Of a stretch of DNA of 64,000 nt, positions 1 through 64,000 are shown piece by piece; the first letter of the stretch is position 1; the number at the start of each line of letters is the position of its first letter. The notes beneath the pieces are model-generated. The model made no database searches. It was given only the letters and a program-made list of their open reading frames with translations, and had not been told where the DNA came from. Origin of the DNA: Clavaria fumosa (Eukaryota > Basidiomycota > Agaricomycetes > Agaricales > Clavariaceae); assembly GCA_951802425.1 (NCBI GenBank), contig OX637796.1, positions 3,720,001 through 3,784,000 of the forward strand. The letters run 5' to 3'. A program made the position numbers and the translations under genes.

Positions 1-2593
1 AGGGGATCCTGAACGAATGGAGAACTGGCAATTGGAACAAACTCAGTTTCACCTACAACACCACGCCCAATGCCGCTTATACGTCCGTCTTCGTACATCC
101 ACTCCCTAACCCAACACTAATGTCCTTAACAGTTATGCGCCTGCCTACGAACGGTTCGGCCCCCAAATATCCGCAATCCATTTTATCGGACCAGATAAAC
201 CTTGGCATTCTATACCTTGGCGTGCGCCGCAAGGCTCGACTGCTGCTCCGTCTCAGCCAGACGTGCCTTCACCACCATCCGAACAAACTCACCGGACCTA
301 CGATTACCCCTCACTTGTCGATAAGTGGTATGATGTTTATGATCGACATTATCGATCGGAGACCGTCGTTCTAGAGCCCCAGTTCGACGTTGCTAGTTAT
401 ACTCCTGCATGGGATGAGCCGAGCGAAGGAGCGACGCAGGCAGGCGGCAACGTTAGGCATGCGACTAGCGTGCTTGACTTGGAAGATCTCAAGAGATTAG
501 CCATCGAAGGGATGAGTGCAACCACCGCTGCCGCCGGGATTGTGTCTGGAGAAGGGGATTACACAAGCATGCCTTTAGGAGGCCGGTTGGATCTTATGCC
601 ACCCAAAAAGGAGCAGGATCTACCTCGAGATGTACATCACATCCCTTCTTCCATGCACCACGCTCCTTCACCCATGCACATCCCTTCATCTACACACCAC
701 GTTCCTTCATCCACGCACCACCACGTCCCTTCATTTATGCATCATGTCCCTTCGTCCCCGCAGCACGCTCCTTCGTCCTCGCAGGACGTGCCTTCATCCT
801 CGCAGGACGTGCCTTCATTCTCGCAGGACGTGCCTTTGTCTTCGCAGGACGTGCCTTCGTCCTCGCAGCATGTCCCTTTGACCATGCACCAAGTCTCGTC
901 GTCCATGCGAAGACAGTCGCATCCACCAACTGAAGACTCTACGCAACTAGAGCCCCATCCATCACCAAGGCTCGGCGGATCACCTCCCGGTCAAAGTCCA
1001 CCTCTGCCCTCCCCAGAGGCTCACGCACATGACTTACAGCGCTCTGTAACACCTGTGATGTCTGCACCGTCTGATGTGCACTTTGATGATGAACCACCTG
1101 AAGCCCCTCGTCCCGGCGTCCAGTCGCTTCCATCAACACCCACCGCGACTCCATCTCGGCAGCAGTACCGTCTTCGCCCAGATCTTGGTACCCCTCTCCA
1201 AGTTATTCACTCCTCGTTCTCCCCGCCGCGGCCCTCTTCTCCTCCATTGTTGTCTTGGAACCCTTCTGTTGAACCTCCTCCGACCGCTGCTCCGCCAACC
1301 ACTTTCTTTCCTGAGGACACGTACTTCCCCAACGTGTGGGACCAGCGCCGTCCTGAACCGAACGAGACTAGTCCAGCTGCTCCTGAGGCGTTGTTTGAAG
1401 TCCCACCCCCGTCGGACATCCCTGAGGCCCTGCTTCGTCAGGGTCACTATCGGAATGTCACTGGAACTTCAGACGAGACTGCCACACCCAGCCCCGACCG
1501 CTCGAAAGTGAAGCCTCTTTTTCCGTGGGAGCATAGGCCACGTCACCTTCCTGGCCGCGTCTTCCCCGAAACGGACACGCCCCCGCCGGGCGCATTCCTG
1601 CCGTCGGATGGCGGCTCTCCCAGCACCTCGCCGGAGAGGCACGGCGGCGGCTGGACGGGGCACGCCACCCCGTCGCCCCTTGCTGGGCTCCCCGCGACAT
1701 TCTCATTCTTGAATGCGTGGGACACGGTGCCCAGCATACAACGGTATGCGTTCCGGCTTGGGCGACCTCCGGCGGCCCCTGCCTCGCCGCTGGGCCCGGC
1801 TTTCGAGGGAAGTGGGAGGCGGCGATCCGGGAGCCGTAAGGCGCGTGAGGATCGAGTGGAAGTGGGCAGTCGCGACGGAGATGTGAGTGGGGAAGAAGAA
1901 GAGAGCGAGGATGAGGTTCAAGGGAGAAGCGGACAGCACAGGTCGAGATCTGGGTCTCTCTCGTCGTCGTCTTTGTTCATGGTAAGGAGAGGGAAGGAGT
2001 ACAAGTCACGTGGTGTGCAGACGACAACGCGGGAGATGCGGAGCAAGGGTGTACAAGTTAGACCTGTCGTCGTCCTGCAGCCTGGCGGCGCGCCGCCAAT
2101 ATCGCAGGAGGTACCGCGGCCCCAGTCAATGGTCCCTCGTCCAGGTGTGAGGCCCTCTACACCAGAAGTGGCTGCCAGAGGCCCGGCGCCCTCGCTCTCG
2201 ACATTGGTTTCCGAGGACCGAGTGACCCATAGGCCGGTATCACCCCTCTCCTTACAGGAACCCTCTTTGCCCCCTCGTCAGCTGGGCGAGCAACAGCCGC
2301 CTCGAACGACGCCTTCGTTAGCGGCATCTACTGTGGACACAAGCCCCGTAGTCACCGCTCGTGGAACGATAGACGGGAACGATACTTCCTCGCTGGCGTC
2401 TCCGCCGTCGAGCGTGGGGCCGCTCTCCCCGCCTGACGCTCGAGCGATTGTTGCCCCGCCTCAACGCAAGGGAAAGCGAGTCTGGGACCCCGCGAGGGGG
2501 GTGGAAGTATTCAAGCGCGGCTCGGAGGAAGCGTGGGCCAAGTTCTTGAGAATGGGAAGCTGGGATGAGGATGGCGCTGCTCGTCGAGCTTGA
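1..2593 (+). CDS. Glycogenin-like glucosyltransferase, C-terminal part (5' end outside window)
   Basis: The gene enters from the left edge. Exon 1..82 encodes LSFTYNTTPNAAYT, the end of a family-8 glycosyltransferase domain. A 50-nt intron (83-132, GTCCGT...ACAG, branch-like CACTAAT) joins it in phase to 133..2593, which continues with YAPAYERFG, ISAIHFIGPDKPWHS and a long Pro/Ser-rich, probably disordered region. The last residues (WDPARGVEVFKRGSEEAWAK) resemble the conserved C-terminal motif of fungal glycogenins, which bind glycogen synthase. Glycogenin self-glucosylates to prime glycogen synthesis in the cytosol; the catalytic N-terminus lies before this window. The tail carries tandem heptapeptide repeats (about 640-900). 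A glycogenin gene is a known neighbour of Agaricomycete HD loci, which fits the context. The assignment rests on remembered motifs, not on a search. Confidence 0.8.
640..900 (+). repeat. Imperfect 21-nt tandem repeat coding for heptapeptides
   Basis: Inside the glycogenin tail the protein reads HAPSS, HVPSS, then a run of SSQDVPS-like heptads. At DNA level the most regular units (about 765-870) are 21 nt built around TCGCAGGACGTGCCTTC. Length variation between strains would be expected but cannot be seen here. Confidence 0.85.
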
Positions 2594-3090
2594 TGGACCA
2601 TAACATTGTGTTTTCATATATCTCTTTTTCTTTTATCTGTTTTCCTTTCTGCATTATGGTTTTACTGCTCTGTTTATGTGTTCCGCTCGTCAATTTCGTC
2701 GTCTGTCTTTTAAACCCTTGTTGCTGTTGGCGTTTTGCGCAAATCGTTGCGTTTCTGCGTGGTGGACAAGACTATTTTGGAAAGTCCGTACATCATGATG
2801 CAGATACCCCAACCAAGCCTGTTCAAACCGGGATGGAGATCCCTCAGCATCAGAGGACGCGTCCGAGTCACACCCTGAAAAGCAGAGTTCAGTACAGCCG
2901 TGGGTGGCAGAGAAGCCATTTACCGCAAATACATCATATCGATCTCGTTGAGCACCTACAGTCGAATCCTTTTGATTGTCCCGTAGTCAAAACAATTTAC
3001 ACCTCGGGTAGCATTAGTCTACTATGCTTAACATGCGTTTACATACGCCTCCGGGGAAACTCGTGAAGAACCAAAATGACTATCACTCGC
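2594..3090. other. Intergenic region, convergent 3' ends
   Basis: About 500 bases lie between the stop codons of the glycogenin gene (+) and the LEA-like gene (-). The first 120 bases are T-rich, as in a 3' UTR. No coding frame is supported. Confidence 0.6.
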
Positions 3091-4105
3091 TCACTGAGAC
3101 CTCTCGTTCTGCCCAAGTTCGTTCGTCTTCTGTCTCGCATTTCGGGTTTGAGCTGTGGCTTTGACATCCTGGGCATACAATTCTCCTGAATCTTTCGCTT
3201 GCTGAAGAGCGTCGCGCGTGGCAGACATGGCGTCATTGATGGATGGTTGTACCGAGTCTACCGTCTTCTGGAGGGTGCCCTGGGTGGCGGCTTTGGTATT
3301 GTCAACGCCTTTCTGCACGATCTCTCCAGCAGTAGCGGAAGCTTCCTCGCATTGTTGGCCGACGGTGGATGTAGCTTGTTCATATTGATCACGGGCAGCA
3401 TTAGCGATAAAATCAACGTGCGGCTGGACCATAGCTTTCACGGAGGAGACTGCCTGAGCAGCCGTCGACGCAGCTGAAGCGGCAGTCTCTGCGAACATTG
3501 AAGTAGTTTCTTGTACCTTGTTACGTTCCGGAGAGGAGCCACTCTGACCTCCGACGCTAGTCGGTAGGTATGACTATAAAAAAAGTCAGATTGCAAGTAG
3601 TCTGCTATGAATAAGTATAATTACTTACTGCAGCGGTATTTACTGCAGAGCTTGCGAGTTGTTTAAAATGTTCGTAGGCTGCTTCTACATCGTGCTTTCC
3701 TTCGGCAACAGCAGCATTTGTGGTCTTGCTGGCCTCTTCTAGCGCAGCATTTGTGGTTTTGCTGGCCTCTTCTAGCGCAGATTGATCAGAGGCTCCAGGT
3801 GCCCAATTCTGTAGCGAGACGCGATCAGCGTGAATGCGATCTTAATATAGAAATTGACAGACTGGTGCGGCTAGAGCCGCTTGATGTGCGGCTTCGCTGG
3901 CCTGTTCGCCGGTATGCTTTACTTGTTGAGCGACTGTATATGATGGAGCGTCTGCTATTTCAGCCGCGCAGGTCGTCTGCTTCTCGGCGAGACTAAAAGT
4001 GAGTCAACATGAGCAACAAAACATCAGAGGCCAGAAAGATAGCACGTACTCTTTACTTTGAGGTGCAGGAATATTGAAAGGACCAGAGAGATTTTCGTTG
4101 CTCAT
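3091..4105 (-). CDS. Alanine-rich LEA-like / apolipoprotein-like amphipathic helix protein (282 aa)
   Basis: Four exons on the minus strand close exactly in phase: 4050-4105, 3863-3992, 3629-3808 and 3091-3573. The protein starts MSNENLSGPFNIPAP. It continues with Ala, Glu, Gln and Thr-rich stretches, including a tandem pair of EEASKTTNAAL, and repeated segments such as QEQATSTVGQQCEEA-type helices in the last exon. There is no signal peptide or TM segment. The composition suggests a long amphipathic helix protein like LEA or apolipoprotein-like stress proteins; this is inference, and no catalytic motif is seen. The promoter has TATATAAAG and a TGACGTCA site. A second, broken copy lies in inverted orientation at 6648-7842. 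Confidence 0.7.
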
Positions 4106-4154
4106 GGTTGGTGGTTGAATTACAGAAAGAAAGTGGGTTGGATTGAATCGTTGG

Positions 4155-4221
4155 ATTGGATGCTTTATATATACGAGAAGTGGGAGCAGCCATGGAGTAC
4201 GTCATATGTCGGATGACGTCA
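4155..4221 (-). promoter_or_regulatory. Promoter of the LEA-like gene: TATA box and CRE-like site
   Basis: On the minus strand TATATATAAAG (4163-4173) lies about 60 nt before the ATG at 4105. The palindrome TGACGTCA (4214-4221), the consensus for bZIP factors of the ATF/CREB type, lies upstream of it. Both motifs are kept in the inverted copy at 6528-6589 although that copy is a pseudogene. Confidence 0.6.
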
Positions 4222-4521
4222 TTCGATTGCTCCGATCGTTCCTTTTTCAGAAGTAATCACGTGGCACGGCACCTCGTTTACGGTTGTTTATGTAACTTGT
4301 GCCCCGTTTCGTGCTCCGTGTTTTATCAATACGTCTCAAAGAAGCCTGGCCGTCATCTCAGTGATGGTCATTCCAGCAGACGGTTTATAAGAATATAAGA
4401 AAGCAGCGCGTTATGAGTAAGTAATCGCGATCCTAGTACGTTTGATCCAACAATTGCAATGACACATGAATGCTAACACAATGCAGAGTATTGTTTGAGG
4501 GAGAGCGCTTGTCAATCAGCC

Positions 4522-5003
4522 TCACAACAAAACCCATGTCAAGGCGCTGCCCAGAAGCACTGCCGCTGTAGTCCTGAAAATGGCATGATGACCAGGCATT
4601 CCGACGGCGGCAGATGTTTCAGACGGAGTTGCTGATTGCCGCGCGGACTGCCCAGTTCGTGTCGCGGCACCGGCGAGCGGAACGACCCTACTTGTGCTAG
4701 TGAGCGAGGCAGACGTGGTGGTCGTTGGTTCAAGTTCAAAGCCAATTGATATGGACGTCGTTCTTGCTGTGACGGGGTCGGGCAAGACTGACACGGTGAC
4801 GCCTGGCATAAAGTCGAGGCTAAGTGAAATAGACGTCGTATCTCGAGCATTAACAGCGTCATGGTCATCTGCGAAAACGTGCGGCCCAGCGCTCCATTGA
4901 GTTCTTATTCTATAACAGAAAAACAGGTTGATTCACATGTATGCAGAGCATTGGTGAGCGCAAGCGCGGATGCGGAGAGGACGATGAAGAGTTTCATGCG
5001 CAT
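4522..5003 (-). CDS. Small secreted protein with hydrophobic C-terminus (137 aa), copy 1
   Basis: Two exons, 4937-5003 and 4522-4868, joined by a 68-nt GT-AG intron. The N-terminus MRMKLFIVLSASALALTNA is a typical signal peptide. The middle is rich in Thr and Ser, so O-glycosylation is possible. The C-terminus AAVLLGSALTWVLL is a hydrophobic tail without flanking basic residues, as in GPI-anchored proteins. No domain is recognised. The intron position matches its inverted paralogue at 5942-6302, which supports both models. Inferred role: cell-wall or membrane-surface protein. Confidence 0.65.
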
Positions 5004-5941
5004 GGTTGATAGTTGGCTGAGGAGAATTAGAACTTGAGTCTTGAGTCAAAGCTTGCAAGACCCGGTGGGCTAGATATGCGCTGACTGTGTGATGTTTGAG
5101 CCATCAAGGCATTTGTTACAGCCAGGGGACAAGAAGCTCAAAGCATGTTTCTGAAGCCTTGGTGAGGGTGGTAAATATGGCAACGAGCCTGGGTAACTTT
5201 GGCTCACTCTATTTACGGTACGAAACAGAGTAAACCCTTCAGATGGAAACGGTGAGTGTTGGAGGTCGGACTAGCGTCGTCTAACGTGACACGTCGAATA
5301 ACAGAAAAATCTACTTTTCACGTATACCGCCATGAGAGCTGGGAGCGCACTCGTCTCAGCTCGCACCTACGGCCACGCCCCGTCTTTCCACAATGAACAC
5401 TGTCTATAAGGTGAATGACTGTACTTAACTGGTAGAATTTTGGGCGGGTGGCATTGAGCTCGCTATCATTACCTGTTTGCCTCAGGTTTGCCTCAGAAGG
5501 AGCTCGTAGAGGGTCAATATCGTTGTGCGTCTGACTCTTTCGTTTGTCAACACTAACATAGATGGCTGCATCATTAACCTACCTTGAAACACTGAAGGGG
5601 TACAGTACTTCCGCTTCGATGTCATAGTCAACTGCCAAACATGGTTGGGAACTTAGGAAGCATTCAAAGTTTCCCCTGGCCTCGGAAAATCCAATGGGAC
5701 CAGAGAAAGGAAGTGCATCTCTCTCAGAGGCCTGAATCATGAGTTCCGTTCGGGTCTCACTATCGTGTTTCGCCTTGCCGCTAACGCTGTGGACGAGGCT
5801 GTTTCCCTTGGTGGTTTCGAAAGGACCGCGTTTGAGACCCTTGGGAGCTTGTACAGCCTACTGAATCCACATATATGGCTCACCTGGCCCCGCTCAGATA
5901 CTGCAAGCCTTGACTCAGGTTCTGGATCACCCAAACTAATC
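5004..5941. other. Spacer between the arms of the inverted duplication
   Basis: This stretch of 938 bases separates two divergently transcribed paralogues and must hold both promoters. No supported gene is present. Open frames here are short and lack splice-consistent extensions. Confidence 0.5.
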
Positions 5942-6302
5942 ATGCACATGCACAAAGTGTTTCTCTTGCTCTTCGTGTCCGCTCTCGCTCTCAGCAACGC
6001 TGCAAACCTTCGTGAGTCAGCTTGGTTTCCTTCTGGGAAACAAATTCTCACATGAAGCGCTGCATGTTTTCACAGATCGCCACATTGCCCGTGACGACAT
6101 GATGGATGACACCATGATGGATGTTGGCACCCCGACGGTGTCGATACCGGTGACCAGGACTGTGGCAGAAATCGTGGGAAGTCTTGACGACATACATGTT
6201 CAGGGTGTTGAGGATGCCGCCAGCCCGATGTCTGGTCACCGCCACACTTTCGGGCTTATGGCAGCTGTACTTCTCAGCAGCGCCATGGCATTGGTTTTGT
6301 GA
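5942..6302 (+). CDS. Small secreted protein with hydrophobic C-terminus (98 aa), copy 2
   Basis: Two exons, 5942-6011 and 6076-6302, with a 64-nt GTGAGT...CACAG intron. MHMHKVFLLLFVSALALSNA is a signal peptide. The mature part contains DDMMDD and PTVSIPVT, then the tail GHRHTFGLMAAVLLSSAMALVL. The tail and intron phase match copy 1 on the opposite strand, while the central Thr/Ser-rich region is shorter. The start is the first ATG of the signal-peptide exon; the frame is open further upstream but lacks protein-like character. Function unknown. Confidence 0.65.
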
Positions 6303-6527
6303 AGGATATGCACGCATTTTGATCCTTCTGTTTGTACCGTTGCGACTATTACTATGCTCCAACGTACCGGGATCGCGACATTGTATAAATATTGATCGCT
6401 GAGGCTTCTTATGAGACGTTTTTGACGAAACGGAGCACGAAACGGGGACAAGTTACACAAGCAACCGTAAACGAAGTGCCGATTCACGTGATTAATTCTG
6501 AAAAAGGAACGATCGGAGCTGATCGAA

Positions 6528-6589
6528 TGACGTCATCCGTCGTATGACGTACTCCATCCATGGGCTACTCAAAACTACTATATATAAAG
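6528..6589 (+). promoter_or_regulatory. Retained promoter motifs of the broken LEA-like copy
   Basis: TGACGTCA (6528-6535) and TATATATAAAG (about 6579-6589) lie in the same order and similar spacing as upstream of the intact copy, mirror-imaged. The downstream gene is disrupted. Confidence 0.55.
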
Positions 6590-6647
6590 CATCCAATCCA
6601 ACGATCCAATCCAACCCACTTTCTTCCTGTAATTCAACCACTAACCA

Positions 6648-7842
6648 TGAGCAACAAAAATTCAGTCCTTTCAATATTCCTGTTGAGAGTACGTACTATC
6701 TTTCTGGCCTCTGATGCTTCGAGTTTCTGCAGTAGTTTCTTGCACCTTGCTAACATTCAGGAGAGGAGTCACTCTGACCTTCGACGCTAATCGGTAGATA
6801 TGACTATGCAAAAAGGTCAGGTTGCAAGTAGTCTGCTATGAGTAAGGTAGAATTATTTCTTACTGCAGAGCTTGCGAGTTATTTAATATGTAGCACTCGC
6901 CGCCTTGGCTGCTTCAATGTGCTTTCCTTCGGCAACGGTACTTGTGGTTTCGCTGACCTTTTCTTGCAGTATGTCTAGCGTGGGTCGTGTTGATTGACCA
7001 GAGGCTCCGGGTGCCAAATCCTGTAGCGAAATGTGTTCAGCGTGAGCGCGAACGGGATGTAGCTGGATGGAAATTCACGAACTGGCGCAACTAGAGCTGC
7101 ATGGTGTGCGGCTTCGCTGACCTGTTTGCCAGTGCGCTTCACTTGTTGAGCAACGTATCCACTAGTGCAACTGCACGGGTCGTCTACTTCTCAACGAGAC
7201 TAAAAGTGACTCAACGTGAGCAGCTACTTCAACCGCTTCCATCAGCCGCTTCTTCTGCTGCTCAGGCACTCTCCTCCACGCAAGCCACAATTCAACCGCA
7301 CCTTGACACAACTCGCGCGACAAACCGGCCGCACATTGAGTCTATTGTCAATGCTGCTTGTGAGCAATATGAACAAGCCACACCGCTGGCCAGAAGTACG
7401 AGGAAGTGCCCACTACTGCACAGGACAGTGTTTGGAAGGTGATGAACTCCGTAAGTGCTCAAGTTGACAGCGCCAAAGCTACTGCTGGGGAGACCACGCA
7501 GAAAGGCATTGACAATACTAAAGCGGATACCCTTTAGACTCGGTGCAGCCGTCCATAAATGACGCCATGTCTACCACACGCGATGCTCTTCAGCAAGCGA
7601 AAGAGTCAGGACAATCATAGGTTGAGGCGGCTCGAACTCATGTGCAGCAGTTGTTCGGGGACACCACGCCGCCAATTGATAGGCTCACTAGCAAACTTGG
7701 CTCTATCGCAGTGACTGATGATGTGAAGAGTCTGAAGACAGGCTCCAGACCGCCGTTCCGCGAAATTGGAGTCCTCCCCACGCAACAGCAAAACCAGAGG
7801 CAAACGAGGTTGGACAGAACGAAGGGCCTCAATGAGCGGACT
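6648..7842 (+). pseudogene. Broken inverted copy of the LEA-like gene
   Basis: Exon 1 (ATGAGCAACAAAAATTC, 6648) has lost a few bases relative to the intact copy, which shifts its frame. After the start of intron 1 (GTACGTACTATC) the sequence from about 6727 to 7215 matches the plus strand of the intact gene, not its coding strand. The block holding exons 2-3 and the start of exon 4 is therefore inverted. From about 7216 (CTACTTCAACCGC) the coding orientation returns and exon 4 homology runs on to the end of the copy near 7842, with an in-frame stop after KESGQS and extra sequence at about 7620-7790. No full-length protein can be made. Confidence 0.75.
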
Positions 7843-8029
7843 AACGTTACAGTATCTCGCGAGATTCTTGCTTGCCGAGTGACGGGTAATTTGAGTTGAT
7901 GTACATGTACAGCGGTGTTTGCCAGTGTGAAGAAGCGCAATGTTGTTTGGCATTGTTTGACGGGCCATCGGATCAGATGGAAACAACGCGTCGTTCTTTA
8001 CATCCGCGCATCATATTCGCAGAACTAAG

Positions 8030-9009
8030 ATGGTGAGTGAATCAGTGTGCTCGTGGCAGACTGAAGCCTTTAACCGTTGACCCTCGTTCGCAAGGATTCT
8101 TTTATGTCCTTCGCAAAGCAGGCTCTCGAATGTGTTTGACGGCTATATCTCGCTTCTCCCAGAGCCAGCTAATCCCATGTCGCAGCCGAGGTACAGAAGA
8201 AGGAGAGTGACAGCCCTAGCATTGCACCGCCCGATACAAACCCAGGAGTTCCTATCCGTGAGTCAAATGATAGGCGATCCCCATCGATCGCTTAAACTGA
8301 TGTTCGATATCGTCCCCAGCGGACGCGAGTCGTGTGGCCGAACACGCCAAGCCCTATGGCGATATCGAGAAGTCGTTCTTGGACCGGGCTCTCACTCACT
8401 TAAACCATAACAAGGTTCTGTATCCATCGCGGCTTTTTCTTTCTTTCTTTTGGCTTTTGTTCCGAGGATTAAAGGCGAACAATAGGACAAACACGCGGAA
8501 GAGCCCGACGAGGACGCGATTGTGAAAGCCCATGCCGACGCTTACAGCCAGAAAGACGCGGGACCTCTGCCGGCCTCTTCGATCGGCAGCGCCGCTGCTC
8601 TTGAGGTGCAGCATCCCCATTGTCATTTTTTACCGTCCATAATGTTCACGTCCCTTTCTTTGCGTTCCCTTGTGTGGCCTTTCCCAGGCCTTCAAGAAAT
8701 TCACCTCGGGTAGCGCCCCCGCAGAGCGCGGTGGCAAGCAAGGCGATATGGTATCTCAGCTCCTCAGCCTCGCGATGCAAGAGGCGTCCAAGCTGTTCGA
8801 CCGCAGCGGTAGTACAGGAGGCAACAAGCAGGACGCCATCAATGGTGCGGCCATGACCATGATGAAACTCGTTATGAAGTCCAAGTTAACCGGCACCGTT
8901 GGCGGCGGAGACAGCGGCGGCTTGGGGGGCCTTTTGGGCATGGTAGGTTTTCTATATTTCTTTTCCTTCCTCTGCTTATCTTGTCGCCTAGGCATCCAAA
9001 TTTATGTAG
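8030..9009 (+). CDS. beta-fg: Beta-flanking protein (beta-fg, DUF7721-type), 199 aa
   Basis: Seven exons join in phase: 8030-8032 (the ATG alone), 8095-8131, 8186-8257, 8320-8414, 8486-8605, 8688-8942 and 8992-9009. The protein begins MDSFMSFAKQALESE. It has a central part with DASRVAEHAKPYGDIEKSF and SIGSAAALEAFKKF, then QDAINGAAMTMMKLVMKSK, and ends GGLLGMASKFM. This is the pattern I know from the beta-flanking genes that lie next to Agaricomycete HD mating loci. No enzymatic motif or signal peptide is seen and the molecular function is unknown. It sits on the side of the HD pair opposite to MIP, as expected. The single-codon first exon is inferred from the perfect phase match and from homologues that start MDS. 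Confidence 0.75.
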
Positions 9010-10536
9010 TTATTTGTGGGCTGATCTTGTGATGTTAAGCTTGTTAAGGTTGAGAAGTTGTTAAACAATGTATACGTATTACTCGTGATATAGGTCTCTG
9101 CGCTTTTTTGTCCGTGCATTATCAGACGGAAATCATTTGTCAAGAGCAGTAAGATCGTATTTCTGCTGATACATTACAAGTCTACGATGACATCTATGTG
9201 ACATGCTGCGAATCTATTCTATTGGCTAACGATACATTGTATGCGCAGATGTGAGTAAGGATACAACTAACAAGCAAAATAGCCGGATGGGCAGGTCGTT
9301 GAGGAGCTACGTGTCTAACATGAAGTATGCTAAAATGAAATGTTTGATGGAGTGTCCATGCGAAGGATATAGAAAGGAAAACCGGAGAACCAGAAAACCC
9401 TACAAGGACAAAAGAAGCAAAAGAAAAACAGAGGGAAGTAAGAGAGATAAGGATGGTCAAACGAACAATTGAAAAATAGAACGGGAGGATGAAGAGGAGA
9501 GCGGGAAAGACAGACGGAAAGTGAGGAAAAGGGGAAAGGAAAAGTATATGAGGGGAGAAAATGGGAATGTGAAAGCGAGGGGGGGATGAGGGGAGTTTGA
9601 AACTGAGTGGAGTGAGAGAAAAAAATAACAAGGGTAAAATGGGGAAAGTGAGGGGGGGAAGTGGGGGAAGTGAGGGGAAAGTGGGGGAAGTGAGGGGGAA
9701 GTGGGGGAAGTGAGGAAAGTGAGGGAAAAGGGAGGAGAAAACGGGAAAGAGTCAGGGAAAATGAGGGTGACTAAGTAAATGTGGAAATGATGGGAACATA
9801 ATGACAAAGCAAGGGAAAGTAAAAGGAAAGGGGATTGGCAAAGGGGAGGGTAAGGGAGAACACAAGGAAAGTGATCAAAAGCAAGGGAGAAGTAACGGAG
9901 AAAGTAAGACTAAAAAGCAAGAAACAAGGGCAAGAGGATGGGTCAAATGGAGGAACCACATGTGCTACAGCCAAAAGATTTGGAGCGAGGATGATGACAG
10001 ATGGAAGATGACGTGAAAAGTGGGTGTAGTCAAGGAAGGAAGGATATAAAAGGATACAAAAAACTGAGGCAGTGAGGTACAATGGTGGAGAGAATGGTCG
10101 AAACAGTGATGACAATGAGGTATGCGTTGACGAAATGCAGGTGGAATGGATGGTAGATGCACAAAGGAAAGATATATGGTTGCAATGCTCGAGAACAATC
10201 GGAGGCGAAGGCAAAAGGACACGGACATAAGGCCGTGGTTGACATGCAATGATATGGATGATGGAGCCGCCAGGTGGAAGCCAAGAGAGCAACGTCGTGT
10301 GGGCGCATGCAGGTCCTTACCCATTCCGCTAATTTCGATGATAGACCAGGGATAGCGATGTGATCCAGCCAAAATTGTCACGGAGCGAGGGTGTTAGGAA
10401 GTGGATCTGCATCGCACTCCGACAAAGGAGACGAAGAGGGTCAGCATGATACGCCTTCGTGGTGGGTGTGGCTTGATGCGATGTGCGGTTGGGTGTTGAC
10501 GGAGACAGGGAGACTCGGAAGAGTTGAAATAGGACC
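9010..10536. other. Gene-free spacer with a long purine-rich tract
   Basis: From about 9350 to 9930 the plus strand is almost entirely A and G (units such as GTGGGGGAAGTGAGGGG near 9650-9715). Frames on the minus strand translate to Ser/Pro/Phe-rich low-complexity strings and are not genes. The rest, up to the HD2 stop codon, has no supported feature. Confidence 0.65.
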
Positions 10537-12747
10537 TCACGAGATCGTCGAGGTGGGGTTACCAAGAAGGATCTGGTCCAATATTGAGAAGTCAAAATTG
10601 GTGAAATCGACATCGCCTGGGTCGAAGGAGGTAGAGCTAAGATCCTGAGTTTGTACTTTGTCTGCCTGGCCTGCACCAAACTGACCCATTCCCACGACGA
10701 GATCAAACGGTCCACTTTCAAGCCAGGGCGCTACCTCCGGCAACTCATAAGATGGGCCGTTATCATAGGTTGCCAAATATGCGGATAGGAAGTCTGACTG
10801 AGTGTCGGATTGGAGGACGAGATCATGTCCTGGTAATGTTTGGGTAGTCAGGAGCAGGTCCGCATTTTCGGGGTATTCGAGTTGTGAAAAAGAGAAAAGG
10901 TCCGGCAATAAGTGTGCTGCATCAGGCGGGGAGCGGACTGGGCTCTCATCGCTAGAGGAAGTAGTCGAAGACCACGAGAGAGAAGGTGGGGATGACGTAG
11001 TGAGCTCGGGTATGCCAAAAAATGAGGACGTTTGGGATGATGAAGATAACTGAGACAATAACGATAATTGGGACGACGAAGACGGCTCGGACGAATACAG
11101 CCCGGCTATTAAGGAATGATCCAAAAGTTCGCCCAGTGCGATGTCCAGGGATTCCGGTGCACCTATGAAACCAGGTTCAGAAGTAGAGGGATAGCTCGGT
11201 ATGGTGCTGGTGTCCGGCGGCGCTTCGGGTTCGGGTGGAGGCGAGGCTACACGAGGTGCAGTCAAGAAGGTGAGCAACGGTGAGCCAGGAGAGGGGCTTG
11301 GGAATGCGTGTAATAGTGCTTTGGATGCTCGGGTAAGCGGCCGTCGGGTAATGGGCGGCTGTCGGGTAATGGGCGGCTGTATGGTGGCAGAAGGTGGAGA
11401 TGTTGGTTCAGCGGCGATATTAGCAGGATGGCGACCGACCGGCGGCCTGACTGTGACGAACATAGTCGCCGCAGACCGACCAGGTTTAGGCCGAGGGGGG
11501 ATTGCGGGCGAGACCTGTTGAGGTCGTTCGGGATCCTGAGGCATTTTCTTCCGTTGTGCTGGGCATGGTCCTCTTTCTCTTACGCTGAGGTTCTCGAATA
11601 GCTCTGCGAGCCTCTCAAAATCAGCCGGTTCGCGTTCAATGGGTTGAGTGGCGGGAGTGCGCATCCAAGGAAGTGGGGGGAAAACAAAGTTGCTTTGGCG
11701 TGGCGGAGTAAATTTAACCGGGAAAGCGTGTGGCGCAGTATCAGGATCTAGGATACCTGACAATTGTGGCTGAGGATTTGGCACGGCATCAGAGAACTAG
11801 CGAACAATAATGTGAGTGGTGGTCGCAAAGGAAGAAATCAAAGGACTAACGTAGCCATTGTCGTCGTCACTGAATAGTAGAAGTTCTTCATGCCCGGACA
11901 CGTCGGGGTCACACAGCTCCTCACATTGATCTGGTACCACTGACATGGCCATACGTTTCTCAAGTCTGTCTATTTTGAGTGTCGGATCTTCGTTTCCAGC
12001 CTTTCTGATCAGAGGAACGCCTTTGAGCTTCGTACGACGCCTGCGGTTCTGAAACTGTAGACTGGCATTAGGACTTCGCGTCACTTTTGTCTCGTAAATA
12101 CCTCACCCAAACTTGAATTTGTCGTTGCGACATTCCGGTCTTGCTCGCGATGGCTTTGATGTCACCCGAAGTCGGGTACGGGTCTTCGTCAAACCAATGT
12201 TCGAGAAAAGGACGGTGTTTCTGTAGAGGTCAGTCGTTGAACGTTGGGCAATCGATCACGGACATACGGGGTTGAAAGGAGGAATAGCCGATTTCTCTTT
12301 CTGATAAGGCGCGGGTGGGGTAACCTCCACAGGCTCAGTGTCTATCTGTGCCTTGGCCAGTTCGACCGCGTTCTCCTCCCATTGACGAAGCTGATTATGA
12401 TAAAGCGACAAACAAGTCGATCGAAAAGTAGAGGAGGTAGATTGTTGAGGCGAATCAAATTGATCAAGGCGCAGTTTCAACTCAAGGCGGGCGCGGAGAT
12501 CTTCGGCATGCTGTACGAAGGAGGTGCAGATAGATTTGATACGTGACGGGGAAATCGAAAGGTCGGAAAGCCGCTGTCTGAGGGTGTCTGTGGCTGGGGG
12601 TGGGATGGGTTCGAGTGGTGGTCGAAATCGGGATGGTGTGGGCTGGCAAACAGGCTTGACACCATGGTCCTCTGCAACCTTTTTTATCGACTTAGCTATG
12701 TCTCGGATGCCTTTAAGGACATCGCGTCGAAGGTGGGAGAACGTCAT
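10537..12747 (-). CDS. HD2: HD2-class homeodomain mating-type transcription factor (about 685 aa)
   Basis: Four exons join in phase on the minus strand: 12268-12747, 12107-12220, 11851-12054 and 10537-11796. Exon 1 encodes an N-terminal helical region (RRDVLKGIRDIAKSIKK) of the kind used for HD1/HD2 partner recognition. The homeodomain starts near residue 158 (HRPFLEHWFDEDPYP) and ends with helix III QIQVW / FQNRRRRTK, split by the second intron after W198. The WFQNRR core is the canonical HD2 type. The long C-terminus is Ser/Pro-rich with acidic patches, as in activation domains. HD2 dimerises with HD1 from a compatible mate to switch on the dikaryotic programme. It is divergent from HD1 with 188 bp between start codons. 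The exact 3' end assumes no further intron. Confidence 0.88.
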
Positions 12748-12935
12748 CAGGTAGGAGTTGAAGCAAGAGAAAGACGAGATGAATGTACAAAAACGGCTAG
12801 ATTAGCCGGTCCATTGTTCCTGCGAAGCCACGTGAGGGAATAGATATATATGTGCAATGTGCAATGTCAATGCTGAGTTTTAAGTTTCTAATGATATGCG
12901 TCAATACTTGATCAGCACCAGCGCATACCACCTCC
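12748..12935. promoter_or_regulatory. Shared divergent promoter of HD2 and HD1
   Basis: Only 188 bp separate the two start codons. A TATA-like ATATATA lies at about 12,844-12,850, roughly 90 bp before the HD1 ATG. No heterodimer-binding operator could be identified by eye. Confidence 0.6.
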
Positions 12936-15265
12936 ATGGACGACGACTTTCGTCGACGCCTGTTGCGGGTGGAGGTGGACTTCCTATCAGCCGTCTCCGA
13001 TGGCGACGCAGCGGTTGCTCTATTTGAGGAGACCTGGTCGACGCTGGTGTACGACCTCTCTCGCGCCGTGGAATCGAAAGCTATCGATGACCGCACGGCG
13101 GAGTTAGCCCAAGGTGTTGCTACCCGGTTAGCAATACTAGCGGATAGTCTCGACGATTTGCGGGTCAAGTATGACTCGTTGACTTCTGACCTCGAGACCG
13201 AGGTCCAAGAAGTATTCGAGCATATGCATCTGACTGGCGCATCCAATGACACACCTGGTCATTTCTTCCTTTCTTGCGTCACAGTGGATACTCATACGCA
13301 TACACAGACACCGAGGTGCCTTTAGAGCCTGAACCTATACCGGGTCGCCTTTGTCCTGTGCCGCCTTACTTCGAGCTCGCCTACAGTTGGATGATGAAAA
13401 ATTTACACCAGCCATACCCATCTCCCTCCGTCAAAGCGGATATCGCTCGCTCTTCTGGGACTTCAATTTGCGCCGTGGACAACTGGTGTCAGAATTTTCG
13501 CAGCAGAATAGGCTGGTCTAAAATTCGCCAAGTCTATTTTAACAACGACCGACAAGCTACTGTTGACGCTGCGCGCTGCGTATTCCTTCAAGACGGCTCT
13601 GAGTCTCTGCTGAGCCGCGGCGTCTGTGCGCTATTTCTCCAAATGCGTGAAGACGCAGCTCGGTTGTACGATCAAAAGTTCAAACAGAGCATACCAACAA
13701 GCCAGCTATGCGCGGTTATTCAGGACGCCACTGGGGGGGACGTTGCAGACGTGACCGTCAAGAAAGAACCCGATTTAAAGGACAAGAGAATTGAATCGCG
13801 GGAGCTCAGAAAAGCCCAGAGACGGAGGGAGGCACAAATAAAGAGGAGGATCGCGGCGGCCTCATATCCTTCTCCCGAGCGATCCATTTGCGGCTCACCA
13901 GCACATTCTCACATATCTCTTTCGCCTTCCGATGATGATTTCGAAGATTCCGACCTTATATCAAATGCTTCGACGCCAAGCCACAAGCGCCGACGCATAT
14001 CGGTTTCTACTGCCTCTACCATCAACCGCCCTCTAATTGACGAGCATCCCTGCCCCCATGACAAGCGACATCGGTGCTGTGCAACTGTTCTTATCTCATT
14101 TCGCTTTTGCTGATGTTTTTCGACCAGACCCAATGGACCACCGGAAATACAGGATTACGTACCACTCACTCCTGCTTCGACTGTGGGAGATTTGTGCGAA
14201 GATGTTCCAGGCCAAATTGCAGAACAGACAAGCGCCGATTTTATCTCACGATCCGTCGATTCACCGCACTTGCTTACCCCCCTTCTCTCTCCTGTCTCGC
14301 CCAATGTTTTCTCATCCATAGTTCCAAGCCCTCCTTCCACCCCTCCTCCATTAACCCTTGATCGCCGACACCACTGCGAGACATCCCTGCCATCCCCGAT
14401 TTCCCCACCATTACACACCGTTTCCTCTCGCAAGCGCCGCCTCTCAACTTCTGATTCTGATGATCTACCATCCAAACGTCCTTGCAATTCGCGCATCAAA
14501 CCTTGCCTTCTCAAACCCTCCCCATTACCCCATTCGGAACCCGAGCAAGAATTTTGGTGGATCAGTGCGATTTGCGACCCGCAGGCTTTCCCGCCAGACA
14601 TCCCGCTTGCCGATGCTCCTTACCAGACCAAGCAACCCGAAGGAAAGAGCGAATCAGGCCAGCTGTCACCTGTCCCATGGCCTATGCTTGGATATTCTCT
14701 ATGTCCCAGTGACCTGTATGCAGCGAAAGGGACTCCCCCTACCCTTGACGTTGCTGCTCCGGAGCACGAGTTTGGGTCGGGCAATGCTATCAATGTGACC
14801 GCTGTGAGCGAGCGCAACTGTCTCGCCCTGTGTTGTATGTCATTCTGTCGCTCTTCTCTGAACCTCGCTGATTCTGTCGTAGTGTATACTCGCCCTCAAA
14901 GACCGCGACATAAGCCCCTCTCTAAACTTCGTTTACGCTCCGTTTCGCACCCTCAATGGCTGAAGAATTTTGACGTGAGCCATACTGCCGTCTTACCTTC
15001 TGTCCACGCACCGGCCAATCTCAATTCAGCTCCGACCTGCCCTCTGTCTGCGTGTCTAGGTTGGTTTGCGGACATGACGGTCGATGCATCGGCTTCTCTA
15101 ATCTCAACTTCCATGGACTGCTGTCTCTTGTGTGACTCATCCATTCCTTGTTGTCGGGCAATTCTGGGTGCCAACTATCTCTTGTTGTCTTGCGGCGATC
15201 GGCGATGGAAACTGGGTCAAATTCGGTACCACGAACGCGAGATCACACGCCTCAAGTTGGAGTGA
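12936..15265 (+). CDS. HD1: HD1-class homeodomain mating-type transcription factor (about 725 aa)
   Basis: Proposed exons: 12936-13257, 13308-14073, 14128-14834 and 14883-15265. The first intron is fixed by frame to the acceptor TACACAG at 13307; a nearer AG gives the wrong frame. The last intron (GTATGT...CGCTGAT...GTAG, 48 nt) keeps frame whether spliced or not, so it is less certain. The N-terminal 107 residues form the variable dimerisation region (RRRLLRVEVDFLSAVSDG). The TALE-like homeodomain spans about residues 120-180, with HQPYPSPSVKADIARSSG and helix III VDNWCQNFRSRIGW. Asn170 and Arg172 are kept, but Cys168 replaces the usual Phe. Basic stretches (KRRRIS and KRRLS) are likely nuclear localisation signals. 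The C-terminus is Pro/Ser-rich. The function is inferred from the class and from pairing with HD2. Confidence 0.85.
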
Positions 15266-15651
15266 TGTCGGACTTGATCCGGTTATCACGAGCACCCCTT
15301 TCTCTCAAGCTTTTTCTCTCTTCGCATAGTCACCTAGATTTCTCTTCATTGACACTACATATCCCCACATCGCATTTATCACATCATATCCCGCAATCAT
15401 CATACCCCACTTACATTCTGCTGCATCCACAAGCATTCCCGCATGCCCGCACGTTATTTATTTCATATCTCGCATTCTTGTCGCAAGATGTTTATCTAGG
15501 CATACAATCATCTCTGTCTTGTGCACACATACCGCACTCAAAGCCTCCTCGCAATATTTTATTACTAAGTTTGTACAGCTGCGAAGCACGGACCCAACCA
15601 TGTATTTCACATCAATTTATCTAATATTCTAGCGCAGTTCCCCAACACCAT
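15266..15651. other. Convergent intergenic region between HD1 and MIP
   Basis: These 386 bases contain T/C-rich 3'-UTR-like sequence and no supported gene. Confidence 0.55.
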
Positions 15652-18088
15652 TTAATGTCTGTTTGACGCTGCTGCTTCATCTTCCAATCTCCAACTGCCA
15701 ACCTCTCGCATGGCATTTGCGTCCCCAACCTCCAACTCTGGTGTGTCGAGAAACGCTGCGACCATAATCCACGGGTCCTTGCCCCCACCAAAGCTAAGAA
15801 TCTCACGCCTGAATTTTTGACCCGTTTCACGTCTAAGCGGGTCATCTGAGAAGACTTTGCGCCAGAGCCGAGATGCAATAGCGCGGTCGAAAAGGTAAGA
15901 GTAGTAAGTCGCGCCATAGCCAAACAAATGACCAAACTGTGTTTGGAAGGACGTTCCAGGCACGTAAGGTATCAACCCTTGCGAATCATACAGCTCGGCG
16001 AGAGCCATTGTGGAATTGAAGGTTGGCTCAAGGACGGCGGGTGAGTGGTAGACCTGGTCAATGGTAGACATGAGAATTTGAGAATGGGTGTCAATGGAGT
16101 GGCAGGGGTCCTCGTGATGATTGCCCACTTGTCGGACAGGCGTTGACCCGTCAATGTCAAAGAGAGAAAGGACGACTGGGGACTTGAGAAAATATTCCAT
16201 AAGGATGGAGGGGAGTTCCGAGAAGTCTGTTGCGCAACGAGTGCCGGACACGGTTTGATACTCCGTCCGTCCAATCATGGCTGGGGCACATCTTGGGTTA
16301 GGAGGTACTGCTTTGAGTTGAATAGACAACTTACAATGCATGGCGTGACCCATCTCATGGTAAAGCGTCAAAACATTGTGCCACGTGAGCACGGTTGGGC
16401 GATTTCCAGAGCGAGCGAAATCGCACAGCAAGACAACCAGAGGTAGCTGATAGACGCCTTCTTGACCCCGGATGCGATGGCGCTTGACTGCTTCGAACTC
16501 CTGCGAATAACGAATATAGTTCTCATTGGTACTTTCTTCCATCGGGTCGCTAGCGTCGTCGTCGTTGTCCGTCCTGCGCGAGCAACGGACTGTATAATGC
16601 GCCGCACCGCTGATTTTACCAGTTCTGAGGAATAAATCTGTGTAGATCCACCCAATGAGGCCTTCGTCCTCATGCATCACTTCTAGTTTCTGGACGTCGG
16701 GGTGCCAAACCTCACCCGGTACGATTTCGGCGGGTCGAAGCCATATACCGTACAGGTGACGGAACAAGCGCGACAAACTGACAAAGACCGTGCCTGGCGT
16801 GAGCGGAGGTAATGGAATGGAAGGCGCGGGGGGTTCAGGAGGGCAGAAGTAATCTCTATCCCAGGCCTGAATGATAGGCAAGGATGGAGACTTCATTTGC
16901 GCTTGCTTCCTCTCAGCAAGAGTTTTCAATGCCCGTCGCGCATGTACCTTAGTGTGATCCATAAGCGTATCGAGAAAATGGCGGACGTTATCTGAAAAGT
17001 CTAGGCTTGAATTTCATCAAGGATGCAGTTACAGATTAATTACCTGGAGATTTTGCCATCATGTCCTCTAATGTCATTTCTGCAAAGCTTTCCTTTCCGA
17101 CGAGACGTGCAAGCTCTGCTCGAGCTCGAAGAAGCTCCTCCAACACGGCCACTTGCGCTGGCGTGCCCGAGTTAGCAGCCATGTATAGTTTTCTACGCGG
17201 CGCCTCTGACGGTGCGGACCGCATGATCATCTGTGCTTGTAGAGAGCCTGGGTAGATGAGAAGATCGCGCTGCGTAGCCCAGGCCTGCCTAAGCAGCCGC
17301 GCTCCAAGGCCCTTGTCCTTCAGACCGTCCAATTCAGAGGGTTTGATTTCGGCAGGGGGCCGAGCGGCCGCTGCCTCCTCCGTAAAGCGCCTTCCTAACA
17401 TCGAGATCTGGGTTGACAATGAAACGAATCGCCTCCGCTGCTCTGGGGGGAGGTTGATGGCAGACTTCTCAAAGTCTCGCCGGAAAATGAGTGCTGTTCG
17501 ATGTGCTTCAGGACTTAGGGACTTCAAAGTGGCTGGGTCGAACAAGGCGGCTTTCAGTGCCTGATCGAGGACAGCTCAGCGAGGCGCCTGACCAACCAAC
17601 AGAATTTATACCTCGTATAAGCCAATGTCCGTATTCAGCACGTTCATGAACTCGCAGATGATCTCATACGCTCTGTCCGCGGCGCCAACCCAATCTGGGT
17701 CTGGGTGTGCGTGTCGGACAAGCTCCATCATGTCAATAACGCCGCACAGCGTGTCGCCCAGCCTATCCAAATTTTTGACGACGCGACGCAATTCATGCCT
17801 TGACTCTTTGGCACGCAGAATCCGTCTAGTTATTAGTTCGGCTCGGTGTAGAGCAGCCTGGGCCAAAACAAGACAAGCCTCCGGAGTCCTGAGAGACGAG
17901 TGGCCAAAAAGCCCAGTCTGCGTCACCGCCGAGGTACGCTGGGGCTGGTCGAACAAAGATAGCAGAGCTCTGTCATCCGCAGAGGGAGGGAGGACTATGG
18001 AAGAAAAGCGGCGAGAGCGAGCACAAAGACAACGCCAGGGCTTGTGCGTACGCTTGAAGGGCGCGTTCCTCGCCGCTCTTGCCAGCAT
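15652..18088 (-). CDS. MIP: Mitochondrial intermediate peptidase (M3 metallopeptidase), 759 aa
   Basis: Four exons join in phase: 17612-18088, 17044-17560, 16335-16991 and 15652-16280. The N-terminus ([18 protein letters not shown]) is Arg-rich without acidic residues, as in a mitochondrial presequence. The zinc motif HEMGH is encoded at 16,345-16,359, directly before the third intron. After it comes the family segment [19 protein letters not shown], and near the end [20 protein letters not shown] removes an octapeptide from imported proteins after the main processing peptidase has cut. The gene is the classical physical marker of the HD locus in Agaricomycetes and lies here convergent to HD1, with 386 bp between the stop codons. 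The length fits the family. Confidence 0.93.
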
Positions 18089-18292
18089 AAGGTGCGGTCA
18101 CCAGGTACAGTAACGAGAAAGTCACGCGTTAATGCACGTGATATCTTCCTGAGCACTAAGGTGATGCTCGGTGGTAGTGATCAGCACCATGATGTGTTTT
18201 GAGAATGCGGTAGGATACATGAAGGCAAAGATGTATAGTGACGGAAATAGATCTAACGAATCCAATATGAGTCAACCGATGGTGGAGAAAGG

Positions 18293-20389
18293 CTACCTCT
18301 CTTCAAGTTCGTCGTTGGATAGAGGAGGGGGTGTCGCATTCCGATGGTTTGTACCGTCTGTCTGACGGCTCGATCCTGATGATTCAGTCTTGGCACTAGT
18401 CGTCTCTGTGGATGTTGGCGCCCGTGGTGCTTGAATCGGTTCCACCGCGTAAACCCAGAATTTACTCTTCTTCTTCCCAGCAACGTGCTCTACGACGGTC
18501 TCTGTGGGCTTCACAGCTGCCGCGCCATTAATTTTGATTTTTAGATTGCTTTGAGAACCAGTCAATATCTTGTCGGCGGCGACGGGTCCAGGGGCAGATT
18601 CTGCGCTGATAGTGCTTTCCTCAGTGCGAGCACGTTTGGGGGCGGGAGGTTCATCCGATTCGGTGCGTTCTGGTGGAGCACCAAGGCGTGCCGACCGTCT
18701 TTCGCCTCGCCAATCGGAAAGAGATTTAGACCCAGATGCGCGTTTTTCATTGGCGTTGAGCGCCGCTGCACGGGCAGATCTCCGGCGACCACTGGATCTT
18801 TGACGCCATCTTGAACCATTGGACCCGTCGTTTGCATAGTCGTCCTCCTCAAACTCATCTTCGTCTTCATCTTCTTGATATCTGTATTCGTCACCTTCGT
18901 CCTGGTACCGCAAATATTCGAATGCAATGCCATAGGGTAGACTCATATGCAACACTTGCCTCGCTCCCCACATCATTGTACACATAATCCGGGCGGTGTG
19001 TCTGTCGTCGCGTACGAGTTGCCCTAATCTCGGCTTGCGCCATAAGAGCGTTCCGCGCCTCAATCTTTCGACGGACCCTCTGGACTCGCTGTCGAGAATC
19101 ATTAATAGCCGGTCTACAATGGAGTGTGGAGAAAACATATTCTCCCCGGCCTCCCGTGCAAACCCAGCTAACTCACCGCTAATTCAGCATCAATAGCCTC
19201 TATACGACTCTCGAGTGCTGTGATGAGCGCTCGGTGATTTACTTGGTGCTTTGATGATTTTCTTCCCTTTCGATCGGGGAGGTCTGCCCGATCTTTGAGG
19301 CGCTCAATGAGCGCAAGGTACTCTTCCTTCGTGGACGAGACAGTCTCGAAAGTCGCCGTCACCTTCCATGGATTCGTAGAAATATACACTCTTGGCGAAT
19401 CTGCGAGTAACCGGGAATGCAATCAGTCTGCAGAGTCCCAGAAATGCAGATACTCGGACCGCAGTCGCCGTATGTGATTGATGTAGCAGTCACAGACGGG
19501 AAACAACAGATAGCGGCAAATAGGAACAAATAATTTGGTGCATGAAAGAGGAGACGCACGGACCATCTGCGACCCAATAGCGTCTTCGTTCCATGTCCTG
19601 ACCAAGCGGGATTTGTTGCAGTTGCTCGACGGTCGGCGGGTTAGGCGTGTTCCACGCGACCGAGGATTCCTTTTTCTGCTTACTGTGAACGACGCCCCAA
19701 GCGCGATCGATGGTGTCCTTGATCTCTGGCGTATGCATAAGCTGCATTTCCACCAGGATGCGGAGCATTTTAAGCTATAGGTGAGAAGCACGAGAGTCTG
19801 GTGAAGTGGCCCGCGAATATTCAAAGCAAGGAGGCGTACTTTGAGATCCCAGTCGGCCGCGAAAATCCCGCCCTCCATAGACTCAAACGGATCCATATTC
19901 TTGCCGAGAGCATCGTTCCAGAACACAGTCCTCTCCGAAGTCTTAAAGTGTTCTGACATGATGCTCGCCAAGGTAGAGGAGATCTGGTCCACGCTGGAAT
20001 TCGGTACCAACGTGTCACCACCATTGATACGGTTCGTACGACGTGCCTAAAATGCACCCACCTCAAGTTACGCGTTTGCGGTCGCAAATTGAGTACGAAG
20101 CGCGACAGAACCTTCGCTAGAATATTGTTCGGCTCGTGGTCTAGCAGAGCATTTTCCAGGCTATCGAAGCAAGCAATTCGGTAGCGCGCGGTCAGTATAT
20201 AAATACCGAGGGCAAAGAGCGGAAATCTCACTCCATGGGTGTTTCTAACCCTTCGACCTTAGCGCGCAAGTTGGTGAACTTGCATATGAATGAGTACACG
20301 AGTAGAGACTCCCAACGGTCGGATGGGTGCTTGGCGTTAGACGGTGGACAAACATGACCTCTCCTTTCCACGACGGAGGTGGTAGCCAT
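18293..20389 (-). CDS. DDT/WHIM-like nuclear protein, probably chromatin-associated (about 527 aa)
   Basis: Seven exons: 20232-20389, 20062-20160, 19993-19840, 19564-19774, 19177-19400, 18960-19088 and 18293-18901, all in phase. The N-terminus has a DDT-like helical block (SDRWESLLVYSFICKF, LENALLDHEPNNILAKVLSR). The middle carries QIPLGQDMERRRYWVADDS, which resembles the WHIM motif of ISWI-complex subunits. Next are VYISTNPWKVTATFETVSS and a coiled-coil-like RVQRVRRKIEARNALMAQ. The C-terminus has a very acidic run (EDEDEDEFEEDDY) and basic patches. The intron after exon 6 is best explained by a GC-AG pair (GAG|GCAAGT...CCAG); GT at AATGAT|GTGGGG would also keep frame. A role in chromatin remodelling is inferred. 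Confidence 0.7.
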
Positions 20390-20818
20390 CGTGACATGCA
20401 ATGGGCGCGAAGATGTGGAGGTGCGAAGCAAAGATGGGTGGCGCGGCCGCAACTCGCCAACACTTGTTTGAAAGGCATCGCCAAATATATTACAACATGA
20501 GGGCTGGACAATTTATACATTTACCCAACTGCAAACGACATTCATGGACATGGATAATGGGAAGGCTGGAAGATACTACGTGAACCCGAACTGTACTGCC
20601 GAATTCTCCGCATGCGCCAGAACAAAGGTAGGAATCGAACGCGTAGTGAAAATAAGCGACAACTTGACTCTGGAAGGAAGAAGGATGGATGGATAAGCTC
20701 CACGAGACTAATTCAGACGACATCGGCGATTTGACGCCTACCTCGCAGCCAGACCACACTGAAGAGCCATGCCCAGCATTACGCACAGTCTTCGGCGCGA
20801 CGCGTCGTGCGCTGTGGC
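20390..20818. other. Intergenic region
   Basis: This 429-base region lies between the DDT-like gene start and the FAM32A-like gene stop, both on the minus strand. It must contain the promoter of the former. I see no gene or RNA in it. Confidence 0.5.
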
Positions 20819-21576
20819 TCAACCGGGACCTACTTTCGGAATGTCGTGATGCTCGGAAAGTGCATCCAACTTGGCGTTGAATTCGTGGACCCGTTGCTTA
20901 TGCGTCATTTTCGCTATTTGCAATGCCCGTTGGATACGCTACCAGGGTGATAAAATGTTACGGTTAATAAAACGAAAACATCAATATTACGAACTACACG
21001 CTCACCTTGCGTCTCTGCGCCAGCGCAAAACGCTTCTCAGCCTCCGTTTTCCTGTCGTCGTTGTCATCACGCATATTCCGCGCGCCATCTGACACAGCTC
21101 GATCACTCTCTTTAGATCCTGCAGCTTGTAGTGACATTTCTGCATCAACCTGATCCATTTCTTTCATGAGAGCGTCAACTTCAGACCCACTACCTGGCAC
21201 GTCTCGACCAACGTCTAACACAATCGCGGTCGTTTTCTTTTAGTTTTTTCTCAGCTTTCTGGATGATGTTGGCTCACCCTTATCTGCGCTATCCACGGGA
21301 GCATCGACTTTGGCCTTATCGTCAGGCGCGATACGGCTGCTTCCTGGGGTGTGCTGATCATATCCTGCAGCGCTGCCAGGGGATTTCGGTTTCTTTACAC
21401 CAGCAGAGACATCGACGCCATTTTTTTGTACATTTTTTTTCTGCTTCGAGCCCTTCCTGTAAGTTTGAATGTAAGTTGAAGCGCGGCAGAAGGTAGGTTT
21501 TAAACACGCACTTTTTGTTAGTTCCGCCTTTGAGATTGAGGGTTCCACCAGATGTAAAGTAATCGTAATCCGACAT
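20819..21576 (-). CDS. FAM32A-like nuclear protein (190 aa)
   Basis: Four exons join in phase: 21512-21576, 21278-21456, 21006-21214 and 20819-20938. The start [18 protein letters not shown] and the lysine-rich stretch after it (KKGSKQKKN) match the FAM32A pattern. The C-terminus [20 protein letters not shown] followed by HDIPKVGPG is the diagnostic conserved end of the family. The animal homologue is associated with late spliceosomes; a similar role here is inference. The middle part is longer and more acidic than in animal proteins ([16 protein letters not shown]). Confidence 0.82.
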
Positions 21577-21903
21577 AGCTAGTCGGGGTCAACGATGACT
21601 ATTCTTCCCTTTCTGACCGCAAAGCGATGTTGCACGCAGAGGAAAGATGAGTCCCTTGTCCCCTCAACAACTGAGTTGAACCTGCGCAAGGACGTTGTGT
21701 GTTGTGTGACTGGCAATGCGACAACCGTGACGAGTTCACTCACCGCTGCCGTCAGCGCTTCAGTAACGCAGCAGGGCGCTGAATATCTAGTTCCACATAT
21801 TCAGGAGCTGGACCGAGGATTCGACTCGAAATAACCGGTCAAATAGTCCGCAAGAAACAATCTTCAACGTTCTTCACATTGCCAACGACCTGCAACGAGA
21901 GAA
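21577..21903. promoter_or_regulatory. Divergent promoter region, FAM32A-like / TMEM115-like
   Basis: The two start codons face away from each other across 327 bases. No TATA box is obvious, as is usual for housekeeping genes. A short open frame inside does not look like a protein. Confidence 0.4.
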
Positions 21904-23273
21904 ATGGCACTGCTTCCCTCTGTCTCACAATTTTTTACCTCCATTCCTCCTGCAACACGCCTCTTCACATTCACGACTATTGCTGCCTCATTATTCTACC
22001 TCTGGATACGATGGCCGTGGTCAGATGACCAGACGATAATCATGCCCTATCTCTTATTGGTCCCAGGAAGCAGTCTTTTCTATCCATGGACCTTTGTGAC
22101 AGCCGCTTTCGTGGAAACCAGTGTCTTTGAGGTATGTGTATTATTCACCTTGCATCGATCGGTCTTTGCAAGACGTCAGTCTAGTTTTTAGCGACAATGG
22201 TGTTTGTTCCTCCATCTTTGCGGTATCTAGAGCGGCTTTGGGGAACCAGCGAAACACTCAAATTCATCCTGGTGTCCACCGCTATCCCAAACCTGATTAC
22301 ATTTGCAATCAATTGGGTAGAATTTGCCGCTACGAAGAACGCAGATTTATTCCTGTCCGTCCCTTCAATCCCTCCCCACGGTTGCTTTTGACGTGTCTTA
22401 TCTCTTGACAGTTACGGGATGCAGTATCATGGCCAGATGGCTTTACAAGTTGCGATCCTTGTTGCCTTTACCCAACTCATCCCGGAACACCAAGTGCAAG
22501 TTATGGGTGTTATCAAGTCACGCGTCAAGGCGCGTTTACGTTGCTATTGCTATTCATAGACAACTCGAATCATAACAAGTGGTTGTAGAAACTGCCTATG
22601 GCATATGTCACGTTGTCCACGATCTTGACGATAGCTGGTTTCCAATGCCCGTGGATCCTCATCCAATTTGGCTGGTATGTGTCTTGGGTGTACTTGCGCT
22701 TCTACAAGCGGAGTCCGGGCGATACCATTGGCGGAGGAGACGTGTACGGAGATAGAAGCGAGACATTCGCACTTGTGTCTTGGTTCCCACCCTTCCTGCA
22801 GTAGGTGCTTCTCCATCCATACCCAGCTTTTCTGACGCGCCGGCCAGCACTCCGTTGACATTGCTCGCGAATTTCGTCCATCGCTGGGCGACGCGCCTCC
22901 GCCTCATCCCGTCTGCAAATTTAGACTTGGAATCTGGTGGCGGTCATGCGCAGTTGCCCGGGGCTGCCCGCGCCGAGGCTGAGCGAAGACGGTGAGTGCC
23001 CTTTGACACTCTTGTCCGCTCCACTCAATGTTGTGCCTTGGTAGTGCCATGGCATTGAAAGCCCTCGATCAACGACTCGCCAACTCCGCATCAACCACGT
23101 CCTCCGGGGTGGGACAACCGCAGACACCTAGACCGCCGGCCACATCGTCAACATCCAATACCTCCAATAACGAGGGTACTGGGCATTCAATGACCCGAGC
23201 AAGTGAGAGAAAGAAGAGCTTAAGCGATGCAGATAACGGAGACGAACCAGAAGCGAGCGAGCATGGCCGATAG
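21904..23273 (+). CDS. TMEM115-like (DUF1751, rhomboid-related) membrane protein, 364 aa
   Basis: Six exons: 21904-22131, 22185-22354, 22412-22523, 22589-22800, 22848-22991 and 23045-23273; the total closes in phase. Early residues include MPYLLLVPGSSLFYPWTF and PPSLRYLERLWGTSE, followed by several hydrophobic segments (LKFILVSTAIPNLITFAI, MALQVAILVAFTQLIP). Then come YGDRSETFALVSWFPPFL and a hydrophilic Ser-rich tail. This is the fungal TMEM115/DUF1751 pattern, a Golgi-resident protein linked to retrograde transport in animals. The donor of the third intron (CGC|GTCAAG) was chosen for phase; a GC donor three bases downstream is the alternative. COG1 follows on the same strand 116 bases later. 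Confidence 0.75.
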
Positions 23274-23389
23274 CACAGCTAGAATTAGGACGCCATGTGT
23301 GCAAAACGGTTCCGCTGTCCATGCCTTTTTTTTGTTCTTATTATGTAAGACGATGAAATTGCTTTCCCGTGAATCGCGTGCAGTACTCC

Positions 23390-26300
23390 ATGACCCATCA
23401 ATTCTCATCCACTGCCCACGAACCAAAGGTTTCAACGCCAGCTGCGACGTCATTTCTAAATGCAGAGTCTTTGGGTATCAAGCTAAGGACGAATGCCGAG
23501 AATGGTGAAGCAAAATTCGACCTGGATGATTTGTTTGCGAGGCACACCATCGCAGAAGTGAAGGCAATTCAGCGACAGTTACGGTCTGTCACCGATTTAT
23601 ATGTAGTTTTTCATGATTTAGTCTGAGTCTTTGGGATCAGAGCGGACGCGGATGCAAAGCAAGAGGAGCTCCGACTTATGGTTGGGTGCGTTCAACCGTT
23701 TGTGCGTGACATCACTAGTTGAGAATGTATCTGAAAGCGCAGAGAACGGTATCGGGACTTGCTGCAAGCATCTTCATCCATAATATCCATTGCGCATTCG
23801 TCCAAACGCGTAGTGGAACTACTGCAGGAGACCAAGGCCGCGATTCTTGCGGAGGAGGACTCCCCCTACACTCAGACACTCTCGTCTGGTGGCGACGGTG
23901 ACGCATCATTACCCTCCTTCCGAAAAACACGATGACTGAGAAGATTGCCAGACTCCCATTTACACACGCTACGGCTTCTCTCGGCGCATATTAAGCTACT
24001 GCTCGACGCACCTGAACATCTCTGGCGCCTCATTGAGACGAAGAAATTCCTCTCTGCTGCGTGGCTGTTTCTGTTGGCGCGACTGATCCATCGCGCTCTT
24101 ACTAGTGATGATGAAGCAGACTCCAACGCCTGGCGTAGCTATGGAATTGTTGTGCTGGTGAGGCTACCTCGTTGGCTGCTTGCGTTATTAAATAACTCGA
24201 TTCGGGCTCAGGAGCAATTTCCGTTGGTGCAACGTCAATGGGACTCAATTTCCCATTTTCGTTCTCAAATTGTGCACAAAGCAACTTTGTCTTTGCGTGA
24301 ATGCGCGTCTACTCCGGAGGTAACGCATATTGGACCTTGCTCGAGGCTGAAATGGACTCACATCTGCTAAGGACGTTTGTGCTGTACTTCTAACACTTCA
24401 TCTTCTGGATTCCCAGCCGCTCACGGAAACTTTATCCGAACTTCTCTCTCAACGCTCCAAAACCGTCCATGCAATTCTTTCACGATCTTCTAATCGCCAG
24501 ACGAACGGATACCCACCAGAAATCGACCCAAAGACAAATGCCGCTTTTCGTCGCACTACCGTCAGGAATGTGAGACGAATGTGCCTAACAGCTCTGGAAT
24601 CAATATGTTCGACAGTATCCACTTGCAGAAGTATCTTTGAACTGCCTACACCTACCGAGCGATCTTTGATTGCCCGGATCTTGGGACGCATGCAGTCCGA
24701 CGATGTACAATCGCCAGGGGTAGGGAGCACTCCAGCGTCTGAGCTTGAGATGACAACACAGTCTCTTCTTGCTAGTCTGCCGTCATCGAATCACTATTTC
24801 ATCTTGCCTCCTGACCTCAGAAACTACAAACCATACGTGGAACTTGATTCCCCGTCTTCTTTTATGCCTCGCGACATTCTTAGTCAGAAACTGGGCGATT
24901 GGTTCAACAAGTCGACCAATAGCCTACAAAACGCTGTGGAGCGGTGGATTGCCGACCTACAGTCGGTGAAGGAAGTTTGGGATGCCAGGTCGTCTGTTCG
25001 AAATCGTGTTCACGCCGCCACGGGCCTCACAGATGCGGAGAAGGGTCGCATCAAGTGTGTCTTTGAGGATGCCTGCACGGAACGGATTCTCGGTGTTTGG
25101 AAACAGTCGCTTTCAAGCGCAGAAAAGGGTTTCAAGGAGCGGTTGCAATCAGCTACCCATCAAGAGTTGACGACAATAATCGGTTCGTCAGTTCATGGCA
25201 CTGGTCTTCGCATAGTAATTCGTGTAAACAGGTGCCTCTGCTCCGGAATTTCTTTTTAATCCGCCACCACTCCCCAGCCTTTCCTCCATTTCTAGTTTGC
25301 CGTTGCCAGCAACGAACACATCTCTTCAAGATTATAGGTCCACTTTACAGAAACAACTCAATGGCCGTACACACTCCTTAGACGAAGTCTTGATGCCTCT
25401 AGAAGTCTGTGCACGCAACTTAAACGAGGATGTGTGTCACGTCTTGCCTGGCCAAGGTGACGACACACGGTACGGGCGTTGCATTATCTGGCCATCCCTC
25501 GCTACTGATTAGTTTTGGCTATCAGGACATTGATCGCCACATTGATTGAGGCGTATCAAACGGATGCAGATTCTCTCTGTACGAATGTGTTAGGCGCAGT
25601 AGCCGCCGCTTCAAGGGCTTGTCCCAAATCGAGTTGTCCCAGTATGTTTGGTTGTGCCTGTGGAGACTTTTGACTGAGCCCGCCTGATAGGAAGGTTTCT
25701 CTTCATGTGGCGCGTTGCTAACATGTTAAATTCATCATCATTTTCGTCACATATTCACTGTAGCGACGAAGTTGCAAATGGTCAGTTTTATAACATCTCC
25801 CTTGTACTTTTGTTGACGATGGCCAGAGTTTCGAAGTCAGACGAAAGCGCTCGAGGAACAAATTATCGGGGAATGGCGTGGACATATCGTTGTCCACCTC
25901 GTGAGCAGATATTACGAAGAGCTACCAATATTACCATCATTCAGTGTGTTCCCGCCCGGCAAGTATCATCTACCGTCCATCGTTACCAGCGGCTGATGAA
26001 ATGCAGCGTTGGCAGCGTCGGCACCTTCTTTGGCCCTTATGAAGACCCTACTCTCTCTCTCAGGCGCGATCCAGGAATTTGGCGTCTTCTCCGATCCATC
26101 ACAACGAACGCAGGTCACTAGCCCGTTGCTTCAAGAATTCATGTCATCTTTACTCAAGAAGATAGAGAGTGTGGCTTACCAATCCATTGCCAAGCAGCTT
26201 TTGTGGGATCTATATACCCTTGATGCAATCGCCAAGCTTTGGGAAGGTGATGGGTGGGAGAACTGCTCAACACTCCTGAGCGGCAAGATCAGTCAGTTAA

Positions 26301-26602
26301 AAATAATAGTGCGTATCTCCTTGGAGTGAACCCGTGATCGGGCTGCTCACAACGTCTACCAGCTTCAAGAGCCGATTGATATTAACCTCGAAACTTGTTC
26401 CGACTACCTGTTCAGATCTCAGATACTGATGGAGGCTTTGTTACCTTCCTCAGTTCAGGGAAGTCTAGCACATCAGAGCGATGAGAAGCTGTCTTCTCTG
26501 CTCCATCATGGATCTTCGTCGGCGAACCTACTGAGTGTGCTAGACATCACAAAACCTGCCCCACGATTTGCCCTCCTGCTGGTGAATACTGAGGTCCAAT
26601 AG
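23390..26602 (+). CDS. COG1: Conserved oligomeric Golgi complex subunit 1 (about 891 aa)
   Basis: Eleven exons join in phase: 23390-23583, 23641-23685, 23743-23897, 23952-24319, 24372-25182, 25232-25469, 25526-25641, 25691-25780, 25827-25943, 26007-26308 and 26363-26602. The N-terminal Vps51/COG1 signature reads DDLFARHTIAEVKAIQRQLR, then ADADAKQEELRLMVGERYRD and LLQASSSIISIAHSSKRVVE. Later blocks are LSAHIKLLLDAPEHLWRLIE, QPLTETLSELLSQRSKTVHA and EFRSQTKALEEQIIGEWRGH. COG1 belongs to the tethering complex for retrograde vesicles at the Golgi. The intron around 25,944-26,006 (GTGTGT...CTGATGAAATGCAG) was chosen because only it restores the frame. Identity is firm; single small exons could shift. 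Confidence 0.82.
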
Positions 26603-26894
26603 TTCACCTTGTTCATTCATACCGCGCGTCTCCAAGAATAGAGTAACTGATGCATCAGAATGATTGGATGCGAGAGAGGATACATCCACGTGACATGTAG
26701 CAATCCATGGCGGTTCAGCAGACCTGGTCACCTTGAGCGAGAATTGACATGTAACGATCTGATTGCATCGTATACTCCCGTGCCATAAGCAAGAGCCATT
26801 CTCCGCCCCACTAACTCGCTGGTCGATACTCATCCACCAAGGGGTGGCTCTCCGACTCCTACCAATCGGAGCGTGGCTCAAGGTTGACGTTGAT

Positions 26895-28372
26895 ATGAGC
26901 GTCGGTGAGTGGCATAGTTAAAAGCGTAGATTTCGAGAGGGCTGACCACGTTTTAGCTGCTGGCAACGATAGCTCTTTTTTTTCAGAACGCGTGGTGGCA
27001 GTGTATATATCCTTCCTGGTAGCTGGAGGATATGTAGGACTGCCACTCGTGGTGCTCACCTTCATATTCTCGAAAAAAATTTCGAGGTCACCAACCACCG
27101 TGAACGTTTGCGTAACCTGGATTTTGTTTGCTGTCTCATTCACTCTCCTGTATGTGCTACTCCTCTTTTGCGTTGACTATTCTGAGTTTCTGCTGTAAGA
27201 ACATTCTCTGGGCAACGCACGAATCCACCACTTGCACTCTGCTTAGTTAGCTCATGCTTGACGCATAGCGCATCAGTCATGTGATATCTCATCTTAATTC
27301 TTTTTGTCGAATTGACCGCCAATTCTTGTTCCAGGTGTGTCGTTTCCAGTTTTATCGTCGTTCTACACGTGAGCCATTCCATCCTTTTGAAGGGCCACCC
27401 CCTCTGATCCGCAAATCAGGCGTGGGGCACCTTGCAGTCATGGAGCGACATGAGTGCGAATCGGCCGCTTGTGATCGCATGTGTGAGCCCTCTTTTTTCA
27501 CCCGTGAATTTCAGATTCTAACACCGTTCTCAAAGCTAATTGCTCCACCATACATTTTTTTTGCGATTTTCTTTATAGCGACAGCTGTGGTGAGCCATGA
27601 ATTGTTTAACTCCACTCATCGGTTAACGGGTTCGTTTCTAGTTTGGCGTTAAGAATCCAGACCTTGTCGTAACTAAGAACGGTCTGTATTGCACGCTGAG
27701 CCGTGGTATTCTGTGAGGGCGATGTCCAGACATATCAAGTACGTCCGCTGATGTGCCTGCAGGACCGATGTTGTGACGCCCGGATTTTGTTCGATCCTCA
27801 TTTGTTTGGCCGTCATTTCTGCAAGTTTGTTGCATCTCCTTTCTTCGTCATGTAGCACGCTCACGCTTCTATCAGCCGCAATAATGATTCAGTACTACCG
27901 CGACTCAGAACGCACAAAGAAGGCTTTTCCTCAGGCATCCAGAGAAAGTTCTGCTGGCTTGTACCTTCGGCTTGTATTGTTCACTCTTTTTTCGCTTTTG
28001 GTCCTAGGGTGGGTCATTTTTCATCAGACCTGTGTGGTCCTCGGTTAATCCGTATATAGAGCATGTATATACATCTTTACGCGCTCAAGCGACTTCCCGG
28101 CTATCATTTGCGCTACTCGTGAGTTCTTGTTTCAGCCATTTTCTGTATGTTGTTGACCTGTTACAGTTCCTTTTGCAGCATTTATCATCTTTGGAACACA
28201 CAAGGTATGTATAATATCTGTCGTGAGACCCTTCGTCTTTTCTGTGCTGTTGAACTGCTTCCAGGACATACTAACCGCCTGGGGCCTTTTGAAAGAGGAA
28301 GATACCGATTCACAAATACTCCCGAGGCTACCAGAAGTGGCTTATCCAGACCGTGCGTCTGTCTTGGCCTAA
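26895..28372 (+). CDS. Probable multi-pass (seven-TM-like) basidiomycete membrane protein
   Basis: An intron-rich gene with only part of the model certain. Exons read: 26895-26904, 26957-27149, 27200-27280, 27335-27368, one starting about 27,517 (ILTPFSKLIAPPYIFFAI), one at about 27,647 (FGVKNPDLVVTKNGLYCTLS), one at about 27,769 (VVTPGFCSILICLAVIS) and a last one ending DILTAWGLLKEE...SVLA with stop at 28372. Hydrophobic segments include VVAVYISFLVAGGYVGLPL, VNVCVTWILFAVSFTLL and YLRLVLFTLFSLLVLG. The order of motifs recalls the large Agaricomycete family of unnamed seven-TM proteins. It is not a recognised pheromone receptor. Intermediate exons between 27,369 and 27,516 are unresolved. Confidence 0.5.
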
Positions 28373-28632
28373 TCAATGTAGCAGAGCCCTTGTTATTGTT
28401 TAAACTATATGCACGGACTTATATCAAAGCCGTTCTCTGATCAGGGCACTCAACCCGACGATAGCGTCGTGCAATCAGCTCTCAAGTATCGGCTGCCAGT
28501 TGTATTAGGTGCTCATTGTAAAATAATCGTTCGATCGAATCCAGATGAGATAACAGTATAAATATCGTAACGGTGAAGTCTGGAGAAGCACAGTAACATC
28601 CTCGGAGCTCAGTTATCAAAGTAGAGACACGA

Positions 28633-29054
28633 CTAAGCCCCTCCGCTACGCCAAAAATGCGTGAGTACGAGTCCGCTAAACATATAAGGTCCACGTACAC
28701 AAGGATGTTATTTCTGATGCGAGAAGACAATGAGCGCCTGGAAATGAGCGAGTTCGGGAAGGACAAACATTGGAATATGGATGAGCTTGACGAGATACCC
28801 AATGAAACCCATAACGGCAAAACCGATTGCGATAGCCTTGGAAATTTGGACGAATTCTATGAACACCGTGAGAGGCGAATTCCACGAGTTAAAGCATTGT
28901 ACACACCTTTCCGTGAAGGCTTCGTGCATCTTGCCATGAACTGCGAACGATATAAGCGGAAGAAGGGGATAAAGACAAGCGAGCAAAGTACTTGGTTCCC
29001 ATCACGAATGAATTGCTGGGGTACATCGACAAGTTCCCTGATTTTGTCAGACAT
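28633..29054 (-). CDS. SSS1: Sec61 gamma subunit of the ER translocon (70 aa)
   Basis: Five short exons join in phase: 28992-29054, 28907-28940, 28769-28856, 28699-28713 and 28633-28645. The product starts [16 protein letters not shown], continues [19 protein letters not shown] and ends with the single TM segment [20 protein letters not shown] plus NNILVGGA. That is the complete Sec61 gamma/Sss1 pattern at the usual length of about 70 residues. It is a tail-anchored subunit of the protein-conducting channel of the ER. The 13-nt last exon and 15-nt fourth exon are unusual but are demanded by the conserved C-terminus. It is divergent from the PPR gene with 228 bp between starts. Confidence 0.9.
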
Positions 29055-29282
29055 TTTTTTACGATTTTGTTCTTGGGTGGACGACGTGGAATTGCTGACG
29101 TTTCGTGCGCGCGCGCAATGTACAATAAAGGTAATATTTTCACACGGCTGCTACATACTTTGTCCAAGGCCACAGTCCTCGTCCTTCCGACTATCCTTGC
29201 AAGAAGTAACGGTGAGAAGCGCGTCAGTTTGCGCGGGTTACAACTTAGCCCTTCCATTCTTTTTACAGCGTGTTTCGTATGA

Positions 29283-31529
29283 ATGTACTCTTGCAGAAGC
29301 TTTCTTCGAGTCGGATGTTCGCGTCAACATTGCCTCCCTCGAAACATCGTGCGATACAACTCTCATACGGAACCGACCTCTACAATATCCCCTGACCTTT
29401 TGAAGCGAATTGAGACTTTCGCTCAGAAGCTCCATTCTCTCGTTCAGAGCAACGACCTTGGGGCAATCCGACAGACCTATCACAATCTAGTCAAGGAGGT
29501 CACGAAAGCCCCGCTTAGTGGCAGGATTACTATCCGAGACGTCATGTCCTCCGATCAATTAAAAGACATACTTGGTGCTCTAAGTCGCTCCGGAAAACCT
29601 ACTCATCTCGCCCTCGCTGGCATGATACTGGCAGACCTTCGCGACGTGTTCGGCGTGGAGCAGACGCCGAACTTCCACACTGTCATTATCAAGAACCTCG
29701 TCGAGCGTGGCAGTCTTGCTTCTGCAAGCCGGTGGATGGTGTTTATGGGCCAGAAGCCAGGTCGCCTTCTCCCCACTCACCATCAATGGCATCTCCTGCT
29801 CCGAACTCATGCAGCACGTGGAGAAATCGACGAACTTTTCAAATGTATAGCACGAATGCCTCGATCAGGAATAATGCCTACTCCTGAAACGTTTGACATA
29901 CTCTGGCATCTTTTGGAGTCAACGTCTGCCCCTGCCCGTCATTTCCACAGTGCCTGTAAGGCCGCCTACAAATTCCGCCTTCCCTTCAGTAAACGTATCC
30001 AGGAGCGCTTATACAATCATTTCGCGAAGCTTGGAGATCTCAAGACAGCATCGAAACTACGGAAGGAGTACAAAGAAATATACGAGATGGATTCATCATC
30101 TATTTCGCCGCCGTCCGCTGTGGCTCTTCCTGAATTGGTTGAAAGGGAGAGAGCAGAAGGTATGAAAGCTGCTATTAAGCGCTTTCTACATCTTCCTCAG
30201 TACGCGGGTACCCCTAGAACTCTAGGAATGGCAGCCTTGCTCGAAAACTCCATCAGCATCAGAACCCTTCGACTACTGGAGGAACGGCTTAAGATTCGAG
30301 CTAAATCAATGCATTGGGCGATTCTCGTTAGGAACACTATCCGTGCCGGAGATGTCATGGCAGCTTATTCTATGCTCAAGACGGCCCACGATTCCGGTAT
30401 ACTGCTAGACTCGCCTATGGCTCATCCCGTCATCAGTGCTCTCTGCCAAACCGCTGTCAAACAACCGAGCGAGGGGGAGATAGACCTCGCTCTCGAGATC
30501 TACAAAATGATGCCTCGTCCCAACTCGTCAATGAACGGAAGCGATCCAGAGCACCAGGTGGGGCCAGATATGGCCATATATAGAGCACTGTTACGCGCGC
30601 TTTCGTCTTCTCCGAACGTGGCTAAATATTATCCAATAGCTTTGGAGCTGGTGCAAACTATGGAGTCGTGCGACATTGCCATGGACCAGCCCATGGTGAT
30701 CGCATCTCTGATGTCCATCGCTATGAGACACTCAGGCAGCTATGAAGAGGCTCTGCATGCGTATGAAAATATATACAAGAACGCGAAGGCGCGCTTGGAC
30801 GAAAAAGGGTTCATCTTCGTATTGAACGTCTTTTGCGAACTGTCGTTCGGTCCAAAATATACCGTACCCCCCCTCACCCTTTATCTCAAGTTGCTTCAGG
30901 ACATGCGGAGCGCCGGGCACGGCGCATCGCACCACGTGTATACCGTTCTTTGGAGGCGCCTCTCATATTTGGCCACGCAGCGACTCGAAGACGATGTATT
31001 CCGTGATGAGCTCATCTCCACCATTCGCGCGAGCCACGACCACCTCACGCTCGACGCGTCCATGACACCCAACACCGCCGTGTGGAACCAGCTGATGGAC
31101 ACGTACCAGCGTGCAGGTGCTTTCCATCAGGCGTACAGGGTATGGGATATGCTCTACATCAGCGGGAAATTCGACGATGTCTCGGTGACCACCATACTGG
31201 ATGCTTGCGGCTATGCTGGGATTGGTGACCTAGCAGACATTATCTGGTGTCAATTGCAGGCGGATAATTATCCCGTCACGGAGAAGAACTGGTTGACATG
31301 GCTCGAGTGCCTCTGTCGGTTGAGGAGATTGGACGACGCGGTGAGAACGTTCTGCAGGGACATGAAAAGATTCGACGGTGCAGCGGTCACAGTGAGGGCG
31401 ATCAGGTTTCTACTGAATTTCGCAGAGCAGCAAGGCCAACAGAAAAAAGTACGAGCGCTCATCCGTCATTCTCTACCAGACGTGTGGAAAAATCTACCAA
31501 AAGAGTTGCGAATGAATGTGACAATATGA
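29283..31529 (+). CDS. Pentatricopeptide-repeat (PPR) protein, probably mitochondrial (748 aa)
   Basis: A single uninterrupted frame, unusual in this intron-rich region. The N-terminus MYSCRSFLRVGCSRQHCLPR is basic and free of acidic residues, as in a mitochondrial targeting peptide. Helical repeats of about 35 residues follow, for example WHLLLRTHAARGEIDELFKC, MAIYRALLRALSSSPNVAKY, WNQLMDTYQRAGAFHQAYRV and WDMLYISGKFDDVSVTTILD. Fungal PPR proteins bind organellar RNA and act in its processing, stability or translation; the specific target cannot be read here. The first ATG of the frame was chosen because the presequence-like segment begins there. Confidence 0.8.
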   Translation: MYSCRSFLRVGCSRQHCLPRNIVRYNSHTEPTSTISPDLLKRIETFAQKLHSLVQSNDLGAIRQTYHNLVKEVTKAPLSGRITIRDVMSSDQLKDILGALSRSGKPTHLALAGMILADLRDVFGVEQTPNFHTVIIKNLVERGSLASASRWMVFMGQKPGRLLPTHHQWHLLLRTHAARGEIDELFKCIARMPRSGIMPTPETFDILWHLLESTSAPARHFHSACKAAYKFRLPFSKRIQERLYNHFAKLGDLKTASKLRKEYKEIYEMDSSSISPPSAVALPELVERERAEGMKAAIKRFLHLPQYAGTPRTLGMAALLENSISIRTLRLLEERLKIRAKSMHWAILVRNTIRAGDVMAAYSMLKTAHDSGILLDSPMAHPVISALCQTAVKQPSEGEIDLALEIYKMMPRPNSSMNGSDPEHQVGPDMAIYRALLRALSSSPNVAKYYPIALELVQTMESCDIAMDQPMVIASLMSIAMRHSGSYEEALHAYENIYKNAKARLDEKGFIFVLNVFCELSFGPKYTVPPLTLYLKLLQDMRSAGHGASHHVYTVLWRRLSYLATQRLEDDVFRDELISTIRASHDHLTLDASMTPNTAVWNQLMDTYQRAGAFHQAYRVWDMLYISGKFDDVSVTTILDACGYAGIGDLADIIWCQLQADNYPVTEKNWLTWLECLCRLRRLDDAVRTFCRDMKRFDGAAVTVRAIRFLLNFAEQQGQQKKVRALIRHSLPDVWKNLPKELRMNVTI

Positions 31530-31797
31530 CAAAGGAAGGCGGGGCTGATGCTGATAATTATCTCTAAAGAGTATGCGCGTGGTTGAGCAGTGCGCAAAAC
31601 GTGGCCAACAGCCATCTAGTGGAATAGGGTGGCTGAGCACAATATGTGAATCTATTTACGAAGAGGATACGGTCTCTTCAACAGTCGGGCAATCGCACTG
31701 GAAGGATGAGTTAGCCTTGCGTAAAATGGCCTTCACGGATTCTTACAATCAAATTCAAATCCCCGTAGGCTGCAAGGATTGGAGTCAGTGAATGGGA

Positions 31798-34222
31798 CTA
31801 CAGCAAGATATCGCATTCACCATCATCGATTCTGGAGACGGATGGCCAAAGCTTGCGTTGGAACAGGAAAGGCATGGGGTAAGCTGCTTTTTGGCGGGAA
31901 TAAGGCCTAGAGCAGCAATGATGGGGTTAGGGATTAGCAAGAATGAGCGTCGAGTCGACAAACCGGTTCCATTCCGTATCTGAGAGCGCAATCATTGAAA
32001 TCGGATGAGGGGCGTTTTTGAGTACGTTGTTGTCCTTCGGCTGCTTCCCAGTTATGATCTCCTCGGCCTCATGACGAATTTCAATCATTGCATCACAGAA
32101 CCTTCGCGTATTAGTCATCCTATGTGAAAATACAGATGACAGCAAGAATACCTGTCGATTTCTTCCAAGGTTTCTGACTCAGTTGGTTCGATAAGCATGC
32201 AAGTGGAAATTGGCCAAGAACATGTCGGCGGGTGGAAGCCGTAGTCCTAGAAGGCGGCATTTAGAACGCAGCGGCATGATGAAGAGAGATTGCTTTCCCA
32301 CCTGCAACCGCTTCGCAAAATCCTTTACCTTTAGCCCAGCAGACTTGTCAAACTCTGCAAGGTCGATCAAGAGTTCATGCGCGACCCTGCCGTTGCTATT
32401 CTTGAATCGCAGACTATAATGACTGGAGAGTCGATGAGCCATGTAATTCGCGTTCAGCAGAGCAATCTTGGATGCGTCCGTCAGGCCTTGCCCGCCGAGC
32501 ATTTTGATGTACGCCCAGGATATCAAGAGGATGGAAGCGCTGCCGTAAGGCGCCGCTGACACGGCGTCGATACCTTGCTTTCCACCAGTGGCTATCACAG
32601 GATGGCTTGGCAAGAACGGCGCGAGGTGCTCAGCAACGCAAATAGGTCTGAAGATGCATCTTAGGACAGAACTGAAGATGAGACAAGGGATTACTTGCCC
32701 GACACCGGGGCCACCACCGCCATGAGGACTATAACGAGAGACATGAGAGAACTATGAGTTGTGACTGGGAGAGGGAGCTCACATGGAAAAAGTTTTGTGC
32801 AGGTTCAAGTGACAAACGTCACCTCCGCAGGTCGCAGGATTGGTCAGGCCAATTTGAGCATTGAGATTTGCGCCTGAATGGGGATGAGCTCTGGGAAAGA
32901 GTTAACGATAGAACACATGCTCACCATCGAGGTAGACTTGGCCTCCATATTCATGCGTGATCCTGCATGCCTGGACCTCCGGCGTTGGCAACATTGCCTG
33001 ACTCAATTATGAAAATACACACCTCTTGTACACCCTCTTCGAAGACGCCAAAAGTGGAGGGATATGTGATCTGATTCTTTGTGAGGTATATTTTTGACAC
33101 ACAGATCAAGACAGACCATGAAGGCGGCAAGCTGATCTTTATGTTTCTCTGCCTTGGATCTGAGGTCTTCAAGGTCGAGATTGCCGTCTGCAAGTGTCTT
33201 CACAGGGACAACTTTAAAACCAGCCATGACGGCAGACTAATGAAAGAACCGTTAACCAGAATACCAAACCGGGACGATGCTGAGCCGCCGGGAGCACGTG
33301 TAAACTCACTGCTGGGTTGGTGCCATGGGCGCTATAGGGTATGAGACAGACGTCTCGATGGCCTTGTCCTCGGGCCTCGTGATAGGCACGGATTACGAAA
33401 AGTCCAGCGTATTCGCCAGCGGCGCCAGAGTTGGGCTGCAACGAGCATGCATGGAAGCCCGTGATTCTGCACAGATCGTGCTCGAGTTCCTGTGAGATTC
33501 AACAAGGCCTCAGATGTCAGGCATTTTGAGTGGGAAAGAAGAGCGGAATCGATACCTTGATGATCTGGGCGTAACCCTGCACCTGATCCACGGGCACGAA
33601 CGGATGGACGCTACTAAACTCAGGCCATGTCACGGGTATCATGCTACTGGTGCTGTTGAGCTTCATCGTGCAGCTTCCCAAGGGGATCATGGCATGGCCA
33701 AGACCCAAATCTTTCGACACCAGCTCAGTCATGTAGCGAAGCATCTCCGTCTCTGAGTGGTGCTTATTGAAGACCGGATGAGGAAGATATTCAGATGTCC
33801 GATGGAGACTGGGAGGGATAACAGGGCTCTCGATCGCGACGAGGTTCGATGCGGAGATAAGAGTGGATGATGAGGCGGACGCAAAGACATTGATGAGTGA
33901 CACTAGCTCCTCGGTAGAGACGCTTTCGTCCAGAGTCACACCGACATGCTTGGAATCCACGTCTCGGAGATTGATACCCTTCGAGCGTGAGGCTGCATGC
34001 ACAGCACCTGCGGTGTTCGCCGCATCCGACACGTCAATCGTCAGAGTGTCGAAGAACTCGGAGTTTGTTGAAACGTAACCGAAGCGTTCGATGGACGATT
34101 TTAGGACCTGAGTGAAACCGTGGACCTTTGTCGCGATACGCTTCAGACCGGCAGGGCCATGATAGACAGCATACATGGCAGCCATGTTAGCGAGAAGAGC
34201 CTGACTAGTGCAGATATTGCTC

Positions 34223-34256
<34 letters not shown>

Positions 34257-35500
34257 CTAGTACCATTCCTCAGTTACATCCGAGAGCAGGTTAGGACGAA
34301 TTGAAGACTCACTTTGGAGCGCCAGACGATATGCGGGATTTCCGGCGCTGTCGCGGCTACGGCCAATCAGACGGCCAGGCATCCTTCGCTTGAGCTTCTC
34401 AGTAACAGCAAAGAACGCGGCATGAGGACCCCCGTAACCCATTGGGACGCCAAACCGCGCAGAGTTGCCCAAGACAATATCAGCCCCCCACTCGCCGGGT
34501 GGCTTCAGCATCGTCAACGACAGGAGGTCCGTTGCGCAGACAAGCAACCCTCCTGCGGAATGTATAGACTCTGCCAAACTACCAAAATCCTTGATGGACC
34601 CGTTCACATCTGGGTATTGGACCAAAACGCCACAGAGATCCGCACGCATAGCGGTGAGTTTCAAAAGAGAATGCGCGTCGCCCACGAGCAGCTGAATACC
34701 GAATCCTTTTGCCCTGGTTCGCAAGACGGCCAGAGTTTGAGGAGACACGCCGTGGTCAACGAAAAAAGTCTGCTTTCGGCCTGATGCGGTGTAGGCCATG
34801 ACCATGCCTTCGGCAGCTGCGGTCGCTTCATCAAGAAGAGACGCATTGGCAATGTCCATGGACGTCAGCGAAGAGACCATTGTCTGATAATTGACCAGGG
34901 ATTCTAGCCGCCCTATCGTCCCCACGTTAAAGCACGATAAGAGAAAGGTGGAAAGGAATACACACCTTGCGCAATCTCAGGTTGGTAGGGCGTGTAAGGG
35001 GTATACCAGGCAGGATTCTCTATGAGCTGTAGCATAATCAGACAAAGTGCTCGACGTGTTTTTGTGATGTGCTGGTCACTGACATTACGCAAAATGACGG
35101 GTGGCACGACGGCGTTGTGGTACCCCATACCAATGTAACTCCTGAATGGCTTGTTACGCGCACCTAGTTCCCTGGCTCGAGAGTTGAGCTCGCGCTCGCT
35201 AAGGGGAGGTATGGAGGCATTGCACACGGAATTCGCGGGCACGCGAATTTGTGAGGGTAGGGCGGCGTTGACGAAATCGTCCATGGAGTCATATCCGACC
35301 TTCGAGAGCATCAAGGAGACCTCATGGTCATCAGGGCCTATGTGACGCTCTGAGAAGGTGTCCAAAGGATCGAACAACGACTTTGCTGGTCGTATGGAAG
35401 CGAGACATCGCGTCTGGACTGCAAGACGGAGACGACTGACTAGCAGAGGAGACGGACGCGACCTTTGCTGAAGGTTGACAGCAGAGCGCACCAGAATCAT
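31798..35500 (-). CDS. GCV2: Glycine dehydrogenase (decarboxylating), P protein of the glycine cleavage system (993 aa)
   Basis: Fourteen exons close in phase: 35084-35500, 34966-35026, 34313-34912, 33556-34256, 33310-33489, 33117-33236, 33023-33070, 32925-32970, 32783-32873, 32699-32728, 32302-32647, 32152-32246, 31964-32101 and 31798-31906. An Arg-rich presequence ([20 protein letters not shown]) points to mitochondria. Family blocks include [71 protein letters not shown] and the PLP-lysine motif NLHKTF followed by a glycine-rich loop ([12 protein letters not shown]). The enzyme decarboxylates glycine and passes the aminomethyl group to the H protein. The intron after exon 10 must be GC-AG (GG|GCAAGT) to keep frame. 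The length matches the family. Confidence 0.93.
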
Positions 35501-35623
35501 GAGAGATTCAACGAGCTCTAGCGTATCAACGAAAAGGAACGATAACGGCTACTCCGAAGTGCCAAGCGACTCCGTCCGTTACGTAGATTTGTTGGGAACG
35601 AGGAAAATTGTTCACCGAGCCAT

Positions 35624-38600
35624 TCACCGAGTAATCTCTTCCTCGCTATTAGAACCGCCATCAACGACGGGGCGTGCAGCATGGTCGGAATTCTCCAGCA
35701 GCATATCACGGCTAGCTGATGACGGTCTGTTTGTATCCGCGACCGAGAAGGGGAAGGACAGTGCTCGGGAGCCTTGAGACTGGGCGCTTGTCTGTCCCTT
35801 CGCCTTCCCGCTTGTACCCGAAAGAATTTTTTGTATTTGCATTATCGCTCGGGGTCTGCTTTTCGCCACCATTGGACAGCTTACCCTGGATGCGCGGAAC
35901 AGTCTATCGACGTCTATCAACGATACATGCAGGGTTGATACTACACAATCGGTCAATCACATCAGAGATAACCCGTCTGAGCACGCATATCGAACGAAAC
36001 CAGCAAGGTCTCCGGAATTGTTTCTAGAATACATGCTTTTGCCGACGTCAAATTTGTTATTCAGCCACAGCCAAAAGATAAGGAAGGACTCACGGTGGAT
36101 CCTCCAATCGATGCGTCGTCTTAAGCCCATAGATACCGTCTCGATCAATCTCCCTCGCAACTATACGAAGGGCAGCTTTGGCTGTGGGTGAGTTTGCTTT
36201 CCCAATCGCCTCCCGATAGTAGTCAACTATAGCTATGATATGTAAGAGCATGGTTCCGGGATGGGGGGACGTAGATAATCTTCGCCCAATGGCGGCGGAT
36301 TTAGGCGAGGCCAGGGTTTTTAGGAGCGAGCTTTGCTTCTGGAGGATGGATGCTGACCGAACAAGCTCGTACTATTGTTGGCGCAAGACTGATAAGTCTG
36401 CTCAAAGAGTGAGCGAATTAGCTGGACTCACAACAAAGTCATGGATAGCCTCTGCCTTATGCAGAAAGGCATCTGCTTTGGTTAAACAGAGATACAAAAA
36501 CATGATTGTCTTTCGACACGAACTTCAGCATCCAAGACACAAGCCAGAGACGCGCCTCTCACCTCTCCAGCAAGTTGTTCTACCCCTCCCGTGGTTGTAA
36601 GGACTTCTATCTTGTTCGATAGGAAGTCCAGGAGGCCAAGCACGGCCTTCCAGAGCTCGTGCCAATGATACTCTTTGGCAAGATGAGCGTTGAAACGCAG
36701 GGAAGAGAAGCGTCTCTCACCAATCCGGATGTTTTCTTGGTTCACATACCACACGACTCGATTGCATATCCTGATGGCAGTCCTAAAAGTGCTCTGCGGA
36801 TAATTATGGAGTAAAATAAGAATAGTCGAACATCACGCACAAGTAGGAAAGAATTTCTAGACGCTTGTGGAGATTGTGCCGGAGCCACAGCACGCAACAG
36901 TCAAGTAACGCACAAACAGGGAGTCGAAGAGAAGGCGAGGTCGGCAACGAGGGTGGCCTCTGCCCATCAAATATCAGCGACTGTGGTCCTCGTTCCCATC
37001 AACAACATACTTGACGGCACAACCAAATATCGGAAGACGTCGGCGAGCAAAGTTTCGCCATGACAGCAGACCGTTCGGCTAATGCAAGCAGGATGTGAAG
37101 GTCCAAGTTTGCGTAAGCAACGGCACGAGGTGATGGGGAGGAATGCGCATGCGCGAAAAGATACGAAGACAAGGTCAGGAGGTTGTGGGGAAACAGAGGG
37201 AGATGTCCGCCTTCCGGCTCATCTTCAATCAAAACGTGACAGAACGTTGGGTTCGCATGGACGAGTTCGAATACAGCCAGCAGTATCACGCTAGCCTTGA
37301 CAGGTCTGATAACTAAGGTCAGACAGAGCCTCCATGAACGCAAGATCTGGCGCACTGGTCCCTGTACAGCTCTTGCGGAGAGCCCGCGAGTGCGGACGCC
37401 GCGGACGCCAGCACACGGGTTGGGTGCAGAGAGGTCCAGACTGATCCGAAGGCGGAAGCCAACGTCGGAGGCGAATCATCAGATATAGATCGATAGGCCC
37501 TGCAGCGCACCCATCAATGAGTGACGTCCCGACAACAGGCGACACACACACTCGACTGCGGCGAGGACCGCGACGTTCGCAGCCCGGCAAATTTTCCGAA
37601 ACATATCCTACCCAAGAAGAGTGATAAGCAGAGACGCCTGTGCGGTGAAAGAGATATCGAAGTGCCTTATCCTGAGATTCTCTGATTCGTTGCAGATAAG
37701 GATTGAGTTTCGCAGCGTCCGACTTGTGATAATTGGCCAAGATAGATAGTAGCAGCGCGGCCTCGAAAGTGTATTGATCGGTGGTTTGCGAAATGATAAA
37801 CTGACGGAGTGAATGAGGATGCTATGCAAGGGAGCTGAAAAGACACATACGGCGACCAGAGCAGGAAAGAAATCACGACGTAAAAAATAAGCACCAGGGC
37901 TGAGCTGGCTTACCGAACACGTGAAAACCAAGGCCAACTGTATCGCCTGATGACGGAGGGATGCTGATAGCCTCTTCAATACGTCACGAACATGGAGGCA
38001 CAATCACGATGAATGACCGACCTGGTGCCTCCTCAAGCGCAATTATGTCGGCAAGCATCGTGACAAGATCCTGCTCAAAGGTCGAAGTGTTGAGTATATA
38101 GACTCGGTTGAGGGAACATACCATGAAAACTCTATCACTCTCGTTGACTCCACCAGCAAAGACTTCCATCACTTCCCATCCGGCGAGATTCTTGGCCAAG
38201 ATGCAACGGACGACGATATTCAGCGTTTCGAGAGAATTGGCCTTGCGAGAGTCGTTATAAGATGATTCCCGTGCATATTTCAAGCAGGCAGAAAACAGGG
38301 CGTTTAACGGTGGCTACTAGACTGGCCATGGTCAACATCCATGCCCCTGTTCACGAGCGAAGGAAAACAAGCTGAACAACCTTGACTCTGCCCAAGCATT
38401 CTGCCCTCGTGAGTCGGTCGAGCTTCTCGACGAGCAGGGCGCGGTCGATGTTCAGTGAGAGCAGATTGGACCAGAATTCGTCTGCGGACTCGTTGGGGTG
38501 TATCGACCCTGGTGGGGCGCCCTATGCAACATTGTCAGAAATCACCCCGAATGCCCTAGCAGGACTCGCCTGGAGTAGTTTATTGTACGCGTTAGCGTAC

Positions 38601-38635
38601 TTTGACACAAAAGCTGACGCACGTCCAGTATGCAT
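35624..38635 (-). CDS. DUF1741 / ARMH3-like armadillo-type protein
   Basis: A multi-exon gene on the minus strand. The first exons are clear: 38570-38635, 38381-38521, 38122-38313, 38022-38070, 37851-37963 and one starting at 37800. They encode KYANAYNKLLQ, GAPPGSIHPNESADEFWSNL, NALFSACLKYARES, AKNLAGWEVMEVFAGGVNES and SPGAYFLRRDFFPALVA. Further blocks are TFEAALLLSILANYHKSDAA, SDDSPPTLASAFGS, FELVHANPTFCHVLIEDE and, near the end, PHPGTMLLHIIAIVDYYREA. The pattern fits fungal DUF1741 proteins, relatives of animal ARMH3, a Golgi-associated factor. The first intron looks GC-AG (CAG|GCGAGT), and the donor near 37,660 is not a clear GT. Downstream exon limits and the stop at 35,624 are approximate. 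The start lies only about 0.8 kb from the transposon block. Confidence 0.6.
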
Positions 38636-39472
38636 CCCCCTTCCAGCTGTCGTTCCGTGAAAGGGCGTATTTTCGAAGCCTTGTAGCTGCGACTCAGGTA
38701 TGGGCACAGCCACCCACTGGTTGATGAACTTGAAAGGCTGAATGTGTGGGATGAATGTGTAACTGTGGTCAGACCTCTCTAATGTCTCTGATCTGTGTTT
38801 TATGTGACCCTGTCTCATCAGCAGAATCATGGCCCACTTTGTTACCTTGCTTGGTCAAGGTCCCTCCAAGCCCACAATTGTGGCTGAGTCTGCCAGCTCA
38901 TTGTGTTAAGATCTGATTCTTTGCTCCAAGAGGGAGGGGTAGTGTAGAGGAGACCAAAAAGGGCAAAGGCAAAGCTGGAGTGGAGCAGAGTCCAAGCAGA
39001 GTCCAGATTGGAGTTGCATGAGGACTTCTCCTCTACACAAAAGGAAAGAACTAGAAGGGGGTCAAAGGGTGGGACTGTGGCCTCAACTTATGGGTTGTGC
39101 CACCACATGTATACATGTCCCAATTTAACCTTGCTGGTACTTTGCTTTCCAGGACAAGGAAGGATGAAGTCTGAAGGGAAATCGCCCAGAGTCTGTCAGA
39201 GTCTGCCGGAGTTTTGTGGAACTTGTCAGGACTGTCAAGAACAGTGAGGACAAAGTCCCTTAACACACAGACCAAGTGACAAGGACCAGAAATAACATTA
39301 ATATTTGAACTGAGGATCATGGAGATACATGGGGGCTTATATGCTACTAGGGTAGGGCATAGGGCAGACTGTAAAACATGAGTACATCAAATATCTACAG
39401 TAATTTCACCTGAGGATTGGGAAGGCATAGATGATACATGTAAGGCAAAGAATAAGTTCCCATGGGCAGTGG
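38636..39472. other. Boundary region between genes and transposon block
   Basis: About 840 bases without a supported gene. It must hold the promoter of the DUF1741-like gene. AG-rich segments such as GGAGTGGAGCAGAGTCC recall the repetitive DNA right of element A (53.1-53.7 kb). The last five bases (39,468-39,472, AGTGG) are the left target-site duplication of element A. Confidence 0.5.
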
Positions 39473-39775
39473 TGTCAGACTTAGTCTCATGCTCACACAA
39501 CTCAATGTAAGGTCAATGATGACAATACTAACATAAGGGGAAAAGGGTACAAGTAGGAAAAAGACGTAGTATATATAGCAGGAGCCCCAGGAGTTGCCAG
39601 TGTTCCCACGCTCAGACCCCATGAGTCACGTGATGCGCCCAGGCCCGGGTCATGTGACTTTTGCATTACATAATCTGCCACCTGTCCAGGTCACATGACT
39701 TTCCCACGATCTTCCCACATCTATTTCGCAACCCTCCCTCTTGCTTCTCAGGTGCTTATGTAAGCAGTCCTGACA
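39473..39775 (-). repeat. 3' LTR of element A
   Basis: 303 bp, TG...CA ends. In sense orientation it carries CTATATATACTACGTC (TATA) and ATGTTAGTATTG, the site complementary to the primer-binding site (antisense copy at 39,523-39,534). A purine-rich stretch lies just inside the element (antisense of CACCCCCCTCTTAAGG), as expected for the plus-strand primer. Confidence 0.9.
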
Positions 39776-39786
39776 TCACCCCCCTC

Positions 39787-41106
39787 TTAAGGCTGGGCGT
39801 CTCGACCAGCTAATTTTGCTTTGTCGGGGTGTTGCTGGAAGAAGTCCCGGAGCAACAGTGTAATGTTAGTGAGGTTGCGACAGGGCTCCCAAGTGTTCTC
39901 CTCCACTGGGTATCCCAACCACTTCACCAAATACTTCACTCCCTGTCCAACCTTCTTGACGTCAAGAATTGCCTCCACATCATACTCCAAGTGGTTGTCA
40001 TCAATCGTGGGGGGTGGGGGTGGAGGCAAGTTCTGGGAAGGGAAAGAGGGGGCAACATATGGAGTGAGTAGCAGCTCATTGAAAACTCGGTAAATGCACC
40101 ATGCTCGAGGGAGCTTGAGCCGGTACGCAGCTGGTCTGACTTTTTCTTCAATGGCAAAGGGTCCAGCGCATTTGTTATCAAGCTTCTTGGAGGGTCGATC
40201 CATTTTCAGGTTCTGAGTGTCCAGCCAGACTAAGTCCCCCTTTGAGTATTCACAACTCAGGCGCTTTCCCTTATCATAGCTGGCCTTCATCACCTCTGCT
40301 GCTTTCCCCATTGCTTCCCTGGCTGCTCTTCGAGACTCTGTGAGCTTGGCCATCCACTCATCTGCCGCAGGGTTCACTTCTGAGGGTGGCCGAATTCCAC
40401 CGTTCCATGGGTGCCGGCCATACTCTAGGTAGAAAGGTGTGAATCCAGTGGCCGAGTGCTTGCAGTTATTGAGTGCGAACTCGGCTGTGGATAGCCACTC
40501 TGCCCAATCGTCCTGCAGATGGTCAACATAGGCCTGGAGATACACTTCAACCTCCTGATTGACCTGTTCTGTCTGTCCATCTGTTTGTGGGTGGAAGGCA
40601 GTGCTTGGGTTTGCCTTAACCCCAATCATCCCATAGAACTCCCTCATGAATCTGGACACGAATTGGGTTCCCCGGTCACTCACAACTTTCTGCGGGACTC
40701 CATGGTCGTGGAAGACCCGGTCTCAAAGGATCTGAGCCGCACCAAGTCCCGTGAGGTCAAGGCCAATAGCTTCGATAAGAGTTTGTTTTGTAAACTTGTC
40801 GACAATGACAAGGATCGCATTGTGACCATGTGAGAGGGGGAAAGGCCCAACAATGTCCCAAGAGATGACTGCCCAGGGGCTCTCAGGGACAGGGTGCGGA
40901 TGGAGAGGAGCAGCACGCCTGGTACGATCAGGCTTGATTCATTGGCATGTCTCACATCCACCTGCATACCGATTGGAATCCTTCACCATGCCCACCCACC
41001 AGTAGGACCTCAACAGAGCCGCCCTCAGCTTCCGTGGACCAGGGTGCCCTGCGATGGGGAGGTCATGCTCAAAGGTGAGCACTGCCTCACATGCTTCTGG
41101 GGGCAC
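39787..41106 (-). pseudogene. Element A integrase C-terminal part with chromodomain
   Basis: The open part 39787-40683 encodes SDRGTQFVSRFMREF, PSTAFHPQTDGQTEQVNQE (integrase core with the catalytic Glu region), a GPY/F-like module (CAGPFAIEEKVRPAAYRL) and a chromodomain (VKYLVKWLGYPVEENTWEP). Between 40,684 and 41,106 the homology continues as broken pieces with stop codons, for example CGG to TGA compared with element C. The frame is cut at 41,106/41,111 by the insertion of element B and resumes at 48,196. Confidence 0.85.
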
Positions 41107-41111
41107 CCATG

Positions 41112-41454
41112 TGTTACAATCTCACCACGTCACCCCCCTCTTTTCCTTTTCACCATATCACTGCCCTCCTTTTCTACCCTTCACGTCTCCCCTTCTCTCA
41201 TATCACATGCCTCATGCCGTGCCCCTCCTATGTTATCACACGTGAGCCATCCCCGGCCTCGCCTCCTATGCACGGACTACACGCTTCCCCCATGCTGCGT
41301 ATGACTCACCCCCCCTGTAGTATATAAGTAGCCGTACCCACCTGTAACAATCCCTTAGGTTGTTACTTCCTATCACATACCTCCTTTGCTCCTATTCAGC
41401 TGACTCTGCCTGAGTTCCTCGAATACCCGGGAGTCAACGCGACAATTGTTGACA
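41112..41454 (+). repeat. 5' LTR of element B
   Basis: TG...CA ends. It contains a TATA box (AGTATATAAGTAG, about 41,318-41,330). AGGTTGTTACTT follows at 41,357-41,368 and is the predicted RNA 5' end, because it pairs with the sequence just after the LTR. Confidence 0.92.
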
Positions 41455-41465
41455 AGTAACAACCT
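41357..41465 (+). promoter_or_regulatory. Self-priming pair of element B: predicted RNA 5' end and primer-binding site
   Basis: AGGTTGTTACTT (41,357-41,368) is the exact reverse complement of AAGTAACAACCT (41,454-41,465), which starts at the last base of the LTR where a tRNA-binding site would normally lie. The first site is about 35-40 nt after a TATA box. This is the arrangement known from Tf1 of fission yeast, where the 5' end of the RNA folds back to prime reverse transcription. The complementarity is seen directly; the mechanism is inferred. Confidence 0.75.
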
Positions 41466-41494
41466 CTCCCCCGCCTACCTCCTCACGGACCTAG

Positions 41495-42115
41495 GCACCC
41501 CCACCCTGCCCGAGCCGAAGCAAGGCTTGCGTATTCGGAGAAGACACACTGGCACGCTTTTGGACGGCGTACGAACGATTTGTCAGGAGGAGAGCCCTCT
41601 TTGGACTGGACCAGGAAACGGACTTTGAACAATTAACACCACCGAGCACACCGTATCGAAGCTACGAAAGCTTCCAGTACCCGAGACACTCCGAGGCTGC
41701 TCAGTTGGCGCCTCGCTACCACTTTGCCACGAAAAGGATTTTTGTACCGCAGGACTTCGCGCGGAACAACCCGTTGACTATCGAACACGCCCCCGACTGG
41801 CGAATATTCCGAAGAACACTCGTAGAGAAGCTACAAGCAGTGGCTGACGAACAGACACACGCAGACGAAGACACGGAATTCCTCCAAGGAAACGAGGATT
41901 TCACAGATTTCGCTAGTGAGAGTGACTACCACAGCGCGCTTGAAGAACTCGAGGAACCGACACACTTGTCTGTGACAACGCAGACCGACGAAGAACCCCT
42001 TACACACCGATCCACCGAAGCGCAAACCGACCTTACATTCGGTTCGCTACAAGATCGCCTGCGTATAAACCTTTTCCAAGACCCACCCCGAATTTGGCTC
42101 CAAGACCTCGACTGA
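41495..42115 (+). CDS. ATG-less open frame in the leader of element B
   Basis: The frame is open for 207 codons from the stop at 41,492 to TGA at 42,113-42,115, four bases before the gag ATG. It has no Met codon, and I found no ATG in any frame between 41,357 and 42,119. The would-be product contains FGLDQETDFEQLTPPSTPYR, APRYHFATKRIFVPQDFA and a strongly acidic second half (DEDTEFLQGNEDFTD). It does not resemble a known domain. It could be translated from a near-cognate codon or after splicing, or it could be non-coding. Confidence 0.4.
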   Translation, partial: APPPCPSRSKACVFGEDTLARFWTAYERFVRRRALFGLDQETDFEQLTPPSTPYRSYESFQYPRHSEAAQLAPRYHFATKRIFVPQDFARNNPLTIEHAPDWRIFRRTLVEKLQAVADEQTHADEDTEFLQGNEDFTDFASESDYHSALEELEEPTHLSVTTQTDEEPLTHRSTEAQTDLTFGSLQDRLRINLFQDPPRIWLQDLD

Positions 42116-42119
42116 ATAA

Positions 42120-43427
42120 ATGGCTGACGCCGCCCCCGCACCTGCCCCTGCCCCCGCACCTGCCCCTGCCCCCGCAGCGGCACCGATAACGTTGAATTTG
42201 AAAATCGCCCCCTACTCGGGAGAGCGAACAGAGTTCCAAACCTTCCTCCGCAGTCTCCACCTGGAATTCAGGGTGAACGCTGCCAGATATCCCACGGACT
42301 TCCTCAAGGTGGTTTTCACCTTGAGCAATATGACAGAAGGCTACGCTGCAGAGTGGGCAAATCAAGCTGCCACGGTTCTGCTGGAGGAAGGAGGAGAGCA
42401 GGTCATCTGGGCGACCTTTGAAGCGAGAATGAGGGAGGCCTTCTCCCCCATTGAAGACCAAGCCCTGGCGGTCCAGAAGATCAACCTCTTCAAGCAAGTG
42501 CAGATGGATGCTGCACAGTTTTTCCAGAAATTCGAAACGCTCATGAACCAGGCCGGCTACGACGAAGAGACGCACTGGAACGTAATCCACGCACTGCTAA
42601 TGAGGGCCTTACACCCTAAACTGATGGAGAAAGTGCTCTCCTGCGCCGAGCAACCCGCGGATTATCAAGCTTTCCGGGTGCTCACGATACGATTAGACCG
42701 CCAGCACCAACTACACACAGCGGTACAAAGAGAAATGCGAGCCCAAACGGCACCTGCTCCTCGCCCCGCCTGGAACCAACCCGCGCAAAGACTGCCTCCT
42801 CAGAACCGATACTGGCGGTCGCCACAGTGGCAACCGCAAGCCGTATACCCGGGACCAAACCAATGGAGTGCACCGCCCGCACAACAACCCCAACAAGCGC
42901 AATGGCAGTCACGTGCGCCGCAACAGCAACAACAACAACAAGGACTGCCACCTGCACAGTGGAACAGGCAGCCCCCGCCCGGAACGAGACAAGGCACTCC
43001 GATGGACACAAGCCGAGGAACCGGCCCCCGTCGTCCGCTCATTTGCCATAATTGCGGACAGGTTGGTCATCCAGCACGACTCTGCCCTGAACCGCCCCAA
43101 CGCCGCTCCACCCCCCGACAACAGGCGAGGCTCGGCAACGCATTCGAAATGCGTTCCCCTCCCGGATATTATACGCCCCCTCTCTTTTCCCCTTACCCTG
43201 TTCCTGCGTACCCCGCTTCGCACCCGGCTTCCCTTACCTCATTCAACCCATCGTACGCCGCCTCGACTGCTGGGCAGAACGACTTTGAAGAAATGGAGAA
43301 CACCATCGCGCAGTTGCGGGACCAGCTGCACATCCAACAGAGGCCCAGGGCACCGACACCTGGACCAGAGACGACTGTAGCAACGTCGAATGCCGGAGAC
43401 GAGGATTTTCCGCAAGGATCCGCCTGA
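42120..43427 (+). CDS. gag: Gag polyprotein of element B (435 aa)
   Basis: Starts at the first ATG of the predicted RNA. An Ala-Pro repeat N-terminus is followed by a retrotransposon gag capsid-type region (APYSGERTEFQTFLRSLHLE, FFQKFETLMNQAGYDEETHW). A Gln/Pro-rich linker and one CCHC zinc knuckle CHNCGQVGHPARLC come next, and the protein ends in a coiled-coil-like segment (MENTIAQLRDQLHIQ). It forms the virus-like particle. The pol frame overlaps its 3' end in the -1 frame. Confidence 0.9.
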   Translation: MADAAPAPAPAPAPAPAPAAAPITLNLKIAPYSGERTEFQTFLRSLHLEFRVNAARYPTDFLKVVFTLSNMTEGYAAEWANQAATVLLEEGGEQVIWATFEARMREAFSPIEDQALAVQKINLFKQVQMDAAQFFQKFETLMNQAGYDEETHWNVIHALLMRALHPKLMEKVLSCAEQPADYQAFRVLTIRLDRQHQLHTAVQREMRAQTAPAPRPAWNQPAQRLPPQNRYWRSPQWQPQAVYPGPNQWSAPPAQQPQQAQWQSRAPQQQQQQQGLPPAQWNRQPPPGTRQGTPMDTSRGTGPRRPLICHNCGQVGHPARLCPEPPQRRSTPRQQARLGNAFEMRSPPGYYTPPLFSPYPVPAYPASHPASLTSFNPSYAASTAGQNDFEEMENTIAQLRDQLHIQQRPRAPTPGPETTVATSNAGDEDFPQGSA

Positions 43428-43453
43428 GTGCTAAGGCAGGATCCTTCTATATT

Positions 43454-46400
43454 GTGCCCGCTCGTCGCCATGTAAAACAGTCCATGAATAACATTCCCCT
43501 ATTCCCATTGTCGAAAGAGGCTGAGAGGGCTAAGCACACCCTCAAGGACCTCACCCCAAAGAAGCTCCCAGGATACAATGATGATGTGGACTGGGACAGA
43601 GACCCCAAGACCACATATGGGAGAGGAGGAGAACGACAACTAGACATGCCAGGATTCGTAACCACACTGGACACTAAGGAAACCCACGACATCAAGTTAC
43701 TAGTCGACTCTGGCTGCACGATGTCCGTCATGAACCTAGAGTGGGCTGTGGCTAGGAAAATAAACCTTACGAGACTCGAGACGCCTATAGTATTCAAGAA
43801 TATTGATGGGACTATGAATATCTCTGGGGCCTTCAAACATTCGGTAACCCTAAGACTCAATATCGGAGGTCACGTCGAAGTGAAACAATTCTTGTTGGGA
43901 CAAGTCACCGGTCACCCGGCGATTCTGGGGCACGATTGGCTACGGTACCACAACCCCAGCATCCGATGGTTTGAGAAATATATCCGCTTCGACAAGTGCA
44001 AGAAAAAGGACTGCCATATTGTAGATTACGGCTATGGCTTTCGAGGCCTGCACGATACAGCAACCGCGTCTGACTGGAAAACCTTATACCCTCAGGTGTT
44101 TGCTGGAAAGACTGGCCAAAAACTGCCAAAGTCCCTGCCGGGAATTGATTACGAGATCAAGTTCAAGAACGACCCTGGCTTCTTGCGCTCGAAAGTCTAC
44201 CCGCTGACCAACAGGGAAGACGAAGCTTTGAAAATGTGGCTCAAAGAAAATTTGGAGAACGGCCGACTAGTCTGGGGAGAATCGGACTATGTTAGTCCGA
44301 TCTTCTTCAAAGATGAAGGGGACAAGCTACGACCCATCATTGACTATAAGCACTTGAACTCGTTTTGTGTCAAGGACATATACCCGCTGCCAAGGATTGA
44401 CGAGACAGTAGCAAGCCTAAAGAAGGCCAAGGTGTTCACAAGTGTAGACGTGGAATGGGGCTACTGGAACGTCGCGATGGCCAAATGGGCGCAACACCTG
44501 GCCGCCATAATCACCAAGTACGGCACGGTATGGCCCACCGTCATGCAATTCGGATTGATGAATGCCCCTTCAGTCTTCCAAAGAAGGATGAATTATATCT
44601 TCCGCACATTGATAGCCACTGGAAAGGTGTTCGTGTACATCGACGATATTCTTGTGGCAACGGAGACGATCGAGGAACACCGACGCTTACTACACGAAGT
44701 ATTCAGGATATTGCTAGAAAACGACCTCTGCGTCTGCGAATCGAAGTGCAAGATAGAGCAGTCGGAGGTCACGTTCCTGGGGCTGCTGATCTCGGAAGGA
44801 AATATTCGACATTCACCCAAAAAATGCAAAGGGATAGCCGACTGGCCGGTGCCGAGGAACAAGCATGCCCTCCAAAAGGGGATTGGTCTACTAAACTACT
44901 TCCGGAGATTCATACAGGGATTCGCTACCGTCGCCAAACCGCTATACGAACTACTGAGCGACAACGCACCGTATATCTGGACAGACCGACAAGAACGAGC
45001 GTGGAAACGCCTGATCGATATATTGCAGAGCGATGTAGTGCTGGCGATCCCACAAGATGAAGGCAAGTGGAAGATGGAAGTAGACGCGAGCAATTACGCC
45101 ACCGGAGGGGTACTATCACAGCAACAACCCGACGGCGTCTGGCGACCCGTAGATTTTATTTCGAAGACCTTCTCTCCGGCAGAGATGAACTATGCGACAT
45201 ATGATAAGGAATTCTTAGCAATCATCAGGGGACTAGAGGAGTGGCGCCACTACTTGCTAGGGGCCAAGGACCCTTTCGAAATCCACACCGACCATGCAAA
45301 CCTTCAGTATTTTCAAAAAAGCCAAAAACTCAACCCTCGACAGACGCGATGGCAATCAAAATTACAGTGCTTTAATTTTGAAGTGAAATACAAACCGGGA
45401 AAAACAAATATGAAGGCGGACGCTCTCTCCCGACGGCCGGACCACTGGGAGGGAACAGACAAATACGAAAAACCCTTAGTACAGGTTTTCCCGGCCCAGC
45501 GCCTTGCTACACTCTTAATCCCCGAGCCGACAATTCACCAATTGCTCCTGGAGGCACATGCAAACACTGTGCCGCCTAAAGCGATACCCTACGAAAAAGG
45601 AGCAGATGGACTTTTCAGACATGAAGGAAAGGTCTGGGTGCCCCAAGACCTAGTACACAAGGTGCTAATGGAGCTACATGACTCCCCACTCGGAGGGCAC
45701 CCTGGACCCGAGAAGACGTTGGAAAGTGTCACCCGACAGTTCACGTGGCCAGGAGCCAAAGAAGACGTAACGGAGTATGTGGACAGCTGCGAAAAATGCC
45801 AAAGGACGAAACCTGACCGCACGAAGCGACGCGCGCCCCTGCACCCCCATGCAATACCGCCCTGCCCGTGGCATACGATCACTTGGGACCTTATCGGGCC
45901 GTTATCAAAGTCTGCTACCCATAATGCCATCCTTGTAATATGCGACAAACTCACAAAGATGACCTTACTGGAAGCCACAGACACGAAGCTCACGGCGCTA
46001 GGAGCAGCGAAAATCCTACGGGACCGCGTACTCCGTAGCCATGGAGTGCCCTGCAAGGTGATAAGCGACCGAGGATCTCAATTCGTCTCAAATTTCATGG
46101 AGGAATTTTATAAAATTATTGGCATAAAAGGAAACCCGAGTACCGCCTACCACCCGCAAACCGACGGACAGACGGAAAGAATGAACCAGGAGATAGAAAT
46201 ATACCTGCGTTCATACGTGGACTTCATGCAAGACGATTGGTCGGACTGGCTACCCACTGCGGAATTCGCCTTGAACAACCGACAGCACTCCGCGACCAAA
46301 TATAGCCCCTTCTTCTTAAACTATGGTTTTCACCCTCGTATGGGTGATATTAGCTTGCCCGACGTGCCGCATACCCCGGAGGCCTCTGACTTCGCCACAA

Positions 46401-46960
46401 AACTACAGAAGGCCAGAGAAAATGCGAAGAAAGCCATGGAGAAAGCCGCGCAATATATGAAAACCGCTTACGATAAACACAAAAATACAAAAACATTGGA
46501 CTACAAGAAAGGCAACCTGGTCTGGCTGGACGCCACCAACCTGAACATGGAACGACCATCAGAAAAACTCACGGACAGAAGGGTTGGCCCTTTCGTGGTG
46601 GTGGAGAAGGTGGGACCGGCCGCTTACCGACTCAATCTACCAGCAACTTGGAAGATCCACCCGGTGTTCAACGAGCTACTACTTACGCCGTATAAGGAAG
46701 GAAAGTTCCCCAATCAGACTCCAGACGAACGCCCACCTCCCGAATTAATCGACGACCACTTGCAATACGACGTGGAAGAAGTACTGAAGAGCCGGAAACA
46801 CAGACGTAAGTTGCAGTATCTGGTGAAATGGGCCGGCTATCCCCACGAGGACAACACGTGGGAGCCAAAGGCAAACCTGAAGAAAGCGGCGGAAGCGATT
46901 GCGGACTTCCACCGAAAGTACCCTGAAGCGGCACGTGCTCTCACGGTGTCTTTTGCCTGA
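43454..46960 (+). CDS. pol: Pol polyprotein of element B (protease, RT, RNase H, integrase, chromodomain)
   Basis: The frame is open from about 43,052, so it overlaps gag by roughly 375 nt in the -1 frame; the first ATG is near 43,484. Domains in order: aspartic protease (LLVDSGCTMSVMNLEWA), reverse transcriptase with the active site VYIDDILVA, RNase H (VDASNYATGGVLSQ, HTDHANLQYF), integrase zinc finger (H..H, CEKCQRTKPDRTKR), the DDE core (WDLIGPLS, ISDRGSQFVS, STAYHPQTDGQTERMNQE), a GPY/F module (RRVGPFVVVEKVGPAAYRL) and a C-terminal chromodomain (LQYLVKWAGYPHEDNTWEP). No stop interrupts it. Expression by -1 frameshifting is likely, but no classic slippery heptamer was recognised. Confidence 0.92.
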   Translation: MPARRHVKQSMNNIPLFPLSKEAERAKHTLKDLTPKKLPGYNDDVDWDRDPKTTYGRGGERQLDMPGFVTTLDTKETHDIKLLVDSGCTMSVMNLEWAVARKINLTRLETPIVFKNIDGTMNISGAFKHSVTLRLNIGGHVEVKQFLLGQVTGHPAILGHDWLRYHNPSIRWFEKYIRFDKCKKKDCHIVDYGYGFRGLHDTATASDWKTLYPQVFAGKTGQKLPKSLPGIDYEIKFKNDPGFLRSKVYPLTNREDEALKMWLKENLENGRLVWGESDYVSPIFFKDEGDKLRPIIDYKHLNSFCVKDIYPLPRIDETVASLKKAKVFTSVDVEWGYWNVAMAKWAQHLAAIITKYGTVWPTVMQFGLMNAPSVFQRRMNYIFRTLIATGKVFVYIDDILVATETIEEHRRLLHEVFRILLENDLCVCESKCKIEQSEVTFLGLLISEGNIRHSPKKCKGIADWPVPRNKHALQKGIGLLNYFRRFIQGFATVAKPLYELLSDNAPYIWTDRQERAWKRLIDILQSDVVLAIPQDEGKWKMEVDASNYATGGVLSQQQPDGVWRPVDFISKTFSPAEMNYATYDKEFLAIIRGLEEWRHYLLGAKDPFEIHTDHANLQYFQKSQKLNPRQTRWQSKLQCFNFEVKYKPGKTNMKADALSRRPDHWEGTDKYEKPLVQVFPAQRLATLLIPEPTIHQLLLEAHANTVPPKAIPYEKGADGLFRHEGKVWVPQDLVHKVLMELHDSPLGGHPGPEKTLESVTRQFTWPGAKEDVTEYVDSCEKCQRTKPDRTKRRAPLHPHAIPPCPWHTITWDLIGPLSKSATHNAILVICDKLTKMTLLEATDTKLTALGAAKILRDRVLRSHGVPCKVISDRGSQFVSNFMEEFYKIIGIKGNPSTAYHPQTDGQTERMNQEIEIYLRSYVDFMQDDWSDWLPTAEFALNNRQHSATKYSPFFLNYGFHPRMGDISLPDVPHTPEASDFATKLQKARENAKKAMEKAAQYMKTAYDKHKNTKTLDYKKGNLVWLDATNLNMERPSEKLTDRRVGPFVVVEKVGPAAYRLNLPATWKIHPVFNELLLTPYKEGKFPNQTPDERPPPELIDDHLQYDVEEVLKSRKHRRKLQYLVKWAGYPHEDNTWEPKANLKKAAEAIADFHRKYPEAARALTVSFA

Positions 46961-47265
46961 GTGATCACACGCTCAGGGTCGAACACCTAAAAAGAAAACC
47001 GCAAGCAACCTTACCGACCGAACACCTTCTCCCTCTCCCCTTACAACCTACACCCACTGCCATGCCGCCCGAGCGCACCCCTCAAACCCCACGCCGCGGA
47101 ATGTACGCCCGCCGTGCCGCAGGATGGCCGAACCACCTGCCACGCCCCCCTCCCGCTGAGACCACCCGCCAACGACCCGCACTTGACCTGCGACCTGGAC
47201 CGGACCCGTGAGGCACGCCCCCGGCCCTCCAGCGCCCACCGTCGTCCCCCGGGACAACTGCTCGC

Positions 47266-47814
47266 ATGCGCCATATCTTAGACGCGGTGCGGATCCCCCA
47301 TGCACGCCGAGTTTTAGGGTTAGACCCCCCACCGCTGATGACGGACGACCCCCCTTCGCGCATACCGCAATTTCGACAAAACCGAGAGCTCCTGGAGCCT
47401 GAGGACGACGTTTGGCTCCGCAGGATGGCCGAGCGGCTCAGCGTGAGCTTTAGCCGTGCCATGTGGACCGAACTGCGAGGACTGCAGTTTGAACAGCAAC
47501 GACGCGTCCTCCGCGCTTCTCCCGTCCTCGTCGAGATATGGGTGAACTCTCGGAGCTCAAGACTGCGATTCGAGGTTCCGTTGCCGCCGGAGCCTATCCT
47601 ACATGAAGAATGGGCCGTACACCACAGTCGCACAGGCCCCCCCTGGGTCATACCCGTGTCCACCGACGTCATGACCCCGTGGATTATCCCCGCCGACGCC
47701 TACGAACACCCCCTCGTGCCCGACACACACGACACGAGTCTCGACCCACCCACCGAACTCGAGCCGCCAACCGAACTACCACCGCGCGAACACCAGGAGA
47801 GCCCGGAAGCCTAG
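47266..47814 (+). CDS. Additional ORF between pol and 3' LTR of element B (182 aa)
   Basis: An ATG-started frame of 182 codons in the place where env would be in a retrovirus. The product has no signal peptide and no TM segment. It contains PEDDVWLRRMAERLSVSFSR, MWTELRGLQFEQQRRVLRA and a Pro/Glu/Thr-rich end (PPTELEPPTELPPREHQ). I do not recognise a domain. It ends 38 bases before the LTR, just ahead of the polypurine tract AGGAGGGGGA (47,840-47,849). Confidence 0.55.
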   Translation: MRHILDAVRIPHARRVLGLDPPPLMTDDPPSRIPQFRQNRELLEPEDDVWLRRMAERLSVSFSRAMWTELRGLQFEQQRRVLRASPVLVEIWVNSRSSRLRFEVPLPPEPILHEEWAVHHSRTGPPWVIPVSTDVMTPWIIPADAYEHPLVPDTHDTSLDPPTELEPPTELPPREHQESPEA

Positions 47815-47852
47815 CGGGTCCGTCGGGACGCCGGACCACAGGAGGGGGACTA

Positions 47853-48195
47853 TGTTACAATCTCACCACGTCACCCCCCTCTTTTCCTTTTCACCATATC
47901 ACTGCCCTCCTTTTCTACCCTTCACGTCTCCCCTTCTCTCATATCACATGCCTCATGCCGCGCCCCTCCTATGTTATCACACGTGAGCCATCCCCGGCCT
48001 CGCCTCCTATGCACGGACTACACGCTTCCCCCATGCTGCGTATGACTCACCCCCCCTGTAGTATATAAGTAGCCGTACCCACCTGTAACAATCCCTTAGG
48101 TTGTTACTTCCTATCACATACCTCCTTTGCTCCTATTCGGCCGACTCTGCCTGAGTTCCTCGAATACCCGGGAGTCAACGCGACAATTGTTGACA
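47853..48195 (+). repeat. 3' LTR of element B
   Basis: 343 bp, nearly identical to the 5' LTR. The three visible differences (CGT/CGC-type change near the middle and AGCT/GGCC near the 3' end) suggest recent insertion. Confidence 0.92.
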
Positions 48196-48805
48196 CCATG
48201 TGATTTCTGCCTTCCGCCAGAGTCCCATCCGATCTCTCGTCCACTCATCATCAAGCTCCTCCGGCTTCTGCACATATACCACGCTGTTTTTCTGGAGTAG
48301 CGTCTCCATCTCCATTGTGAACAATGTCCAGGTCTCAGCCTCTGGGAAGACCTGTACTGGTGCATCCTCCTCCACCATCTCTCCATAATCTGGCCTCCAT
48401 GAGAGTGCATCAGCTTTCGTGTTTGACTTCCCAGTATGGTACTTGATCTCGAAGTCAAAGCACTGGAGCTCTCCAACCCAACGGACCTGCCTCGGTTTCA
48501 ACTTCTGGGGCTTCCGGAAGTACTGGAGGTTAGCATGGTCCATCCAGATTTCGATAGTCTCTTCCACCCCAATCAGGTAAGCCTGCCACTCACGTAGTGC
48601 CCAGATTACAGCCAGGAACTCCTTGTTGTACACATCGTAATTCTTCTCAGCTGTGGTGAGGGCCTTGGAGATATAGTCTACAACTCTCCAAGTCCCATCC
48701 ACCTGCTGCTGCAAGAGAACTCCTCCAGTCGCCAAGTTGCTCACATCCGTTTCTACCTTCCATCTCCCTTTGTCTTGTGGTAGAGCCCAGACCAGGGCCA
48801 ACACT
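48196..48805 (-). pseudogene. Element A RNase H and connection segment
   Basis: Minus-strand coding sequence LPQDKGRWKVETDVSNLATG, NYDVYNKEFLAVIWALREW and MDHANLQYFRKPQKLK is the RNase H part of pol, followed by the linker up to the integrase. The left end is the insertion point of element B, the right end the insertion point of the hAT-like element. The frame is open here, but Asp in the TDHANLQ motif is read as MDH and other missense changes are present. Confidence 0.8.
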
Positions 48806-48813
48806 AGTGCCAG

Positions 48814-49448
48814 TAGTGTTGCCGCAGCTTCAAGCTGAAGCCCAGCTGGTCATAAGCCAAGCCAAGCCGATCGATCGGCTTGGCTTGACATCAGCTTCAG
48901 CTTCAGCTTGAGGCTTTCTCCAAGCTGCACAGCTGCTGCTCAAGCCGCGGCTCCCAAGACATCCATCAATGGGGCAAAGAATTGTTTTTTTCCTCCTCCA
49001 CTGCCCTCCACTGCCCTCCACTATGCTTATCTGGGTCTGCAACTGTTGTCTATCACCAGGCAGCTGCTTCTCTCTATTCTTGTATGCATGGTTAGAGACA
49101 TTGGTGTCTGTCAATCCTGCCCTGGAGGAAGATCTTCTTGGAGACATGTTACTGGATGACTTTGACACTGTGTTTGACAAGGTATTAGCCACCATTGCCC
49201 AGGATGATGATGATGAGATGTAGTTCTAATGGTATTTTTGTAATTCTAGGCCAGTTCCTATTATTAGCTGGCTGCAAGCCACAGCTAGCCAGCTGTAGCC
49301 ACAGCTACAGCTTGAGTCAGCTTCAAGCTGTGGCTGGAGCTGCAGCCACGGCTACAGCTTCAGCTTGGGCAAAACAAGGTCAGCTTGTGAAGCCGAAGCT
49401 GAAGCTCATTGAGCCAGCTTGGCGGCTAGCCAAGCTGTGGCAACACTA
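48814..49448. mobile_element. Non-autonomous hAT-like DNA transposon (635 bp)
   Basis: Terminal inverted repeats TAGTGTTGCCGCAGCTT (left) and TAGTGTTGCCACAGCTT (right, reverse-complemented) differ at one base. They are flanked by the 8-bp duplication AGTGCCAG (48,806-48,813 and 49,449-49,456), the TSD length of the hAT superfamily. Subterminal regions are packed with AGCTTCAGCTT/AAGCTGAAGCT repeats and a palindrome around CCGATCGATCGG. Short frames inside (for example NPALEEDLLGDMLLDDFDTV) may be transposase remnants; no catalytic domain is recognisable. It interrupts the reverse transcriptase region of element A. Confidence 0.85.
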
Positions 49449-49456
49449 AGTGCCAG

Positions 49457-50880
49457 GTGGAGATCTCGGAAGGCTGCTTCCTCCTCCTCCTCCCATCTCC
49501 ACAGGACCTTCCCTGTCAGCCGGAAGAGTGGCTTTGCCCAGGGTGAGAGGTTCAGGATGGTAGTTCAGCATCCCATTGAATCTTTGTACCTCTTTCACAT
49601 TCTTCGGTCTGGGCCAGTTACGGATTGCCATGCCTTTAGCTGGGTCATGCTCCAGATGGTTGTGGGAGATCTTCATCCCCAGGAAGAAGACCTCACTCTT
49701 CTCGAACTTGCACTTGCTGAGTCTGAGACACAGCCCATTCTCCCCAAACTTCCTCAAGACCCGATCCATCCAATACCGGTGTGTAGCCAAATCCTCTGCA
49801 AACACTATAACATCATTGACATAGGCTCGGACATGCCCCCCTGCAATCTCTTCCCTCAACACATGGTTCATGAAGTGCTGGAAGGTTGCAGGCGCATTCT
49901 GCAGCCCAAACCACATAACTGCCAGTTCGAAGAGTCCATGAGGTGTTAGGAAAGCACAGCGGTGCTGATGTTCTGGCCAGACCTGCATCAATGGGAAACC
50001 TCCCTTCGCATCAATCTTGGAATAGATGGTCGCCTTTAACACATCCACGGTGTCTCAGATGAGGGGGAGGGGGTACTTGTCTTTGATTAGATGCGAGTTC
50101 AGCCTAGAGTAATCGATAATTGGCCACAGCTTGTCCTTCTCACATTTGAAGAAGAAGGGGCTCGCGTATGGGGACTTCGAAGGTTGGATTTGTCCAGAAG
50201 CTAGCTGCTCATCCACCCAGTGATTCATCTCCACCATCTCTTCTCGCGTTAGAGAGTATAGCTTAGAGGAGAGGTGTCCAGGGTCTGTTTTAAACTTGAT
50301 TTTGATATCAAAGTCAGGGCGGGAGCGGGGAAGCTCATCCCACTTTGCTTCACTAAAAACCAAAGGGTAGCGGCTGGGCCAATCAGGGGTAGGGCCAGTG
50401 TTGGGAAAACGAGTGTCTGGGATACTGGCTGAGGCCAGGGTACTCGCTTTCGGTGGAACCGAGGGTCGGGCAGGGGGCCGGTGGCTGTGTGGGGAGGAGG
50501 CACAGGTGTTGGGGCAGCGGGTGAGCCTTACTTCAGCTTTCACCCAGTCAATCTCTGGGTTATGACACTTTAGCCAATCATGCCCAAGGATCACCATGTG
50601 GGACTGGGTCTTCCCTAGCAGGAAGTGGATCCACTCCTGGTGGTCGCCAACCGTCACAAGCAGCTCCATCCCATACCGGATCTTACCATCTCTGTTCTGT
50701 GTTCCATCCACATTATACATGGTGATTGGATTCAGCAAGGGAGATGGTTCCAGTCCCTCTTTTTTCACCCACTCTAAGTCCATAAAGCAGTTGGTGCAGC
50801 CTGAGTCGACAAGGGCATTCGTAGTTGCCCCTTTGCCAGTGCTGAGAGCCTCCAGGTGCACCTGGATGGAGAGCTCTCAG
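49457..50880 (-). pseudogene. Element A protease and reverse transcriptase
   Basis: Minus-strand pieces 50055-50861 (protease-like ALVDSGCTNCFMDLEWVK; RT start KSPYASPFFFKCEKDKLWP) and 49446-50048 (KIDAKGGFPLMQVWPEHQHR, GLQNAPATFQHFMNHVLREE) are separated by a stop near 50,050. The RT active site reads YVNDVIVFAED, where element C has YVDDVIVFAED: one catalytic Asp has become Asn by a G-to-A change. Confidence 0.85.
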
Positions 50881-51199
50881 GGCATATGCAATAGGGTGTC
50901 CTTCAGCACCTCTGCAAGGCACCTTGTCAGCTCCACTTTGCTGCTAGTCCCCTTTTCTCTTTTCGGTATTTCACTCTTAGCGGTTTCCGTTTCCACTTTA
51001 TCCTTCACCTCAGCCCCAATCCAGGTGTGTCTCTGCTGCAAGATAGTGTATTTTGGGATACTAGCTGCGGGTACAGGGACAGGAGGGGGGCTGGGATATC
51101 TACTCCTGAGACTCCAGTTCGGACTCACTGGGCCTCGTCTCCAAAATCCGGCTCCTCAACAGGAGCCCTCTTCTCTCTCTCGAGCAAATCCAGGCGGTC

Positions 51200-52126
51200 T
51201 CAGAGCAGTGCGATCTCGTTCTCATAGTCCTCTGCACTACATACCTGGCTTTCCACAGCACGGACCTGCGGCCTCAGGATCTGCGGACGCATGTCCTGGA
51301 GCTGGCAATCTCTCACCATGTGACCAGCTTGGCCACATCGGAAGCAGGTGCGCAACACTCCAGGGGCACAGGCATGATCCACCACCATGGCATCACCGGC
51401 ATTGGTGGGATGCGGCATGGTGGGAGGGGCAGGGGTGCGGGCCAGTGGCTGGACCAGGAAGGGGCGGGGGGCCAGGGCAAAGCAGGTTTCTTGAGGGAGG
51501 GGGCAGCTGGTTGTAGGCGGAGCAGGATGCACAGAGTTCTGCTGCACAATGACTCCATCGAGGTGACACTGCTGAGCATCTAGCCTTTCTGCAAGTGCCT
51601 TCCACTGCACATAGGTCTCTGGCATTGGCGAAACAACATAGACCTTTCCCACTAGCCTCCTGCTCAGGTTCGACTCCAGCCAATGGACCAGGATGTCCGA
51701 ATCGGCCACTTCTGTCATCCCCACTCTTCGGAACATCGTTTCGAACTTTGCGAAGAACTCAGGTGCTGTCATGACACCCTGTTTCAACCTCGCAATGTCT
51801 GCGAGGGCAGTCGCACAGTCATTCAGGTCATCGAACGCTCACTTCATCTCCTCCACAAATTCTGCCCAGGTTCCAACCTCATTGTTACCCAGGATTTCCT
51901 CTCCCTTCATATTTGCCCATTCTGTGGCAAACCCATCTCCAGCAATTTTGCTGAGGGTGTAGAGGACCTTTGCCAGGTCCGTGGCATAGATTATTGGATT
52001 CACCATAAACAGGAGGCGGAGCAACCGGAGGAATGTACAGAAATTTCTTTTTTGCCCATCGAATGGGGCAACAACTAAATCCAGCCTCATGGCGTGGACT
52101 TCAGGCGGGGCGACGTGGTCAGCCAT
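51200..52126 (-). pseudogene. Element A gag
   Basis: Starts MADHVAPPEVHAM at 52,126. The capsid-like part (APFDGQKRNFCTFLRLLRLL) is stopped at about 51,839 by a TGA that is CGC in element C. Homology resumes with MTAPEFFAKFETMFRRVGM and the CCHC knuckle CFRCGQAGHMVRDC. Further stops separate gag from pol. Confidence 0.85.
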
Positions 52127-52779
52127 CACAGACCCTGGTGGTGGTGATGGGGTTTCAGGGACGTTGGTAACAGGGGAATCGGGGGGGAGCTGGGCTCAAC
52201 CCGGTCTCGGTCATAGACGCTGTAAATAAAATTACAGGCCTTGGGCACTCAGGATTTCTTTGATCTCTTAGCAGTCCTGTCCTCTCAGGCTGCTCTCTAG
52301 GTACTTAGGTACTTATAGAACTCTTATTCTATAAAGCTGTTTGCTAGCGTGGGGCCCAAATGGTGTCCCAGGTGGTTGCTCCACAACTCCTAATGAGTTG
52401 CCTGTGCGCCCTTCTGACAATGGTCACAGAGCAAGGGCCCTGTCCACTGGACCAGGAAACTACAGAAAAACTATGGAGAGGGCTTTTCCTTGCCCTGTAC
52501 ACTACACGATTCACTGGTATGTAGCTGTAAAACAAAGATCCAGGCCTTGGGCACTCGGTATCACTTGGGGAGGGTCACAGTAGACTTCCTCTGGGTCTGG
52601 TCATGTGTATCTACACACAGTAAAAATTTCATGCAGTTCTGTTACACACCACAGGCAGGGTAAAGAAGAAGAGGATGAGGGGGATAAGCTGTGACAGAGT
52701 GTGACAGTTTGAGATAGGGGTCCAGGCTAGCTGGGTTGGGACATGGGGCTAGGGTGGATTGGGTTTGATGTTAGTATTG
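52127..52779 (-). promoter_or_regulatory. Leader and primer-binding site of element A
   Basis: Directly inside the 5' LTR the sense strand reads CAATACTAACAT (antisense at 52,768-52,779). It is fully complementary to ATGTTAGTATTG in the LTR, 12 of 12 bases. The leader also holds two copies of a motif GAGTGCCCAAGGCCTGG (sense) that are conserved in element C. No gene is supported. Confidence 0.7.
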
Positions 52780-53082
52780 TGTCAGACTTAGTCTCATGCT
52801 CACACAACTCAACTTAAGGTCAATGATGACAATACTAACATAAGGGGAAAAGGGTACAAGTAGGAAAAAGACATAGTATATATAGCGGGAGCCCCGGGAG
52901 TTGCCGGTGTTCCCATGCTCAGACCCCATGAGTCACGTGATGCGCCCAGGCCCGGGTCATGTGACTTTTGCATTACATAATCTGCCACCTGTCCGGGTCA
53001 TGTGACTTTCCCATGATCTTCCCGCATCTCTTTTGCAACCCTCCCTCTTGCTTCTCAGGTGCTTATGTAAGCAGTCCTGACA
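52780..53082 (-). repeat. 5' LTR of element A
   Basis: 303 bp, about 95% identical to the 3' LTR by eye. The TATA region and the ATGTTAGTATTG site (antisense at 52,830-52,841) are both conserved. Confidence 0.9.
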
Positions 53083-54213
53083 AGTGGGCATTGTCCCATA
53101 GGTTGCTAACCATGGACTAGTGCCAGGGAACATGCTAGAAGTAAAGTCCATGCAGTCTGAAGGACCAATATCAAAGTCTGACAAAAGTCTGGACTGGAGC
53201 TTTGGAGTTGGAGCTGGAGCAGAGATAGAGCAGAGCAGAGTTCAGGCAGAACTGTGTTGGAGATGCCAGAGATGCATCAGAGTTGCATTAGAGGTGCTTC
53301 AGAGGTGATTAGGTGACTGGATAGGGCCATGACAGTATCAGAGGTGTGGAGGTGAGGGAGTCAGAGTTTTGGAGGTGAGGAGTGGAGGTGTGGAGGTGAG
53401 GAATTGAAGTCAGAGTGGAGGTGCAGAATTGGAGTTTTGGAGTGGAGTTTTGGAGGTGAGGAAAACAGAATTTTTTAGGTTCAGAGTGGAGTTGCAGAGG
53501 GAGCAGAAGTGTGGAGGAAGGAGGTGTGGAATTGGAGTCAGAGTGGAGGAGTGGAGGAGTGGAGGAGTGGAGGTAGCAGAGGTAATGGAGTCAGAGTTGG
53601 AGCAGCAGAGTGGAGGAGTGGAGATGGTGGTGTGTGGAGGGGGGGGCCAGAAAAGGTTGGAGATGCTGGGGGGCTTGAGGACCTATTGTAAGTTCACTCA
53701 CCCCCCCTCCTACAAAAATTCTTCATCTTAAGAAAAAAATTTCTATGTTTTACTAAGGAATTGTCAAGAAGTGGGCTAGAGTGGACAGAAGAGTCAAACA
53801 AAAACAGGAAACAAGGAGTGTTGGAGTTGTACAAAAGGCAACAATGTATGAACAAGATTTTGGAGTTTTTGTGAAGTCAAGAAAAGTCAGAGTATCAGAG
53901 TATCAAAGAATCAGAAAAAAGCAGAGTTTCGGAGTTTTGGGGTTTGTGAGGATTGGAGTAGTAAGGAACAAGAGGACATAAGGAGTGTAGCAATGTAGTA
54001 AGGAAACAGAATTTTGGAATTTTGGAGTTTTTGGAGGATCAGAGCAGGGTGGAATTTTGGAATTTCAGAGATTTTTGGAGAAGCAGAGTTTGCTTGTGCC
54101 ACCCACCTTGCTTGTGCTGCTGCTCCCCTCACTCACACTGCCTGCCTCACTCAAGCTGCCCATCTAGTGGACCATCTGCCCCACTCTCCCTCAGTTTGTA
54201 GTTTGTCAATTGT
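53083..54213. other. Low-complexity, GGAGGTG- and TTTTGGAG-rich repetitive DNA
   Basis: The stretch 53,330-53,640 is made of GGAGGTGTGGAGGTGAGG-like units. About 53,880-54,080 repeats TTTTGGAATTTTGGAG-like units. From 54,136 a Pro/Leu-type repeat (GCCTGCCTCACTCAAGCTG) begins that recurs at 55,430 and 55,545. Short open frames are by-products of repetition. Confidence 0.6.
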
Positions 54214-55394
54214 CACTGCAGGCCCCAAGCTGGGTGGAAATCACCACAAAAATAACCCTAAAATGTGGTGAATAGCAATGGCTTCCTAGGTGAAATTCAC
54301 CAGGACTAGTTGATAATCAAGGTAGATGAATGGGTGATTTTCACCACATATATGACCAAATTCACCCACTGTTCTTTGGGTGAATAATACTACAATTCAA
54401 GTGTATTTTAAACTGATCTATAATAGGTGAATTTCACTCTATCACAAGTGCATTTTAAACTGATCTAATAGGTGAATTTCATGTTGGTTTTTGGGTCATC
54501 TTAGCCATAATCTTAGGTGTTTTTCACTCTCTTTCACCACAAGAAATTGCACAAAATTAATTTGTTGATGATATCTTGAAACTGTATTGGTTGATAATCA
54601 GGTAAATCAAATGGGTTATTTTTCAGCACATATATGACCAAATTCACCTGCTGCTCTCCAGATAAATGTCACTGCACACATTTTAACTTGATATTTGAGG
54701 TGGTTTCTACATACTTCTAGTGATTTTGACTATATCTCCAGGTATTTTTTTAGCCTCTAAATTATGCACTCAATGGGAGTTGAACTCAAGTGCTCATAGA
54801 ATTGGACTCAACCCACAACTGCTATGTTACCCATTACACTACAGTCCCCATCTAGACAATAAGATCTTGTGGCTTAATGTCACTCAAATTGAGAGATGTA
54901 TCACTCAATATCCTCCAGTTTAATATCACTTAGATTGAGAGGTGTATTGTATCACTCAAAGTCCTCCAGTTTAATCACTCAAATTGAGAGGTGTATTATA
55001 TCACTCAGTATCCTTCAGTTTAATATCACTCAATATCCTTCAGTTTAATATCACTCAAATCAAGGGTGTGTATTGTATCACTCAATATCCTCCAGCTTAA
55101 TATCACCCAAATCAAGGAGGTGTATTGTATCACTCAATATCCTCCAGCTTAATATCACTCAAATTGAAGGTGTTTTGTATCCTTCAGTTTAATATCACCC
55201 AAATTAAGGGGTGTATTGTATCACTCAATATTCTCCAGTTTAATATCACTTAAATTGATGGGTGTGTTGTATCACTCAATATCCTCCAGCTCAATATCCC
55301 TTAATTCCAAAATCACCCATCACCTGCTTTTTGGGTGAAAGTCTTAAATCATCTGACCAAATGGTGATATCAACCTGCTATTGGGTCCATAGTG
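54214..55394. mobile_element. CACTA-like non-autonomous DNA transposon candidate (1181 bp)
   Basis: The ends read CACTGCAGGCCCCAA (left) and CACTATGGACCCAA (right, reverse-complemented), flanked by TGT on both sides (54,211-54,213 and 55,395-55,397). This interrupts a unit of a local tandem repeat whose sequence resumes afterwards. Many subterminal copies of GGTGAA/TTCACC in both orientations are present, as is typical of CACTA (CMC/EnSpm) elements. The inverted ends are imperfect, so this call is an inference. No transposase is present. Confidence 0.45.
54880..55310. repeat. AT-rich minisatellite
   Basis: About seven imperfect units of 45-60 bp with the core GTATTGTATCACTCAATATCCTCCAG followed by TTTAATATCACTCAAATTGA. 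Units vary in length by partial deletions. It lies inside the CACTA-like candidate. Confidence 0.8.
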
Positions 55395-55397
55395 TGT

Positions 55398-55640
55398 CCT
55401 ACCCCTTAAGGTAAGTCCTTGTTTGCTGCCCACTGCCTGCCTCACTCAAGCTGCCCATCTAGTGGACCACCTGCCCCACTCTCCTGAGTTTGTAGTTTGT
55501 CAATTGTCCTATCCCTTAAGGCAAGTCCTTGCTTGCTTCCCATTGCCTGCCTCACTCATGCTGCCCATCTAGTGGACCACCTGCCCCACTCTCCCTCAGT
55601 TTGTAGTTTGTCAACTGTCCTACCCCTCAATGTAAGTCAT
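55398..55640. repeat. Tandem repeat of about 115 bp
   Basis: The segment CTGCCTGCCTCACTCAAGC...GTTTGTAGTTTGTCAATTGTCC occurs at about 55,430-55,505 and 55,545-55,620, and once more left of the CACTA-like insert at 54,136-54,213. The linker CCCTTAAGGTAAGTCCTTG is shared between units. Confidence 0.7.
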
Positions 55641-55835
55641 TGCTGCCCTGCCTGCCTTGACCACCTCACTCATGAAACCCACCTCATGCTGCCTGCCCCA
55701 TGTCACCTGCTCCACATCACTTGCCTTGCTTGCACCACTGCCTCACTCACATCCCTTGTGCCACCCACCTTGCTTGTCTCACTCACCCCACCCACCCCAC
55801 TTGGGTTGCACCTCACTAGACAGTCTACTTCTCCA

Positions 55836-56823
55836 CAATGCCACCTAAAAGACCAAGGCCTGTAGATGCACCAGTGGTGGCACCCACCCTATCCATTCTC
55901 CCATCTTGTAACCAGGGTGTAGCTCGACATTGCTCTCTTCAAGTTGAACAGGCTTGATGGGTAGAAGGACATAGAAAAAGGGCTGAAAGATGGATGCAGA
56001 GCATCCCATGTTTTGTATTACCAGGCACCAGCCTTGGTTCTCTGAGAGAAAGAAAGAAGAATACAGTTAAAGATAGAGAGAGGGCCATAAGGCAAATGGA
56101 AGTCATGGCAGACTGGCCATCTGACTGTTGTTCAGGAAGATGGTATGATAATGAAGGAAATCTCCTTGTTGCATGCTTTGCAGACCACATTGCATCTGAG
56201 AGGGCAGAAGTGGAGAGGTTGGAATATGTGACTGGTCCTGAGAGTGCCCAAGGACATAGAGCTGGAGATGTGTTGGTTGCACATTCAGCTGGGAAATTGA
56301 ATGGATTTGGCCTGAGTGAAAAGCTGCAGAACCAGGTGCAGGCAGCTACACAGTTACTTCACAGTGTGCTGAAGCCAGTGGCCATAAAAGAGATATAAGG
56401 CATGATGAGGAAATGGTGATGGAATATGGGTCAAAGAATAAGGTTCCTGCCCCCACAGATGTTGAGATGACAGATACCTCTCCTTCTGATCACTCAGACA
56501 GTGAGAGTGATCTCACCCCCATCAGTAGTGAAGCAGAGGATAATGGGAGTAATGAAGATGATGGTGATGAGAATAGCCACCCTTTTAGGGCCCTCAGAGC
56601 CAAATACAAAACCATTGGGCAAATGCAACAGGCAATGCAGGATTCATCTGCCAAAGATGCTGAGCCTACCCATCCTGGAATCAAGTTGGAAGAGCATTCT
56701 TCACTCTTACATGAACAGTCTGGAGTCACCCATTTGGTCCATGCCTGGTATGAGCAGGGGAGAACAGGGACCAAGTCCCCCCTTATTCCTTCTGGTGACA
56801 TTCACATTCAGCCCTGGCTGTGA
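55836..56823 (+). pseudogene. Unrecognised, probably transposon-derived gene (two frames)
   Basis: The first frame (from about 55,994 to 56,398) encodes RERAIRQMEVMADWPSDCCS, WYDNEGNLLVACFADHIASE and GKLNGFGLSEKLQNQVQAAT. The second frame (56,413-56,823, shifted) starts EEMVMEYGSKNKVPAPTDVE and continues with an acidic Ser/Asp-rich stretch. An ATG at 55,836 (MPPKRPRPVDAP) may be the original start, but stops intervene. An intron or a frameshift near 56,398 would link the two frames. The text is clearly protein-like, yet I do not recognise a family. The surroundings are all repeats, so a mobile-element origin is likely. Confidence 0.4.
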
Positions 56824-58343
56824 TGACCTAGAGTGGCTGGAAGCTGCAGATGCAAAGTACTCATCTTCCTTTTCCCAAGGACTCTCTAACTGGTAATGAT
56901 ATGCCATGTTTATAGTATCCAACCTTGCAAAGCTTGAATTTCACCCCCATTCTTGAGAATTGAGTATGATGAGTTTCCCTGAGGCAAGATTTGTTGCTAA
57001 ACACAAAAATGGCTAAATCTTATCTCATAAAAAATTTCAGTGCCTAGAAGGCTTCTGACTTAACACATGATCAAGAGTCTGACTGTATTCTGTGATCAAA
57101 ATGTAAGTCATGTGAGTGGGTAAATATGGATTGGAGCCAATTATTGGAATCAACCCTGATTAAATAAGGTTGATTATATAATCACAATGAGAATAGATAT
57201 ATATACTGGGAGCCAATGTGAAACAGCTCCCCCTCATCTACTAATCATAGAGCTCATATAGGAGGTTTGCCAAACATGGTTTCCTGTGTTATGCCTGAAC
57301 TCTGATTAGAAATTATAGTGCAATGGAAACAATGATACATATTGGAACTCACATAGTGAGGACCACACAGTGTGTGTTTGTGATTAACATTCCAATCTGT
57401 TATTGTAATCCCCCACAATGATGTAAAACCAGAATTTCAATCCCCCATCACATGTAATCTACTTTATGCTGAACATTGGTGTCAATGGTCTCTTCCTTGC
57501 AATAGAATTGACAATCATTTGGTAGTTGTGCAAGGAGTAGGTGTGGGCATTCAAATAAACCAGTTGCAATGTTGCCTTTGCAGACAGGTCATGAGATGTA
57601 GGGCCTTAAAACTCACCATTAAACCAAACATTGAGGGTGAATTGGAGGGTGTTAGGCAGTGGACATTTTACTGATGTTGGATGTGAATGCACACAAGCAG
57701 GAATCTTGCTGGCATTGAAAGGTGTGAGGAAGGATTGTGTGGGCTACAAGTAATGCATCTGAGTCAAATGTCAGGTGGCAGAGACAGTGATGAGGGGTGG
57801 TTGCAGTTGACATTGCAGTGAATTCAGGTTGAGGAGTCCTCTAGGGCTCCATTCAGGTGCAGGCACAGCCACTACTCATGGCACTGTGCTTCACTGACAT
57901 TAGGGAGTCATCATAAAAGGAAACTCAACCTGCTAGGGACAAGCATGACATGCCCAAGTGGCTCAACTGCCACTGCAGCTCCTCCCTCTGTCAGTGCCCA
58001 GCAATGACAGCCCAGTAATATGCTCTGCATGACAATCCTCTTTCCACTCAGGTGGCACCAGCTTGCCTCTCAACCCCAGCACCACTGCTGCTGCAGAGGC
58101 ATGGGGACTGGCCCATGCACAGTTCATTTGCTCCAAATCCTACTGTGGGAGCAGCATGGCACAGCAGCAGTGCCATCTGCACCATGTGCAGGGCTCCTGA
58201 CAGTGCAGCACCAGTGCATCAACAACAACCCACATCCCCTCCTCCTCCAGCTTCTCTACCACCCCCTGCTCTGCCTCTGAGGTGGTTACAACTGCCAGGT
58301 GAGTGTTTGTCACAGTTGATCCTAAATTGGGGAGCTCAAAGGT
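56824..58343. other. Repeat-rich DNA without a recognised gene
   Basis: About 1.5 kb of AT-rich (56.9-57.6 kb) and then mixed sequence. Frames near 58,020-58,351 are Pro/His-rich and lack codon character. Nothing else can be supported. Confidence 0.5.
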
Positions 58344-58908
58344 TGTGGTGAAGTCGCAACAAAGTCATGAGGATCACATGAGTAGCAGACATGGAGGCTC
58401 AACTTCAAGGTAGAAAGATGTGGGTACTGAGAATATCAAAGTCTGAGGAAATACAGGCTTCATATCTACTCATATATATACTAAGACCGTATCTATGGGA
58501 ATGGCAAAATACAAAGTAATGAGAGCAGAGCATCCAATGGAGGCAACAGTTGGGGGGGAAAGAACATATCCCAGGAACAATCACAGGGTTGCGAGGATGC
58601 CAAGAAGGGAAGCATCAGTTGGTGAGGGAATGGGATAGTGGTAAAGGAGGGACAAGGACACTAAGGAGATGGGAAGCCAGTGTGGGAAGGAGATAAGGGT
58701 GTTAGGGGAACAGGATAATAGTATGGGAGGGGTGCAGGAGAGAACAAGGTTGCATTGGGAATAGTTGCTTGATGGGCAATGTCAAATGTCAAACCATCGG
58801 CAGGGTGATGGCATCCTGCTTGATGTGCCATCACACATTTGGGCCATACTGTTGGTTATAGTCATGTGGGATCTCACGACTTACCAGTCATGTGATGTCG
58901 CTGTGACA
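58344..58908 (-). repeat. Possible 3' LTR of element D
   Basis: On the minus strand the segment starts TGTCACAGCGACATC right after the pyrimidine/purine tract that follows the chromodomain stop. It contains a TATA box (AGTATATATATGAG) and may end CTTCACCACA at 58,344. The partner LTR is not in the window, so the distal end is a guess. Confidence 0.4.
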
Positions 58909-58919
58909 TATCCCCCTTC

Positions 58920-59465
58920 CTAAGATTTGTTCTCCTGAACAAACTCCGCAATGGCCTCTTTTGCTCTTGCAAGGTTTTCCAGGGGCTCCCACATATTCTC
59001 CTTGGGCAGGTAGCCAATCCAGCTCACCAGATACTGGACTTTCCCTCTCCACTTCCACTTTGCTAGGACTTTATCAATGTCATACCACTCTCCTCCTTCT
59101 ATGAGCTCAGGCAGTGGACAGACAGATGAGGGGTCCCCCCAGAAGGGCTTGAGCAAGGCCTTGTTAAAGACCAGGTGGATTTGCCAAGTTGGGGGAAGCA
59201 TGAGACGATAGGCGGATGCCCCTACCTTCTCCTCCACTGGGAAGGGGCCGACAGACTTGGGGCCAAGCTTCTTTGAGGGGTCGGAGGGGGAGATTCTGCA
59301 AGTCCAGGTATACCAGATCTCCTTTCTTATAGATCTCTGGTTCCTGGGAATGGTCATCGTAGGTCATGGAGTCAGTGCCTTGGCCTTTTTGCAGGATCTC
59401 CCGAAGTCAGTCACAGGTGGAGGATACCTTAGTGAGGAACTTGTTGGCAGCCAGTATGTTGGAGC
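58920..59465 (-). pseudogene. Element D: truncated gypsy integrase C-terminus with chromodomain
   Basis: The minus-strand frame (58,920-59,357, with a disturbed continuation to 59,465) encodes KKGDLVYLDLQNL in one frame and PKSVGPFPVEEKVGASAYRL plus a chromodomain-like VQYLVSWIGYLPKENMWEP in the other. A frameshift therefore lies near 59,270. The upstream part of pol is missing because element C begins at 59,466. Confidence 0.7.
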
Positions 59466-59755
59466 TGTTAGGATCGCTTATGTAAGCCATCCCAAAGTGC
59501 AGTTGTGGAGAAACTGGGGAGGGTTGTTGGAAGGTCACATGACCTGTGGCTGTGGTCAGATTACATAATCGTAAGATCACATGACCTGGGCCTGGGCGCA
59601 TCACGTGATCCGAGAGGTCCGAGCGTGGGAACGCCGGCAAATGCCGAAGCGTTCGCTATATATACTACGTCTTTTCCATTCTTGTACCCTTTTCCCCTTA
59701 TCTTAGTATTGTCGTCATGACCTTACGCTTAAGTTGTGTGAGACCCAGTCTGATA
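59466..59755 (+). repeat. 5' LTR of element C
   Basis: Starts TGTTAGGATCGC and ends AGTCTGATA. The homologous ends in A are TGTCAGGACTGC and AAGTCTGACA. Boundaries were set by this alignment, since the second LTR is not available. Confidence 0.7.
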
Positions 59756-59767
59756 TAATACTAAGAT
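59700..59767 (+). promoter_or_regulatory. Self-priming pair of element C
   Basis: ATCTTAGTATT (59,700-59,710) in the LTR is the reverse complement of AATACTAAGAT (59,757-59,767) just after the LTR, 11 of 11 bases; the next pair would be G-U. In element A the same sites read ATGTTAGTATTG and CAATACTAACAT, so a G to C change in one arm is matched by C to G in the other. Confidence 0.75.
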
Positions 59768-60329
59768 CCGCCTGTCCGCCCTAGCCCCGTGTCCTAACCC
59801 GGCTAGCCTGGACCCTTAATTTCAAACTGTGACACGTTGTCACAGCTCAGCCCCTATCATCCTCTTCTCCTTTACCCTGCCCGCGGTGTGTAACAGAACC
59901 GCGCGAAATTTTTACTGTGTGTAGATACACGTGACCAGACCAGGAGGAAGTCAACTGTGACCCTCCCCAAGTGATACCGAGTGCCCAAGGCCCGGAACTT
60001 TGTTTTACAGCTACGTACTAGTGAATCGTGTAGTGTACAGGGCAAGGAAAGGCCCCTACATAGTCTTTCTGTAGTTTCCTGGTCCAGTGGACAGGGCCCT
60101 TGCTCTGTGACCATTGTCAGAAGGGCGCACGGGCAACTCATTAGGAGTTGTGGAGCGACCACCTGGGACACCATTTGGGCCCCACGTTAACAAAAGTTTC
60201 ATAGAATAAGAGTTCTATAGGTACATAAGTACACAGAAGAGCAGCCTAAGAGGACAGGACTGTTAAGAGATCGAAGAAATCCTGAGTGCCCAAGGCCTGG
60301 AACTTTATTTACAGCATCCAGGGCCTGTG

Positions 60330-63300
60330 ATGGCAGACCATGTCGCCCCGCCTGTAGCCCAACCTATGAGGCTTGACCTATCTGTTGCCCCCTTTGATGG
60401 GCAGAAAAGGAACTTCCGTACGTTCCTCCGATCCCTTCGCCTCCTGTTTATGGCGAACCCGACTGTCTATGCTGTGGACCTGGTGAAGGTCCTTCTTGCT
60501 CTGAGCAAAATTACTGGAGAAGGATTCGCTGCAGAGTGGGCGAATATGAAGGCAGAAGAGATCCTGGGTAGTGGCGAGGCCGGAACCTGGGCAGAGTTTG
60601 TGGAGGAGATGAAGCGCGCATTCGATGACCCGAATGACCGTGCGACTGCCCTTGCCGATATTGCAGGGCTGAAACAGGGTGCCATGACAGCACCAGAGTT
60701 CTTTGCAAAATTCGAGACGCTGTTCCGACGGGCGAAGTTGAGTGCAGAGAAGGACTCAGGAATCCTAGTCCATTGGCTGGAGTTGAACCTGAGTAGGAGG
60801 TTGGTGGAGAGAATCTATGGTGTCTCCCCGATGCCAGAGACATATGGAGAATGGAAGGTGCTGGCTGAGAGGCTTGATGCCCAGCAAAGGCGACTGGATG
60901 GGATACTCACGGAACGGACACCGCGACCCACTGTGACCCCCGCGCGACCCACCACGACCCTACCGCGACCTGCCGTGACCGTTTCGCAACCTCTTGTGAC
61001 CCCTCTGCTGTGTACTCCAGATGTGGCCATGGCCCGAGGATGGGCCCCTGCTGATGAGAGATGTTGTTTCCGATGCCACCAGACTGGCCATGCTGTCCGT
61101 TTCTGCCCCCTGCCTGATACACGTCTGCAGGTCCCAAGGGCCCAAACCCGGGCAGCACCATGTGCCCCCCAAATGGCGGAGGGATATGAGAAAGAGATTG
61201 CACGGCTCCGAGCCTGCATAGAGCTGTGTGAGAGAGAGAGGAGGACTCCCACTGGGGAGAAGAAGTGTGCCAGCCCCCTTTCCGTCCCTGTGCCTGCTGC
61301 AAGTATACCCCGATATACTATCTTGCAGCGGAGACATACCCGAATTGGGGTTGAGGTGAAGGAGGAAGTGAGACTGGCAGAGCGCCTAACCAGAGTGCGG
61401 CCAGAAGTGCGGAAACATGTGCCACGAGAGCTAGCCATCCAGGTGCACTTGGAGGCTTTCAGCACTGGCAAAGGGACCACAATGAAGGCCCTTGTCGACT
61501 CAGGGTGCACCAACTGCTTCATGGATTTGGAGTGGGCGAAAGGAGTGGGACTGGAGCCATCTCTCCTGCTGAACCCAATCACCATGTATAATGTGGATGG
61601 GACACAGAACAGGAATGGAAAGGTCCGGTATGGGATAGAGGTGCTGGTGAAAGTTGGTGACCACCAGGAGCGGATCCACTTTCTGCTGGGAAAGACCCAG
61701 TCCCACAAGGTCATCCTTGGGCATGACTGGCTCAAGCGGCATAACCCGGATATCGACTGGCAGAAGGCAGAGCTGAGCCTTACCCGCTGCCCCCCACAGT
61801 GTTCCCCATCCCCTCGAGCCTCTGCACCCCTGAAAACGAGTACCCTCGCATCCACGAGTATTCTGGACACCCGTTTTCCCAACTCTGGCCCTACCCCCGA
61901 TTGGCCCAGCCGCTACCCTTTGGTGTTTAGTGAAGCGAAGTGGGATGAACTTCCCCGCTCCCGACCAGACTTCGATATTAAGATCGAGTTCAAAAAGGAC
62001 CCTGAGCACCTCTCCTCCAAGCTGTATTCTTTGACACGGCAGGAGATGGTGGAGATGAACCGTTGGGTGGATGAGCAGCTTGCTTCTGGACGAATCCAGC
62101 CCTCAAAATCCCCGTATGCCAGCCCCTTCTTCTTCAAACATGAGAAGGACAAACTGCGGCCAATCATCGACTACTCGAGGCTGAATGCACACCTGATCAA
62201 GGACAAGTACCCCCTCCCCCGCATCCGAGACACAGTGGATGTGCTTAAAGGAGCGTCGATCTACTCTAAGATTGATGCAAAGGGAGGTTTCCCATCTATG
62301 CAGGTCTGGCCCGAGCACCAGCACCGCTGCGCCTTCCTGACACCCCGTGGACTCTTCGAACCAGCTGTCATGTGGTTTGGACTGCAGAATGCCCCTGCTA
62401 CCTTCCAACGCTTCATGAATCATGTGTTGAGGGAGGAGATTGCAGGAGGACATGTGAGGGCCTATGTGGATGATGTCATTGTGTTTGCAGAGGACTTGGC
62501 TACACACCGGTACTGGATGGATCGGGTCTTGAGGAAGTTTGGAGAGAATGGGTTGTGTCTCAAACTCAGTAAATGCGAGTTTGAGAAGAGCGAGATCATC
62601 TTCCTGGGGATGAAGATCTCCCACAACAGACTAGAGCATGATCCGGCCAAGGGTGCGGCAGTCCGAGATTGGCCACGTCCCAAGAATGTGAAGGATGTCC
62701 AGAGGTTCAATGGAATGCTGAACTACCTCCGCCGACACATCCCGAATCTTTCTGCCCGGGCAAAGCCACTCTTCCGGCTGACTGGGAATGTTCCATGGAA
62801 ATGGGAGGAGGAGGAGGAAGCAGCCTTCCGAGATCTCCGCCAGGCACTCGTATCGGCCCCGGTCTTGGCTCTGCCTCAGGACAAAGGGAGATGGAAGGTA
62901 GAGACAGATGCAAGCAACCTGGCAACTGGTGGAGTGCTCTCACAGCAGCAGATGGATGGAACCTGGAGAGTTGTTGACTATATCTCCAAGGCCCTCACTG
63001 CAGCTGAGAAGAACTATGATGTGTACGACAAGGAGTTCTTGGCTGTGATTCGGGCACTTCGCGAGTGGCGAGCATACCTCATTGGAGCAGAGGAGACGAT
63101 TGAGATCTGGACGGACCATGCAAACCTCCAGTACTTCCGGAAGCCCCAGAAGTTGAAGCCGAGGCAGGTTCGTTGGGTTGGAGAGCTCCAGTGCTTTGAC
63201 TTTGAGATAAAGTATCGCACTGGCAAGTCGAATACAAAGGCAGATGCACTCTCCCGGAGACCGGACTATGGAGAGATGGTGGAGGAGGATGCACCGGTGC

Positions 63301-64000
63301 AGGTTTTCCCGGAAACGGAAGTCCGTGTGTCATTCACATCGGAAATGGAGACGCTACTCCAGAAAAATAGCGCGGTACACATACAGAAGCCGGAGGAGCT
63401 TGATGATGAGTGGACACGAGATCGTGCTGGACTCTGGCGGAAGGGGATAGTCACTTGGGTCCCCCTAGGAGCTCGTGAGGCCGTTCTTGAGTTTGAGCAT
63501 GACCTCCCCGCTGCTGGACACCCTGGGCCCCGGAAGTTGAGAGCAGCACTAGTGAAGGGTTATTGGTGGCCGGACATGGTAAAAGATGCGGATCGGTATG
63601 CCCAGGGGTGTGAGACATGCCAGCGGACAAAGCCCGACCGTACCAAGCGTGCTGCCCCACTGCACCCCCATCTGGTGCCCAATGGTCCCTGGTCAGTGAT
63701 TTCATGGGACATAGTCGGTCCCCTCCCCCTCTCCCGTGGACATAATGCCATCCTTGTTATTGTTGACAAATTCACGAAACGGACACTGCTCGAAGCGATT
63801 GGGCTCGACCTCACAGGACTTGGAGCGGCGCGTCTCCTCCGGGATCGAGTGTTTCGTGACCATGGAGTCCCTCACAAGGTTGTGAGTGACCGGGGGTCCC
63901 AGTTTGTGTCCCGCTTCATGAAGGAGTTCTACTCCATGATCCGGGTAAAGGCAAATCCAAGTACTGCCTTTCATCCACAGACTGATGGACAGACGGAACG
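60330..64000 (+). CDS. gag-pol: Gag-pol polyprotein of element C (single frame, 3' end outside window)
   Basis: From ATG at 60,330 one frame runs to the window edge (1223 codons) and I saw no stop. Order: gag (MADHVAPPVAQPMRLDLS, APFDGQKRNFRTFLRSLRLL), CCHC knuckle CFRCHQTGHAVRFC, protease (ALVDSGCTNCFMDLEWAK), reverse transcriptase with RAYVDDVIVFAEDLATH, RNase H (VETDASNLATGGVLSQQQ, WTDHANLQYFRKPQK), integrase zinc finger (CETCQRTKPDRTKR) and the DDE core (SWDIVGPLPLS, VVSDRGSQFVSRF, STAFHPQTDGQTE). Gag and pol are fused in one frame, as in Tf1, unlike element B. Catalytic residues appear complete. Confidence 0.92.
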   Translation, partial: MADHVAPPVAQPMRLDLSVAPFDGQKRNFRTFLRSLRLLFMANPTVYAVDLVKVLLALSKITGEGFAAEWANMKAEEILGSGEAGTWAEFVEEMKRAFDDPNDRATALADIAGLKQGAMTAPEFFAKFETLFRRAKLSAEKDSGILVHWLELNLSRRLVERIYGVSPMPETYGEWKVLAERLDAQQRRLDGILTERTPRPTVTPARPTTTLPRPAVTVSQPLVTPLLCTPDVAMARGWAPADERCCFRCHQTGHAVRFCPLPDTRLQVPRAQTRAAPCAPQMAEGYEKEIARLRACIELCERERRTPTGEKKCASPLSVPVPAASIPRYTILQRRHTRIGVEVKEEVRLAERLTRVRPEVRKHVPRELAIQVHLEAFSTGKGTTMKALVDSGCTNCFMDLEWAKGVGLEPSLLLNPITMYNVDGTQNRNGKVRYGIEVLVKVGDHQERIHFLLGKTQSHKVILGHDWLKRHNPDIDWQKAELSLTRCPPQCSPSPRASAPLKTSTLASTSILDTRFPNSGPTPDWPSRYPLVFSEAKWDELPRSRPDFDIKIEFKKDPEHLSSKLYSLTRQEMVEMNRWVDEQLASGRIQPSKSPYASPFFFKHEKDKLRPIIDYSRLNAHLIKDKYPLPRIRDTVDVLKGASIYSKIDAKGGFPSMQVWPEHQHRCAFLTPRGLFEPAVMWFGLQNAPATFQRFMNHVLREEIAGGHVRAYVDDVIVFAEDLATHRYWMDRVLRKFGENGLCLKLSKCEFEKSEIIFLGMKISHNRLEHDPAKGAAVRDWPRPKNVKDVQRFNGMLNYLRRHIPNLSARAKPLFRLTGNVPWKWEEEEEAAFRDLRQALVSAPVLALPQDKGRWKVETDASNLATGGVLSQQQMDGTWRVVDYISKALTAAEKNYDVYDKEFLAVIRALREWRAYLIGAEETIEIWTDHANLQYFRKPQKLKPRQVRWVGELQCFDFEIKYRTGKSNTKADALSRRPDYGEMVEEDAPVQVFPETEVRVSFTSEMETLLQKNSAVHIQKPEELDDEWTRDRAGLWRKGIVTWVPLGAREAVLEFEHDLPAAGHPGPRKLRAALVKGYWWPDMVKDADRYAQGCETCQRTKPDRTKRAAPLHPHLVPNGPWSVISWDIVGPLPLSRGHNAILVIVDKFTKRTLLEAIGLDLTGLGAARLLRDRVFRDHGVPHKVVSDRGSQFVSRFMKEFYSMIRVKANPSTAFHPQTDGQTE

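Follow-up and report, generated by a model that had tools for sequence, protein, structure and literature searches.

Coupled variation between LTR and primer-binding sites suggests self-primed reverse transcription in chromodomain retrotransposons of Clavaria fumosa

LTR elements in the window

The analyzed window, a stretch of 64,000 nucleotides from the Clavaria fumosa assembly GCA_951802425.1 (contig OX637796.1, positions 3,720,001 to 3,784,000), carries the elements A, B and C, which are delimited by long terminal repeats (LTRs) and target-site duplications (TSDs; Table 1). A further family, D, lies outside the window and is represented by the fetched locus L020.

Element C runs beyond the window end, where its partner LTR (L001:5490-5779) is 100% identical to the 5' LTR and its full-length Gag-Pol is a single frame of 1503 aa (L001:967-5478). 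Pfam identifies gag, RT, RNase H, integrase, SH3_Tf2-1 and Chromo domains in this frame, which also contains a protease, and the domain order is Gypsy-type (gag-protease-RT-RNase H-integrase) with a C-terminal chromodomain (PF00385, E 9.5e-14). At least 39 places in the genome match positions 59466-59767 over their full length at 99-100% identity (40 of 1545 candidates scored), and in five C copies the two LTRs are 98.6-100% identical; C copies are thus numerous and young. Among the 120 relatives of the C polymerase listed, those with a name are mostly agaricomycete proteins, accompanied by some algal and animal ones, which points to a mushroom-forming fungus as the probable host. The plasmid collection returned no match.

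Element A is split by the nested element B, inserted at 41112-48195, and its RT-integrase pieces are interrupted by stops. A-type elements have also moved recently, since one A-type copy (L023:3612-9504) has LTRs that are 100% identical. Element B shares the Gypsy-type gene order, with a protease below the threshold shown, and its C-terminal chromodomain (PF00385, E 1.8e-16) was recognized by Pfam, the chromodomain having been tested in C and B. Between A and C, the window also contains a 90-nt direct repeat in three copies that are 70-93% alike (54100-55594).

Identity to C in the RT-integrase core is 82-91% in nine of the loci fetched for A-type LTRs, 70% in the tenth (L017), 80% in D and 53% in B. 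In an RT-integrase tree of 22 rows, to which neither the A copies nor Tf1 contribute a sequence, D branches outside C, and B lies outside D; the three fall with proteins from the relatives search, including two (P0010 and P0076) named Tf2-like by their source.

Table 1. Features of elements A, B and C in the window (PBS, primer-binding site; self-primer sites and PBSs are proposed assignments).
Element	Feature	Position	Strand	Remark
A	5' LTR, TGTCAG...CTGACA, 303 bp	52780..53082	-	LTR pair
A	TATA box	52877..52884	-	43 nt upstream of LTR site
A	Self-primer site ATGTTAGTAT	52832..52841	-	
A	Spacer CA, 2 nt	52778..52779	-	
A	PBS ATACTAACAT	52768..52777	-	complementary to ATGTTAGTAT
A	3' LTR	39473..39775	-	95% identical to A 5' LTR
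A	TSD CCACT	53083-53087 and 39468-39472		
B	5' LTR, TGTTAC...TTGACA	41112..41454	+	
B	TSD CCATG	41107-41111 / 48196-48200		
B	TATA box	41321..41326	+	36 nt upstream of LTR site
B	Self-primer site AGGTTGTTAC	41357..41366	+	
B	PBS GTAACAACCT	41456..41465	+	1 nt past LTR end
B	gag ORF, 435 aa	42120..43427	+	
B	pol ORF, 1168 aa	43454..46960	+	SH3_Tf2-1 + chromodomain
B	3' LTR	47853..48195	+	99% identical to 5' LTR
C	5' LTR, TGTTAG...CTGATA, 290 bp	59466..59755	+	LTR pair
C	TSD GGAGC	59461-59465, again past 3' LTR		read directly
C	TATA box TATATATA	59657..59664	+	43 nt upstream of LTR site
C	Self-primer site ATCTTAGTAT	59700..59709	+	proposed RNA 5' end
C	Spacer TA, 2 nt, LTR-PBS	59756..59757	+	
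C	PBS ATACTAAGAT	59758..59767	+	complementary to ATCTTAGTAT
C	Gag-Pol frame (stop to stop)	60267..63998	+	runs open to window end

Coupled change in the LTR site and the primer-binding site

The initial annotation had described, in both A and C, an LTR site complementary to a PBS directly downstream of the LTR, and both pairs were present when their coordinates were rechecked. The PBS is downstream as described, but it does not directly adjoin the LTR: the LTR pairs and the 5-bp target duplications fix the LTR ends (CTGATA at 59755 in C, CTGACA at 52780 in A), leaving a spacer of 2 nt in each element. The position of the sites about 40 nt after a TATA box was borne out, with the TATA start 43 nt before the site in both elements, 36 nt in B and 35 nt in the representative D copy, and the sites of these four representatives all begin with A. 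In D, the site ACGTTGAAAT faces the PBS ATTTCAACGT, located 2 nt past the LTR; for B, we infer the register of the PBS. Of 20000 shuffled LTRs per element, those with a 10-bp complement, anywhere in the LTR, to the 10-mers at offset 0-2 past it numbered 26 for C, 19 for A, 6 for B and 10 for D.

The variable base between A and C is position 3, where the C/G change in the LTR site and the complementary change in the PBS, which had been proposed as compensatory, were both confirmed. Across the genome (48.76 Mb, 17 contigs), 592 pairs of decamers lie 40-64 nt apart and match exactly at all other positions of both decamers. Of these, 589 have complementary bases at the variable position (381 C-G and 208 G-C) and 3 are discordant, and the reversed-pattern control returned 0; exact B site/PBS pairs numbered 77, again with a control of 0. 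In the fetched loci and the window, 81 LTRs carry the site, and 51 of these are 5' LTRs with a PBS, a set from which L005:5731 was excluded because its LTR pair identifies it as a 3' LTR. The full set of 10 pairs is present in 49 of these 51 A/C-type copies, the exceptions being a G-U pair in L114 and an A-C mismatch in L123, and position 3 is G-C in 39, C-G in 11 and mismatched in 1. Because the query used to fetch the A copies contained the PBS, these copies are biased towards an intact PBS, a bias of which the genome-wide counts are independent.

The G-C state is also seen in LTRs whose U5 is short and C-like (L114, L122), and the U5 types suggest that the A/C switch happened once and was then passed on to many copies. 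Since the change is probably single and inherited, the copies do not count as independent events, and the differences between families outweigh the A/C counts as evidence. The LTR group itself is abundant in the genome: the motif surrounding the LTR site of C/A, with up to 3 mismatches allowed, occurs at 1427 sites (reversed control, 0).

Five types (A, C, D, an L016-type D and B) were compared after alignment from the first helix base, and they differ at positions 2, 3, 6, 7, 8 and 10, that is, at 6 of the 10 positions. Differences in the site and in the PBS coincide in position in all 10 pairwise family comparisons, with no unpaired difference, and a parsimony count gives at least 8 paired changes, or 7 if the CpG-type change within D is left out. 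That D difference, at position 2 (T-A vs C-G), was set aside as evidence on account of CpG-like steps and unpaired decay at this position. Pairing is perfect in 3 and imperfect in 5 of the eight sampled D copies, six of which are the most divergent ones picked from the copy list, and the losses fall mostly at CpG-like steps.

Twelve stretches upstream of other RT genes yielded a pair only in L080, itself C-type; in the remaining 11, which showed no pair, LTR ends are unlocated and some share sequence, so that they do not amount to 11 independent families. A de novo pair scan also listed pairs outside families A-D; its reversed-sequence control (28 matches) was dropped as invalid, because an inverted repeat, when reversed, stays an inverted repeat. 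Within one library and the terms used, we found no literature on covariation in self-priming elements.

Extent of the helix and rival explanations

The ends of the helix are sharply marked. The base at position -1 is unpaired in 73 of 74 copies (C 10/11, A-type plus L123 40/40, B 15/15, D 8/8), and nucleotide 11 is paired in all 11 C copies, in 10/40 A-type copies, in 8/15 B copies and in 1/8 D copies. These data indicate a helix of 10 constrained pairs in A, B and C, with the next pair free outside C; the 11-12 bp originally described comprise these ten plus nucleotides 11-12. Judged by sequence comparison, such limits are those that a primer made of RNA nucleotides 1-10 would leave. Among 34 distinct A sequences, none of 132 ten-column windows elsewhere is as conserved as the site and one is as conserved as the PBS, and among 14 distinct B sequences 4 of 184 windows reach this level for the site and 4 for the PBS; conservation in D is unremarkable (21/192 windows for the site, 81/192 for the PBS).

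Minimum-energy RNA folds include the helix at 3/3 lengths in A and C and at 2/3 in D, and for B, in which the folded sequence and the constraint began one base late, the helix is present in the drawn fold only. Directly upstream of its self-primer site, element B also carries GTAACAA (41344-41350), which nearly repeats a portion of the PBS and forms with the site a short inverted repeat flanking the presumed transcription start; this repeat is exact in the window B and in 9 of the 14 B copies fetched (L092-L105), and longer in L096.

The presence of the helix in predicted folds would equally suit an RNA hairpin or DNA cruciform with a role other than priming, such as RNA stability, dimerisation, packaging or promoter control, and a covarying helix fits any structural role. 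We nevertheless consider this explanation very unlikely, because one arm occupies the obligatory place of a PBS, 1-2 nt past the LTR, in four families, no tRNA-type PBS was found at that place, and the start of the helix is fixed at one base, 35-43 nt after the TATA start. Shared ancestry, with A and C each inheriting one state and the association reflecting copy number only, is probably the correct account of the 381/208/3 table taken alone, given that the A/C switch appears to have occurred once and that the two site starts lie 58-64 nt apart within the same element. One inherited pair, however, cannot yield 6 of 10 positions changing pairwise among five types with no unpaired differences between them, and ancestry alone is in our judgment highly improbable as an explanation of the whole pattern.

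Priming by tRNA is the commonest mechanism among LTR elements, and a tRNA could act through its 3' end or internally, with the match to the LTR being incidental. The sample against which this was assessed (40 ARAGORN calls from 38 fetched loci) is missing several isotypes (Pro, Trp, Tyr, His and Asp), which leaves this explanation some room. A CCA-ended tRNA nevertheless requires TGG, and TGG is absent within 25 nt past the LTR in A, B, C and D. The longest match of the PBS region to the sampled tRNAs is 7 nt in each of the four families (shuffled mean ~7.5), and the best identity to a tRNA 3' end is 6-8 of 12, or 7-8 when trimmed ends were tried as well (shuffled means 6.2-6.9, maxima 9-11), so that matches to the sampled tRNAs are no better than those of shuffled sequence. 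The initial annotation had named a tRNA 3'-end match as a check on its proposal, and none emerged among the 40 calls. As a PBS change coupled to an LTR change is also unexpected under tRNA priming, we hold this alternative to be as improbable as ancestry alone.

Nine of the 40 ARAGORN calls (in L061, L062, L066, L068 (two), L070, L076, L078 and L079) share a common body, GACCATATAGCTCAGTGG...GTGTGGTCAC or close to it, with differing called anticodons, which suggests a tRNA-derived SINE instead of genuine tRNA genes. Separately, a motif close to TGGTGGCACAACACAT follows TATAYATG-like bases in L081, L082, L085 and L089, at about base 960-990 in element orientation, and has a near match in the window on the minus strand near 39105, directly downstream of the A 3' LTR. 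The similarity of this motif to a tRNA-Val end (12-13 nt, one mismatch) is equalled by 8 of 60 shuffled stretches.

A putative self-primer of the Tf1 type

Taken together, A, B, C and D are very probably Ty3/Gypsy chromodomain LTR retrotransposons of the Tf1/sushi type that prime reverse transcription with the 5' end of their own RNA, as read from their sequences. Of the features that define this type, Gypsy order and a C-terminal chromodomain were found in C and B, and a PBS complementary to the element's own LTR in all four families; the TATA spacing of 35-43 nt supports a placement of the LTR site at the RNA 5' end. Transcription would start at the A located 35-43 nt downstream of the TATA box start, which would make RNA nucleotides 1-10 complementary to the PBS 1-2 nt past the 5' LTR. 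The RNA would then fold back, placing its 5' end onto the PBS, the RNase H of the element would cleave after about nucleotide 10, and the released 5' fragment would serve as primer for minus-strand DNA synthesis into U5. What the sequences show directly is the complementarity, its limits at 10 bp, the coupled change, the domain content and the absence of a match among the tRNAs sampled; the RNA 5' end, its cleavage and its role as primer are deduced. The Tf1-like self-priming initially suggested for A and C is supported by the covariation, the lack of a tRNA match, and the chromodomain and Tf2-1-like SH3 domain of C and B; with B, D and the genome-wide counts added, the covariation extends to further copies and two further families, and the evidence is stronger than the initial annotation stated.

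In Tf1 of Schizosaccharomyces pombe, according to the relevant passages of PMC7175516 and PMC10085805, the 5' end of the RNA folds back to the PBS, and RNase H frees it to prime minus-strand synthesis. The primer is there described as the first 11 bases of the RNA, cut between bases 11 and 12 (PMC7175516), within a three-duplex leader structure, in an element that has a chromodomain (PMC10085805). Like Tf1/Tf2, the elements of C. fumosa have an LTR site complementary to a PBS just past the LTR, a chromodomain and a Tf2-1-like SH3 domain (B and C), a single Gag-Pol frame (C) and an RNA leader predicted to fold with primer and PBS paired. They differ in a constrained helix that appears to span 10 bp, against the 11-base primer of Tf1, and in the separate gag and pol ORFs of B.

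Self-priming has likewise been inferred from sequence for the chromodomain elements Tj1 of S. japonicus and Tosmo/Tcry of other fission yeasts, as far as the consulted sections of PMC4600332 and PMC10085805 relate (chromodomain, PMC10085805); Tj1 transposes, whereas A-D are known here from sequence alone. Among basidiomycetes, the part of PMC7175516 dealing with Tcn1 of Cryptococcus neoformans presents it as a Gypsy element with proposed self-priming, and the title of PMC2864245 assigns it a chromodomain, both of which are paralleled here. For SM-Tcn1, a Tcn1-related spikemoss element, PMC2864245 reports neither tRNA priming nor self-priming. The likeness to Tf1/Tf2 and Tcn1 is drawn from features and descriptions rather than from sequence comparison. 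The self-priming mechanism is already known, fungi included, and A-D very probably add to a known class.

The coupling between the two sites had been taken as strong evidence for selection on pairing. The coupling itself holds, but it need not stem from selection alone, as primer copying would suffice. Retroviruses renew their PBS from the tRNA primer, which is copied in each cycle. By analogy, the LTR decamer may be copied into the PBS in each cycle, constituting a self-renewing primer in which changes in RNA nucleotides 1-10 rewrite the PBS and nucleotide 11 onward drifts, a proposal that we advance tentatively and rate at slightly under even chances. If the primer is copied into each new PBS, the PBS would automatically track the LTR site, and coupling would arise at nucleotides 1-10 and not beyond, with no need for a second, selected mutation. 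Self-priming is required by the selection account and by the primer-copying account alike.

To our knowledge, self-priming has been proved experimentally in few elements, and the hundreds of natural copies in this one genome constitute a covariation test of the primer:PBS helix. The ends of this helix are marked nearly to the base and yield the prediction of an RNA starting at A and a primer of 10 nt. If the primer is indeed self-renewing, the end of the coupling at nucleotide 10 would measure its length, 10 nt as opposed to 11 in Tf1, and the identity of the primer could drift among families with its function kept. The absence of a tRNA-type PBS in such elements, moreover, need not mean decay.
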